In this document: positions 1 to 64,000 of the stretch, one piece after another
How positions within the stretch are numbered: the stretch's first letter is position 1
Layout: each line of letters opens with the position of its first letter
Assembly (NCBI GenBank): GCA_001632435.1
Contig: KV423940.1
Coordinates: forward strand, 109,349-173,348
Direction of reading: 5' to 3'
DNA from: Calocera cornea HHB12733
Lineage: Eukaryota > Basidiomycota > Dacrymycetes > Dacrymycetales > Dacrymycetaceae
DNA length: 64,000 nt
The notes under the pieces: model-generated
Told to the model about the DNA's origin: nothing
Seen by the model: the letters and a program-made list of their open reading frames with translations, nothing else
The model's database searches: none
Program-made: the position numbers and the translations under genes

Positions 1-241
1 TTGCGGTCGAAGCTGACCTCAGTTCGCAGGCCTCAACCTCCTCCTCGACGGTCGATCGAGTGGTGGAACTAGGGGCAGGAAGATGGGGGAACAGCAGCTG
101 GCAATGAGGTGCCGATTGATATGCATCACGCTTGTAAATATATAATCTCTGTATGCTTTCTATCTGCGACATTCGGTTCCCGTTCAGCAGTTTAGTCCGT
201 GTCCGAATCAGGATCGTCATCGCCAAGTCCAAAGCTCCAGC
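1..241. other. Window edge, no gene recognised
   Basis: This stretch lies downstream of the RTC4-like gene's stop. No coding signal or repeat stands out. It may be that gene's 3' untranslated region or the edge of a gene outside the window. Confidence 0.4.
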
Positions 242-1931
242 TCACGTCTGATCTGTTGCCAATGAGTGACCGGCGAAGAACCTCGTTTGCAGAGGAAACA
301 AATCGCACCTGTTGTGTTTCTTTGGAACTTGGGCTTCATCACCTGCTCTTCTCTTGCAAGGTTCGGAGGCTGCAATTTTCTCTCGAGTGGCAGAGGGAGA
401 CTTCAGGTAGGCAGGCGGGTGTGACGGTGCCCACTGTGCGTGCTCTGAGCGGGAGGGCCGAACCTTCATGTTCTTGTCCATGGCAGCACGATGCGGAGGA
501 TGGGTCGAACGAGCTGGTGCTAGAGCACCTGGGGGCCGTCTGCGCTCGAGCAAACTTTCTTCAGATCCTTCAAATGCCTCAGGACCGGCGCCAGCAAGAC
601 CCGATGTTATCTCAAGGTCCGCAGTTTTCACCCGGCGAGTTCCGCGGCCTTCGCAATCACCCTCGTCGGAACCAGTGGGAGGCAAGTCTGCCGTCGAACT
701 AGTGTCCAGCGGGTGCAGAAGAGTCTTTCCTGCCGTAGCGAACACATGGTCATCGTCTTCTGGAACAGCTGGGTGCTGTGCTTGGCCCCAGTTCCTGCTT
801 GCCGCGAGAATCTCCAACGCCCTCTCTCTATCCACGTTCATGTCTTCCTGAATTAGGCAGGTCGCAGCTTCGGGTACAAGAACCAGCATTAAAAAGCATG
901 TTTGTGATACCCTCGATGATGTCGCACGAGTATGGACATTGTACATGCTTGTTATTGCATGCAGGATCATCGTCGTTCCTCTCTCCCCATAACTGTCCAG
1001 AAGATGAGCGGATGTTCAAAGGACAGCTCGCGGTCGATACGTACTAGCCTGGTTGTCCCAACCAGCACGTCTGCTGTTGACCGGTAGGCGCAGAGGCTAC
1101 ACGATAGCCCATTTGATCATAGTATACAAGCAGCGTATTGTAGAAGACAGACGATTCTGGATGCCTCCAGATACCATCGAGGATGTTCTTGTACCGCTTC
1201 AAACGTTCCGGGATAGCCGCGAAATCGAGTACCGTAGGCCATCGCGGCTCCCCGGTCTCAAGCGCCTCAGACTGTCGACGATGGATGTAGCATACATCAG
1301 CATAAACCTCGAAAGGCGCCGTCCATCCATTGGGGTTCGAATAGCGTTTCGTTTGCCACGACTGCGGGCGTGCGGTATCCAAGGCGTTGGCAAGCACAGT
1401 CGATATAGGCTTCGGCAGCGGCTCATCACAGTACGGGCAAAGTTCCAGCTCATCGTAAATCGTAAGCTGATGGGGAGGAACTACGGACTTTGGTGGCCAC
1501 GAGTTGGTGGACGTTCTTGCGTTGCCAGGAGACTGAGGAGGAGATACAGAAGCAGTCGTTTCATCAACCGGTTCTTGAGAGCGCGTTTGTGTTTCAGCCT
1601 CGCTACTAGCTCTTGTTGCACTCAGCTCAGCGGGATGTGCGCTATCCTCAAAGAATGACGGAAGACAGCAGAAGGACTCTAGCGACCGTGCTTCATCCTC
1701 CCATGCTTGGTGGACGGCCGACACCACGTGTAGATTTGAGTAATAGAAGTCGCAGATATCGTCCATACTCGATAGTGGCCTGTACTCGAGGCCGCCGTAG
1801 TACAGAAATCGTGATGAAGAATGAGAAGAAAGGAGAGTCGAAGCACGATCACAGTTGCCCTGGTCGAAGGGGTAGTACAGAGTCCAGTGCGTCGGAGGAT
1901 GCGGATCCAAAAATCGTGCGCATATATGCAC
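242..1931 (-). CDS. RTC4-like domain protein (N-terminus uncertain)
   Basis: This gene resembles the restriction-of-telomere-capping protein 4 family, nuclear proteins of unclear biochemical role. The model joins an exon from 1931 down to 1045 with one from 992 to 242. The 993-1044 intron (GTACGT...ACAG) is strongly supported because splicing restores the sequence PGYYGERG, a family hallmark. Other family marks are the N-terminal CPYCDEPLP segment (a likely metal-binding or turn motif) and LVLVPEAATCLIQEDM near the end of the domain. The roughly 180 residues after the domain are Ser/Pro/Arg-rich and probably disordered. The Met at 1931 is the first in frame, but family members usually have a longer N-terminus, so one more upstream exon between 1940 and 2080 is possible. 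The family call is fairly secure; the start is not. Confidence 0.75.
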
Positions 1932-2087
1932 TTCGTATCATTGAACTTACACAAAGCCACGTAATCTGCATTGTACAGCAAGTCTGGACTCATACACAAC
2001 TGCTAAAAGCTTACGGAACGTCTCAAAGTGCTAATAATCATACCTATCACGACACCTAACTACCACCATGGTGGGAGGTTCTTCCTT

Positions 2088-5000
2088 TCACACGCTCAGT
2101 AGCGCTTTCAACCAATCCTCTTGAGGCTTGGTGAAGGGGGTGATGCTCAGCTTATCTTTGCTGCCGAGATATATGAATACTGGAACTTCTCAGAGTTAGA
2201 CCAGTGCATCCGCTATACCCAACAGAAGAATTCTCACTTCCGCTGTAAACGCCATTGTCGAACGTGCGAGGCCTGCCCTTCTTTCGGCTGAAGACACACT
2301 TGCCGTCGAAGGGACCGACGCAGAACTCGTCGATACCAGGAACTTGGCCCTTTCTACACATACATTGCGCACACTTGCTAGGACCGTGTGCAACCTGGAA
2401 GGAAGCCGTCAATTACGCAGCGGCAGTGATGAAGTGATGCTCACAAAAACGGGACTTTGGAAGTCGAGGCCATCGCCCTCGACTGATTTTATCAGAACGG
2501 CCCCTAGTTCTCGGATCTTTGGGACACTTGGTGGGACTTTCGTCGTGAAAGTCTTCGGATAATGCTTGCATCGTCCTGTCTCCTTCTTTCTCTCGTCATC
2601 GTCCCAGGCATTATCCCAAGGGGGGTTGGTGTGGTGCGATTCCTTTGCCTTCGACGGAGTGGCGTAAAATTCCTCGAAGTCGTGATTAGGGTAAGGGTAT
2701 CTTCTCGCGTCAAAGTGAAGCTTTGCCCAAGGGGACAGACTTCGTCTTCGGTTCTTCTGATCGGGCGTTAGCCCAAACTCTGCGACTGCATCAGGCTGGC
2801 CTTCTTCGACTGGCGCAGGTGTCGATCTGATACTAGACTCTTGAGGCAGCGCCTTCCCTGCTGAAGCCTTCAGTTTCTCACGAGAAGCTGAGGGTGCACG
2901 TTCCGTTTGCGATGACTTGGGCGCGGACGAGCGCTTGGGCTTTGTCGCCTGGGCTGTTTCAACAACGTTTGTTTCACACGCCTGTTGCGCTTGAAGCGGA
3001 GCCACTGATGGTGGACTATGTGGGGGACATTGCTGGGAAAGTGAGCTGAGGGTCGCGGAATCGACTCGAATTGTCGATCTCTTCTTGGATGGTTCGTCCC
3101 CACAGTCGTGGTCCCTGACCCGCTTTGTCCCTCTCGACGAGCTCACTGGATTACTTGCGATCGTTGTAGGGCTCGAACTTGTTATCGTTGCCGCATCCTC
3201 GAGCGCTTTTGGCTCAATCGAGGTCCGCGAGGAAGATGACATCGAAGAGTCTGCTCGAGTGGAGGTAGTCTTGGGCACCGTTCTTTGGGCAACGTGTTTG
3301 CCAGTCGAGGCTTGAGGATGGTCGGACTCAGGAGACGCGTCGAGGGTATGACTTTGGATGTCGTCAGAGGACGGGACGAGGGTAGAATCGTTCCCAGATT
3401 CAGCGGATACGCTCGTCTCTGCTCTCTCGGCTTCCTGGTCAGGTCCAGAAGTCATCTCGGGTATTGACTTCGCTGCTTCAAGTCGAAGCATCAGCGGGAC
3501 TAGAGTAAGATCGACAGGAATAGGTATATCGTGATGTAGCTTGGCGAGGTACACGGCCTTGATGATGACAACCATCGGGGCCCACAAAGACTTCGGCAGC
3601 AGCATTGGCTCAGCGATGGTGAAGGTGAAAAAGAGCTTTCCCTGCGAATATGGTCCTTAGCCATGATTCTCTGCTTGGACTGTTATCGTACCAGTTTGCT
3701 TGCTTTGTCCTCCATCCATTCTATGAATTGCAACTTTTCCGAATAGTCCGGCGGGGGTGGTCCGCTTAACAGCCGCGCCTTCCAGAGGTCGCAATTGATT
3801 GAAGAATATGGCCTTGGGTGATGTGGTCGAGGATGTTGATATGCGAATGTCTTGAAGGTTGGCCGAATGCCGGCGGGAATTGCGTAATGCGGTAGTGGCG
3901 GTAGCAAGCCATGCTTGTCACACGCTTGCCAGCAGAATTCCAGGAAGGTATATAGAGCCTTGATATGTGTCGTCCGAGCGGGGACTGAAGCTATCAGCCC
4001 CGGCAGAAGACATTGCATCTGGCTTGACATCAGCCAGTCGCTTGAACACCCGGGCAGTCTGGCTGACTTACCCATTTGTCCTGTCCAACTGCAAGAACCC
4101 ATCGGACCACTCCCTTGTTCTCCTCCTCCGGAGTAGGGAGATGTTGCATAAAGACTGAGAGCTCTCGATCGTATATGCTATCTTGCACTTTGCGAACGAA
4201 CTCAGCACGATCAAGCACATCGGGGAAAAAATCATGTTGTAACGCTCGTGCTGCATTTGGCTGCTCGGCAAGCCATGCGACCGGCAAACGACCTTCAAAT
4301 GCGTCCGAGAGCGATGGCGCAAACATCGGATCGAGAGGACTCGTGACCTGCGCATCGAATTTGGAATCCAGGCTCTCGTACTCCAGGAAGGCGCGCATAT
4401 CGATCAGCAACTCGTATTCCAATTGACTGGAAAGAGGAATGCTGAGCTTCTCGTAAGCCCGGCAAATGATCGACTGGACAGTTGTTAGACGTACAAACTG
4501 CGAAGACTACCACGAGACATACCCAAATGCATAACAATCCTTGCATGGCCTCACGTTTGCTTGGGGTGGGTGTGGTGCCGTAATGGTATGGAACAGTCCG
4601 CAAGGCAGAGAGAAAGAACAACGTTAAACTGTAAGTGAAACGGTCCTTCATCGAAAGTTCTATCACCCATTCCCGATGCGAAACGTCGGTATAGCGAATG
4701 TTGCCATTAATGTCCAGTCCTGCCGAAAGGGACATCGCGGGTATTCTTGCTTGGTGTGGTATATCACCGTAGAGTTCCAGCAGTGATATGGGCAGTCGAC
4801 CCAGGTCCAAGCCGAAAGAGACATCACCTTCTCCCCATATCTGCGAAACCGGAAACAGGTCTTTCTTCACAGCCAAAGCCCAGTCTAAATGCGACGTGAT
4901 TGCGCTTGACAGAAAGGCCGGAACAGACCAGTCGAGCCGATCGAGGAGCTTGAGCATTTCCTCGAGGAAGACGCCGCGTGTTTGCAGATATGATGAGACG

Positions 5001-5716
5001 ATTGTGATATTGTAACAATCTTGAGAGGCTGGTGTAGCAATATTGCATAGAAGTTCATCGAGTACCCATTTCAAAACCGGAAGAACATTCGGTCGAAGGT
5101 CGTCAGGCTGGGCAGAGATGGATTGGGACGACTCGTGGTTGCTGTCTTGCGACGTCTTAGCCTTAAGACCAGCATTGTCTTGATACCGTCCTTGAGCCGT
5201 AGGCATGTTTGTTGGCGGGACATCCTTTTCAGAACTAACCTCAGAAGTTCGTTCGATCTCGCTGGTTTCCTTTGAGAGCTCCAAAACCAAAGGATCGGCA
5301 CTCGCTGCCGACGCGAGACGCAGAAGTATGCTTACCAACTTTCGTTCAGAGACCGTTCTCTGGTGTCGTACTTCGAGACATGCGGAAGTCGCCGCAGCTT
5401 CGGGATCGGCTCCCTGACGCTTCCAAGAGGCTAAAGGACTGGTTGTCGACTCGACCGGCACGGTTTTAGCACGATTAATCTGGCCGTGCGCTTCAAGCTG
5501 CGCAGACGCTTCAGGCTGGCCGCGAGATGCTGTCACAGATCCTGTGGACGTCCCTTGGATGCCAGGACGTCGATGCGACGTATCGATGGAAGCTCCGTAT
5601 GTCTTCTTCTGTACGGTCGAAGGGGCAGGTAGAAGGAACGTCGAGTGCAGAGGCTTCATTCTCGGATGTGACTTCAGACCGATCCTCAAAGTCAAGGGCG
5701 TGTGCCTTTTGTTCAT
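2088..5716 (-). CDS. Orphan protein of 1114 aa with a C-terminal Cys cluster
   Basis: I do not recognise this gene. Six exons (5716-4523, 4473-4072, 4018-3692, 3641-2445, 2394-2238, 2155-2088) join with every phase consistent, so ORFs that look like two or three genes form one protein. Residues 1-190 are low complexity. About 190-700 form a folded, Leu- and Trp-rich region with no familiar motif. About 700-1020 are a Ser/Thr/Pro-rich, likely nuclear linker with Lys/Arg clusters. The last 75 residues hold CAQCMCRKGQ, then two more Cys (FCVG, GKCVF) and the basic stretch SRKKGRPR, which could be a small zinc-binding or DNA-binding module. The last intron (2156-2237, acceptor after CAAAG) is the weakest junction. 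If it is not spliced, the protein ends at 2152 with a different 29-residue tail. Confidence 0.65.
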
Positions 5717-6411
5717 ACGCGAAATGTCATATGTCTACAAGGACAAAGCCAACAGTTGCCGTAGCGGTCGAAGCCTTGATGCAGTGGTCAAGTTGTGAAT
5801 GTATGCGCCGGTCGAACCTGACCGGGGCGGCGGTCGAACTGCTCCAAATACATCCGAGACCTAGTCGAACTTGACAATTTGCGTCCGAGACCCGACCACT
5901 TCATAAGGTCTTCTCGAGTTTTGAGACTAGCTCGGGAGGGGCAAAAGCGGCTGAGACTGGGACTCGATTAAACATATGCAACTACGAGAGTATATCAGAA
6001 CTGCAGACGGCTATATCGAAAGGCTAGGTCCTATGTAGAGCAGGGCGAAACTGTATAATTAGGCGCCGTGGCGCAGAGCGCTATGAAGCGACGAGGAAGG
6101 CTATGGGCGCTTTAGGGTCTACACAGCCTCTGTCGCCCTCCAGAGCGCAGACTCACTTTACCGATGTCATCGCGCGCGTCAGCGGGATTACGTGATGCGC
6201 CTCAGGAAGCCAAGGCAGGGGCTGTGCGGGCGGAGGCGCGGGCGCAATTGCCTTCAGTGCGACACCCGCACACTCGCACTCGCACTCGCAGCCCTACATT
6301 ACATTATTGCCATCCTCCTCGATTGCCTCGATCTCGACAACTTTCACATCTCCGGCCGGATAGAGCGTAACACCCCACCACCTGCCCGCCAAAAGGGGAC
6401 AAGAAACTAAG
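5717..6411. promoter_or_regulatory. Divergent intergenic region with repeated GTCGAA words
   Basis: These 695 bp separate the orphan gene from the DUF2015 gene, which point away from each other. GTCGAA occurs four times in about 100 bp (5767, 5811, 5833, 5864), and TCCGAGAC occurs twice close by. They may be regulatory words or a decayed repeat. No gene is seen. Confidence 0.4.
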
Positions 6412-6929
6412 ATGCTGTACACCGCGTCCGTGATCGCCCTCGTCCTCCTCGTCCTCCTCCGTAAGCCCCTCCCATCCCACTGCACACCCCTCTGACCCAC
6501 CCCTCCCAACCAGTATCATACTACTACCGCGCGCGGCTCTCGACCCTCCTCTCCCCGCTCGTCCCGCAGCGCCTGCAGGACTTCCTCGCGGCCCACTTCC
6601 CCCACCTGGCCGCCTACCGCCCCCTCCAGACCTGGGACACCCAGCGCGGCGCGGGCCTCTCCAGCTCCCTCTTCGACATCGACGAGAACCTCGAGGCGGG
6701 TGACTCGCGCGCGGGGCTCGACCCCCAGGGCGCGGAGGAGGTCAGGAGGATCATGGCACGCGAGGGGGTGAGCTTCGACCAGGCGAGGCTGATCAGGCAT
6801 AAGCTGCTGCTCAGCAGGCATGGCATTGACCCGACTGGTACGTTCCGCCGAGGACCGCTCTTGAGCGCAATGAGAACTAATGATGGGACAGGCATGCCCA
6901 CGGATCCGAAGGCAATCACGCGTCTCTAG
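6412..6929 (+). CDS. DUF2015 small membrane-anchored protein
   Basis: Three exons (6412-6460, 6514-6837, 6892-6929) give a 136-residue protein in perfect phase. The first exon encodes only 16 codons plus one base. The N-terminus is a hydrophobic segment (LYTASVIALVLLVLLL), probably a signal anchor, followed by Tyr- and Arg-rich residues. The C-terminal half carries the family signature: SLFDIDENLEAGDSRAGLD, then an EVRRIMAREGVSFDQARL-type helix, then GIDPTGMPTDPKAITRL at the end. The function of DUF2015 proteins is unknown. The length and ending match fungal family members, so the model looks complete. The transcript is convergent with the next gene. Confidence 0.9.
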
Positions 6930-7249
6930 TTCCTCGTATTTTCTCTGTTTCCTTATTTGACGAGTGTTGTACCATGGTTATACCGGTCTGCGGATCTATC
7001 GGATGTCGTCTTCTACCTTCTATCCCGCATCAGCCCATACCCACCACCCGTCCTCCCCACACATCTGTACACAGAGGTCATGACATCTACATTGCCCACT
7101 TGACAAGGTTCGTAAATAGCGCCCCTCTCGCGCGGGCGAGCCGTACAGAAGCAGGAGAAATCGCAATCGTATGGCACAGTTCAAGGGTTCGTCATGGACA
7201 GGGACGGTATACCGGACACCGAAAAGGGCGACTACATACTGTACTGGGG
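6930..7249. other. Convergent 3' intergenic spacer
   Basis: About 320 bp lie between two stop codons facing each other. I see only presumed 3' untranslated sequence. Confidence 0.4.
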
Positions 7250-10053
7250 TCATTGGACCTCCTCCCCCTCCTCTACGAAGATGTCGAGGTAGTGGTCGAG
7301 GATCGTCTCCACGGCCTGGTCGCGTGTCAGTCAGCGTTCGACCGCGTACATACAACAGAAGGTGCTCACCCGGCTCTGCCACTGGTTGTCCGTGAACGCC
7401 GCGCCCTTCTCCACGCCCGGCATGCCCCCGATCGGCGGGCTGAGCAGCGTCGGCCCAAAGACGATGCTCAAATTCGAGATGCGCATCTGGTTGACGTCCG
7501 CGTGCTGCTGGATCCTGTGCAGGTGGCCCATGAGGAACTTGAGCGTCGCGTAATTCGCATCGGGCAGATCGTTCACCCGCTCGTGCAGCCGGATGTGCCG
7601 CAGCCGGTCGTTCTCGATCTTCGCTGCTTCGATGAAGCCCGGGTAGAGCGCGTTTGTGAACAGCGGCTCGGGGAGCTCGCGCAGCCACAGTTTGAGCGTG
7701 CCCGAGACGATGTTGATGTCCGTCACGGCCTCCTCGTCCAGTAAAGGCGTCTCCACATCTGTTCGGTCATCAGCATGCTTTCAGCTGGCTCTGCACAATA
7801 GCCTCACCTCGGTCGAAGGCAGCTTTGAGCCGGTTCACTCTTGATGTCATCCCCGAGAGACGATATATGCCGACAGACTGGATGCCGTTGGCCTCGATGG
7901 CATATGCACATCGCTCCATTATCCGGGGCACCTCCACATTGTCCCTTGCCATCTGCTCCGCGAGGTCCACGCCGAACGTCGGTAGCATGAGCTTGTCCGG
8001 CGACATGGGTATCTTCTCGTTCGATGCGCGGTTGACGTGCTGCGGCGCGAATGATAGCTGCCAGGTGTCAGCGAAGATGGGCGTAGCAGACTGAAACGAA
8101 CGCACATATTGCTCCTCCGGCGGCCCTTCCCGTCTGGGTCCCTTCGGGACGCTGTTCGCAATGGCGTAGTTCTGCATGTACACCTTAAAGTCGCCCCTGC
8201 TATCAATGTTCTCCATGATGTCCTTGATACCGGCGCCTTCAATGGCTGTGCAATGGCCTTTAGTCCGGACGCCATTCACACGGATCAATCAATACTTACT
8301 CGAATCAGGATTGGGCACTGGTGCTAATGCAGAGCCATCGCCAAGCAGGGTGCTTTCGTACAGGTGGGCATAGCGGGATAAGTGATATTGTGTGCCAAGA
8401 TCAATCTCATCAGAGCATTCCTTAAGTGACTGATCGGGGATGCATGGTTAGCTGATGGTGGCAGCATATTCAGATAGGGACTGACTCGAAGTATCCGTGG
8501 TAATTGGAAGTTGAAATATTCTTGTCGTGTATGCTGCGCCTCCAAAAGCGCTTTCCGGTACGCATCCGAGGATGTAGTCAACCGATTCCGGATATCCTCC
8601 TCCTGACGGAGTAACTAATGGAGGCCGTCAGTACATGCGCGGAAAGAAAAGCTAGTCGACGCACTGAAGCGGGATTCTTCCCCTTCAGCAGCATCCCGCC
8701 CTTGTTGATAGCCTTCCCCAATACCCGTTTGCCTGATTGCCCTCCCTTCTCGTTCGTCCGAGGTGTTAATCCCGCCTCCTTCATCGTCTCTCCTTCCTTC
8801 ATCACGAGTAGCCGTTCCAGTTCCTCAGCACAAGAATCGAAGCGTGCCTTAGCCTAATTCGATGGATCAGTCATGTCTCGCTGTACAGGGATGACAACGC
8901 ACCTTCTCAGTTGCCATCTCCGCATCCTGCAACGTCCTCTCATATCGGTTGCCCAACTCCTTGCTCTGCTTGCGGTTCCTCTCAACTTCCTTCGCCAAAT
9001 TCAGGAGCTCGTCGCTCATCTCGTTCAACCGCAACGCAAATCGTATCCGGTTCTCAGCGACAGTCTCGTGTATACGCAAGGCGGAATGCCACGAGTTGAC
9101 AAAGGAGCTGCAAGAGGATTGAGCATACATAGAAAGCACAGTATCTATGCACGTACCCAGCCTTCCCTTCACTCAATGAATACTGCTCGCCTGTCAAGCG
9201 CGAGAGCTTCTGGAGATCGCGCCCGTACCCATCTTCCAACACGGCGCGCTTCTTGAAGAAGGTGGCAACTTCCTGCAGTCCGCTGTCAATGACATTACCA
9301 GAGGCCACAATAGCACAACATACTCTGCATGATACGATCCCCTGTTTTATGCGATCCAGGAGCAGTGGTACACCACACTGTATAAGTGAATCAGTTGTGA
9401 TACCTTTGGGAGAACATGGGAGTACGCACATCCAATTCACAAAGCGCCCTGAGCACGCCCTCGTCAAAACCAGTTGGTACAATCTCTGGCTCTTCGTCTT
9501 GCTGCGGCCAACTAGGAGTAGCGGCGCTGCTTCCATTGAGCGTCCCCTGGCTCGGGTATCGCTCGTGCCCTTGTCGTGAGCTCCTCGATGGCTGGACGAA
9601 GGTGACCGAGTCTATGCTCGGTTGCGACTGGTGGAAAGACGCCGTATTCGTCGGCGATGGCGCTGGCGAGGATCTCGATTGTGTAGATATACGCTCGAGC
9701 GCTGGCAGAGGAGGAAGTTCCGGCGATTGGGATGCTTCATGTTGCTGTTTCTGGGCGGAATTGGAATGCGTCGGTGTCAACGCCGCTGGCGGTGGGACCG
9801 CAGTCTCCGCCTGCGAGTTCTCGTTGGCGTAGTCGGATGCCTTGGTGCTAACCGACCCGGCGTCGTTACTCCTCGCAGAGTGGTTCGACGCCCCGCTGGA
9901 GCTGTCTCGGGGAAGCATAGGTGGCCGGGAGGAGGTCGAGGGACCGGGTATGAGGCTTGAGGAGCGGGCTGGCATCTCCCGTTCGCGCTCGAGCGCAACG
10001 GCAGAGACGGCCGGGGACGCCCCTGCCGACTCGTACTCGCTGTAGGTGCTCAT
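7250..10053 (-). CDS. RGD1: F-BAR and RhoGAP domain protein, RGD1-like
   Basis: This is a Rho GTPase-activating protein of roughly 780 residues that should bind curved membrane and switch off Rho-type GTPases at sites of polar growth. The first 210 residues are Ser/Pro-rich and disordered. An FCH/F-BAR module follows: FDEGVLRALCELD, EVATFFKKRAVLEDGYGRDL, then a long coiled coil through NEMSDELLNLAKEVERN. The C-terminal RhoGAP domain has the arginine finger in VGIYRLSGMTSRV and the family core ELPEPLFTNALYP and NLSIVFGPTLLSP. The gene has about eight short introns. The last one (GTGAGC...ACCAG) leads into a short exon ending EEVQ-stop at 7250. The start chosen is MSTYSEYES; a Met 28 codons upstream is in frame but less likely. 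Yeast Rgd1 acts on Rho3 and Rho4; the substrate here is inferred. Confidence 0.92.
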
Positions 10054-10570
10054 GGACTGGGAAGAGACAGGAGGAGGGAGGAATAGGCCGGCGAGCGAGA
10101 CGAGTTGGGTTGCACGCCTACCGGTTGCGGGTCGCAATGTGGGCCGCCACCCCTGACAATCAGGGCTGCTTGTGGCAATGTACCGCGCCGTCGGCCCATG
10201 CTCTGCTACCGTTCAACACCACACTTCAGACAGCTATTTTATTTTCAGACACCAGCCAAGACACATCTTGGGTCAATCAATGAAATCACAAATTGATTGT
10301 TGATCTTCTTCATGTATTATTTTTGTAACCAGTACAAGTTAACCGTGTCCGACAATGTACCTATGCATGGTCGCGCGCTGCGGAATTATACAAGAAGTTA
10401 CCAGACAGATGCAAGTGATACGAGAACAGACATGCGTGTTGCGTTCCGATGTGTGTGAATGCGAAGAAGGTGAAACAGAACGTCTATGAATCCCCTGGAA
10501 GTCCCGAAATGGTGAATGGTCGAAAAGCGAAGGTCGAAAGGATCCACACGAAGGAATGGGGTCGAGGAGC
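10054..10570. other. Intergenic region
   Basis: 517 bp lie between the RhoGAP start and the GH16 stop, both on the minus strand. It should hold the RhoGAP promoter and the GH16 3' untranslated region. No coding or repeat signal is seen. Confidence 0.4.
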
Positions 10571-11673
10571 CTAGCTCGACTCGGTATATACAGCGACGTA
10601 GTTCACGACCCAAGATGCGGCTGGAGTAAGAGGTGAGTCAGATGCACAGTAGCCTGCAGCAGTAGGTGCTCACTCTGGAAGTTGTTTGGATCCATAACCT
10701 GCGTCTCGCAAGTTCCCGGGCACCCAGAGCTGCCATACACGTTGCCCGCCCAGTCGCCGCAGAGGGTCGTGTCGAACACGATCGTCTGCTGCTGGAGGTA
10801 GCTGTACGGGCTGCACGTCCCCGAGCTCCACTGCGCCTTCGGCTCGCCCCACCCGCCAGGGGAAGGGTTGCCGCTGTTGATGTCGCCGGGTACGGCAGAG
10901 CGGGCAAAGTGCCAGATGCTCACACCCGACCCGTCCCACAGCATCGCGAAGACGCCTCCGCCCGCCTGCTGGAGGCCAGCGCCAGAGGAGGACGGGTCGG
11001 CGTCGAGGATGCCGCAGCCGGAGTTGGAGTTGACGTCGGCATCGCAGTTCGTGCTGAGTACCTGGCCAAGGATGGGGCTGTTGTTCGACTGTGTGCAGCC
11101 CGAGCCGGTGTGCAGCGTCATTTGGTTGTTCGACCCGCCGTTGACGGCCTCGACGATGTCTATCTCCCCGTCCTCCGGCCAGTTGGGCCCGACGGTCCAG
11201 AATGCAGGCCAGAGCGCGCAGCCATACGGCATGGTATCGACGTCGAGAATGAAGAGGCCGCCGCCGTACGACTTCTTGCTGGAGATACGGACGGAGTTAC
11301 GCGGCTGGCCTTGGGCAAGCCATGTCGTATCGTCTACCTTCATCGTCGCCTTGGAGGCGGTGGTGTTGATAAGCCCAGAGTTCCAGGCGTCCGAAGCATC
11401 GAGGTAGTTGACTAGGCCGTTGGTGGGGTCCGACGAGGAGAAGAAATCCCAGGAGCTGTACGAGGTTCAGCAATTACCAGGTGAACAGAAGGTGAAGACT
11501 CACTCGAAGAAGTTCCACCCTTGATACTTGTCAGCCAGGGTGAACGTGGTTGACCTCTGTGAACAGTCCCGCTTGGTCGTTGACCTGACCTTGCGGAAAC
11601 CTGGTCGCTCGGAGGTGGCTTGTGAGCGGAGGGCAAATAGTGCGAGAAGGAGAAGCAGCGTTCTTGAGAACAT
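10571..11673 (-). CDS. Secreted GH16 beta-glucanase
   Basis: A glycoside hydrolase of family 16, about 330 residues, expected to cleave beta-1,3/1,3-1,4-glucan outside the cell, in the fungus's own wall or in plant material. The N-terminus is a signal peptide (MFSRTLLLLLLALFALRSQA). The catalytic motif GEIDIVEAVN supplies the nucleophile and acid/base glutamates of the ExDxxE pattern. Substrate-cleft residues include ALWPAFWTVGPNWPEDG and MTLHTGSGC. Many Cys suggest disulfides. Splicing at the 5' side restores WNFFDSWDFFSSSDP, the family's opening strand. The last intron leads to TASWVVNYVAVYTESS and the stop. It matches the lichenase/laminarinase-like group common in Agaricomycetes; exact substrate choice cannot be read from sequence alone. 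Confidence 0.92.
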
Positions 11674-13130
11674 GTTTTCGGTTGGCAGGGGAGTTTGATG
11701 TGCCTTGGGGCTTGACGGTTGTGGTCGAGGTCGGTCTTCGGTCTACTCGGAAAAAGCAGCGGTCAACGCTGAAAGCAGATGTAATGCTTTGGGGGCGCTA
11801 AAAGGACAGTGCGGTGAAGCGATGGGCGAATATAAAGCGAGTGGGCCGTTGTTTACGGGGAATGGGAGACAGGTGGAGAGGGTCCAGAGATAGACCAGCT
11901 TGGGCGAGGGATGGGGGAGGAGGGGGAGAAAGGGACGAGGGAGGTGAGGCAGCCAGGGGGGCTGCATGTTGGGCATATAGCCTGGGCTGGGCGAGCCCAA
12001 CGCCCGGCCAGGCGAACGTGAACGTGCACGCTATCTCTATTCATGGACCCTTGCTTCCGCCCAATTCGGGCCAGGGTCCCTTGCTAGCAACGGAACCAGA
12101 TTATGTGTGGCTTGCCGGGTCCGCTTCCGATGGCGTCGTCCAACATCAACGGCCTCCATTCCCTGGGATACATGTGCTGTCTGTCGGTGGAAGGCCCCCC
12201 TAGTCGGCGACAACATACCGGCGATGCTCTCATGCATGGCCAACTCCCCCTATCGTCATCCCAGGTCACACAGACGCCCAAGCACACGACCATCGTCGCG
12301 TCGCAAGCTTAACAAGCTAAAATTGGCTGCGCTATTCTTGGCTTGTCGACCCGCGCGACTGCGCGCGCTATCGGGAATGCAATGTCAACGAAACCATGGC
12401 AGCCGCGTATGATATATATCCCCCCCTATTTTGGCTGACCCTCGCTACACATTTTATTGATAAATATTATGCCAGCTGGCTTGGCCATGAAGTAGGTCCA
12501 CACCATATAATCAAAGTTCCTATGGAAAGTTACCGAGCAAAAATAGCCTCGCAATGTGTAGACGCGTCTCGACGCGCCTTTCCAATGTGTTGCGGCTGTG
12601 GTCGATAAGTAGCCAATTCTGCCACGCTACATCAGACCGTACCAGCCGAGTTCTTATCTCATGCAGCTCCGAAGTGTGAACGCAGCTCCGGCCGCTGGAG
12701 ACAACGTGCGAGTCGGCCGGCTCCCGCAGACCACCGCACATATATGTGAAGCTCCGGCCGTGACACCTTGACGCGCGGTGTGATGATTTCAGGACACCGC
12801 CTGTCATGCGGTCTTTAGGTGAGTGACAAACTATGATAGAGCCTGTTCGAGGGTTCAACCTTGATGTATTTATACACATTGGAGCTCGACTGCCTGCGAG
12901 TAAAACTGACTATAAGTGTACAAAACTAGTCACCGAACGTGTATCCGAGGCTGCCAGCAAATCCAAGAGCACGGACCAAATCTTGATACCAGTGTATTGA
13001 TGTATCCACCAATCCGCCAAAACCAGAATTGAAAGCGCCAAAAGAAAAGAAATACGTGATCTATGTGTACAAGTTTGTTCCGATGGTGATGACCAAAGAG
13101 GTTAGTATCCAAGTATAGCGGTGCATAAAC
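11674..13130. other. 1.46-kb gene-poor region
   Basis: This holds the GH16 upstream region and the 3' side of the CHAT gene. A GA-rich tract runs near 11910-11950. The word GCTCCGGCCG is repeated at 12685 and 12751. The small ORFs here have no recognisable protein features and look random. Around 12400-12540 and 12830-13100 the base composition is clearly more AT-rich. Confidence 0.45.
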
Positions 13131-16100
13131 TCATCGCCCGAAATGAAGGAAAGGTGCCCACCGGTGCGCCGGTACACCAGCCCGCCGCAACGCGGTAACG
13201 GCGACCCTCAGCGCCTCCGCAGACTTTGATGGATCCAGCGCGCCCCCCTCGCTCGTGAGATACCGATACACCCGGCTGGTCATCAGCGGTGCATCCCTGT
13301 CCGCGATCGCCCACGCTGAGCCGACAACCGAGCCAAAGCCAGCAAACTCCAGTGCGGCCGCGATATGCAACATCTCATCTGGCAGCGCAGGACAGCCGCG
13401 CGCGGTGTGGCATGCTAATAGGAAAGCAAAGGAGTTCGGATCGTGAGCTCCGTGCGAGATAAGAGTGGATAGTCTCAGCTTCCCGTCTGCCAGTACTAGA
13501 CAGCTCTCGAGAGGTGCGACTTGATCCTGGTGGCCATGGCATGCGAAATGTATCCAACGCTCCGTGCCGAGAGCATTCGTGACATTCTCCACCGACGCGT
13601 CTTCGCCTTCCAGGACAATGAGTTTGTCCTCGGGCAATATCTGTCGTAAGACTTTGAGTTCCTCCTTGACGGATGGTAGCTCCACGAAGCTGTCCACCTT
13701 GGGCTGTGCTACCATGAGCACACGACGAGGTGGGTTCGAGCCTTGCTGCTGTAGCTTTCGGAACGTCCGCACCAAGCTATGGAGCAGAACGAGATATGAC
13801 GAGGTGATCAGATCTGGAAGGCCGGGTTCGTCGGGGTTGGCGGGGCATGCGGCATGTATGGGAAGTAGCCCGAGCACTCCGGTGGGGATCCACCACACGA
13901 GAGGGAGCGGTCCAAGTCCCAATGTGGATAGCACGTTCCAGATTGGAGAGCCCACATCCCTCCACAGCTCATTGATGACCGTGCGAACAAGACGTTCCAA
14001 ATTCTGGGTCCCCAACGAATCCTTTGGCACGACGACACCCTTGTGCATGACAATGGCAATGCTCTTCAAGCGCTCGCGAGATGTGCCAGTCAACGGTACA
14101 TATCGTACCGGATTGTTTTTCGTCATGATCAAGGCAGAGCAACCGTAGTCACTCGCGATGAGGAATATAGGTGTACCTCCATGCTCGAGGGGCTCTCGCA
14201 GCTCTTCGTAGGTCATGGGCTGCAGGAAGTTGGAGAACCCATCCAGCCTCCGGATTTGTTCAACAAGGGAGTTCCATCGTTGTGCAAGTCGGCGACGAGG
14301 GACGATACCGTCTTGAGGAGCATTGCCAGCTTGCGTGTCTATCTCAAGCGCTCGCCCAGTTTGCTGGAGTTCTGCAGCCAGCTGCGGGTGCTCTTGTAAC
14401 AATTCTTGATTCTGCGTGGATAGCGATGCTTGCTGCTGCCAAAACACGGCGCGGCCTTGTTCCAACAGCACAATTGCTTGTTCATAGCGGCCCAGGGTAC
14501 ATGCGCAGGCAGCCGCGTCGCAAGCCAGGGTGGGAGCCTCGGATAGAAGTTGGCTAAAGATGGATTTATGATCCATGCCTAGCCAAGCCAGTCGCGGAAG
14601 GAGGTCGATGCCGTTGGTATATGCAGTCATCGCCTCTTCAAGGCGACCTGAACGATGAGCCAGAATTGCGTAGGCTCTGCCCACTCGAAAACGATGCTTG
14701 ACCACGCTTGCGGGATCGCAGCCGCCCGACTTGTAGCTTTCGAGAGCACGTTCCAGATCTTCTTCATTGGCTAACCTCTCGTAGCGTTTGACGTAGAGAT
14801 CTCCCAACTGGGCCGCGTGGTAGGCACGCATGGCGTGGCCGGGCGTAACCATAGTAGCACATCTCCGTGCGCACGAAATAGCTTGCTGTAGGTCATCGAG
14901 TGAGTCCCTCCGCTCCGCACGGGCAGCGAACCCCCCAGCCAGGAAATGCATGGCGGTCGTCTTGTCGATGAACGCACTGGCATCGTTGTTCAAGACACGG
15001 TGGCACCATGCTGCACCATGCTCAAAATCTTGTGGTTCTCCAAGTTCTCTGTATCGGCAGAAATACATATCTGCCAGCGCTGTCCACGCATCCGAAGGTT
15101 GCTGCGCATGCCATGAGACGTCGCTGCGAGGTATGGTCTCTAAAGTCTTTCTGAGCCCAAATTCGAGGTCTTCGATGGTTTTCTTCAGCTTGTAGCGCTC
15201 GAAGCATGACCTATAGCGAGCCAATGCTGTTTCGTGTTCTCTCGTTCCTTGCAAAGGCGACTCGTCGGATAGCATGGCGTAGCGAATCGATTCGTCCAGG
15301 TCCCGCTCGTCTCCATGCCAGCGGAAGCGAGAAAAATACGCATAAACAATGTAGTGACGGGCAAATTGTATGTTGTCAATGGCGTCTGCAGTGCGACCGT
15401 CGGCGATAGGTTGGAGGATATCGATGGCGGCGTCCACGTCAGAAGGCTGGCCGTATTGCTCGAAACGTCGAATCATCCAGCGACATAGGCCAACTTCATA
15501 AGTCGGTTTCTGGTGCAACTCGGGCGTCTGGGTTGATATCTGTGCCCACCGCAATGCATCCTCCAAGTCCTCTCTCTTCCCAGTTCTAGATGTCTTCAGA
15601 TCACTGACATTGCTAATTGCGGTGGCGATGGCATATCGACGCCGATATCCGTCTGGAACGAGTCGAAAGGCGTCTTCTCCGACTGCCATTGCATCTTCTG
15701 CCACCAAACCGGGAGGCATATGATAGAAGTACAGCCGACAACGATTTTGCGCGTATGCTGGGTGATGGATATGGGTTTTTGAGGTGGCTCGAAGGGCTCG
15801 TTCGGCTGCTTCTTCCGCCTCCAGGATATCACGGCGACCTGGATGTCTGGCATTGCGATACTTGGTGTATAACACTCGTGAAATGGCGTCTTGCAACATC
15901 GGCTCAGCAGATGTGGGGTGCTGCTCCAATAGTGCGGTTCGAGCTACTTGTTCGGCCCTCGCGATGAGTTCTTCTCCAGCGCATGCTTGGTACCGTATGG
16001 CGAGGGCTAACGCAAGCCGCAGAAGTACCAACCATCGCTCCTGACTGGCGGTATCCTCTGCAATGGCCTCCAGGAGGTCCACTGCGGTAACTATGTCTGA

Positions 16101-16727
16101 AACATGCCCTGTGCGTAGGTATCGCATGTAGTAGCCCCAACCCTGCAGAGACCCCGCTTTGAGCTCCAGCTCACCGCGGGGATCTTTGCCCGCCACTCGC
16201 TCAGCAAGATCGATTCCATCCTTCAGATCTTGAGCGTTGGTGTCCGTATTCCTGTATCTGCAAATGAGTGCAGATGCAAGGAGATACTCGCGTTGTCGTT
16301 GGGCTGGGTGATCTGTGCGTGTCGCTGCTAAGGCTCGACGGTAGCCATTCACTGCGTCGTCTATGTACCGCTTTTGCCCGGTACGTACGAAGGCGTGGTA
16401 GAGGCGAGTGGCAAATTCGAGTGTTTCTTTGGTCGGAGAGCCGGGTTGAGTTTCGGGAGTAAGGAGAACGGGGGCGGTGATGTGTAGGTCGGTGAGCGAT
16501 GCAGAAAAGCTTTCACCGTCCTCGGCTAGATTGGTCGTTGAACGCGTACTCGGGATAGCGGACCGAGGGGCCCTCGTCTCCACGTGTCGATTGGGGTAAG
16601 CAGAAGGAAGACTTTGGTCTGAAGCGAAGCAAGCAATTAGTTTTCCATATTTAGTCAGATCACGGGGTGGCTAACCTCTGTGAATGACCTCGTCTTCAGC
16701 ATCGCCCCCTTGCTCGGGTTGGTTCAT
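13131..16727 (-). CDS. TPR-rich CHAT domain (caspase-like) protein
   Basis: Two exons (16727-16676 and 16618-13131) give 1179 residues; the 17-codon first exon is placed because splicing keeps frame and begins MNQPEQGGDAEDEVIHR. Residues 60-780 are a helical solenoid of tetratricopeptide-type repeats (for example YEQAIVLLEQGRAVFWQQQ). The last 370 residues form a CHAT domain, a clan CD peptidase fold related to caspases and separases. The predicted catalytic pair is His in WIHFACHGH and Cys in FAFLLACHTARG, both present. The domain ends with GSAWAIADRDAPLMT and HRWAPFLHFG. Such proteins form large families in Agaricomycetes, and a role in regulated proteolysis or self/non-self response is only inferred. 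A long divergent intergenic region lies upstream. Confidence 0.92.
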
Positions 16728-18173
16728 GAAAGGTGGCAAATGGGGGGAGGGGTCCTCCGAAGAGAGTTTGGCGGTGTTTATAGGGTTGGTCCCGGCTGCA
16801 ATTCAATAGTCGTGGGTTCGAACGGTTGTGGCTTCAGGGCGAGCTTCCTTTCGCGGGGCTCCGGCATTGTATTGCGACTTCGCCGGTATGTATTTATTTC
16901 CCTTCCCTCTTGTGCTCAGGATGCTGACTCTCTTAGATAAGCGTACAGGTAGATGTGCGGGCCGATGCTCGTAGATGCTGGAATGTCGGGGGAGAACGGC
17001 GAGCGGGGTAGTCCTACCAAGTTGCAAGCGGGCCTCGCAGCAAAATTCCGCTATGACATCACGAATACCCTAGAATGAGCGCCGGGGAGCTTGAAGAGAA
17101 GATTGTGCGCTTACTTTCCCTTTTTAGCAAACGCTCAAAGAATAGAAACACAGCTTTTGAAGAGCATAGAGAAGTTCGCAAGGGATGGACCGGGTGCACT
17201 CCAGCTTTTCACGCGCCTTGAGACACAGCCGCCCGTCTCAGGGGAGGCTGGGCGGACCTGAAAATTCTGTTCGGCGACTGCACTCATACCAACTGCAGAT
17301 GAAGTGCTTGCTCAGCACTCACAGTCCCACAGGAGATCTCCGCGGGAAAGGCCCTTCTAAGCAAAGCTAGTCAGAGTTCCAACACCGCTATGATTCCGCG
17401 TCCTGCCGAGGACTCAGCTCCGCTTCTCCATTACGGCCGGCGTTTCGTAAGCAGCTACGCCGCTTTCGGAACCATTCAGGGTTTGAATTGAAAGGTCCCA
17501 CCACCTCATGCTGTGTTCCTCAGCCCTTATGTCAATGATTTTTTACCCGCTCGGTGGAGCGAAAGCGAGACATTTTTATCGTGTGAACCGCGCGCACACA
17601 AGCTATGTTCATTAACGCCGAAACCAGTATGTTATTAGGGGTTTCCCGAGATTGCCCGTTGGCCGATGTCAATGAATGCCGAGCGAGAGTCCCGCATCGG
17701 CCCTAAGCTCCTGCGGCGTTTACCTGCTTATCAAAGCTTGGGAACCGCGTGCCGGATATCAGCCATGTGCATCTCGGGCCGAACGCCGGCGTATCCCCGC
17801 AAAGTAGAAGCGTGTCGGCAAACATAACGAGCCCTTATGAAGACCCTGTATACGGCTAGAAAGTTGCCAAGGTGGATGCGTGTTCAATAACCCAGCAAGC
17901 TGGTGGAAGGTCGGAGGGAATGTGCCAGCGAGCTGAAGAAAGCGCTGGAGGGCGCTACCAGCCAAATGCTGTCCAGATTGTCAGTCACCTGCGGAAGCAA
18001 ATCAACCCTGTCCATGACGCTTGACTCTGGCTTGGCTCGATCCCTACCGGCTCCCTCCGCGACACTCATCATTAGCAGTTAGACTGGATGCATCGTTCAT
18101 TCAACATCTCCTCGGCATTATTGTACAGCACTCATAGAGACGCACCATTTGAACCTGGATATACTGGAACGCG
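16728..18173. promoter_or_regulatory. 1.45-kb divergent intergenic region
   Basis: This lies between the CHAT gene and the CUE-Smr gene, which point apart, so it holds both promoters. It is unusually long for this window. I found no protein-like ORF, transposon ends or tRNA fold. The GGTTCGAAC-like word near 16812 has no surrounding cloverleaf. Confidence 0.4.
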
Positions 18174-20300
18174 ATGCGAGCTGATACGGTTTCCTCCGAC
18201 AGCAGCGAACTGGAGCGGATCCAACGCGAACTCGAGGTATGAGCACAGACTCGCAAGATGTAGAAATCGCAAAGTGCTCAACGAAATTCCGTAGGTCTGT
18301 TTCTGTCCCCCCTTGGATCCCGCCCTGATCGCGGCTCTTGTCTCCGAGCTGGATCCATCTCCCGGATCGGATGCACTGGAATCACTCCGCTTATCTCTGA
18401 GTGACTTGGCGACCGAGGCATCTATTGCGAATGCATTGAACGATGACAAGCTTCTGTCAACGGTCGACAAGCTGTCGCTGGAAGACAATTCTACTCTCTC
18501 TGGAAGTCAAGCGTCCGGTTCTTTCTCGCGGGACGCAGCGGAATGGACGTCTGGCACTTCCGCGGCGTCTTCAGATGGGACCTCGTTCAGTACACCGCTG
18601 GGCTTTCTTCGGGTCCTGTTTCCACATCTCCCCGTTTCCACCCTAACTCAAGCGATCGAGACTGCACATGTCTCCCAACAGCCTTCCATACAGGTGGGAA
18701 ATGTGGATATGGGACTGCTGGTGGAGTCGCTTCTTAGCGAAGAGTTCTTACGAGAGGAGCAACAACATGCTTCGTCGGCAGGATCGTCTCAGGGTGACGC
18801 AAAACTGTCGGTGGAAGCAGACTGGTCTGTGGTCGAGAAGAAGATCAAACGAGCATCACGAGCCATCATACACGATCCGTCCCCATCTCTCCCTGCATCG
18901 CCAAAGCCACGTAAGGCGAAAGCCGCAACCGTGCCCTTGGTGGATCTTTTGCAGCGCCAGCACATTCCAGCACGCCGGCCTACGGTCGAATTTGATGTTG
19001 CACCGGACCCATGGAGCCACCTCGGTAGTCTAGCGAGTAGTCTAGCCCAGCTCGTACCTGACATACCCGACGGCAAGTGGCTAGCACTGTTCCATAACGT
19101 GAGTTGTATTTTAGTCAGAAAAACCATGTGCCTGATTCGTCCTATCCAGCCGGCGTATCCGACGCCTTCCCACGCTGTTCGAGCAGAACTTCAGCACCTC
19201 TCGGTGCTTCGCAAAGAAGAGCCTTCCGCGGAAACATTAAAATTTCTCCTTGAAATTATCGGCGTTAACAAAGCAGAGGACGACACGTCTCGGAGGAAAC
19301 ACGATGCAGAGCTCTGTCTTCGAGCTTGCGGCGGCAATGCAGAGAATGCACTCGACCTGTTTCGGCTCTTGGAAGAAATGGATCTGGCAGGAGCAGCTGT
19401 TGTCCACATGGCTCCCTCCGGCAAGTTGATACCGACCGTCGACACAGGCGCATCCGCGCCTTCAAGTCCCTCGTTACCGGCGTTGCGATCGCTCACACAG
19501 TCACCCATACCGTCAGCCTCGCCAAGCCCTCCCCTGATTACAGAGCTCAAACGGTTCCCCGGGCGCCCTCAGTACCAGTGGCAGACTGTCGCACCGCGCA
19601 AACCGGCTGTCCCTGAGGAGCACCCGTTGGCCGCCCATATACCTGCGTATCGCACGGCGGAACCGCAGAATGGGAAGAAGAAGGGTCGCCCGACACCTGC
19701 TTTCAGAAAGGAGTTCGAAATTACACCAGCACCCCCAGTTCCTGCCGGGCTGACTGAGCTGGAAAAATGTAGATGGTGGATGAAGGAACTCCGGCGGCAG
19801 CGCGATGAAGCTGTGCGCGCGGCCGGGCGCCACTGGCGGGCAGGCACCGTCCAGGATCGCGGAGGGGAAATCGCGTTCTACTACGCAGATCAGAGTCGCA
19901 ATCTGGAGGAACAGAGTAGAGAGTGGGCCCTGAAGGCTGCCCGATTGCAGGTGCAACAACAGCAGCAGTAAGTGCCCGATTATCCTCCGCCCTCCGCTCG
20001 TTCGCTGATACACTCGGGATCGGTAGACGGAACAAGGATCTCCACACGATCGATTTGCACGGTCTTACATTGCACGAGGCGCTGCATGTTGTGAAGGAGG
20101 GCGTGAATGCCTGGTACTCCTCCTCGGGCTCGGGCTATGCGCCGAATCATTCATTAACGATCGTCACGGGTCTGGGAAAACACTCTCCGGGTCAGCAGGC
20201 CGTTCTGGGACCTGCCGTCTTCAAAGCGCTGGAGAAGGATGGGTGGAGGGTAGTGAAAGGGCCCGCGACTGTAACTGTAACCGGCATAGCCAGAGGATAG
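18174..20300 (+). CDS. CUE-like, DUF1771 and Smr domain protein (Cue2/N4BP2-like)
   Basis: Four exons (18174-18236, 18295-19098, 19150-19967, 20027-20300) give 652 residues in phase. The 51-nt second intron lacks stops and could pass as coding, but it has good GTGAGT and CAG sites. A CUE-like helix (FLRVLFPHLPVSTLTQAIE) lies around residue 120. A DUF1771 segment (ELEKCRWWMKELRRQRDEA...FYYADQSRNLEEQ) precedes the Smr nuclease domain, whose DLHGLTLHEAL and TGLGKHSPG motifs are at the C-terminus. In yeast, Cue2 with CUE and Smr domains cuts mRNA at collided ribosomes (no-go decay). This domain order suggests the same role, by inference. The last splice removes the in-frame TAA at 19969-19971 and joins poly-Gln to RNKDLHTIDLHG. 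Confidence 0.88.
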
Positions 20301-20719
20301 AGCGAGACGATGAAGTGACATCTTGAGACGGACAGCGGTCGGGATCCGAAGGGGGCTCCCATCGGATGCGAGAGGGAAATGCCAAGGCGGACGACCACTC
20401 TCGCATTACTGCCAGCTAATGCGATACCCGGATCGACAAACACAGGGATACCGCGCTTGTTGTACTAGACAACATAGGTATAGTTATCGCGATTGTTGTG
20501 CTAGTAATGTACTCCATCTCGTATTGCTCTCTCTTTCGGGAAGACAAGCATTACTGGACCAGGGCGAAGCGCACCAGCTGATGATATATGCCTACTTTCC
20601 TCAATCCTGACCATTGTATGCGCATGAAGCATATGCATTTTATGGTCCTATCTCTGCATACGATATAGACCAGGTAGCAACATAACACCAGCTAAGCTAC
20701 GGAAAGAAGAGCACTGCCC
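20301..20719. other. Convergent 3' intergenic spacer
   Basis: 419 bp lie between the Smr gene stop and the RPS4 stop. I see only presumed 3' untranslated sequence. Confidence 0.4.
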
Positions 20720-21848
20720 TTATACGGCCTCACGCTGCTTCCTCCGCACATCACGCTCCTCAGCAATGGAAAGTTTGGTACCCTTGCCCTTAGGCAGAGA
20801 GATCCATGGCTTGACACCCTCACCGATGACGAAAATGTTGCCTATCCTGCAAAGAAAATGAGCCATATATTGGATGTAGCAGATTCATACTACATACCGG
20901 GTAGCGAAGGTCCTGTCGAGGACATCCTTCACGTGGACAATGTCGAAGCCACCAATGTGCTTCTCCCTGTGCACGATGGTACCAACACGACCCATGTTAC
21001 GGCCACCGGTGATCATGACGACGTTGCCAGTGTCGAACTTGACGAAGTCGGTGATCTTGCCAGTCTCGATGTCAAACTTGACAGAGTCGTTAACCTTGAT
21101 GAGAGGATCGGGGTAGCGGATGGTGCGGCCATCGTGAGTGACGATGTATGGAACACCCTTGGCGCCGATAGCCATCTTCTTCACCTTGAGGAGCTTGTAG
21201 GTCGCCTCCTCAGGGGTGATGCGGTGGATGGTGAAGCGGCCCTTAACGTCGTACAGTAGACGGAAGTGCTCGCCGGACTTCTCAATCGAGACAACATCCA
21301 TGAAGCCAGTGGGGTAGGTGGAGTCCGTGCGGACCTTCCCGTCGACCTTGATCAAGCGCTGCATGACGATCGAGACGACCTCACGGCCGGTCAGAGCGTA
21401 TTTCAAGCGGTTGCGCAGGAAGATCGTGAGGGGGAGGGATTCACGGAGCTTGTGGGGACCAGGGGAAGGGCGGGGTGCCTGTTATGACGGATTAGCACTG
21501 GAAGACTGCGCTGGAGGTATGGGTTACGCACATAGGTGCCAGATAGCTTGTCCAGCATCCACACGCTGGGAGCGGCTAAGCGCTTGAGATGCTTCTTCGG
21601 ACCGCGACCCTACAGAGACACACATAGTGGTTAGCAATGTGCTCGTTGTAACCGGGATAGATGTGGTCAAGCTGAGAGAACACCCAGAGAGAGCACCATC
21701 GTCTCCTCCTGAGACGAAGCACATCCATCCATCGACCGCGACATCCATCCATCGTGCTGCACATCTCTTTCTCCCTCGCTGCCTCCTTGGTGCTCTCCGC
21801 GAGTACTCCCCAGCATGCCAACACCGAATGGAAAGGAGAACTCACCAT
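20720..21848 (-). CDS. RPS4: 40S ribosomal protein S4 (eS4)
   Basis: A structural protein of the small ribosomal subunit, 262 residues, the usual eukaryotic length. Exons are 21848-21846 (the ATG alone), 21609-21532, 21478-20898 and 20846-20720. The mature sequence opens [20 protein letters not shown] and contains the S4e core ([18 protein letters not shown]), the KOW region ([20 protein letters not shown]) and the end [21 protein letters not shown]. The ATG-only exon is followed by a 236-nt intron, the longest in this gene. Long first introns of ribosomal protein genes often enhance expression or host snoRNAs; I see no convincing C/D boxes here. It is head-to-head with the TFIP11 gene 270 bp away. 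Confidence 0.97.
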
Positions 21849-22118
21849 TGCTGATATGTGGAGGACGACTAGGAGGAGGGTGAGGTCGACGGGGACGAGG
21901 TTTTCTGGCTGCAGGGGAGCGGAGGCAGAATCCCAATCTGCGCTCGGACGAGACCCGCGTGACGGTGGCGATCCGTTCAGGGTGAGCACTTTCTCCGGCT
22001 CGGTTCCGGTGTTTCGCCACCCTAGTCATACGTCAAAGCAACAGCACGTCTCGCAGTCATTGTCGACACAGCACTTCCTTCTCTATACCCTTCTTCCTTC
22101 CCTCAATATCTGCCTCGC
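21849..22118. promoter_or_regulatory. Bidirectional promoter between RPS4 and TFIP11-like gene
   Basis: 270 bp separate the two start codons on opposite strands, so both genes must draw their promoters from it. CT-rich tracts precede the right-hand start. No clear TATA box is seen. Confidence 0.6.
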
Positions 22119-25112
22119 ATGGCAAGGCGAAAGCAAAAGTTCCTGTCAGACGATGACTCGTCTGAGAACTCCGGTGCTGAGGAGGAGGGCGACGACTTTG
22201 ACCCCAATGAGAACCCGGACGAACGCGCCGAACGCGAGCTGTTCAGCAATCCCTATGGTCGCAACAAGAAGCGAAAGCGAAGGGATATGGATGATGAAGA
22301 TGATGAAGACGAAGGCTTTGGAGGCCGCCCAAAGCCTGCCAGGAAGCGAACAGACTGGACAAAGGCGCCCAGTTTCGTCAGCGGTGGGCCTAAGAAGCTT
22401 GAGGACAAGCTGGTCGAGGACGGCGGCTCCAGTGACGACGCTGGCGAGGAGGAAAACCTTGCACCAGAGGGTATAGAGGACCTTGATGCTGAAGCCGAAG
22501 CGATTGAAGACGAAGGTAATGAAGACGAAGACGAAGAAATGGAAGTCTCAGAGGACGATGCACCGGCTCCAGAACCTCGAATACGTGAAGCTAGCGAAGA
22601 GCCCAAACCGCCGCGGTCTGGCTTTGGCGCAGCCCGCTCGATGATGTCTGCATTCTCCTCTGGTGGTGATCCGCGGGCAGCGCTGTCCCCTGCTGTTGAG
22701 GTAGCCACACCTAGAGGTGGCATCGGCTCTCGAGGAGGTATTGGCGCCGGTCGAGGCGGCAGTGGCTCCACCACAGCAACGGCGCCGTTGCCCTCGTCGT
22801 TCGGCTCGTCCTCTACACCCCAAGAACGACCGAGGCAATCCTTCGTTCGCTCTGCCACTCCCACCACACCGGCTCCAGCGAACTTAACACCCGCGGAGAA
22901 ACGCCATTTCGACTCCCTCCAGAATACATTCGGAGCCAAGCTCATGGCTAAGATGGGTTGGCAAGCTGGCCAAGGTCTGGGTGCAGAGGGAAAGGGTATC
23001 GTCAATCCCATCGAGACGAAGCTACGACCAATGAAAGCTGGTATTGCCTTTCGCGGGTTCAAGGAGAGGACCGATCAGAGCAAGGCTGAAGCGAAGCGAC
23101 GAGGCGAAACGGTTTCAGATGATGAGGATGAGAAACCGAAGAAGGGAAGGAAGGGCAGGGCTGGTGATCGGAGCGAGATGTGGAAGAAGCCTGCGAAGAA
23201 GGCGAAGGTCAAGGTCGAGCACAAGACATACGAGGAGCTCATCAGAGAAGCTGGTGGGGAAGCTGCCGCTGCTGTCCCCGGAGTGGGCGTTATCATCGAT
23301 GCGACTGGCCCGGAGATGCGCGAAGTCTCTTCGATGTCCGAAGCCACTGCGTCGTGGGCACCTACAGCTGACCCGACCCGACTGCCCGAGGTACGACACA
23401 ATCTGCGGGTGATTGTCGATATGGCCAAGGGAGAGCTGGATGGCCTTGCTCGCGAAGGCAAAGCATTGGATGAGCGAGGCAAGTATCTTGCAACAGAAGG
23501 CAAACGGCTGGGCTCTGTCATACGACAAGAGGCTGAATGTGCGTTCATTTCTTCTGTGCCCCTCGATTTTGAAAGCTCATATGACATTGTAACAGTGATT
23601 GCCCGGCTACAGAGGATCAGGATCGTCGTTGATCAGATAGCGGAGGACGCGAGGGAGATCGCGAGCACCTACGAACCGAGTCTGGATCCATTCGAGAAGT
23701 CGTTCGAAACTCTTCTCAACGAGTTCTCTGCCGATTACGAGAAATTCGGGCTCGACGAAATCATCGTTGGAGCCATGACCCCCGTCGTGAAGCGGATGGT
23801 CGCGAACTGGGATCCTTTGGCAGACCCCGAAACCCTCAGCCAGCCGTTACAGCGATGGAAGAGCGCATTCCGACTTCGACCAGCTCGTCCGCCAGATACG
23901 CAGGTCCAGCTCCATGATCGATTCTCAAGGAAACCTAGCCAGGTAGAGGAGAAGGCATCAGTCATGACGGCGTACGAGAGCCTCATATGGAATGTTTGGC
24001 TTCCAAGAGTGCGATCCAGCATCAATAACTCTTGGAATCCTGCCGACCCTGACCCTGCCATCCTCCTCTACAAGACTTGGGCACCGCTCTTACCGGACTT
24101 CATACAAGCCAACATCCTTGATCAGCTTGTCCTCCCAAAATTGTCGAAGGCCGTTGCCGACTGGAACTGGCGCAAATCAGTTCCGTTGCATTCTATGGTG
24201 TTTCCATGGTTGGAGCATCTTGGCTTGAGGTCAGAGCAACTTCTGGACGATTGCAGACGAAAGATCAAGGCGGTTCTGAAGGCGTGGAGCGTTGAGGATG
24301 GGATGTGGACCCAAATCAACGCCTGGCGGGATATTTTCCCCAAGTCCGAATGGGACAACATGCTGCTGAAGCTCATCGTGCCCAAGCTTGGCGCAACGCT
24401 CCGGGAAGCCTTCAAGGTCAACCCGAGAGATCAGAAGATGGAGCCTCTGGACAGTGTTTTGGCGTGGAGGGACGTGCTCAGGTCAGCCGTCATGGGTCAA
24501 TTACTGGAGAAGGAGTTCTTCCCGAAGTGGCTCAACACGTTGCACTTCTGGCTTGTGCAGCCTAAAACCAGCTTTGAGGACGTAGCACAATGGTACGTGC
24601 CTTCGTCATGAAGCACCGATAATTTTCTGACTCGTGACTGCAGGTACTCATTTTGGAAGGGATACATGCCGGCAAGTATCAACAAGCTTGAGCCGGTCGA
24701 ACAGGGCTTCAACCGTGGGCTGCACCTAATGAACATGGCCATGGAGCTGGGTGCGAATGCGCCACAGCAGTTGCCCAAGCCAGAGACCCTTCTGCCGAAG
24801 AAAGCTGCTCCGTCCGGTCGGGTGCACAACGGCTTACCGAAGGCTGCCCAACCGGCTGCTGAGGTCACCTTCCGATCGATCGTCGAAGACTTCGTTGCCA
24901 CGCACAACCTTCTCTTCTTCCCGACTGGCCAAGCTCACGAGAAGTCACGTATGCCCTTGTATCACGTTTCCCCGAGCGTCGATGGGAAAGGCGGTGTTAC
25001 AGTGTACCTCTTGGATGATGCGGTCTGGATGCAGGATGGCGTGGATTGGAAGGCGGTGAGCCTGGAGGAGATGGTGCTACGCGCCAATCGTGTAGGCGCT
25101 CGGCAACGATAG
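22119..25112 (+). CDS. G-patch splicing factor TFIP11/Spp382 (Ntr1)-like
   Basis: A spliceosome-disassembly factor of 961 residues; in yeast Spp382/Ntr1 activates the helicase Prp43 to release the intron lariat. Exons are 22119-23538, 23596-24592 and 24644-25112. The first intron is 57 nt and stop-free, so it could be misread as coding, but it has GTGCGT and ACAG ends and splices to EAELIARLQ. The N-terminus is acidic with the TIP_N-type segment RKRTDWTKAPSFVSGG. A G-patch lies near residue 270 (LMAKMGWQAGQGLGAEGKG). The C-terminal 500 residues form the GCFC region (YESLIWNVWLPRVRSSI, LIVPKLGATLREAF). It shares its promoter with RPS4. Confidence 0.93.
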
Positions 25113-25296
25113 GCTGGAGTGCCATGATATATTGTTGTAGAACAGGGTGTAGATGACAAACACAGACTCCTGTGTTACTCTCGCCAGTTGGATAGCCATT
25201 CAGGAGCCCATTCTTCAACCTTCCCCATCGGACGTGCAGTTCCATGTGTGGAATCAATTGTTACCATCTCATACACCCGCATATCGCTCGAATATC

Positions 25297-26713
25297 TTAA
25301 TCGCCCCTGCCCAGCTTGTCTAGTGCCCGAATACCCTGCTCCTCCCATTCCTCCTTGGTAATCCAGAACTCTTCCCGCTGCTTCATGATGTCCGCCAGAA
25401 CCGCTCCGCCGAGGAAGACCATGTGCTTTCGCCGGGGAGGATCCTCGATGCGGATCTTGAATTTCTGCAGAAATGTCAGGCAAGATGCGTGAAAAAGTAA
25501 AGTGGTTGGGACGAACGTTTAGACGCTCAGGGTTGCCACCGAGAACGCGAGTCAGGTACAGCTGCTTCATTTCCTTCTCGAGACGCGAGGGCAAGCCAGG
25601 ATACATAGACGAACCGCCAGAGAGAACGATGTGCTTGTACAGTTCCTGGCGAACATCGAGTGCCGCAGATTGGATCGTCAGGAAGAGGAGCTCTGCCATG
25701 CCAGGCTGTTCGATGTCCACCAGAGACGGCTGGAACATGCACTCGGGAGCTTCGAATCGCTCGGAGCCAACCTTGATCGTCCGACCGTCGGGCAGCTAGT
25801 CACAGCGTCAGCCATGAACATGCAAACAATAGAGATACAACGCACGGTATAGTTCTCTACGAGCACGGTCGTCTCCTCGGCCAACTTATTATCGAGGTCC
25901 AAGTCATAGCTGACATAGCACAGCTTCTCTTTTATCTGCTGCACCGTCTCGAAATCCGCAGTTCGGTTGAAGGCGTAGCCGCGCATGAGCAGCAGCTTGA
26001 TGAGGTAGCGAGTAACATCGCGACCGGCGATGTCGAGTCGCTTTGTGATATGAGAGAGAGCAAAGCCCTCGTATACGGGGACGATATGGGTGACACCGTC
26101 ACCGGAGTCAACGACAACGCCGGTTGTGAGACCTACAAAACGTCAGCAATTGTCGTTAAGTACGCCATAGTAACTAACCTTGCGCATACAGGGTCAAGAC
26201 AGCCTGGATGGCCACATATACGCCCTGGAACCCGTACTCCTCGAACATAACCTGGCACATCCTTTGTCGGTTGACCTTGGGGTTCATCGGCGGCTCGGTG
26301 AGCAAGATCTTGCGCCCTCTCGGGTCAACATGCATGACCTCGTCGAAGGTGTAGTCCCAGAGGATCTTCATGTCCTCCCAGTTGCGGATGATGCCGTGCT
26401 CCATGGGGTGCGAGATCTGCAGGTAGTTACGGTTCTGCGCCGCCTCGTCACCGACCATGATGTCCTTGATGATGGCTCCGCTCGCCCGCTCTTCCGCACG
26501 GAGGATGGGCCGGCCAATTATGGAAGGAAATACTGCATGTACATTAGCAGAGCAGAAATTACATAGATATATGCGCACCATGTTCGGGGAAGTTCGAGCC
26601 TGCGTAGCCGATCTTGACATACTGGTCTCGATGTCAATGTCTGTCTCGCAATCCATTGTAGAACGACGTACCCCCGTTCCATTGTCGACGACCAAAGGCG
26701 GGAGGATATCCAT
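25297..26713 (-). CDS. ARP2: Actin-related protein 2 of the Arp2/3 complex
   Basis: A core subunit of the Arp2/3 complex that nucleates branched actin for endocytic patches. It is about 390 residues, the family norm. The sequence opens [14 protein letters not shown] (actin-fold phosphate loop 1). After introns come the Arp2 signature [14 protein letters not shown], the second phosphate loop [15 protein letters not shown], the adenosine-loop segment [21 protein letters not shown], and the end [16 protein letters not shown] before TAA at 25297. Several introns of about 50 nt interrupt it, two of them very near the 5' end. The product is highly conserved and looks intact. It is convergent with the TFIP11-like gene and divergent from the NAD(P)H-hydrate dehydratase gene. 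Confidence 0.97.
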
Positions 26714-27014
26714 TTTGTTACTTTGTTCGGCACAGATTGCCCAGGTCGTCTTCAAGCAGAGTTATGTGAGCCACGAACGACGCGCACGAGGTGTAGGCAA
26801 TGTGAGGCGCAGCACGTGCAGTTAAGGCAAGGAGAAGGCGACCTGTGCGGGAACGCTCAGGCGCGCGCTTCCGATTGCTTCCGCGCCGCGAGCCTGCTAC
26901 ATGGACGTCATGGCCGTGGTCTCCACTGGAATCTCTCATAATGGAGAGCTGGGTCGCTCTGTTCAGCTATTCCCTCTAACGTCGCTATAGTCAATACACG
27001 TACTCTATACGAAC
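26714..27014. promoter_or_regulatory. Bidirectional promoter between ARP2 and NAXD-like gene
   Basis: 301 bp lie between opposite start codons. It must serve both genes. No specific element was recognised. Confidence 0.5.
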
Positions 27015-28247
27015 ATGGCTGCATCTTCAACAAGGATTCTGGAGCAGGTCAGGGCCATCATCCCGCCCTTGACCAGTAAGCTGCATAAGGGCCAAGCCGG
27101 TGAATAATACACGCCGTCAATACGGAACATAGGCTGAAAAATCGCAGGCCGTGTTGGTGTTGTTGGCGGTTCAGCTGAGTACGTTGAAGTGGATTTGAAA
27201 AGAAAAGTTGCTCATCTCTCTTTGAAGCTATACCGGTGCACCGTACTTCTCATCAATGTCAGCAATGCTCCTTGTGCGTCAGTCGTGAGCCCCGGAGATC
27301 TGTCTCTTATGGAGTTCCCAACAGGGTGCGGACCTTGCCCACGTTATCTGCGAGCCTACAGCAGGCAACGTCATCAAGACCTACTCGCCCGACCTGATCG
27401 TACACCGCATACTGGACGAATCCCAATCCGTCGACAAAGTCGAGCCCATCTTCAACGACATTGTCTCCCGGCTGCATGTCCTCGTCATAGGCCCGGGCAT
27501 GGGGCGATCGGAGGCGAACCAGGCGTTTGGACGAATGGCCCTCCGGGTTGCACGACAGAAAGGGATGTATGTGGTACTGGATGCCGATGGGCTGTGGATG
27601 GTGCAGCTGGACCCGGAGGTTGTCAAGGGGTACAAGAAGGCCGTCCTGACCCCGAATGTCATGGAGTTTAAGAGGCTATGTGACAAACTCGTGAGTCCAC
27701 CCAGGGGGAATACAGACGCAGAAGCTAACGCCGCGCAGGGCATCGACCAGAACGAAGGAGACCCCAAGCAGCTTTGTGCGAAGGTCTCGAACGCTCTCGG
27801 TCGAGTGACGGTACTGCAGAAAGGGCCAGAGGACATCATCTCGAACGGCGTCGAATCATGGACTGTCGGCGAGGAGGGTGGGCTGAAGCGCTGTGGTGGG
27901 CAGGGAGACATACTTTCTGGGTGTATGGGTACATTCCTTGCTTGGGGCAAGAACTATGAGGATGGCCAATACACGTACGTCACCCACCTTCTCCGTGTAC
28001 TGACACAGCTCTGATTCAACGCTCCTAGTGAGAGAGAGCCGGATGTCGACACCCCACACGTTTCCATTCTTGCTGCATATGGCGCAGCAACTGTCACGCG
28101 CACCGCCAGCCGCTTCGCTTTTGCGCGAAAGAGGCGCGCGATGCAGGCTAGTGATTTGCTCGACCACGTCGGAGACAGCTACGAGTACCACTTTGGTGAA
28201 GGCAAGGGCATCTTGGCGGAGGTGAAGAAGCGGACGGGTCTGTTGTG
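27015..28247 (+). CDS. ATP-dependent (S)-NAD(P)H-hydrate dehydratase
   Basis: A metabolite-repair enzyme that uses ATP to dehydrate damaged NADHX/NADPHX back to NADH/NADPH. It has about 330-340 residues after removal of several short introns. Visible family marks in order: MAASSTRILEQVRAIIPPL at the start, RVGVVGGSAE (first glycine-rich loop), GADLAHVICEP, HVLVIGPGMGRS, VVLDADGLWMV, AVLTPNVMEFKRL, and the ATP/active-site region RCGGQGDILSGCMGTFLAW. The C-terminus is GKGILAEVKKRTGLL. Small early exons make the first 80 codons less certain than the rest. The yeast and human homologues are YKL151C and NAXD. Confidence 0.92.
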
Positions 28248-28406
28248 AGTCACAAAGCCAACATTTAGGGCGGAAGCGTAGTGTTTTGATAGAAATGAAC
28301 TCAATGTCATCAATCAATGGACTCGATTGTACAACTGACATTATAAGAACCTACACAGAATTGAAGTACAGGAGGCCGAAAAATATTGTCCGCATCATCT
28401 ACTGGC

Positions 28407-28826
28407 CTACTTGGCGCTCATGTTGTACTGTTTGGTGTCAAGAATCTTCTTTCCACATATGGAGCATGCTCCCTTCTTGAAAGCGCAGCCTGCAGAGCCA
28501 GTCAGCGCATCTTCCAAGTCGTGTGACTCAACCAACGCACCATGACAATACTTCGCCCCATTCTGCGTGACTGTGCTCTTGCAGTCCCTGCACTTCCCTC
28601 CATACGGTGTGTACCTAGTACCGGCTAGGGATCCTTTGGACTTCAAAGCGCTCGGCCCGACGCCGGAGGAGAGTAGCTTGTTCTCTCCGACCTTGCGACC
28701 TTGCGAGGTGGATGGAGAGAACGGGTCAGAGGTGGCGAGCTTCGAGACTTTCTGTAAGCATCCTGTCAGTGATGTTCATCATGTGGTATACAGAGGGCGT
28801 ACCTTCTCACACTTTGCGCAAACCAT
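28407..28826 (-). CDS. CRIPT-family cysteine-rich protein
   Basis: A small zinc-binding protein of about 100 residues, homologous to CRIPT (cysteine-rich PDZ-binding protein), now known as a minor-spliceosome-associated factor in some eukaryotes. The spliced protein begins MVCAKCEKKVSKLATSDPF. It carries four CxxC pairs: CAKC, CRDC (in YGGKCRDCKSTV), a C around the YCHG/GCAF junction, and CSICGKKILDTKQY near the end. The three exons join in phase; the last intron removes a stretch that would otherwise break the YCH-GCAFKKG signature. It is intact and of normal length. It is convergent with the NAD(P)H-hydrate dehydratase gene and divergent from phosphoglucomutase. Confidence 0.92.
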
Positions 28827-29170
28827 GGACTGAGGTGGAAGGAGATGAGTGTGGATAGACTGTCAGGTATCGCGCGCTTACACAAGACCGCTGGAGCTCC
28901 GGTGGCGCGCGCTTGAGGCCGACCCTCCCGGAGCAGCGGAGCAACTTCGCTTCCTGCCCTTCGGAGTCCCGCGGCTGCACGTGCGAGGATGCAGGATGAG
29001 GTCATGCGTGGGTGGACCCTTTCCGTGCGGTCGCTCCGTCTCCGCCCTCGCGCCTATCCGTTCCGTTGCCCCACTTGCTTTTGGTTGCAGCCAGCATTCC
29101 TGCTCGCATACAGCCATCCCCTGTCTTCATCCCTCTCCCATTTTTACCTCACGAGCATATCACGAACAAC
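28827..29170. promoter_or_regulatory. Bidirectional promoter between CRIPT and phosphoglucomutase
   Basis: 344 bp lie between opposite start codons. CT-rich sequence precedes the phosphoglucomutase start, as is common for highly expressed fungal genes. No TATA box is obvious. Confidence 0.5.
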
Positions 29171-31120
29171 ATGTCGATCACGGAGCACCAGACGACCCCG
29201 TTTACCGACCAGAAGCCGGGTACTTCTGGGCTGAGGAAACGGTGAGCCGCAGCAACGTGTATGCAGGGGGACGAACAACGTGCTGATAGGGTGCATATAG
29301 GGTCAAGGTCTTCCAGGGAGAGGTCTGTCATTCCTGATGCCTAGCATAGGTCAAAACTGACCCAACCTGACAGCACTACACCGAGAACTTCGTCCAGGCG
29401 ATCCTGGATGCTATGCCCAATGGCGGCAAGGGCAGCACTCTCGTCATCGGCGGTGATGGCCGGTACTGGGCCCGCGAAACAGTCCAAATCATCTTCAAGA
29501 TCGGCGCTGCTGTCGGCGTGAAGAAGTTCATCGTCGGCCAGGACTCGATCCTCTCCACCCCCGCCGCCTCCAACATCATCAGGAAGTACAAGACCGACGG
29601 TGGTATCCTCCTCACTGCCTCTCACAACCCTGGTGGACCCAACGCCGACTTCGGTATCAAGTTCAACACCTCTAATGGTGGCCCCGCCCCCGAAAACGTT
29701 ACGAACAAGATCTTCGAGATCACCAAGACGCTCAAGAGCTACAAGACGCTCGATGCTGGGACTGTGCGTCTAGCATAATATACACTCGCACCTTTCATTC
29801 TGACTCCGATTCTCAGTTGGACATCACCAAGATTGGGTCATTTAAGTATGGCCCTGTTGATGTCGAGATCATCGACTCTGTGAAGGACTATGTCGAGATC
29901 ATGGAGAGCCTCTTCGACTTCCCCCTCATCTCCAAGTTCGTCTCCTCCACGCCCGAGTTCACCATTCTCTTCGACGGTCTCCACGGTGTCACTGGTCCCT
30001 ATGGCCGTGCCATCTTCGTCGACACCCTCAAGCTTCCCGAGAGTGTGCTGCAGAACTGCATTCCTCTGCAGGATTTCGGTGGAGGACACCCCGACCCCAA
30101 TTTGACCTACGCCCACGATCTCGTGGCGGCTGTCGAGAAGAACCAGATCGTGTTTGGTGCTGCATCCGATGGGGATGGTGACCGGAACATGATTTACGGC
30201 GCAGGCGCCTTCGTTACTCCCTCCGACAGCGTTGCGGTCATTGCCGATTGGGCCGATTCCATCCCTTACTTCAAGAAGGGCGGTGTGCATGGTGTCGCTC
30301 GCTCGATGCCCACAAGTAAGGCCATCGATGCCGTCGGGAAGGCTCACGGCTGGGAATTCTTCGAGGTGCCCACTGGCTGGAAGTTCTTCGGCAACCTGAT
30401 GGACGCTGGTCGTTTGTCCATCTGCGGTGAGGAGTCTTTCGGTACCGGCTCTGACCACGTTCGCGAGAAGGACGGTGTCTGGGCAATCGTTGCGTGGCTC
30501 AATATCCTTGCTGCTGCCAACCAGGGCCAGAGCAAGCTGGTGACGATCAAGGAGATCCTCCAGGGTCACTACAAGAAGTACGGCCGCAACTTCTTCAGCC
30601 GGTACGCCTTACCCATATCACCAACAGCTAAGTATGATGTTGACAGTTTTAAGGTACGACTACGAGGAGGTGCCATCTGAAGGCGCGAACGCCCTCATCG
30701 CCAACCTCGACAAGCTCTTTGCCTCCTCCGACTTCAAAGGTTCCAAGTACACTGCCTCCAGCTCGAGCGCCACCTTCGAGGTGTCCGACGTATACAACTT
30801 CACCTACACCGATCCTATCGACGGCTCCGTGTCGAAGAACCAGGGCCACGTCATCACCTTCTCCGATGGCTCGCGCGTGGTGTTCCGTCTGTCCGGCACT
30901 GGCAGCCACGGCGCCACCGTGCGCATGTACATCGAGAAGTACTCGAAGAACGAGAGCGAGTACGGTAACTCGGCTGCAGACGGCCTCAAGCCGCTCATCG
31001 AGGTCGCGCTGGAGATCACACAGCTGAAGAAGTACCTGGGCAGGGACGAGCCCACCGTCATCACCGTGAGTCCCTTGCTCACTTTACAGACAATCACCAT
31101 ACTGATGGATTCCGCAGTAA
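29171..31120 (+). CDS. Phosphoglucomutase
   Basis: Converts glucose-1-phosphate and glucose-6-phosphate, linking glycogen, trehalose and wall-glucan synthesis with glycolysis; cytosolic. Six exons (29171-29241, 29301-29322, 29374-29763, 29817-30601, 30654-31065, 31118-31120) give 560 residues, the standard length. Key sites: the phosphoserine loop TASHNPGGPNADFG, the metal-binding loop SDGDGDRNMIYG, the sugar-specificity loop CGEESFGTGSDHVREKDG, and the phosphate-binding loop RLSGTGSHGATVRMY. The second exon is only 22 nt. The last exon appears to be just the stop codon, since GTGAGT follows ATCACC directly and CAG precedes TAA. Without that splice the protein would gain an unrelated tail. 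Confidence 0.97.
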
Positions 31121-31830
31121 TTGGTCTTGGAACTGCACCTGGAAGGCATCGAAGAATAGGGTTTACAAGCAATGTACAAAAGGTAGCTCAACGATGCCCA
31201 AATAAATGAAGTGTTTCTGGATGTGTCATCGGCGTCCTTTATGTAGTGGTTGGCGGAAGCAAGAGAGAGGCGTGTCTCAGGTTCGCGTCGCGTCGCGTCG
31301 CCTCGACTCGCTCTTGGATCGCCTCCTGTTCTTCCTTCTCCTGCGTTACGCACGCACATCCTGGCAGATACAATTGGTCCATCCGTACAATCTTAATCCT
31401 CTTGATGTCCTGAAGATGACTGGTGCCACTTGATCGATATGGGTCTCTAAGTCGACGTCGTTGGTGCTTCATGCGAACGTGCATTTAGGGCTCCCTCCTG
31501 AGGGCGAGCCGCTCTATCTGACCAGTCTTACAACGAGGCGTTTTCACGTGTTACCCTTCAACCGCCTTGGCCGTGCCTGGTATAATTAGCACCTGTGGTA
31601 GCTGGTGCCTTGCCCTACGTGATTAGGAGCGAGGGCTTGGTGGCTGGTATGCAGTGTTTATGGAACAACGTATATATGCCATCCGACGGGCGGGCCGCTT
31701 CCCTCGGCCCTGCTGGCCAAGCGGGCGGCAAACGACTCATAATGGCGCTTCGTTGCGTTTTTGCGATCCTTGCGCTGCTTGCAGGCCCCCCTCTATCTAT
31801 ACCCACCCTATCATTTCCCGCATCACAAGT
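31121..31830. promoter_or_regulatory. Intergenic region upstream of the chitinase gene
   Basis: 710 bp of 3' sequence of phosphoglucomutase and upstream sequence of the GH18 gene. A small GTCGC-repeat tract lies near 31285-31300. TATAATTA-like and TATATATGCC words near 31578 and 31670 could be core promoter elements of the chitinase. No gene is seen. Confidence 0.4.
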
Positions 31831-33483
31831 ATGGCAGGCTCCAACTTTGCACACTCTTTCATCACTGCTGTTGCTGTTCTGGCGCTGGTCGTCGGAACTG
31901 TTGATGCTACGGAAATCATGCACCGACCGTCTAATTATTTGGGAAACGTCAAGTACATGCCACATGGAACCACGACGGGTAGAATGCGAAGGCAGGTTAC
32001 CAGGAGCTGCATCGGAAAGAGGGCCGGTGGATATGTGAACGGTGTGTCATCAAGCCCCTTCATAATGTCATTGCTTAATACCACCCATAGCCGCGTACTA
32101 CGGCAACTGGGACATCTATGGACGAGCATTCAGTGCGTTGTTCCCCCGCTTTTGTAGTATACATGTCTGATTGAACCTCGCAGTGCCAATGGATGTGCCT
32201 GCATCGGAGCTCACCCATCTCCTCTACGGGTTCGCTGATGTCAGCCCAAGTACGGGAGAAGTCATCCTCAGCGACACGTATGCGGATCAACAGAAACATT
32301 GTACGCGATGACAGACGGTCGTCAAATACCGCTTACTGATATTCTCCAGATGCAAACGATTCCTGGAATGACGTCGGGAACAACCTCTATGGTAACTTCA
32401 AGCAGTTCTACCTCATGAAGAAGCAGAATCGCAACTTCAAGGTCATGCTGTCGATCGGAGGTGAGGACAATTTTGGGTACCAAAGTCCAGCGCTGATCGT
32501 TACTTCAGGATGGACGTATTCGCAGGCTGGGCACTTTGATCCTGTGGTCGTGTCCTCTTCACTCCGTTCCAAGTTCGTATCGAGCAGCATCGCGCTGCTC
32601 GAGGATAACGGCCTGGATGGAATGTAAGCATCTGTTCTATGTAGGTAGACAGCTCATGCTCAGCCACTTGCTAGCGATATCGACTACGAATACCCCAATA
32701 CCGACGCAAAGGCCACCGGATTTACCGCTCTCCTTGCCGAACTTCGTGCTGCCCTTGATGCTCACCAAGCCTCAAAGGGTGACAAGGTGCCTTACCTGCT
32801 GAGTGCTGCTGTCTCGGCTGGGCCCGAGAATTATGCGAGTCTACAAGTGTCGCAGATGGATCCATCGCTTGACTTCTGGAACTTGATGGCGCGTCCTTCA
32901 TTCCATTTGCGAATAGTACTCTAATATGTCATGGCAGTCTTATGACTACGCCGGTCCGTGGAGTAGTGAGAGCGGAAATGATGCCAATCTCTACGGAGGC
33001 GACATCAACACTGACAGCGCAGTAAAGTGGTATCTTTCCCAAGGCGCGACCTCCACCAAGTTGAACATGGGCATTCCCATCTATGGTCGCTCGTTCGAAA
33101 ATACCAATGGCCTCAACCAGCCTTATAACGGTATTGGCCAGGGTACTTGGGAGGCCGGTGTTTGGGACTACAGAGCCCTTCCTCTGCCAGGCGCTCAAGT
33201 TGTGGAGGACCTGTCGACCGTGTCGTCGTACTCATACGACCCGAAGACGAAGGAGCTCATCAGCTATGACACACCCACCATCGTTCAGGCGAAGGCGAAG
33301 TACATCATTCAACACAATCTTGCTGGTGCAATGTTCTGGGAAGTCTCAGCAGATGCCACCGGGCCGAAGTCTCTGATCGGGGCAACTGCGGGTGTGTTCG
33401 GGAAGCTCGATCAGATGCAGAACCACCTCGACTATCCGGGCAGTCAATTTGCCAACATGGCGGCTGGGATGCCAAACAATTGA
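31831..33483 (+). CDS. GH18 endochitinase, secreted
   Basis: A family 18 chitinase of about 450 residues expected to hydrolyse chitin in the fungal wall or in prey and debris. A signal peptide is evident ([21 protein letters not shown]). Short introns break it into about seven exons. Spliced marks in order: [38 protein letters not shown], the catalytic [13 protein letters not shown] (the DxxDxDxE motif is complete, with Glu as acid), [23 protein letters not shown] and the final [11 protein letters not shown]. The protein stops shortly after the barrel, with no carbohydrate-binding module. It looks functional. The closest class is the bacterial-type (subgroup A/class V) fungal chitinases. Confidence 0.94.
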
Positions 33484-33643
33484 GTAGAATTATCCTTTGT
33501 ACTTGTCCGGTACTATCTATCATATCAATGGGATTTAGGGCAGAATCATGTGAATTGTGCTGCATAATGACAATGTGTATCATTTCGTAAACAGCGCTAC
33601 TCAGGTAGCCCCCCCCTTCATACAAGCGATTGATGAACGGGCA

Positions 33644-36600
33644 TCAACATACGAGTATGTCACTATATAAGCTCGAAAACGTGGCATGGCCGACTCCTGT
33701 ACTGCTTTTGGGCTTTGCATACTGTGCAAACATCAATGAGACCAGGAACCTTCGAGCATGCAGTAGATGACTCACGGGGTCATCACCACTCCATCCACGG
33801 GATGGCCGTGCCGGTCTATCACCTTTAATGCCGGGCATATCTGCAGTCCCGCTCAAAAGAAACTTGGAATCCACCCATGGGTTCGTAGGATGATTTCGCT
33901 CCCATCTGTCTGCCAGTCTGCCAACTAGAGTCTTGCCGACGTCACGACGGCGTAAGAATGATCGCTTTGTCACAATGACCATGCCCAGCTTGCACCGGGA
34001 AAGCATGACATTGGATCTGTGGTTCGAAACAAGGAATCCAGGTCGGCTGGTTCTTGTCAGAGACACGAGCACATAGTCAGCTTCATTGCCTAGAAACGGT
34101 CAATTGTCAGTGAAAACAACCATCCCATGGTCTTGTTTATCCGTACCTTGGAAACTGTCAACATTGAAAACTCTTCCTTTCCAGTTGGTGTTGTGCTGTC
34201 GCAGCTTCTGATCGATGTATGCCCGTTGAGCATCGTAGGGTGTGAGAATCACATAGTCTCTTGAATGATAGTACTTTGCAACCAAGCTGACTATCGCGTC
34301 TGCTTCTGCTTTGTTCTGGTAGATGTAAGCTTCAGGAACCACGAGCTCCGGTGAGACCACATACCTGCCAACTCGTGCCAACACCACTCTCCTCGCCATC
34401 TACGTGAACAAACTTCAAAACGTTGGTGGACCGATCTGGCTTGAATCGGCTGTGAAGGTTTCCCTTGTAAACTTCGTCGGATAGGAACTGATTTAGGGCA
34501 AACGGAACTCGATCTGTTCGCTTTGTCAGAACATGATCTCCATATGGAGCATATGCTTCCTACATGTTGTTCTCAGGAAATGCATGTTTTCCTTCAAATG
34601 TGGTAAATCAAAGACGGTAGCTAGACCCTCTGAGTGATCCGCCCCGTAAGGCGGTACTGGATAGAGTCTGACTATTGTCCTCTACTTCGGAGCTGTGCGC
34701 ACTTACATTGGAATGGATCCCCAAACCAGCAGACTTTCTTGAGGTCCACTGCTAAGCGATAGAAGAGGTGCTGTAGACAATCAATGCTCTGCAGTCATTT
34801 GCATCCGGAGTACTGTAGCACTCACGGCAAAGTCGCCAACAAAGATTTGTGATGCTTCATCAATGACCAGATTTCGTACAGGCACTACGTTGAAGAGACC
34901 CCGGGCAACTAAAGAAGGATTCGACATCATGCTCAGCGTGCAGAGCATCACAGGGTGGTTTCGGAGCGTGTAACGTAGATCTTCTGATCTATCGGGGAGG
35001 TCTTCCAGGGTGATAAGGTTGTCTTTCACGTTGACGTAAACGCTCTCATGCCTGTTACGGAGCTCAGTATGGGAAGAAATTGCGTGGATGGCTTTGCACG
35101 TACCAAGAGCTATAAAACTCCTTCGAAACGAGGAGCTTGAAGGCGGTAAAGCCGTTGTTGATCAAGCTTTCGGCAATGTTCTTCACTCCAATATTCGACT
35201 GGCATGTAAGCCAAGCCGTCTGCTTCAGCTCACACCACTTGAATACGGCAGCACTGATGGTCCTGGTCTTTCCGGACCCAGGCGGCCCATGCGCCAAGAC
35301 AAGCGGGTATTCGGGACAGCACATTACGGCGGCGACCTGCGCCTGCGACTCGTCGATGTTTACTTCCCAGTCATCGTTCATATCGGCGAGGTCGGCCGCG
35401 CCGGCTACGCTTTCCTTGAGCATCTTGACATCCGCTTCGGTAGGGAACCACACGGAGCGGAAGATAACACTTCGGTCGGCGAGGCGTGTCGGCTCTCGAA
35501 GCTGGGAGAGCATCCAGTCGCGTTTAGCAAGCTCAGCGTTGGACAGCATGTCCCCTCCGACGACGAGGATCGAGTCGACGGTGGCGTTATCTCGTAACAC
35601 AGTATTGTCCTGGATTTCCAACAGAGTCTTCCGGCCATGCACAGCGACGGCCTTGCCAGGGCAAGCCCTTCCGTTCCCCAGAGTGATTATTACGTCTGGT
35701 CATTGTATCAGTCACAGAAATGAGCTGAAGAATGTGAATCCCCACTCACTCATGTGTAATCTGATCTTCGTAGCATATCTTGCGTTCACAACCATAATGC
35801 TCTTCGCACCGATGATCTCCCAAGATGCAAAGTCTGCTTCGTACATAGTCGGACGAACACGCTCTACGACATCCGTCTGCAGCTGCATATTTCCCAGCAG
35901 TTCGAGCTCCTATCACGCCAATTAGCAACCCCCTCGGTGCGCGATAAAGGCGAGGCTCACCCCATCCAGGAGATGCCTCGTGTCCAATTGGACTATTTTC
36001 TCCATGTCGAAGTCCCTGCCTGTCGCGAACAGCTGCGCGAACAGAGCCGCAGCCACAGCGGCCGTCATCGGCCCCGGCCCATCTTCCCTCTTCGCCCGAT
36101 CGCCCAGGACTCGGCCGAGCTCCGTCAGAGTCTTCTGGTGCGGATGCCCGACTGCGAGGAGGGCCAGCTGCTCGGGGGCGTAGAACATGCGAGTGGTGCC
36201 GGAGAGGGTGGAAGAAAGGTCGACGCCGTTCACGTGGATACCGAGGTCGCGGTGGATGCAAAGAGCTTGGCGGCCGAGCTCGACCGCGATGTTGGTGGGA
36301 CTCAGCCGGCCGAGGATGATGGTGAGTAGCTCGCGGAGACGGGGTTTGTTGTCCGGTTCGGTGGCCGATGCTTCGGACTCGGAGGTGTCCTGCTCATCTG
36401 TTTGAACTTCCGCGGTGTCCTGTCCGTCTGCATGCGGCTGGCTGGCCTCCTGCTCCTCCGCTTGAGAAGTAATTGTGTCCTCCGGGGTGGGGTTTTCGGC
36501 ATCCCGCTCCTCCGCATCCAGCTTGTCGGAAATGTTGACCAGAACAATAACTTCGCTCGTGGCCAGGATGACGGCATCAACCCTCGCTTTATCCGTGAAC

Positions 36601-37745
36601 GCAGCTGCCAACCCGATGTACTTCTCCTCGCTCGCGCAGATCTCCTCCAGCTTCTCAACATCATTATAGACGATCTTCGGCACCCCATATGGCAGGTCAG
36701 ATGGGTTGACGAGCGGAGTAGAGGAGGGTGGGGTGCCGGAGTCCGGGTCGTTGGGGTCGTGAGAGTCATCCTCCTCGGACTCGGGCTCAACGTCCCGCAC
36801 AGGGCCGTCCTCCCACACGGGGGTGACCTCCCACTCCGGAGCGCCGTCCTGTAGAGGATCCTGCTCCTGCTGTTGCGCTTCCCAACCTCCCCCAGCGACC
36901 GGGTCAATCCAGTCTTCTCCCCCAGATCGGCGCGCAGCCTGGAAGGGCACATACCCCTCCTGCCACTCCCCGACCCTGGCTGGGCCTTCGCCTTCTTCGA
37001 AGCCCCAGTCGTTGCCCACCAGCATGGCCACACCGTTGACCAGCCCCGCAGCGGGCTTCTGCGTCTGGTTGGGCGTATTGGGGACGTTCGATCGGACGGT
37101 AGAGCGCGAGTGCTCGGTCGAGTGGGATCTTGTGCTGGACGGCGTTGGAGAAGTGACGGACCGGCGGGGAGAGGTGACGGAGCGCGGAGGGTGAAGTTCG
37201 TCGTGGTCGACCACGCTGGCTGCAGTGTCCATAAAGACTTCTCTCGTCGCGGAGTGCGGGCTCTGCATCGTCGTGGAGTACGGGCTCTGCATAGGGGAGG
37301 CGGGCCAGTCGCTCGCAGCCCTGGTGTCCTCATTCTCCCCCCAGTCCCAGACATCATTCGTCTTCGAGCCTGCAGCAACATCAGACCTCTTCCAGGCGCG
37401 GGGACCTGAAGGAGGACGATCGCCCCATGACCAGTCGTTCCGGCTCTGCGGAGCGGGCGGCATCGCGCGCTCACTGTAGTGAGGGCGAGATGGACCAGCA
37501 TGCAGTGGGGGGAAATTGTGCTCCCTCCACGAGTCCTCCCTCCTCAAACGTTTGTCGGGTCGTCCAGCTGGGGAGGCGCGTCCGCCTGACAGGGTGGGGG
37601 AAGCGCGCCCCCGAGCTCGTTTGCCGCGGCCGCTCGCACGGTAGTTGGGGTCGAGGAGGGGTGGGATGTCGTGTTCTTGCTGAGGCTGGCGGGAGGAGGG
37701 TGCGTCTCTGCGCCATGCAGGCGGGCGGTGGGGGATGTAGGGCAT
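33644..37745 (-). CDS. UPF1-class superfamily 1 helicase with extra N-terminal domain
   Basis: A helicase of roughly 1150-1200 residues with about ten introns. Residues 1-260 are low complexity with many Trp-Asp and Ser/Pro repeats. About 270-480 form a domain I cannot name firmly (VPKIVYNDVEKLEEICASE to FATGRDFDMEKIVQL); it may be a decayed RNase D-type fold. The helicase core has Walker A (AHGPPGSGKTRTIS), motif Ic-like TCQSNIGVKNIAESL, DEAS box (LVIDEASQIFVGDFA), VCWFGDPFQ-type motif III, VDSFQGNEADYVLVSL (motif V) and NVMLSRCKLGM (motif VI). All ATPase motifs are present. It could act on RNA or DNA. The start at MPYIPHRPP is chosen over a Met 24 codons upstream. The final intron is in frame, so the C-terminal tail is uncertain. 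Confidence 0.85.
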
Positions 37746-38174
37746 CTCCCGAGGGGAGAAAGCGAGGTGCAAGGACGATGTGGTGTTATATGCTGCAAGG
37801 GAGAGGGAAGCGAGCAACCTAGACGTGGGAGGCGGGTGGTGGGAGGAGAAAGAGAGGCGAGCAGCGTCCGATCAAGGGGGCGGCCAGTCATGTGTTTTCA
37901 TCCCTCGCACGGCCTACCTCGGTCCCCGTCTGGCCCGATGCGGGTGGCAGCGCCGAAGGGTCGAGAAGAGTCGTGAACTGTGATGGGTTCTTCGTAGGCG
38001 GGTACGAAATAGTAAGGCGCGCCGCGCCCGGAGCGGCACGTGCCGGCACGGGCTCACGGACTTTGACGCCACCCACCTCGCTGTGTCCTACGTACACTGG
38101 CACACGCATACACCTCACTGCGACTCGGGTTTCTTGGATTTATGAGCGCTCGTATACGATAAGGAGAGACCAAG
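37746..38174. promoter_or_regulatory. Bidirectional promoter between helicase and GPATCH1-like gene
   Basis: About 430 bp lie between opposite start codons. Nothing specific was recognised. Confidence 0.45.
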
Positions 38175-41094
38175 ATGACGTCCCGTCTCAAGCGGAAGCT
38201 CGACAACATGGGCGTCGACGTGTCCAACGTCACAGAGAACTTCTGCATGGTGAGTCGCCCTCACCCGTCCTTCGGCACGATCACAGCTGATCACACGCAC
38301 GAATACATAGATCGGCACCCCGCTCCCCTCGCTCGAGAAAGCAGACAAGAACGAGTTCGTGCCGGTGTGGAAGCAGGATGTGAGGGATGAGAAGGGCCGG
38401 AGGAGGCTGCATGGCGCTTTCACGGGCGGGTTCAGTGCTGGGTACTTCAATACCGTCGGCTCGAAGGAGGGTGCGTCCACACCATATATGCACGCATACA
38501 GCGGGGGTACTCATGGAAACCTCCTGAAGGATGGACACCCGCGACGTTCGTCTCTTCCCGCGCTAACCGGGCTGGCAAGGACCAGCGCGTACAACGGCCG
38601 GAGGACTTCATGGACGAGGAGGACCTGTCGGAGCTGCGCGCGGATCAGAAGCTGGTGGATACGACCCATGCGGATGGCGCTCCTGGCGATCCTGCCGCTC
38701 CGGACGAGTAAGTCACAATTCGGTCTGGAAAGGGTCGTGGATTGACGCTTGATACGACAGTGCGAACATATGGAATGCCCTTGTCCCCTCAGTGCGCGAC
38801 TCCCCCGGAGCCAAGCTCCTCCAGAAAATGGGGTGGAGGCCGGGGCAGGGCGTTGGCCCGCGAATAACTTACGCCAAGCGGCGTGCACAGGACCGGATCG
38901 CCGGTGCCGCGGCATCGCAAGAAGGAGATGAGATGGACGACGAGGAGGCGGGAAAGCACCTGTATGCGCCGAGGGACACGGTGGCTGTGGTTTATAGGGC
39001 GAAGGAGGACAGTTTCGGGCTGGGGTACGTGCGCGGTGCTGGGCTGAGGGAGGGGGATGGCGGGCGGGGGAAGAAGGCGGAGGAAGGGCAGGCCATCAGT
39101 GGTGAGTATGAATGCATGCGACTTGCTGGCGAGTGAAGCTGAGTATGGCACAGCGGGGTTTGGCCTAGGCGCGCTGAATGACGCGGACGAGGACGACCTA
39201 GACGTGTACGATGGTTCTCGCGCACCGACCGACAAGCGCAGGCTCGCATACACCATAGACGAGGACGAAGACGAGCCCGTCCTGCTCGGCTCTAAGCAGG
39301 CGGCCCCGTTCCGGCGTCCGGCACCCACCCAGCCACAGACCGTCCAAGCGCAATTCTTCTTCCCCGATGGCAGGCCCGTGCTGCAGGGGTTCAAGCCCGC
39401 CGGTGCGCCGCTCACGGAGGACGTCTGGTCGGTATCGCCGCTATCTGTTTTATACTATCGGAGATGAATCCTTGTTATCTAGGTTCGCACCACCGGAAGT
39501 GCCGGAGGACTGGAAGCCAGACCCGAGCCGCGTTTGGGAGCTGAATGGGAGCGTCAAGGAGGGCGGAGTGGGTGTGCAGGGGAAGGCTGTGGATGGCAAG
39601 CCAGCGCCGCTCCGGGCCGAGGAGAGGGGCGCCATGCTCGGCGAGACGCCGCTCGCTCCACGCAGCGTGTTTGACTACCTGTCCAAGGAGGCGAGGGACA
39701 GGCTGCAGAAGGCGAGCGCGAGCCTCAAGCCACCGTCAGCGGTGGAAATCAAGAAAGAACCCTCTCCACCGCCAGAGGTCAAGATGGAAATCCCCGTCCT
39801 CGAACCCGCCACGGCCGCAGCAGCACTCCGGGGCTACCAGCCCTTCACCGCTGACCCAGTAAAACAGCAGCGGTACACCACTTACCTGCAGATGCAAGCC
39901 TCTCGAAGCGAGCTTCCCGCCGAGCTCGCCCCTCTCCCGCGGCAGGAGATGGACTCGTTCAACAAGGAGCTTGAGGACTACGCCAAAGCCGCGCGCATCT
40001 TCAAGCCTGCCTCGGGGGCAATGGCGAGCCGGTTCACCTCCTCCTCTACTGTGGAGATGGACGCGAAGCCGAGGGAGGGCCTGCATGCGCCGGAGGAGCA
40101 GGGCGGCTACCTGGAGCAGAAGGCCGCGGAGGAGTCGAGGATGGAGGTGCAGGAGACGCCTAGGCAGCACGCGGCCAAAATGGGCATGTTCGGCCCGCTC
40201 ACGAGGGACGTCAGCACCTGGGTACCGTCAAAGCTGCTCTGCAAGCGCTTTGGGGTTAAGGACCCGTACCCGGATGGAGTGCCTGGGGAAGAAAAACCTG
40301 CTGTGACGCCCGCTTGGAAGGCGCCGGAGTCATCAACGGCGAGCCAGCCATTGACGAATGCGGTTGCTGCTTCGATGTTGAATCAGGATAAGGAGAACGT
40401 TCCGACAACCAAGAAAGACATCTCGAATGTCGGCCTGGGCGACGATGACGACCAAGGACGCGACATTCTCACCTACGAGAAGCCTGGGATGGACATTTTC
40501 AAAGCCATCTTTGCGAGCGATGACGAGGACAGTGATGAGGAGGAAGAGCCACCTGCTCCAGTCCCTGCTCCAAAGGTGGAGAGCACTCCGCTCAAGTCGG
40601 TCGAGAATCAAAGCGCGGCTCCGCACCTCACCGCCGAGTCATCCAGTGCGGCGATATATAATCCGTCCGGTTCGGACGCGAGACAGGGGCTCGACATCTC
40701 GTCTTTCCGTCCCACATTCGTACCTAAAACGGAGAGAAGGAAGGACAAAGAGGCCGACAATAGGCCGAAGAAGGATAAGAAAGACAAGAAGAAGAAGGAC
40801 AAGCATCTACTGGTGTCTTTCGACGCTGAGGAAGGGATCACTGTCACACCCAGTCGAGATGAGTCGAGCAAGAAGCGGAAGAGGGAAGACAAGGAGCGAG
40901 CAAAAGACCGAGACCGAGATCGGGAGAAGGAGGAGAAGCGAAAACGTAGACGAGCTGGGGAGGAGGAGGAGGATGACGGGATGTGGGTGGAGAAGCCACC
41001 GCCGGATGTGCTGGTGCAGGCGGCGGTCGAGAAGGAACCCCCTTCAGAGGCTAACGCACACCCGGGACGGAAGAGAGCTGTGGATTTCTTCTAA
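38175..41094 (+). CDS. GPATCH1-like G-patch protein
   Basis: A nuclear RNA-processing protein of about 890-900 residues, homologous to human GPATCH1, a catalytic-spliceosome component. The N-terminal DUF1604 region is clear after splicing: [42 protein letters not shown]. The G-patch follows ([19 protein letters not shown], about residue 150). The middle holds [17 protein letters not shown] and [23 protein letters not shown], family-typical. The C-terminus has the [11 protein letters not shown] block, then a very Lys/Arg/Asp-rich RD-repeat stretch and the ending [11 protein letters not shown]. Four or five short introns lie in the first 1.3 kb; the rest is one long exon. The window therefore has two separate G-patch splicing proteins (see 22119). 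Confidence 0.9.
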
Positions 41095-41497
41095 TCTGTA
41101 TCGCTGTACTCTGCATCTTGTATGAATACCAAACATCAATACCGTGTCCTGGGCCAGCCAGTCGGAGAACCTATTAGGCTTTGCGATTGGCTGACGGTGA
41201 GTGACTTTGGTCAAGGAAGTCATCTGAACAGGTGCAAGCAACAACAACAAACACTGGCCACATCCCCCCCCCCTCTTACTTCTGAATGATCTTCCTCTGG
41301 AATTGGACCACGCGATCTCCTCGAAATCGTTCCGGTCACGCACCTTCGAGCGCAAGAAAACGAGATTAGCGCCCAGCCGGGCGCTCAAGAGAAGCGACCC
41401 CTACACTGCCACTGTGAAATTTGGGGCTAGTCTAGTTTGCCTTTCCTTTTCCCAACCGTCCGCAACCTCTTCACCACGCCACTGCAAGCCAGTCAGA
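41095..41497. other. Intergenic region
   Basis: 403 bp between tandem genes, with presumed terminator of the GPATCH1-like gene and promoter of the MAK11-like gene. A C-rich run lies near 41265. Nothing else is recognised. Confidence 0.4.
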
Positions 41498-42999
41498 ATG
41501 CCCACAAAAGGGTCAATCCGAGTAGGTGTCTCCAGGCCAGGGCCAGAAAAGAAGAAAGCGCGGATCGCGAACGGGAAGCAATTAACTCCGGTGAAGAAGC
41601 CAGCGGTTCGCCGCCCACCAACCTCTCCGTCAAAGTCCCTGTCGAAGGCAAAAGCAGTCAGCGAGACAGCCCACATCATCGAACCGACCCCACCCTCGCG
41701 GCCCTGCAAGTCCTTTGTGATTGTTTCTGGATCATACGAGAAGCTGCTCTATGGCCTTGAGGGAAGCTTCCCCGAGCCCTCCGAAGCCAGCACTTCGACC
41801 GCACCTGTACCGACTCTGAAGCCGAAGTTCATCTTTCCCGCACATGTCGGCTCAGTGCGCGCCATTGCCACGAGTCCTGACGGAGGAAAGTGGCTTGCTA
41901 CTGGCAGCACCGACGAGATTGTCAAGGTGTGGAACTTGAAGAGGCGGAAGGAAATAGGAGGGCTGGTTCAGCATGACGGTGCGTCTCACGCTTTCACCTC
42001 GCCAGTGTGTGCTCATGAGTGCCATAGGTTCAATAACCTACCTCGGATTCCCTACGAGAAGTACTCTCGTATCTGCGTCAGAGGATGGCACAATCGCTCT
42101 TTTCCGCGTCCGCGGCTGGGAGCTTTTGCGCTCCCTTAAGGGCCACACAGGAAGGGTCAACTGTGTTGCCGTACACCCATCAGGCAAGGTGGCGTTGAGC
42201 GTTGGGAAGGACAGGACGTTGAGAATGTGGGACTTGATCAGAGGCAAGGGAGTCGCGAGTGTCAAGCTAGGGAAAGAGGGTGAGCTGGTGAGATGGAACG
42301 CAGAAGGGACCATGTTTGCGGTTGGGGCGACGAAGGAGGTCGACCTCTACACTACGGACATGAAGCTTCTCAGCACCATAAGCCATCCGAGCAGGATACA
42401 CGATGTCCGGTTTTGCAAGACAGACGACGGAGCAAGCGAGGTACTACTTGTTACTGCCGAGGACAAGAAGGTGTCTATCTATCAGCTTCCTGAGGGGGAA
42501 GGGGCAGCGGTCGTCATTGCGGAATTGTTCGGGCACACAAATCGGTATGCTTATTCCGCTTCTATCATCTGCACGAAATACTTACTCGTGTCAAAGGGTA
42601 AAAAGTGTCGATACTATCCAGGTCAGTCTTCCGGCAGTCGACGACGCCTCAAGGACCACGGTTTATGCTGTTACTGCGTCTTCCGATGGCTTCATCAATC
42701 TTTACGACCTCGCTGCCATTCCCAAGCCCTCCTCCGACGCTGCGACCTCGCCATTGCAAATCAGTCCGATCACATCCTATAATACGAAAGGCACCCGTCT
42801 GACGTGTGTCGCGTTTGCGGAGGGTGAAGTGGAAGGGGATGATATTGCCCTTGCAGTCAATGGGAAACGGAAGAGGGACGATGAAGAGGAGACCGACGTG
42901 ATTGACGCGTCAGAGCTAGGGGAAGAAGAAGAGGAGGTCGAAGAGGAGGAGGAAGAATTCGGCGGCTTCGAGGGCGAGAAGGATGATGAGCATCTGTAG
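41498..42999 (+). CDS. MAK11: WD40 ribosome-biogenesis protein MAK11/PAK1IP1-like
   Basis: A WD-repeat protein of about 450 residues needed for 60S subunit maturation in yeast. The start MPTKGSIRVGVSRPGPEKKKAR is followed by a basic nucleolar-type stretch. WD repeats: GSVRAIATSPDGGKWLATGSTDEIVKVWNL, ITYLGFPTRSTLVSASEDGTIALF, HTGRVNCVAVHPSGKVALSVGKDRTLRMWDL, then degenerate blades with VKSVDTIQVSLP. The C-terminus is a long Glu/Asp tract ending EGEKDDEHL, common in pre-ribosome factors. Two short introns are visible (about 41980 and 42545). The gene appears intact. Human PAK1IP1 is the counterpart. Confidence 0.92.
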
Positions 43000-43154
43000 C
43001 TCTCGTGTTTCAGGGTTGCATCGATATATATACAAGCTCATTGTAATTAATGCATATCTTTGTCCACTTTGATGTTTTCTCCGAGTTGAAGGCACGCGCC
43101 GCCGCCCTTGTCGACGTGAACCCTGATGACCGCGTCTCCTCAACAGCTCATGCG

Positions 43155-43856
43155 ATGACCATCTACAGTCTATACATCTTCGACAGGTCAGTACAAACCT
43201 AGTCTATTTTATGGCTAAGAAGCTGACAGTAGACTGTATTAGACACTGCACATGCGTGTACTACCAAGATTGGCACCGCAGTAAACGGCCACGGCCCGCC
43301 TCATCCGGCGGCATATTGCCAGGCGTCTCCAATGCAATATCGGGGCTGTCTGATACCCAGGGCGGACAGCGAAGCTCGATCACGCCGTCTGGCGGGACAG
43401 TGGTTGCCGTAGGGAATGGCGAACTGGATTGGCCGGACACGGCGGGGAGCATGAGTGCGCTGTCATTCGATGAGGAGGTGAAGTTGGTGTATGGGATCAT
43501 CCTGAGTTTGAAGCAAATGGTGAAGAAGATGGCTGTCAAGTGCGTCCACCCTTGTGTGCACTGTGTCCTCGAGCTAACCGAGCTTCCGCAGGGATGATAC
43601 GCTGGTGAACTACAGGACATCGACGTACAAGCTGCATCTGTACGAAACGATGACCGGGTACCGGTTCGTCATCCTCACCGACCCGCATGCCGAGTCGCTG
43701 CGCTTTGCACTGCGTCAACTCTATACCGGGCCGTTCCTGGACTATGTCGTGCGCAACCCGTTGATGGTCATGGACTCGAAGGAACAGGGGATAGACAACG
43801 AGCTCTTCAGGGCTGCCACGGACCGGTTTATCCGGGGCTTGTCCATGTATAACTAA
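43155..43856 (+). CDS. BET5: TRAPP subunit Bet5/TRAPPC1
   Basis: A small longin-fold subunit of the TRAPP tethering complexes acting in ER-to-Golgi and intra-Golgi traffic. Three exons join in phase: MTIYSLYIFDR, then HCTCVYYQDWHRSKRP through MVKKMAVK, then DDTLVNYRTSTYKLHLYETMTGYRFVILTDP. The end is FVRNPLMVMD-type (VVRNPLMVMDSKEQGIDNELF) and GLSMYN. About 55 residues of Gly/Ser-rich sequence inserted between strands one and two make it longer (about 190 residues) than yeast Bet5; such inserts are usual in Agaricomycetes. It is convergent with the RhoGEF gene. Confidence 0.92.
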
Positions 43857-43875
43857 CAATCCTATTGGGATGTTC

Positions 43876-43894
43876 AGCTAGCTAGCTAGCTAGC
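43876..43894. repeat. (GCTA)n microsatellite
   Basis: Nearly five tandem GCTA units lie just after the Bet5 stop codon. Confidence 0.9.
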
Positions 43895-44070
43895 ATGCGC
43901 ACACTTCGCGAGGAAACCACGATGTATGATATGAGTAATGGATAATACTGCGGTACCTATACAAATGGGAAGAAGCCTTACAAGAGAAGTAACCTGCCAT
44001 ATTTACTACATCCATCGATTCATCTAATAAGATGGAGCCGTCATTATTATTTCGTTCGTTCATGAGACCC

Positions 44071-47000
44071 TCAGTATCGGCCCCAGGACTGTAGCGAGCT
44101 TGCCTGTAGCTGGGGTGAATGAGGTGGAGAGTTTTGGAAGTTGTACACGGATGCCGAGGGCGACGCCAGTGTATCAGGGAGGAAGAGTGGGATTGTGGGC
44201 ACCAGCTCAAAGACGTGTTGGGCACTACCGCGGTGGTGAGGGTTCGGGTTTTGGGGCATCTTCATAACGGCATGAACGCGCGCGTCTTGAGGAGTCGAGC
44301 CTTCAGAATAACCATCAGGACCAGGGTCAATTTGAGGGGTCATGTCGCTGGCGCGACCATCGTAGATGCAGTTGATGTCAGTGCCAGGGATGATCTGGAC
44401 CAGGTGGAGCTTGTCGATGTGGCGAATCTCAATGAAGCGCTTGTCGAAGAGCAAGACATACGGCGCGTGGAAGGCGGCCTTGAGAGGTTTGCCTTCCCAC
44501 TCCACCACGCCCTGTTCGCCGCGGCTAGGATCACCATGACGGCCAACGTAAATACCGAATTCTGCGTGTTCTCATCAGGTGTCGAGTTGTGATGAGATCG
44601 AAAGATCACTCACCATCATAGCAAAGTAAGAACTCTTCGCTGCTTGTGCGGTAGATGCCGATTGGCTTGCACGTTTCGAACCGCTTGGCGATGCCGCCCC
44701 ACCTTTGATCATTCGCATGGGGAATGGTATCGCTCTTGAAGTCGGCAAGACCCATGATCTCAAAGCCCTTTTGACAAAGAATGACGATCTTGAGCCGCAA
44801 GAAGTATACATCGTACGCCTCGGAAGGCAAGAAGAATTCCTGCAACGAGTTAGTAGTGTATCAAAGTACTGCACGGAGTTGGCATACCCTGTAACTGCGG
44901 AACCACTCGCTCTTCGCTCCGGACATGAAGCGACCGAACGCGCCGACGGGTTTGGACTTCTCCTGAATTTTCTCCAAGACCGGCTCAACCACTTGAAAAA
45001 CGCTGTCCATCTGTAACCGTACTATGAGAGATGGTCGAAATATACGCCCTTAGATACACGTACCCCTTTCTTCTTCATGTAGGTGATCAAGGTGCGATCG
45101 CCCAGGGTGCCCACGCTGAAGAACACAACATCCTTGTTAAGCCTTTCTGGCTGGCGAGCGGTATTGCTCGTGGTAGTTGACGTCGGCACAAGTGCCTCGA
45201 GCAGATAAGCGAACAAACTCTTGTCAGCGAGCACAAGGAAGATGCCGAACTTCTCCAGCATCGCGCACTGGGTAACTTGTTTGAGGGCAAGGACACGACG
45301 AAGCGCTGAAAGCCAATGTCAGCCTGATCCTGACACATGTAATAAAGACCATACATCGAGAATCGTGTCGTAGGCCGATCCAGACTCCCTCGGCGCATCC
45401 AACTGCGATGAGACCACGGCCGTCGGGTGTGGCTAGACATCGTGTGAGTTGGTGAAATTTAACAATGACGTGCGACTCACAGAATGGTACGGAACACGTC
45501 ACCCTTCCTGTGAACGCATTCTCCTCATTCCAGCTGGCTTGCTGGGCTGACGCTTGCGGAGGTACATAGAAAGTGTCGTCGCTGAGGGTCTCAATCTCGA
45601 GAACCTTGTTGTTTTCCTGGACAGCCGCGCGCAAGCCCAGTGCTTCCTCAAGCTTGGATTTCCACTCGGCCCGCGCTTGCTGTGTCTCCGCATAAAGAGT
45701 ATAGAAACCGCTCTCCCGAGCGCTGTTATAGATGGTGAAAGGGTATACGAAACGGGGGTCGTTCGATTCTTGCTGGGCCACGCCGGCACCATTGAGGGAC
45801 GTCGTCACCGTCCCCTCGTTGCGGTCGCCTCTGAGACGACTCCGTAGCAAGCCGACCGATCGTTGTTGGGGTATTTCGGTGAAATTGGTGAGGGCTAGCA
45901 GTTCTAGAGGAATCGGCTGAGAAGCGAGTGAGTGAAGGGCTCGAAAAGGTGTTTGCTCAGGCCTACCCTTCCTCTGACAACATACTTGATCCCATCCTTC
46001 GTCTCTTTTGATTTCGTCATGACGACTGCAGCATGGTTAGCAAATGCAGCGTCAGATATTCCAAGGCACTTACGGTAGTTATCGAACAATAGAACAAACA
46101 GCTCGCTCCAACCGTTCCATTCGAATCCAGTTTCGGGCTGACGGAGGAGCTTGCCACTATGGATAAGACTCCTCGTCTCGTCCTGCAGCTGCAAGTCGAC
46201 CGCCTCGCCACCCTCCTTCCAGACTAGGTCGTGGCTGTACTTCCAGAGCTTGACCTTGGTCTCGGCGACCGCGACGCCTGCGTTAGTCGCCTTTCCGAGC
46301 GACTTGAGGATGTCGAGCAAGCCCGGGATGGTCTCCCTATCCGGATGATCGGCAGGCGACGAGTCGTAAATGGCCTGCAAGAGCAGGGAGTATCGCAGCA
46401 GCCGAGGAATCGGCCGATTGACAAACATCTTCATGTCCTGCCTGCGCGCATCGGGATGCTTGACGCACTGGTCGAAGAAGTCCTTGAACGCCTGGTTAGT
46501 CGCGAGCTCGCGGTCGATCTTGTACTCCGCGATGGGGTAGTGCGGGACGTATTCCATGTACGCGTCGCGCCAGTTGAGCGCGGCTTCCAGAACAGGCTCG
46601 GTGATGCTGTAGATGAGCGGGTACTCTTCCCGCTGGATCTCCTGCAGCTTATCAAGCATCTTCCGATGGTGCTTGTACAGTTCCTGGAAGTTCCAGAAGG
46701 CGTCGTGGATGAACTCTGTGCGGCGGTCGGGCGGGATGACGGGCTCTGCGCGCAGCCGGCGCACAAAGAGCGTCTCGATCGTCTCGAGATCCTTGACGTA
46801 CTCCATCTCGCCCTTGATGAGCTCGAAGATCTGCGACTGCCGCTTGACCTCGTGCCGCTCGATGTCCTGCAGCGCGCCCTCGGGCAGCAGGTCGTGCCAC
46901 TCCAGCTTGGCCGTAGGACCGCGCAGCATGGCACTCTGGAAGGTCATGAGCTGGGCAACACTGTGCAGCCTTCGGATCGCCTGGAGGGCCTCGAACAGGT

Positions 47001-49640
47001 AGTCACCGTCGGGCGAGCCGACCAGTGTCTCCTGCAGCAGGGCTTGCAGCACCACAGGGTAGCGCTGCAGGTGCTCGGACGGGCGGGAGATGAAGAACTT
47101 GAGGTCCATGCGGCGTGCCGCGGGCGAGCGAGAACATTGCTGCACACCTTGTCAGTTTCACCGGCTGCCAATTAAACGCAGGGGGGGCCTACCTCGAGGA
47201 ACAGCCTGAGCTCATGATTCCGCTCCATCTCATCCTTGAGCCTCTTCTCCGCCACCGGCAAGTGCCCAACATACGTCGGGTACACCTGTCTAAAGTCCAC
47301 GGCCGAGTTCAAGAATATATCTCCGATCTTCTGGATGACGGGGTTCTGCTCCCTCTGCCTGACCTTGAGTATCTCCAGCAGGCGGCGCGAGCACTCGCGC
47401 AGATCGTAGAAGTTGCCGAACACGTCCTCGACAAAGTCTTCCAGGTAGTCAGAGGACATGATGGGCGGGCGGGCGGCGCGGAGGGGCTTGAGGAAGACGG
47501 ACTCGAGCACGTCCAGGTCGTCGTTGAACATCTCCTCCTTCTTGATGATCTTGAGGATGATGTCCTGCCGCTTGATCTCGCTCTCGGGCAGCGTGTGCAG
47601 GAACTCGCGCCCGATGTTGTCCCGCCAGTTCTCGCGCGCGCCCGCGGCAGACTCGCCGCTGCGCGAGCTGGCGTCTCGCTGCTCCTCGGGGAGGCTGGAG
47701 GTGCTGGGCGGCGAGGGCAGCGCCAGCTGGGTCTGCACAGGAATCAGCGACTGCTCTGCTCCCAAGCAACACAAGCGGGACAAGCGACTCACAAAGTTCC
47801 TCCTCGGGCACCCATACGCATAACACGGCCCCCCGTCGCCACACGTCGGGCTGTAGCACCTCGTAAACGGCGTCACCACGGCCGTGGGCAGCTCCTCCCT
47901 CTCCCCCATGGGCGCCGCACTGCCGCCCTCAAAGTCGTCGAGGAACATGAACACGTCCTCGACGCTGTCCGAGATGGGGTTCGTGCCCCACTCGACCTCG
48001 TAGAAGAAGACTTGCTCGTACAGCGAGCGGGCGACCATGAGCCCCAGCGAGCGGTCGTGCGTCGTCACGCCCATCTGGGAGAGCAGGTAGTGCTGGATCA
48101 TGCTCTGCAGCGTGGACTACCGCGTTGCCCGCATCAGCATCGCACTTGACCCGTCAGCGCCAAACCAAAAAAACAAGACGCACGACAATATCCTTCCCCG
48201 TGAACGCCCTCTCATAGGGGATGCTGCCCTTGACGTGCGTCCCGCGGGGCACCTTATCCCTCAGCCTAACCGCGACATGGCTCAACAACGCCAGATTGAC
48301 AAAGCGCTCATCGTCCTCCTCCTCAAACATCAGGTCGTCCTCCTCCTCGCCCGCGTGCACGCCGAGCCCCCCAGGCACTTTCACGTCCCCATCCTCGTAC
48401 TCGTCGATGAGGCTGTACACGTCCCCGTCGTCCGCCCCGTCGTCGCCGTCGCCGTGGCCAAGGCCGAGCCCGAGCCCGCGCTCGTCCTCGTCCTCGTCCT
48501 CGTTGGTGATGCCGAGCACGCCGTCCCGCTCCGCGTCGAACCACGGGCGGGGGTAGGAGGCGCCCGCGCGGGGCTCGTGCTTCTCGTATGGGTACGGCGC
48601 GTGCTGCCCGTGAGGCGCGTGCGGCGCTTGCGGCGAATTGAGCTGCAGCTGCCCGTGCGGAGCGGGCGCGTGCTGCTGATACATCCCCTGCTGCACGCCT
48701 GGCTCCCCCCCATCCTCGTACCCCGACCTCGCCCCAAGGCTCGTATTCCTCGACACGCTCGACGCAGTAGGCGTGGGGATCATCTCGAAGCTTCCATTTC
48801 CCGAGCCGGCGCTCGGGCTGGGCTGCGGGGAGGCGAGCGAGAGCCGCTCGCCCGCCGCTACGGGGCGCAGCGGCTGGGGGTGCATGGACTGCACCGAGGT
48901 GCCCGTGGCGGTGGAGAGGGCGCTGTCGGTGCGGAGGAGGGAGGCGGCGGGGATGGTGCTGGCGAGGGTGGAGGTGCGGGCTAGGCTGCCGGTGCCGTTT
49001 GACGACGCGTACGAGCCGTAGCCGTAGTCGTTGTTGCTGTTGATGGTGGGGGAGCCGGGCGTCCGCTCGCCCGGCTCGTAGGCCAAGCCCTGGCCCTGCC
49101 CGTGTGCGTGCGAGTGGGAAGGAGGGGACATGATGCTTCCCCGCGGGGTGAGGTCGTAGTCCGCCACAGGGGGCGGGAGGTCCTCGGTCGGTGAGTAGTC
49201 CGCACGGCCCGCAGGGTCGGAGACAGTCACGGCGGGGAGGTGCTCCTGCCAGGGGGCAAGCTTGTCCATCGCTGGTGGGAGCGCGCGGCCAGCACCCGCG
49301 GGCGCAGGGCTGATGGGGCTGCCGTTCGGCCCCCCGGCGCTCGGGAGGGCGCTGGTGCGCTTGGTGCGTACGACGCCTGCTGCACGCGGCTCGCCCAGGA
49401 TGGAAGCAGGGATATTGGTCGCGCGGAAGTCGGACATGCTCGGGCTGCCCGAGCCGGGCCCCATGCTCCCGCTGCGGGTGAGGCTGTCGCTCCTCGCATG
49501 TGTGCGCGAGGAGGGGGAGAGCACGCTCCCCGAGCTGGGGGTGTGCCGCAGGCCCGAGGAGGGGTGGTACTCCTCCGGGCTGAGCATCACGGGCGTGCCT
49601 GCCTGCGCGAAGGACGGGGTGGGCAGCTGCGGGGAGTACC

Positions 49641-49672
<32 letters not shown>

Positions 49673-50298
49673 AGGGAGGGCTGCGGCGTGTGCCTGCGCG
49701 GGTGGAGCGGCTCCGTCTCGCGCATGTGGTCGTACGGCGGGAGCCTGCCCACTTGTGGCGCGGGGGCGGCCTGGTAGGGGGAAGCCCGGCGCGGCGGGGA
49801 GGGGGACGAGACGGGGGAGATTGCTAAGCCGCTGGTTGAGAGGGCGGACTGCGGGCTCTGGCCCGGCGGGCGGGGGAGGGGACGCGAGCGGCCAGCCGGA
49901 GGACGGGGCGAGGCCGGCAGCCCTGCCCCTCCGCCTGGCGTGGGCGGCAGGGACGGCGTGGGCAGCCGCACCGACGCCACGCGCAGGTGCGGCGGCGGCT
50001 GGTAGCCCGGGGGCCACGCGAGCGGCGGTGCACCCGTCGGCGGGGCGGGGCGGTAGTACTGCTGCCCTCCCTGCTGCCCGGGGAGGTACGGCGCCTGTGC
50101 CCCTGGCGGGAGGGGCTGCATGGCGTTCCCGTTCCCGGTTGGGGGGAGATAGGAGCCGTTCGACGGGAGGTAGGCGCCATTCCCCCCGTTGCTGTTGGGG
50201 TTGGGGTTGTGGGTGCCGTTCTGTGAGGGCAGCGCACGGTCCATGTCGGGCGGGGGCGAGGAGGGGTAGTACTCCGGCGCGGGCGGAGGGTGGTACAT
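44071..50298 (-). CDS. ROM2-like Rho guanine-nucleotide exchange factor with two DH domains
   Basis: A very large (about 1900 aa) RhoGEF for cell-wall-integrity signalling, expected to load GTP onto Rho1. The first 670 residues are Pro/Ser/Gly/Gln-rich with a poly-Gln run. A DEP domain follows (VNLALLSHVAVRLRDKV... DRSLGLMVARSLYEQVFFYEV). Two DH domains come next in tandem. The first is EIKRQDIILKIIKKEEMFNDDL to DLKFFISRPSEHLQRYPVVLQALL. The second is EVKRQSQIFELIKGEMEYVKDL to MKMFVNRPIPRLLRYSLLLQAI. A PH domain (SGKLLRQPETGFEWNGWSELFVLLFDN) and a C-terminal CNH domain (FLLCYDEFGIYVGRHG, APYVLLFDKRFIEIRHI) complete it. About eight short introns are present. The usual ROM1/ROM2 layout has one DH. 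Its promoter region carries the MULE insertion. Confidence 0.93.
49642..49671. repeat. (CTG)10 microsatellite coding for poly-Gln
   Basis: Ten CTG units on the plus strand, read as CAG codons in the minus-strand RhoGEF exon, encode a Gln run near residue 210. It is a possible length-polymorphic site. Confidence 0.95.
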
Positions 50299-50725
50299 CC
50301 CAGCGTGCTTCTTCTGCCTTCTTCGTCGCTACTGCGGAGCTGCTGGGGTGGATACGGTGTGTGGTCTGCTGGGTGCGCCGGGGCGGGTGCGGGTGCGGGT
50401 GCGGGTGCGGGGCGATGGGTTGTGATGCGCTTGTGCGAGTAGTGTGCTGCGATCGATGGCGCGCCGGGAGGGGATGCGATATCGATAGGCAAGGGGACCG
50501 GACAGGGACGCTAGCACTCGTCCTCCTCTCCTCTCCTCTCCTGTCCTCTCGTCCAGGATAGAGGGGTGAGACGGCTCGGGATCAGTAGGGAGGGAGCATG
50601 CCCTGCATCGGACGCTGCTGTGTGGGATCGAGGCGAGCGAGGCGGCGCAAGGGAGGGGTCATGCAACGCAGCGCAACGCAGCCGGCCGGGTCGCTCCTGC
50701 TGGCGGCCGCGCAGGGGCTGTGCTC
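50299..50725. promoter_or_regulatory. RhoGEF promoter, remaining left part of an interrupted divergent promoter
   Basis: This holds a GCGGGT tandem repeat (four units, 50383-50406) and a CCTCT-type pyrimidine tract (50521-50545). The MULE begins about 440 bp upstream of the RhoGEF start codon. Confidence 0.5.
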
Positions 50726-50735
50726 TGCTCTGCAC
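50726..50735. repeat. Putative target-site duplication, left copy
   Basis: TGCTCTGCAC is repeated exactly at 56285-56294, in the same orientation, immediately outside the element. Ten bp lies in the 8-11 bp range typical of Mutator-like elements. Confidence 0.75.
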
Positions 50736-50743
50736 CGGTCTTG

Positions 50744-50759
50744 ACTTTCCGCATCACCC
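50744..50759 (+). repeat. Left terminal inverted repeat core
   Basis: ACTTTCCGCATCACCC matches the reverse complement of 56262-56277 at all 16 bases. Beyond it the ends diverge. It is the likely transposase recognition core. Confidence 0.85.
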
Positions 50760-50933
50760 TCCTGTCACCGGAAGCAGACTGCACATTCCAGTGCCCCAAT
50801 CCGGAGTTGTCCCTACCAGTGCACCATCTCGTAAAGAATAACAGACTGCTGTATTGTTATGATTGTCTGCAGGCTGCGCATCCGTCCCCCATGCCCCATT
50901 CATGATTCTTTCTTTCCCAGGCTGCGCTCCAGC

Positions 50934-53279
50934 ATGGATTCTTCATTTCCACTGGGCGGCTTTGCAAGTGACCTCCGGAGTGGACGCTATACCCATATCT
51001 GGGATAGTGTTGAAGATTTCCATATATGGCGAGCTGAAGAAGAACGCACCGAATTGATTCAACTTGGCAAGCGCCAGGTCTTGCATGGGGACAAGAAGGC
51101 TCAAACTCGATCACCAGTATATCTTGAGAGGCGTGTCTGGGTGTGTACTCGTGATGGTACTGGTGGAGTTAAATCGTATGAGAAAAAGCATCCTGAATGG
51201 ACACGGAAGGTTCCAAGCAAGAGGGTGCGCAGCCTAGCCTTGTACCTAGTTCCTATTACTAATTCTGCTCTAGACTGGATGTGAATGCTTTCTCATCACG
51301 AAGACCTATCCGCACACACCCAAGGTCCTTGGCCGCTATCATGCAGTCCATTCTCACCTCATTGGGGACCCAAATGCACCTTTTGTCCGCGTTCAGCCCC
51401 AAACCCGAGCCTACATTGAGGAAATGCTGCGGTTGAAAGTAGAGCCACGAGAAATCTTGCGAATTGTCCATGGTTCTGCATATGAGCCTGGAGGAGCGAC
51501 CTTAATGGAGCGAGACCATTTTGTCACCATGAGGGATATTAAACGGCTCCAGGTGCGCAGCCTAATCCTCCAAACAGGCTGCGCTTGCCCTACTGATGCG
51601 CAGCCTGTATCTTAGCTTGCCGTGCGTGCTGAAGATGTCCGACTGGCCCACGGGGATGATCTGTCCACACAAAGGTGGATCAGCAGGCTGCGCGAACACC
51701 ATTCCCTGTTGGGTTCAAAGCTGGTTCATGAGGCTGCGCCGCCCACCTCTTACATGGATCCAAACACGATGTTTATTGCCATTCAGACTCCCTGGCAGAA
51801 GAAGGTGTTTTCTGAAATTGGCGACCATATTATGTGTATTGACGATACTCATAATGTAACGCAATACTACAAGGTCACACTGTTCACCTTGTTATGCCGT
51901 GATCATTGGGGGCATGGTATTTTTTTCCCCTGCCTTCCAGGCTGCGCAGCCTGATAGTTTTCCAGGCATTCCGGTGGGCTGGCTGCTTACATCCAATGGG
52001 GAATCTCTCACCCTTCAATATTGGCTACGGCTGTTTCGAGAAGCAAACTCAGTGACACCCAACTATGTTATGACCGACAAGAATCAGGCTCAGATATCTG
52101 CTATTCGCGCAGTCTTCCCATCTGCAACTGTTCTTCTTTGCTGGTGGCATGTTCTCCATGCATGGCAGCAACATCTTCGTATTGCCGATCATCCCGACCT
52201 CTGGAATCTGTTGAAAAAATGGATTCGCATCCAGGACGAAGTTGAATTTGACCAACACTGGGGCCAGATTTATGCTTTATCGCCCCCAAAGTTTCAGCAG
52301 TACCTTCTCCTCAACTGGACTTTGGACAAGCCTATGTGGTCCGCGGTCTCCCGACAGGACCGGCACATCTTTGAGGAGGTGCATACCAATATGCATATTG
52401 AAGCGTGCGCAGTCTAACCCTCCAGGCTGCGCCTCGTTGCTGATCCTCTGCACAGATGGCATCATGTTCTCAAATCTACCTTCTTACACGGTGCCCGAAA
52501 TCGTCGAATGGATGATCTCCTTCATACTTTGACAACAGAAGTAGCTGCACATTATGCACTCCAATACCGACGGCAGCAGGGAGGATTTGAGGGCCTCAAC
52601 CTTGCAGCCCAGGCTCGAATTAAGGCTGAGTCAGATGGGGCCAAGATTTTGGCTGAAGATGTCTTGGTGCGCAGTCTGACATTCCCTCCAGGCTGCGCTC
52701 ATCCAGTTTCCCCTTCAGAGCCAGGGCCTGGATATGTACACTGTCCGGTCCCAGACAGATTCCCGCAAGGTCTACAAGGTTGACATGGAGAGTGCCATCT
52801 GCGAATGCGCAGCCTATCCACGAATCCAGTTCTGCAAGCATCTGGCTGCAGTCGAAATCCATTTCCCACGAGGTCAGGCTGCGCAGCTGCTGGTGGCTCC
52901 CAATGTTGAAGAAGCAGCGCTGGAGCTTAAAGCCACACCCGAGCAAGAAGACCAGCCAACCCGAGAATTGCAAGTCATCCAGGTGCCCCTTGCCGATCGC
53001 CTCTATTCCCGGGCCATTCAACTTTCCCAGATGCTTTCAGCAAACATTGAAGAGCAGTTTAGCGATGAAATCAAGCAGCTATTGGCTGTGATGGATACCA
53101 TCTTGGCCCAGGCTGCGCCTCGCCCTGGATCTCTCCCGGCAGCCCTGAAGCTCCCTCCCAACATGACAAATGCCAACGAGACTGCGAAAACCCTGCCGCA
53201 CCGCAAGCGACGGGCCAAAGGCCAAGCGCAGCCTTATGCCGGTCGTCCGTCTCGAGCGCAGCCTGTACTGCCTGCATAG
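50934..53279 (+). CDS. MULE transposase with SWIM zinc finger
   Basis: Six exons (50934-51224, 51274-51552, 51616-51916, 51966-52404, 52456-52666, 52719-53279) give 693 residues in perfect phase with no internal stop. The N-terminal part has a Cys-containing DNA-binding-like region (TGCECFLITKTYP...LGRYHAVHSH). The DDE-type core includes MCIDDTHNVTQYY, SNGESLTLQYWLRLF, MTDKNQAQISAIRAVFPSA and LLCWWHVLHAWQ. The SWIM finger is CECAAYPRIQFCKHLAAVE. The tail is basic (HRKRRAKGQ). The catalytic Asp candidates are in IDDTH and MTDKNQ, and the Glu probably lies in the region after WHV. All five introns carry the element's palindrome, and four of them start with it. A Met at 50859 is in frame, but 50934 fits better. 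Confidence 0.9.
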
Positions 53280-53380
53280 CACAATGAAATGTAATTGCAA
53301 GTACCTAAGCTTGATCACTACTCAGGCTGCGCATCACACTTGGAACGCCTCCATCCGACAACCCCCAGACTGCGCTGCAC

Positions 53381-56103
53381 TTACACCTCCGGCGCGTCAT
53401 CGTAAACACGCCCGACCTTGAAGAATTCGGTAGCAATCCACGAACGGCGCAGCCTGAAGTACCCGACAGCCTTGCGCGTACCCTGGATGGTGACAATGTA
53501 CCGGCCAGTCATTGCACTCTGAAGGTTAAGGGCATGGACCGGCTTGAACCTCGCCTGCGTCCAAGGTTAACCTCCAGGCTGCGCAGCGCGGGCGACCAAC
53601 ATACCTCATCCTGGTACAATTCGTGCATGTGCTCTGCGCTGATTCCCAGCAACGACTCTGCTGCAGTGTTGAAGGCAGTAACGTGCGCGCGCTGTCCATT
53701 CCGGTCGATCAAAGAGAACTGCAAACAATATCTAGAGAGATGGCTGATCAGCCTGCCCAGGCTGCGCAGCCTGAGGAACCATGGCACTTACTTGGGAACG
53801 GGAAAAAAGAATGCTTGTCCACAGAGCGGGCAGTGATAGAAGTGATCCGCCGCAACATCACCCAGATCCACCTTGCGATTGCAGTTTGGCGTCGCGCAAC
53901 CTTGGTATGTCACCGATTTGGCTTCATCGAACTCGATCGTACCTTCAATGCGAAAGGTACCAGTACGGAGATCCTCGTCCAGCTTCTCACGGTATACTTC
54001 AGCAATGGTCTTGAGCGGCGGTACGGTTAACAGGCTGCGCGTTCTCAGCGAGCGTGCTCCATCGGCGCTGCAGGCTGCGCTCAAGACATGCCATTGCGCG
54101 GGGTCATCCTTGGCAAAGTCCCACCTGAAATCCCTGTGAGTGCGCAGCCTGAAGAGCTTGGACAGAGCGACAAACCAAGCCAGCAACTCAGCATGATTTG
54201 GCACCTCATCATCCCAAAGGATCTGGGTGTGGGCAGCGTCAGTCCGGATGGACAGACCGCGCGACTTGTCGACAAGGACGTTCTTGAGAAGGGCAACTCT
54301 TCCGTCCGATCCCTCCAAGCGGCGCCAGAACTGGTCAAAGGCAATAAAGTGCCCAACGTGCCCCCCCTCGTCAGCGACCCACATGTCCATGCGGGTCGTG
54401 GAAGCCGGTTGAGCATGGTCCTGCCAATGGTCAGGCTGCGCAGCCTGGGGGACGGGAAGGGCACTCACAAAGCTCGCCTCATGTGGCGCACGCCCATACA
54501 TGACGTTGCTTGTGTTGACGATGATGCACGCAACATCTGGGTGAAATGTCAGGACCCACACCCAGGCTGCGCAGCCTGCAGAGACGCACCAACAGGTTTG
54601 CGATCAGGAATGCTGGGGAGCTGGGCGATCTTCCGCAGGTTGAGGTGCATACGCGGGATCGTGCCATCATCTGGAACCTGTTCCAACGTCAGCTCAGGCT
54701 GCGCTCCAGGCATCCGCGCAGCCTGAGCACTCACCTCCAGGAACTCTGCCTCTGGGGCAACAAAGACCAGCTGTGCGGGATGGTACGAGCGACACCAGTG
54801 CTGCACCGATGCAACCACGTTGAGATTGGTCACGCAGTATACCTGGAAGCGCAGCCTGGTCAGAGCGATACAATGCTCACCCAGGCTGCGCACTCACCTT
54901 GCCCACCTGGATCCCCTCGGCACGCTCAAAGGCTGACATCTTCGGGTCCTTGCACTGCTTGACAACAAGGTCGATCTCGGAACCGGCATCGTGCAACACG
55001 AGGTCGACGGTTTTGTTGCGTGGAGTGATGCGGGACACTCGCCCAATGACATAAACACTGCAGACGGTCAGCGTATGCGCAGCCTGGGAGGTGGGCGACT
55101 CACTTGCGGTTGTACGCCACAACTTCTTGGATGGGCGTGATCTTTGGGGGTGGTCCCCACCCAGGCATCTGCCAAGGGAGAGGGTCAGGCTGCGCCGCCG
55201 CCCCAGGGAGCAGTCCAGGATTCTCTGCGTAGTGCTGCACAGCCTCGGCATCCAGCGGTTCGTTCATCGGGAAGTCTTGATCGACCACGTATGCACGGGG
55301 CTCAGGTGGGCGGGGAACGACTGGCTGGGACTGGGCGATGAGGTGGTCTGGGACATCCCCTACCCCAACGATGGTGACTGCCCCATGGGGCGGAGCGTGT
55401 CCAGGAGCCCCACCAGGCTGCGCAGCCTGCTCAGGCTGGGGAGGACGAAGAGGTTGCTGGGGGCCGGTTCCACCAGGCTGCGCAGCCTGCAGGCCCGGAG
55501 CAAGAGCATGGTCCACAGCGGGTGGAGCAGAGCCTTGAGAGGATGGCTGCGAGTCGACTGCTTCGTTGGGCGCGGCAATCCAGTTCAGAGAGCGGAGATA
55601 CCCATCGTACGGACAGTTGATACGCTCCCAGTGGGGAGGAGGGTCGGGGCGGCCAATGAAGCCGTTGAAGCCCTGGATGCGGTCGACCTCGTAAACGATG
55701 ATTGATAACCTGGGCTAAAGTCAGTAGGATTCAGGCTGCGCAGCCTAGAGAGACGCACCCATCGCCAAAGTTTGTCACCCAACGCTCAGCCGCTACAATG
55801 TCCACTACGTCGTACAGCCTGAGTGCCCCGGTGCGCAGCCTTGCGATGAGCTCGGGTCCGGCAACGATATTGGCGACCTGAAGGAGACCATCACTGAGGG
55901 TCAGACTGTGCAAGAACGGTCAGGCTGCGCCTCCCAGGCCAGGATAGATGAACTCACTGCCAGAATGGTGGATCCAGCGGCTCGCCTTCGTCGTCGGCTT
56001 CTTCGTAGAGGTTGATCAGCTGTACGCGAGTGTTGGGCTCTCCGGGCGCAAGGTCAGCGGCCAGGAGAGCCTCCAGGACTCCTCCATCCAGAGCAGGGGG
56101 CAT
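53381..56103 (-). CDS. RPA1-like single-strand DNA-binding protein encoded in the MULE
   Basis: Ten exons (56103-55958, 55905-55759, 55709-55104, 55057-54898, 54842-54735, 54677-54590, 54536-54469, 54420-53792, 53731-53605, 53554-53381) give 750 residues in phase. The order follows replication protein A large subunit. An N-terminal OB-like part is HLTLSDGLLQVANIVAG...GALRLYDVVDIVAAERWV. A Pro/Gln linker follows, then DBD-A (YVIGRVSRITPRNKTVDLVLHD), DBD-B (DQFWRRLEGSDGRVALLKNV) and DBD-C. DBD-C has a Cys4-type zinc ribbon (CATPNCNRKV ... YHCPLCG), followed by LLGISAEHMHELYQDE. It is divergent from what I know of host RPA1, so it is likely a captured copy under separate evolution. All nine introns contain the palindrome. 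Confidence 0.87.
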
Positions 56104-56261
56104 GCGTAAGTCAAGCGGAAGAATCGGGCAGTCAGTTAGCAGTGGATCGGGGGAGAGGATGAGACAGTGAGGAGAGAGCGTGCCAGCAGGGCCGAACGGA
56201 GGCGCAGCCTAGCCGAGGCACGGAGGCAAATGTGCGGAGGCACATTCCAATGTTTACCTCC

Positions 56262-56277
56262 GGGTGATGCGGAAAGT
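56262..56277 (-). repeat. Right terminal inverted repeat core
   Basis: GGGTGATGCGGAAAGT is the exact inverted partner of 50744-50759. Confidence 0.85.
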
Positions 56278-56284
56278 ACGCAAG

Positions 56285-56294
56285 TGCTCTGCAC
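56285..56294. repeat. Putative target-site duplication, right copy
   Basis: TGCTCTGCAC, the same as 50726-50735. It lies about 80 bp upstream of the methyltransferase start codon. Confidence 0.75.
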
Positions 56295-56374
56295 AGCCGC
56301 TGATCGGCACACGGGCAGGCCGGGGCCGACTCAACCGCGCCGAGTCTGTATCCACTGCTGCACTTGCTCGCTCC

Positions 56375-58072
56375 ATGGCCTCCCCGTCCTCGTCCTCCCC
56401 GCCCAAGCGCACGTCCTCGGTGCACCCGCTCGGCGCGGCTCCGCCCTTCGGCTCGCGCTTCCTGACCGCGCAGCAGGACGTGTGGTCCAAGAACGCGTGG
56501 GACCACGTGCCGCCGCCTGCGGACCAGGGGGAGCGGGTGCGGGAGGCGCTCGAGCGGCAGGAGCGGGGTCGGGTGCCGCCCGAGCTGCAGGGTGCGTGCG
56601 CTCGCCTGCTCTCTCTCCCCCTCGCTGCGCCTCTCCCTCCCAGCACTAGCACTGACAGGCCCCTTCCCACAGAGAAATACAACACCTCCCCGTCGACCTA
56701 CTGGGACGCCTTCTACACGCTCAACCGCTCAAACTTCTTCAAAGACCGCAAGTGGCTCTCCCTCGAGTTCCCCGAGCTGCACGCCCTCGCCCAGCCCGGC
56801 GCGGGGCCAGCGACGCTCTGGGAGGTCGGGTGCGGCGTCGGGAACGCGCTGTTCCCGCTCTGGGAGGCGTGCGAGAACGGCCGGCTCAGGCTCGTCGGGT
56901 GCGATTATTCCAGGACCGCGGTCGACGTCATACACGTATGCGCCTCCCATCCTCCCGCTTCCACACCCACTGACCCCGCACCAGGCAAACCCGGTCTACC
57001 AATCCGCCCCGCGCGCCCGGCTGCAAGCAGAGGTCTGGGACCTCGCCTCCCCCGCCGGTCTCCCCGCATGCATAGAACCAGGGAGCGTGGACGTTGTCCT
57101 GCTGATATTTGTGTTGTCGGCGCTGCACCCGGGAGAGTGGGCGCGGGCGGTGGAGAACGTCTGGCGTGTACGTGCTCCCCTTCTCTTCCCTCCGCCCCGC
57201 CGTCGCTCGTTCCCCCCTAACCCCCCACCCCCCCCCAGGCCCTAAAACCAGGCGGCCTCGTCCTCCTCCGCGACTACGGCAGGCACGACCTCACCCAGCT
57301 CCGCTTCCGCAGCAACAGGCTGATGCAGCCGAACCTCTACGTGCGGGGCGACGGGACGCGGGTGTACTATTTTGAGGCTGGGGAGCTGGCGGGGATCTGG
57401 ACGGGGAGGGAGGAGCTGCCGGAGGGGATGGGGGGGACGCGGGAGGAGGAGGAGGGGGTTGAGGTCGAAGTCGATGTCGATGTCGAGGGGTCGGGTACGC
57501 CAGCGGTGGGAGAGGCGGAGGAGCTGCCTGTACCGGCTGAAGAGACTACAGAGTGCGCCGACGTCCCGGTAGAACCTCCCGCCGCACTCCCAAGTGCCTC
57601 ACACACCGCCACCGCCCCTCCCGAGCCCTCCGAGCCCTCCCAGCCCCTCTTCCAACCTGCGGAGCTCGCCCAGCTTACGCTCTCCGGTCCCTCAGAACCG
57701 CGATCCCCAGAGCCTAGATCTTCAGAAGCTGCCGATCCACCAGAGGCCAGCGCTTCAAGCAATGGAGAGACGTCCGTCCCCTCGCCCACCTCGTCGCAGC
57801 CGGCCAACCCGGACGTACCAACCCTGCCGGACCCGCTTCCCGCCGCTCCCGCCCCGAACGACCCACCGGCCGCTCCCCTCGCTCCCGATGCCCCATCCCT
57901 CGAGCCTCTCCCGCCCCTCCCACCCCTCCCCCCCCATCCCCTATTCAAGACCCTCCAGCTGGGTGTCGACCGCCGCCTGCTCGTGAACCGCAAGCGGCAG
58001 CTGAAGATGTATCGCGTGTGGATGCAGGGCAAGTTCCAGAAGCTCCCACAGCCTGACCCTCTGACCCTCTGA
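56375..58072 (+). CDS. TRM140: tRNA(Thr) cytosine(32)-N3 methyltransferase (TRM140/METTL2-like)
   Basis: An S-adenosylmethionine-dependent enzyme forming m3C at position 32 in the anticodon loop of tRNA(Thr), and probably tRNA(Ser). It has about 500 residues in four exons, all joining in phase. Marks: GSRFLTAQQDVWSKNAWDHV at the N-terminus, YWDAFYTLNRSNFFKDRKWL, the SAM motif LWEVGCGVGNALFPL, VLLIFVLSALHPGEWA, GGLVLLRDYGRHDLTQLRF and RGDGTRVYYFE. The C-terminus is LGVDRRLLVNRKRQLKMYRVWMQGKF. An insert of roughly 175 residues, first acidic (EEEEGVEVEVDVDV), then Ser/Pro-rich, separates the last catalytic strand from this C-terminal motif; in METTL2 the two are close together. The MULE lies in its upstream region, leaving only about 80 bp of original sequence. 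Confidence 0.92.
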
Positions 58073-59079
58073 GTCCCTCCTCTACCCTCTGGTTTCTGTG
58101 GCTCTGGGAGATTGGGAGATCGGGGAGTCGCCCGGCGTGGGACACCCTGTACTGTACTGGGCTGTCCTGGGCTGGTGGGGCGGGGCAGGGCTCCGGCTGG
58201 GATATCGGGACGATCGATTGTAGATGTAATCATGTATGAAATAGCATAATGCATGGCGATGTAATGCACACAACGAGAATGTGGGCATGCTGTGTTGTTA
58301 TCTGGTATTTGGCATGATGCAGTGGGACGCTGTCCCGTCCAAGGCATCTAAGCTGTTCGAGCCTCTCTTATCATATTCACAGAGCTGCGGTGCGTGGGGT
58401 GTCTACTACAGTCCATACAGCAGAATACAGGTGATGGGAACTAGCTCTTTGTACTATCATGCTCAATGTTGTCCACTCTGATGTACACATATGTACTAGC
58501 CATGCAAATGAGGATGACAGTTTCACTTGAAAGCTTCTGAGTCTGCTAGAGTGACAACACCATTGTGATTGGGATCCCCTTGAGGGACCACAATCACAGT
58601 GGTGCTGCTGTGCTGGATGTCTGATTGACAGCTGTTATGTAGTTATGAGCTCCTCCGTTGTGAGGGCACAAAATGTGGTTCAGAAGTGTGCAGTAAGGAG
58701 TCAGGTGTGGAGAGGGCCGGTGCGGTTCTTTGGGCGCGGCACATAGGGTCCAATGCCCAACCACCCCGCAACGTGTGTCTGAGAATACTTCCTCAATCAA
58801 ACTACATCAATGCGTACTCCATGAGTGTAAAGGGTATCCTAGGAAGACATTTAATCACGAAGGGGCGCCTGGAATAGAGATGCAAAGAACAGATAAGTAC
58901 AATGACACAGTCCTCGACCACAACCGCAAAGTACGACAAGAACAGCCACGATGGAAAGAGGAAACCCAGAGTACGTCTCAAGACAAGAGGGGAAGAGTCC
59001 ATAAATAGGATTCAGTTCCAAAAGAGCGACTACGGCCAGCGTTGAGACCTGCAAATGAATGGGGGTGCATGGTCATCCC
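58073..59079. other. 1-kb convergent intergenic region
   Basis: This lies between the methyltransferase stop and the LIM-RhoGAP stop. It is lower in GC than the genes around it. No protein-like ORF, tRNA fold or transposon end was found. A short near-inverted pair, GATCCCCTTGAGGGACCACAATC near 58572, could form a hairpin. Confidence 0.4.
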
Positions 59080-62000
59080 TTAAGGAGGGTACCCTGATTG
59101 ATACGCCTCTGTTCGTACATAAGAAGTCGGTCGTGAACCCGTCTGGGGTCGTTCCTGCTGCGGCATCCACCGTGCGTCAGGCTGGCGCGCCTGCTGTCGT
59201 ACAGGCTCGTAAGCAGAGTTGCGAGACTGCTGCATGTGTTGACCATTGGGTGGTGATCCATACATGCCGTCGGGGGCATGCACGTCGACCCACGAGCCCA
59301 AATTCTGAGACATGATTTCGCCAGCGTGATTCGGCTGCGGTGGCGGTGGCGGAGGTGCGTGTGGTGTCCTAGTCCCGCTTGCATGCTGAGGTGGCGAAGG
59401 ACGGTGGGACATGGCAGGGTCGGATCTCCTCGTGATGAGCCTCGGCTGAGAGTCTCCTCGATATGCCTCATGTCGCGCGAGTCCATCCCTGTAGCTGTTG
59501 CTTGGCGGTAGCCCATTTGCACCAGGCTTCGGGTGCCTGATCTTCCAATATGTTTCGCACTTCTTCAAGATTTCCTTGCGTGGTAGTTCGGCGCAATTGA
59601 TGAAGTAATCCATGTCGTGGAGGATGGGAATGAATTCGTCTGGGACCGCATATAGCTCGTCTTGCAGCTCGAGGAAGTGCGACACGACCCGAATCGCAAG
59701 GAAAATCTCGTCCCTTGCGGGATCTCTTCCGCGGGAATACAAAACGCTGGGAGCAATGACAGTGGCCAGATTCTGAAGATCCATCTTGCTGCCAGTTTCC
59801 GCATCAATGTGCGAGAATGACGCAACCCATTTGAGGAAGACGAAGAGCACCTCTGCAGTATCACGATGGGCTTTGGGGAGAACCATGGCAACGAGGTGCA
59901 TGTACTTCCTCCGATCATCGACGTTGGAGAACTCTGAAAATTGGTCAGTTCTGTGTACGAGATATTATGCATGTGAGCTAACGTACTCTGCGTGGCGGTG
60001 AACAGCTTATGCAGCTTGAAAGTAAGGAGGGGATCGGGCAGTTCACCCAAGAACTTCTTCAACAGGGCTGCAAGCTGTACGGGGCTCTCTGTGCTGAGAT
60101 CTACAGTTGAAGGATCTCTGTCGATGTGATCGGCAATTTCCTTCAGACGTCGGATATTACCGTTCTTGCGGAAGACACCTTCGACCGACATATCTGAAAC
60201 AATTGTTCAGCACCATTCACCGGGAAGGCAAGAAGTACCACATACCCATCTGCTTCATGGCGGACACGATATCATCAATGAAACTCGGCACTCTCAACGG
60301 GCTGCGTGATGAACCCAGTAGAGAGTCCACCCCTTCCTTGTCCACCAGCAACTCTAACGGTATACCAAAAGCGCCTACGAACCTGTAAGTATAACCGACT
60401 ACTGTACGGAAAATAAGTGCGGCATACCCTTCTTCTTTATATTCTTCTTCTCTCCCTTGAACAACTTCCCCCACAGACCTTTATTCTTTACCTCGATCAG
60501 GTCGAGGATCTCGTCCAGGTCGAACTGATCTTTGAGTGGCGATTTGTTCAGCACCAATACAGCAAAGTGCTTCAACACCATGAGCTCCAAGGCGCTGAGT
60601 TCGGCGATCATAGGCTTCCCAGCTTGTCGAGGCAGCGATCGCTGCTGTTCTCGCGCTTGTTCAGCTTCGATCATGTGGGGAATATCCGCCAAGGTGATGG
60701 CATCATCCTCCACGTTGAATGCATCACCCTCGTGTGCACTCTCTTGTATCGTGGAAGTTCTGGCGACCGAACTGTCGACAGCTGTTACACTTTCGTCCGA
60801 CTCAGGTATGATACGGACAGATGTGTTGTTGCGGGCAAAGCTGGGTCGAACAACAGCTACGCCATCTGCACCGATCGACACGGGACCAGGAGATGGTGAC
60901 TGAAGTCTGCCAGCCTGTAGTGGTGGTGGCGGCAGCTGTTGATGCGCCAGGACGGGTGGCGGCTGTTCGGGTCGGGTTGGGACTGGAGCATAGGGCTGAC
61001 CTTGTGGTCGATAGGACAAAGCTCCTTGTTGCTGCTGATGCGATGACTCTGCTGACGGCGTGATCCGAGAGGCGATGGATGAATGGAATGTCGCGTCTGT
61101 AGGTTGGGCGATCTTGCCCGAAGGACTTTCGACGATGGTCGAACGCTTGGGCAATCTAGCAGTTGCAGACAATTTACGATCCAGATGGACCGACTTGAGC
61201 CGCATAATCTCAGTTGAGTCCCTGTACGACTCGGCCAACGACCTTGTATCGGACGACGTATCTGAGGCAGCTGATGCACCTGAGCAAGGGATGTACCCCA
61301 AATCATTAGACTTCTTTGAACCCTTAGCACCGAAATAGAAGTAATACGCACTCGGCAGGACCATCCATCCCTTTTTTCGCAGAAGATCGTACAGCCTCCT
61401 GAGCGCAACATTCAGGAGATAAGCGAATTGTTCGAGCTTTGTCACTGCCTCAAAACCTGGCAGGCAGTCGGGCTCCCCATCGTTGATACATAGGATGCTT
61501 GACGGTGCCGGCTCTCCGAGTTGTTTGGGTTTCTTTTGTCCTGGGCGGTAGACGAACTCCTGAACCAATGCCGGTGGCCTTCGGCTTGTGGATATCTTTG
61601 GAGGTGCACCCTCCTCGCTAGATGCTGCTGCCAGCTCCTTCTTCGACGGCGCCAGCGCAGTCCTGCCGCATCGTTCGCACTTTAGGCATTGTGAATGCCA
61701 CCGCGTGTACGTTCCCAAGCGGGCGCAATCTTCCTCCACCGTCTGATTGCATTCAATGCACAAGTCGCTCGGCGGATCCATTTGCTGGGCGTCCGTCACG
61801 TTGGGTGAGAATGGACTTTCTCCGGCATACTCGGGCGATAGGCACTTGTATCCGTAGATCACGCCTTGTGTGCCCGGCGTTCCTCCTCCGACCGTTCGGG
61901 TCACACGGGCCGCTGAAGGGTTCACACCGTCCCGTACTAGCCCTTGCAACTTGTCCAGCATGCTCGAGCCCGCATTTCGGTCGTCGTATTCGCGTTCCAG

Positions 62001-64000
62001 TTTCAGAGACCCAGTAAGCGCGATACGAATGAGGATCTTGAGGTAATGGGCCAGGCCGGTCACAACTGCAAGCAGCTCTTCGGTGAACTTCATCCGACGA
62101 TCGACCGTATGCTCTGTCCGCGATAGAAGGGTAAAGAGGTCCACCGTCTTCCGACAGAGCATCCGTGCTTCTCGGATATGCGACATGCCTGTATCCAGTC
62201 AGCAGATGAACATCGAAAGCAAGCCGTTACGACGCACCTTTGGCATTGAATTTGATGAACTGCGCCTCTAAATCGTCCACCACCGCAAACAACACCTCAA
62301 CGTGCAGGATGAACTTCTCCGCGAATCGGATCGCCTCCAGCCAGTGCCCATTGGCAACATGGTTGAGCATGTTCTGAATGCACGTTGCAGAGCTCTCCTC
62401 GAACTGGGAGAGGGTATTCCATATGCGGTATACCTGCTGCTCCATCTGTCGCTGCTTGTTACGCAACGAGACCGCGGTCTCCGTCGCCTCCTCCCTCTGG
62501 TAGGTCGGCTGCAGCTCGGGTGGGGAACCATCAGGATTGGGATCAGGGGGCAAGGGTGGCACCTCGGAAGGAGGTAATTTGGAGGTCATCTTCACGTTCC
62601 AGAACTATGGATGCTGATGAGTCCTTGGAGTCGATAAGAGCCCTGATAGCTACTCACGCGATGGATCATGTAGCATTCTGGATGCCAGCACTCGTTCCTC
62701 TGATTCCTGTTGATCTCCACGAACTGCTTCAAAATCGCACTGCCGCAGCCCACACACTTTGTGGCGAAACGCGTTGAGTAGTGAAAGTGGCAATATACGT
62801 CGCCGCCGTGCTCATAGTATGAGTCAGATTGACCGAACAGTGTAGGGCATACGGAGCAGGTGAAATGCTCGACGTGGTACTTCTTGTCTGATAAACAGGT
62901 TAGATGCCATCCAGACCGCTCTCACATCATCGATACATCATCGATACGTACTGCAAGCCGTGATGTAACTTCCACGTAGTGCCTCTCCGCACTTTCCACA
63001 AATAAGGTTCAGGCGTCTGAAGTAGTCCCTTTCGCAAAGCGGTTGCTGTCTTCCGTCGGCGCCTTCTATAGGGAAGAACTTCTGAGCAACGGGCCGGTCG
63101 CAGTCCTGTAGGATCCGAAGAATGGATGGTCAGCGGTTGCATAGTAAAAGGAAGCACAGCATGAGGCGAAGGCGCGGCAATAGACCACCACCAGCCCGAT
63201 TAGCAATAGAAGGGGATGATACTCACGCGACATCGGAAGCAGTCGAGGTGGTAGACATTTCCAAGTGCTCGTACAAATTGGCCGGTCATAACCAGGTAGC
63301 AGGTGCAGCAGATGGGCTGCTGGAATGTCGACGGGGTGACCGTGCGGTTCGGGAGTGAGACATCGGAGCCCGACGACGACGGCGGTCGTGGGCGTGGCTG
63401 AGATTGTATCTGTGCTTGCATTTGTGCTTGTGATGGAGGGCCATGCATGGAGTCTCGGGAGGATACCGAGGAGGCCGGTGAGTCTGCTCGTTCAGACTGT
63501 TGTCGGATGGTAGGAGGATGGACATGGGGCTGTAAACCCACAGATGGGTGTTGAGCTTGAGGTGTTGGACCAGGCGAGCCGCTGCGATGATGGGCATATG
63601 CGAGCTCCTGCTGGACATCCATAGACCGACCCTGAGGTGTAGGTGCTCTTTGTCGAGGAGCGATGTTGGTAGGAAGCGTGTTGAGGCGTGTTGGGCTGTC
63701 CTTAACGCCCCCAGCCCTCCCCTTGTCCCTGTCGAAATAATCCCGCTCTCTATCCTGCTCCCCTGGAGAACCGACCGTGCTGCTCCTCCTGGGCCGGTCG
63801 TCCACCATGGGTAATCGAGAATCAGGGGATCGAATAGGTGGTGCAGAGGATGGCCCGCCCGAGGAGAGCGGCGCGTGACCCTTGTTTGCCCAGCGCTGCA
63901 TGATGGACGAAAAGGTGCCTTGCAAGTCTGGACGCTGGTCGGAGCTGTTGTGGGCGAGTTCGGGACCGTTGGACGGGTCGCCGACGGGCGTGGATGCTGG
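59080..64000 (-). CDS. LRG1: LIM-domain RhoGAP, LRG1-like (5' end outside window)
   Basis: A Rho GTPase-activating protein of more than 1300 residues; yeast Lrg1 restrains Rho1 in wall synthesis and mating. The reading frame is open to the window edge, so the N-terminus is missing. In order: a Ser/Pro/Gln-rich leader; LIM1 (CCTCYLVMTGQFVRALGNVYHLDC); LIM2 (CGKCGEALRGSYITACNKKYH); LIM3 (CVGCGSAILKQFVEI); a helical middle (MLCRKTVDLFTLLSRTEHTVDRR); a fourth LIM-like half (CIECNQTVEEDCARLGTYTRWH); and the RhoGAP domain. The GAP arginine finger is in VEGVFRKNGNIRRLKEI, and KFLGELPDPLLTFKLH and LATVIAPSVLY follow. The tail is Pro/His/Gln-rich to the stop at 59080. Introns are numerous and short. 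Confidence 0.92.

What the first reader, a model, noticed from the sequence alone, without database searches (positions are those of the whole stretch)
50870..56210. A private palindromic repeat occurs in all 14 introns of the two element genes
Seen: CAGGCTGCGCAGCCTG or a half is in 5 of 5 transposase introns and 9 of 9 RPA-like introns, although the two genes are unrelated and on opposite strands. Introns are only about 46-63 nt, so the motif fills a large share of each. No other gene in the window shows it. Possible explanations: dispersed transposase-binding sites (as in subterminal arrays of CACTA or hAT elements) tolerated best in introns; introns born from small insertions (introner-like); or a shared splicing or silencing-escape signal.
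Basis: seen in the sequence. Interest (0 to 1): 0.88.

Follow-up and report, generated by a model that had tools for sequence, protein, structure and literature searches.

The report
Shared palindrome arrays in fungal transposons
Several unrelated families of jumping genes in the jelly fungus Calocera cornea carry dozens of copies of a short mirror-image DNA word along their whole length, even inside protein-coding sequence, mostly together with a gene derived from a DNA-replication protein, which looks like a shared, swappable system for marking or protecting the element's own DNA.

Summary
The window (Calocera cornea HHB12733) holds a MULE transposon (about 50744-56277) with a transposase gene and an RPA70-like gene. 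All 5 transposase introns and all 10 RPA-like introns (the finding counted 9) contain the motif. It is not intron-specific: 17 of 46 half-sites lie in exons, in several reading frames, far above synonymous shuffles (7 vs 0.2; 10 vs 0.7). Against a copy 85% identical overall, 44 of 46 sites are kept.

It is not private to this element. AGGNTGCGC arrays fill two PIF/Harbinger lineages; four Harbinger loci also carry an RPA-like gene. Helitrons, several with an RPA-like gene, carry other CpG-centred palindromes: ACNNTGCGCANNGT, AANTGGCGC and, less strongly, CACGTG. Over 32 sequences enrichment is nearly one class per element; 10 show none. Sites run end to end, on average one per 120-190 bp, more evenly than chance in 7 of 13 sequences. 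RPA-like introns keep their positions across motif classes, so introns predate motifs: not introners.

Best reading: a transferable module, an RPA-derived protein plus its element-wide target sites, probably for sequence-specific anti-silencing like Arabidopsis VANC/VANDAL. Binding and function are untested.

The parts
50744..56277 (.). MULE transposon with two converging genes and 46 AGGNTGCGC half-sites (44 with N = C)
   Evidence: Inverted termini ACTTTCCGCATCACCC / GGGTGATGCGGAAAGT, seen by eye; site counts. Second copy C11:337943-343328, 85% identical.
50744..50759 (+). left terminal inverted repeat core
   Evidence: reverse complement of 56262-56277; 9-bp GTGCTCTGC at 50720-50728 and 56284-56292 is a possible target-site duplication 15 and 6 bases outside, insecure because the word also occurs at 53629
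56262..56277 (-). right terminal inverted repeat core
50934..53279 (+). MULE transposase gene, 697 aa, 6 exons; 7 half-sites in exons (starting 51685, 51731, 52807, 52876, 53110, 53226, 53256)
   Evidence: PF10551 MULE 3e-15; gene model; 7 exonic sites versus 0.23 in synonymous shuffles, maximum 2 in 1000
51225..51273 (+). transposase intron 1; donor is part of the motif (GTGCGCAGCCT)
51553..51615 (+). transposase intron 2; three half-sites, donor GTGCGCAGCCT
51917..51965 (+). transposase intron 3; full 16-bp palindrome 51938-51953
52405..52455 (+). transposase intron 4; one exact half-site and a variant (GCGCAGTCT) at the donor
52667..52706 (+). transposase intron 5; one exact half-site and a variant (GCGCAGTCT) at the donor
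53381..56103 (-). RPA70-like gene, 733 aa (CALCODRAFT_481541), 11 exons; 10 half-sites in exons, including full palindromes 55414-55429 and 55474-55489
   Evidence: PF08646 Rep_fac-A_C 1.1e-14 on my first 751-aa model; deposited protein reproduced exactly; 10 exonic sites versus 0.69 in synonymous shuffles, maximum 4 in 1000; profile hit to RPA 4gnx 4.8e-19
55906..55957 (-). RPA-like intron 1, one half-site
55710..55758 (-). RPA-like intron 2, palindrome 55732-55747 (15 of 16)
55058..55103 (-). RPA-like intron 3, one half-site
54843..54897 (-). RPA-like intron 4, two half-sites
54678..54734 (-). RPA-like intron 5, two half-sites
54537..54589 (-). RPA-like intron 6, full palindrome 54563-54578
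54421..54468 (-). RPA-like intron 7, full palindrome 54432-54447
54125..54175 (-). RPA-like intron 8 (not in the finding's count), one half-site; position conserved in the family
   Evidence: column 589
53732..53791 (-). RPA-like intron 9, full palindrome 53758-53773; position conserved in the family
   Evidence: column 702
53555..53604 (-). RPA-like intron 10, one half-site

Best explanation
The motif is the cognate DNA site of an element-encoded RPA70-like protein, and the pair (protein gene plus element-wide array of sites) is an accessory module shared among mechanistically unrelated DNA transposons of Calocera cornea. Shown: the arrays, their conservation, their element-specific sequence, and RPA-like genes in MULE, PIF/Harbinger and Helitron elements. 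Inferred: that the RPA-like protein binds the sites; inverted half-sites at fixed offsets with freely varying N positions fit a dimer on double-stranded DNA. Inferred from spacing and analogy: coating the element with on average one site per 120-190 bp keeps its chromatin open or unmethylated (sequence-specific anti-silencing, as VANC does for VANDAL elements). Introns have the highest density because they are the cheapest place for sites; in the intronless Helitron ORF the sites are written into coding sequence.
For: Nearly one motif class per element over 32 sequences: AGGNTGCGC in MULE C27 and C11, Harbinger C2, C83, C53, C62, C14, C18, in C179, and in second-lineage Harbinger C268 and C38; ACNNTGCGC in C36, C118, C258; AANTGGCGC in C21, C140; CACGTG in C45, C116, C67, C23. 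RPA-like genes. Selection: 44 of 46 sites kept between C27 and C11; all 66 transposase-exon motif bases identical versus 74.6% of other bases; intact 9-mers outside motifs 9.1% (transposase exon), 0 of 72 (transposase intron), 23.6% (RPA intron), 58.5% (RPA exon). Coding sites exceed synonymous shuffles. Helitron C36 spacing CV 0.58 versus 0.91 in a hard-core null, 0 of 2000. Offsets: 52 pairs at +5 and 13 at +7 among 276 half-sites of eight non-MULE class A loci. N positions complement in 19 of 52 pairs, expected fraction 0.289, p = 0.22, so no hairpin. All four classes centre on CG; DNA-methylase matches exist in the genome. RPA70 relatedness.
Against: No binding, methylation or expression data. 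RPA normally binds single-stranded DNA. The MULE and Harbinger RPA-like proteins are only 30-33% identical yet share class A, and the clade joining them (which also includes motif-free C48) is unsupported (47/49). Class A elements C14, C18, C268 and C38 show no RPA-like gene in what was read, so they would need the protein in trans; only 4 of the 10 Harbinger loci have an RPA-like hit. RPA-like C48 and C148 show none of the four motifs, nor do the 2-kb ORF pieces of Helitrons C125, C28, C7, C48. Class D is modest and only C67 of its four Helitrons has a located RPA-like hit (E 9.5e-5). C21 and C140 also show small class B excesses. Spacing of the window element itself is not significant against the hard-core null (P = 0.10; 0.026 against plain random placement). 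CpG observed/expected is lower in the MULE copies (0.72-0.73) and Harbinger C2 (0.86) than in host DNA (0.98); Helitrons are at 1.0.
Confidence: 0.5

Rival explanations
1. Same module, other job: the RPA-like protein reads the 9-nt half-site as single-stranded DNA, as telomere OB-fold proteins read theirs, and coats the element's single strands during rolling-circle transposition, replication or gap repair, favouring complete copying of the element.
For: RPA70 relatedness with fold hits to RPA, POT1, Teb1 and CST (low-confidence model); plant Helitrons carry RPA-like genes (PMC4683698, abstract and section 13); most sites are half-sites in both orientations; RPA-like genes lie near several Helitron ORFs here.
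Against: The excess of inverted pairs at offsets +5 and +7 is better explained by a dimer on duplex DNA; cut-and-paste MULE and Harbinger elements have no long single-stranded stage that I know of (recalled).
Confidence: 0.25
2. The motifs are sites of host factors that several element families exploit independently; the RPA-like gene is a passenger.
For: CACGTG is a common bHLH site (recalled); some class A elements show no RPA-like gene in what was read (C14, C18, C268, C38).
Against: Motif class follows the element, and host sequence in the window is at or below chance for all four classes.
Confidence: 0.12
3. Transposase-binding sites, as in subterminal arrays of CACTA or hAT elements.
For: Transposons do use short repeated binding sites (recalled); motif identity tracks elements.
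Against: One motif is shared by a MULE transposase (PF10551) and two DDE_Tnp_4 lineages; sites span the whole element.
Confidence: 0.06
4. Introner-like origin: the introns were born from insertion of small motif-bearing units; or the motif is a splicing signal.
For: Every intron carries it: 51 of 51 in six deposited RPA-like genes and 5 of 5 in the transposase; four of five transposase donors are part of the motif or a one-base variant.
Against: Intron positions and phases are shared by RPA-like genes with different or no motifs; sites also lie in exons and in an uninterrupted Helitron ORF.
Confidence: 0.02

Closest known systems
VANC / VANDAL sequence-specific anti-silencing system of Arabidopsis (Hosaka 2017, PMC5735166: abstract and sections 8 and 9 read; Sasaki 2023, PMC10398659: abstract read)
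   Same: Element-encoded accessory gene in a MULE; short motif at high density in the element, introns of its genes included; motif differs between related families and is sparse elsewhere.
   Different: VANC proteins carry DUF1985, not RPA domains; the VANC21 motif YAGTATTAY is not a palindrome and lies mainly in non-coding tandem repeats in one orientation, in VANDAL elements. Here the sites are palindromic, in both orientations, also in exons, and shared by MULE and PIF/Harbinger elements, with changed sequence in Helitrons.
RPA-like genes of plant Helitrons (Roffler 2015, PMC4683698: abstract and section 13 read)
   Same: RPA70-like gene carried by Helitrons and by a relative without the Rep/helicase gene.
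   Different: No cognate dispersed motif is mentioned in the parts read. Fungal work reports no RPA-like gene in Fusarium Helitrons (PMC5148889, passages) or RPA domain in Pleurotus RepHel ORFs (PMC4289320, passages). Here RPA-like genes also sit in MULE and Harbinger elements.
TET/JBP dioxygenase genes captured by 11 lineages of fungal DNA transposons (Kojima 2025, PMC12730594: abstract and passages read)
   Same: An accessory gene thought to counter silencing, passed between Harbinger, Helitron and other superfamilies in fungi.
   Different: An enzyme; no cognate DNA motif in the passages seen; MULE is not among the lineages listed and Calocera is not mentioned (0 occurrences).
Spm/CACTA TnpA and hAT subterminal repeat arrays (recalled, not looked up)
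   Same: Many short element-specific protein-binding repeats.
   Different: Those cluster near the ends; these cover the whole element.

Membership tests
VANC/VANDAL anti-silencing system | VANC protein with DUF1985 | tested here: not met
   Pfam scan of both window proteins (E up to 0.1) listed MULE-type and Rep_fac-A_C families but no DUF1985
VANC/VANDAL anti-silencing system | Short motif at high density in the element, sparse elsewhere, differing between families | tested here: met
VANC/VANDAL anti-silencing system | Loss of DNA methylation caused by the protein | not testable with these tools
   needs methylation maps; only DNA-methylase family matches were seen
Introner elements | Introns at new positions, created together with the shared sequence | tested here: not met
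   positions and phases shared across motif classes and motif-free genes
Subterminal transposase-binding arrays (CACTA, hAT) | Sites concentrated near the element ends | tested here: not met
   sites lie throughout the window element and the other arrays
Mutator-like element (window element) | MULE transposase domain | tested here: met
   PF10551 3e-15, 56.9 bits against cut-off 27.6
Mutator-like element (window element) | Terminal inverted repeats with a target-site duplication of about 9 bp | tested here: inconclusive
   16-bp inverted termini; 9-bp candidate duplication lies 15 and 6 bases outside them; the terminal words were not found in the C11 locus
RPA70 (replication protein A large subunit) | C-terminal Rep_fac-A_C domain preceded by further OB folds | tested here: met
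   PF08646 1.1e-14; 4gnx 4.8e-19 by profile, covering the C-terminal domain; Foldseek hits to RPA70 (4gop 2.7e-19, TM 0.19-0.28) and RPA70N on a low-confidence model, mean pLDDT 46
Helitron (C36 element) | Helitron_like_N domain plus PIF1 helicase in one protein | tested here: met
   PF14214 8.4e-31 and PF05970 3.1e-18
PIF/Harbinger (C2/C14 and C268 elements) | DDE_Tnp_4 transposase plus Myb/SANT partner | tested here: met
   C14 transposase PF13359 5e-16, C2 partner only a sub-cut-off DUF6818 match 1.7e-5; C268 PF13359 9.8e-12 and Myb_DNA-bind_3 2.6e-16

The most novel reading that the evidence does not exclude
An RPA70-derived, sequence-specific genome-marking module that arose in fungal Helitrons, diversified there into protein/palindrome pairs with different CpG-centred targets, and was then taken over by cut-and-paste MULE and PIF/Harbinger transposons, which rewrote their own genes, exons included, to carry about one target site per nucleosome.
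Probability: 0.4. Interest if true: 0.95.

Novelty: new variant of a known kind. Interest (0 to 1): 0.88.

Why it matters
It points to a second, independently built sequence-specific protection system of transposons, outside plants, with an RPA-derived protein and with targets embedded in coding sequence. Because one target class is shared by three transposase lineages while Helitrons use other targets, the marking function can be separated from the transposition machinery, and the classes form a natural series for testing protein-DNA co-evolution: express the RPA-like proteins and ask whether each prefers its own palindrome. Constraint on synonymous sites gives a general way to look for such systems in other genomes.

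Tried and rejected
Introner origin: rejected by conserved intron positions. Splicing signal: sites also lie in exons and in an uninterrupted ORF. RNA or cruciform hairpin: N positions do not complement beyond chance; no Rfam match in 50500-56500. Transposase sites: see rivals. The structure model was poor (mean pLDDT 46), so no binding surface was argued from it. The tree of 12 RPA-like proteins left the deep order open and warned of long branches. Searches for relatives in other species returned only Calocera cornea proteins (limited by shared 5-residue words, and only about 8000 candidates were scored), which is no evidence of absence.

Results that do not help: Helitron ORF pieces C125, C28, C7 and C48 gave no clear motif. 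Class C is a small set. Spacing against the hard-core null was not significant in 6 of 13 sequences: C27 0.10, C11 0.11, C83 0.08, C14 0.46, C268 0.20, C21 0.84 (there, half-sites within 12 bp were merged and sites isolated by over 900 bp at the ends were dropped). ACNNTGCGCANNGT has 161 genome matches against 37 for the reversed control, and the listed part includes many isolated sites. In one search a 69-72-nt 'intron' of C2, C62 and C179 is coding in the deposited proteins, so the intron counts come. In one search two 57-nt 'introns' of C118 and C258 are probably modelling errors, and class C was scored there by the 6-mer TGGCGC alone. Loci C78, C155, C44, C172 and C34 were not read.

Literature: eight searches; no listed title or abstract start describes RPA-like genes in fungal MULE or Harbinger elements or dispersed palindromes tied to them. 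The library is open-licence only.

Full report
WHAT IS THERE. The window comes from Calocera cornea HHB12733 (Dacrymycetes): the deposited protein CALCODRAFT_481541 lies on a contig of 246,673 bases, the length of the window's contig. At 50744-56277 lies a MULE with inverted termini, a + strand transposase of 697 aa (PF10551) and a - strand RPA70-like protein of 733 aa (PF08646). A second copy on contig C11 is 85% identical overall; outside motifs its RPA exons are 93.5% and its transposase exons 74.6% identical to the window's.

THE MOTIF. The unit is AGGCTGCGC, alone or as the palindrome (C)AGGCTGCGCAGCCT(G). The element has 46 AGGNTGCGC half-sites: 25 in introns, 10 in RPA-like exons, 7 in transposase exons, 4 elsewhere. 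Dinucleotide shuffles give 0.2-0.4. Exonic sites fall in several frames and both orientations and exceed synonymous shuffles in both genes. All 5 transposase introns and all 10 RPA-like introns have at least one.

CONSERVATION. Against the C11 copy 44 of 46 sites persist: 7 of 7 in transposase exons, 10 of 10 in RPA-like exons, 16 of 16 in RPA-like introns, 8 of 9 in transposase introns, 3 of 4 elsewhere. Of 9-mers outside motifs and splice sites, 9.1% are intact in transposase exons, 0 of 72 in transposase introns, 23.6% in RPA-like introns, 58.5% in RPA-like exons and 9.3% in other DNA. The motif is therefore held as DNA, even inside codons; the case is strong in the transposase half and in introns, weak in RPA-like exons.

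OTHER ELEMENTS. The RPA-like protein finds relatives on many contigs; the loci brought in were examined for over-represented words. C2, C83, C53 and C62 combine an RPA-like gene with a DDE_Tnp_4 (PIF/Harbinger) transposase; C179 and C219 hold RPA-like genes at contig ends. C14 and C18 are Harbinger copies without an RPA-like hit; C268 is a second Harbinger lineage, and C38 looks like it by its ORF (by eye). All of these except C219, which was not run, carry AGGNTGCGC, 13 to 61 half-sites each; C219 shows the same word counts as C179. In eight of these loci the N is free (A 116, C 59, T 52, G 49 of 276); the MULE uses C in 44 of 46.

HELITRONS. C36 holds an uninterrupted 1990-codon ORF with Helitron_like_N and PIF1 domains and an RPA-like gene about 4 kb downstream on the other strand. 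It has 103 ACNNTGCGC half-sites in 11.6 kb; 43 are in the ORF versus 4.0 in synonymous shuffles (maximum 12 in 500). C118 and C258 share this class. Helitron ORFs also lie within about 10 kb of the RPA-like hits of C118, C140, C21, C67 and C48; the RPA-like gene is on the opposite strand in C118, C140, C21 and C67, on the same strand in C48, so that pairing is less sure. C21 and C140 show AANTGGCGC. Two-kilobase ORF pieces of C45, C116, C67 and C23 show CACGTG 9, 7, 9 and 9 times against synonymous means of 2.8, 1.1, 2.0 and 1.7, each above the maximum of 400 shuffles, and the C67 RPA-like stretch has 5. Ten Helitrons were sampled this way; four (C125, C28, C7, C48) show none of the four classes. 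In the table of 32 sequences 22 are enriched for a class and 10 for none: those four ORF pieces, RPA-like C48 and C148, MULE relic C235, MULE fragment C202, C49, and 50.6 kb of host DNA. Two sequences, C21 (5 versus 0.4) and C140 (3 versus 0.4), also exceed shuffles for class B.

INTRONS ARE OLDER THAN MOTIFS. In an alignment of 12 RPA-like gene models the phase-2 intron at column 589 is present in 12 of 12 and that at column 702 in 11 of 12 (the model of C179 stops before it), in class A, B and C elements and in C48 and C148, which have no motif. At 589 the class motif is absent in C21 and C258; at 702 each element has its class. In six deposited class A RPA-like proteins that my splicing reproduces exactly, 51 of 51 introns hold a half-site (108 sites in 2,877 bp, 37.5 per kb) against 67 in 12,609 exon bases (5.3 per kb).

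GEOMETRY. In eight non-MULE class A loci plus and minus half-sites pair at offset +5 (52) and +7 (13), and tail to tail at -10 (8) and -12 (5); other offsets between -12 and +30 have at most 3. Class B (C36, C118) has 47 pairs at +5 and one each at 25 and 27. The two N positions complement no more than expected (19 of 52). Mean gaps between site groups are 123-187 bp in 12 of 13 sequences and 225 in C21; spacing is more even than a hard-core random null at P < 0.05 in 7 of 13 (C2, C53, C62, C179, C36, C118, C258). Every class has CG at its centre, an observation on four classes only.

MECHANISM. The one coding feature that I found in elements of all three superfamilies with arrays is the RPA-like gene, so I take it as the reader of the sites; elements without it would use it in trans. 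Why sites would be needed over the whole element, exons included, is best answered by a chromatin-scale function. The precedent is VANC (PMC5735166, sections 8 and 9; PMC10398659, abstract), where an element protein binds motif-dense regions, introns included, and removes silencing. The CG centres and the DNA-methylase matches fit a methylation link without proving it; CpG is depleted in the MULE copies (0.72-0.73) and mildly in Harbinger C2 (0.86), not in Helitrons C36 and C118 (1.0). That Helitrons were the source is inferred from where most deep RPA-like branches sit, not from a supported tree. The alternative that the protein reads single strands is kept at 0.25.

NOVELTY. RPA-like genes in plant Helitrons are known (PMC4683698, abstract and section 13); Fusarium and Pleurotus work found none in the Helitrons studied (PMC5148889, PMC4289320, passages); TET/JBP genes are known to pass between fungal transposon superfamilies (PMC12730594, abstract and passages). 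I found no report of RPA-like genes in fungal MULE or Harbinger elements, or of cognate arrays, in the eight searches named; that is a limited search of an open-licence library.

Noticed in passing
window 50744-56277 versus L005 (C11): The two MULE copies are a mosaic: outside motifs RPA-like exons are 93.5% identical, transposase exons 74.6%, as if one half had been exchanged or converted.
   Followed up: partly
window 51225, 51553, 52405, 52667; second intron of the RPA-like genes in C83, C53, C62, C179: The motif half (or a one-base variant in two window introns) doubles as the 5' splice site, reading GTGCGCANCCT, with a different N in each of the four other copies.
   Followed up: partly
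C34:173059-175165: A further cluster of six class B palindromes; element type not determined.
   Followed up: no
L064:1652-2116 (C36) and the similar ORF at 707-1177 of the joined C118 stretch: An ORF of about 155 aa without Pfam match, conserved by eye between two Helitrons, and a coiled-coil ORF beside the RPA-like gene.
   Followed up: no
C179 and C219 contig ends (L057, L058): Two contigs end with RPA-like stretches giving identical hit ranges and word counts, perhaps an assembly break inside a repeated element.
   Followed up: no
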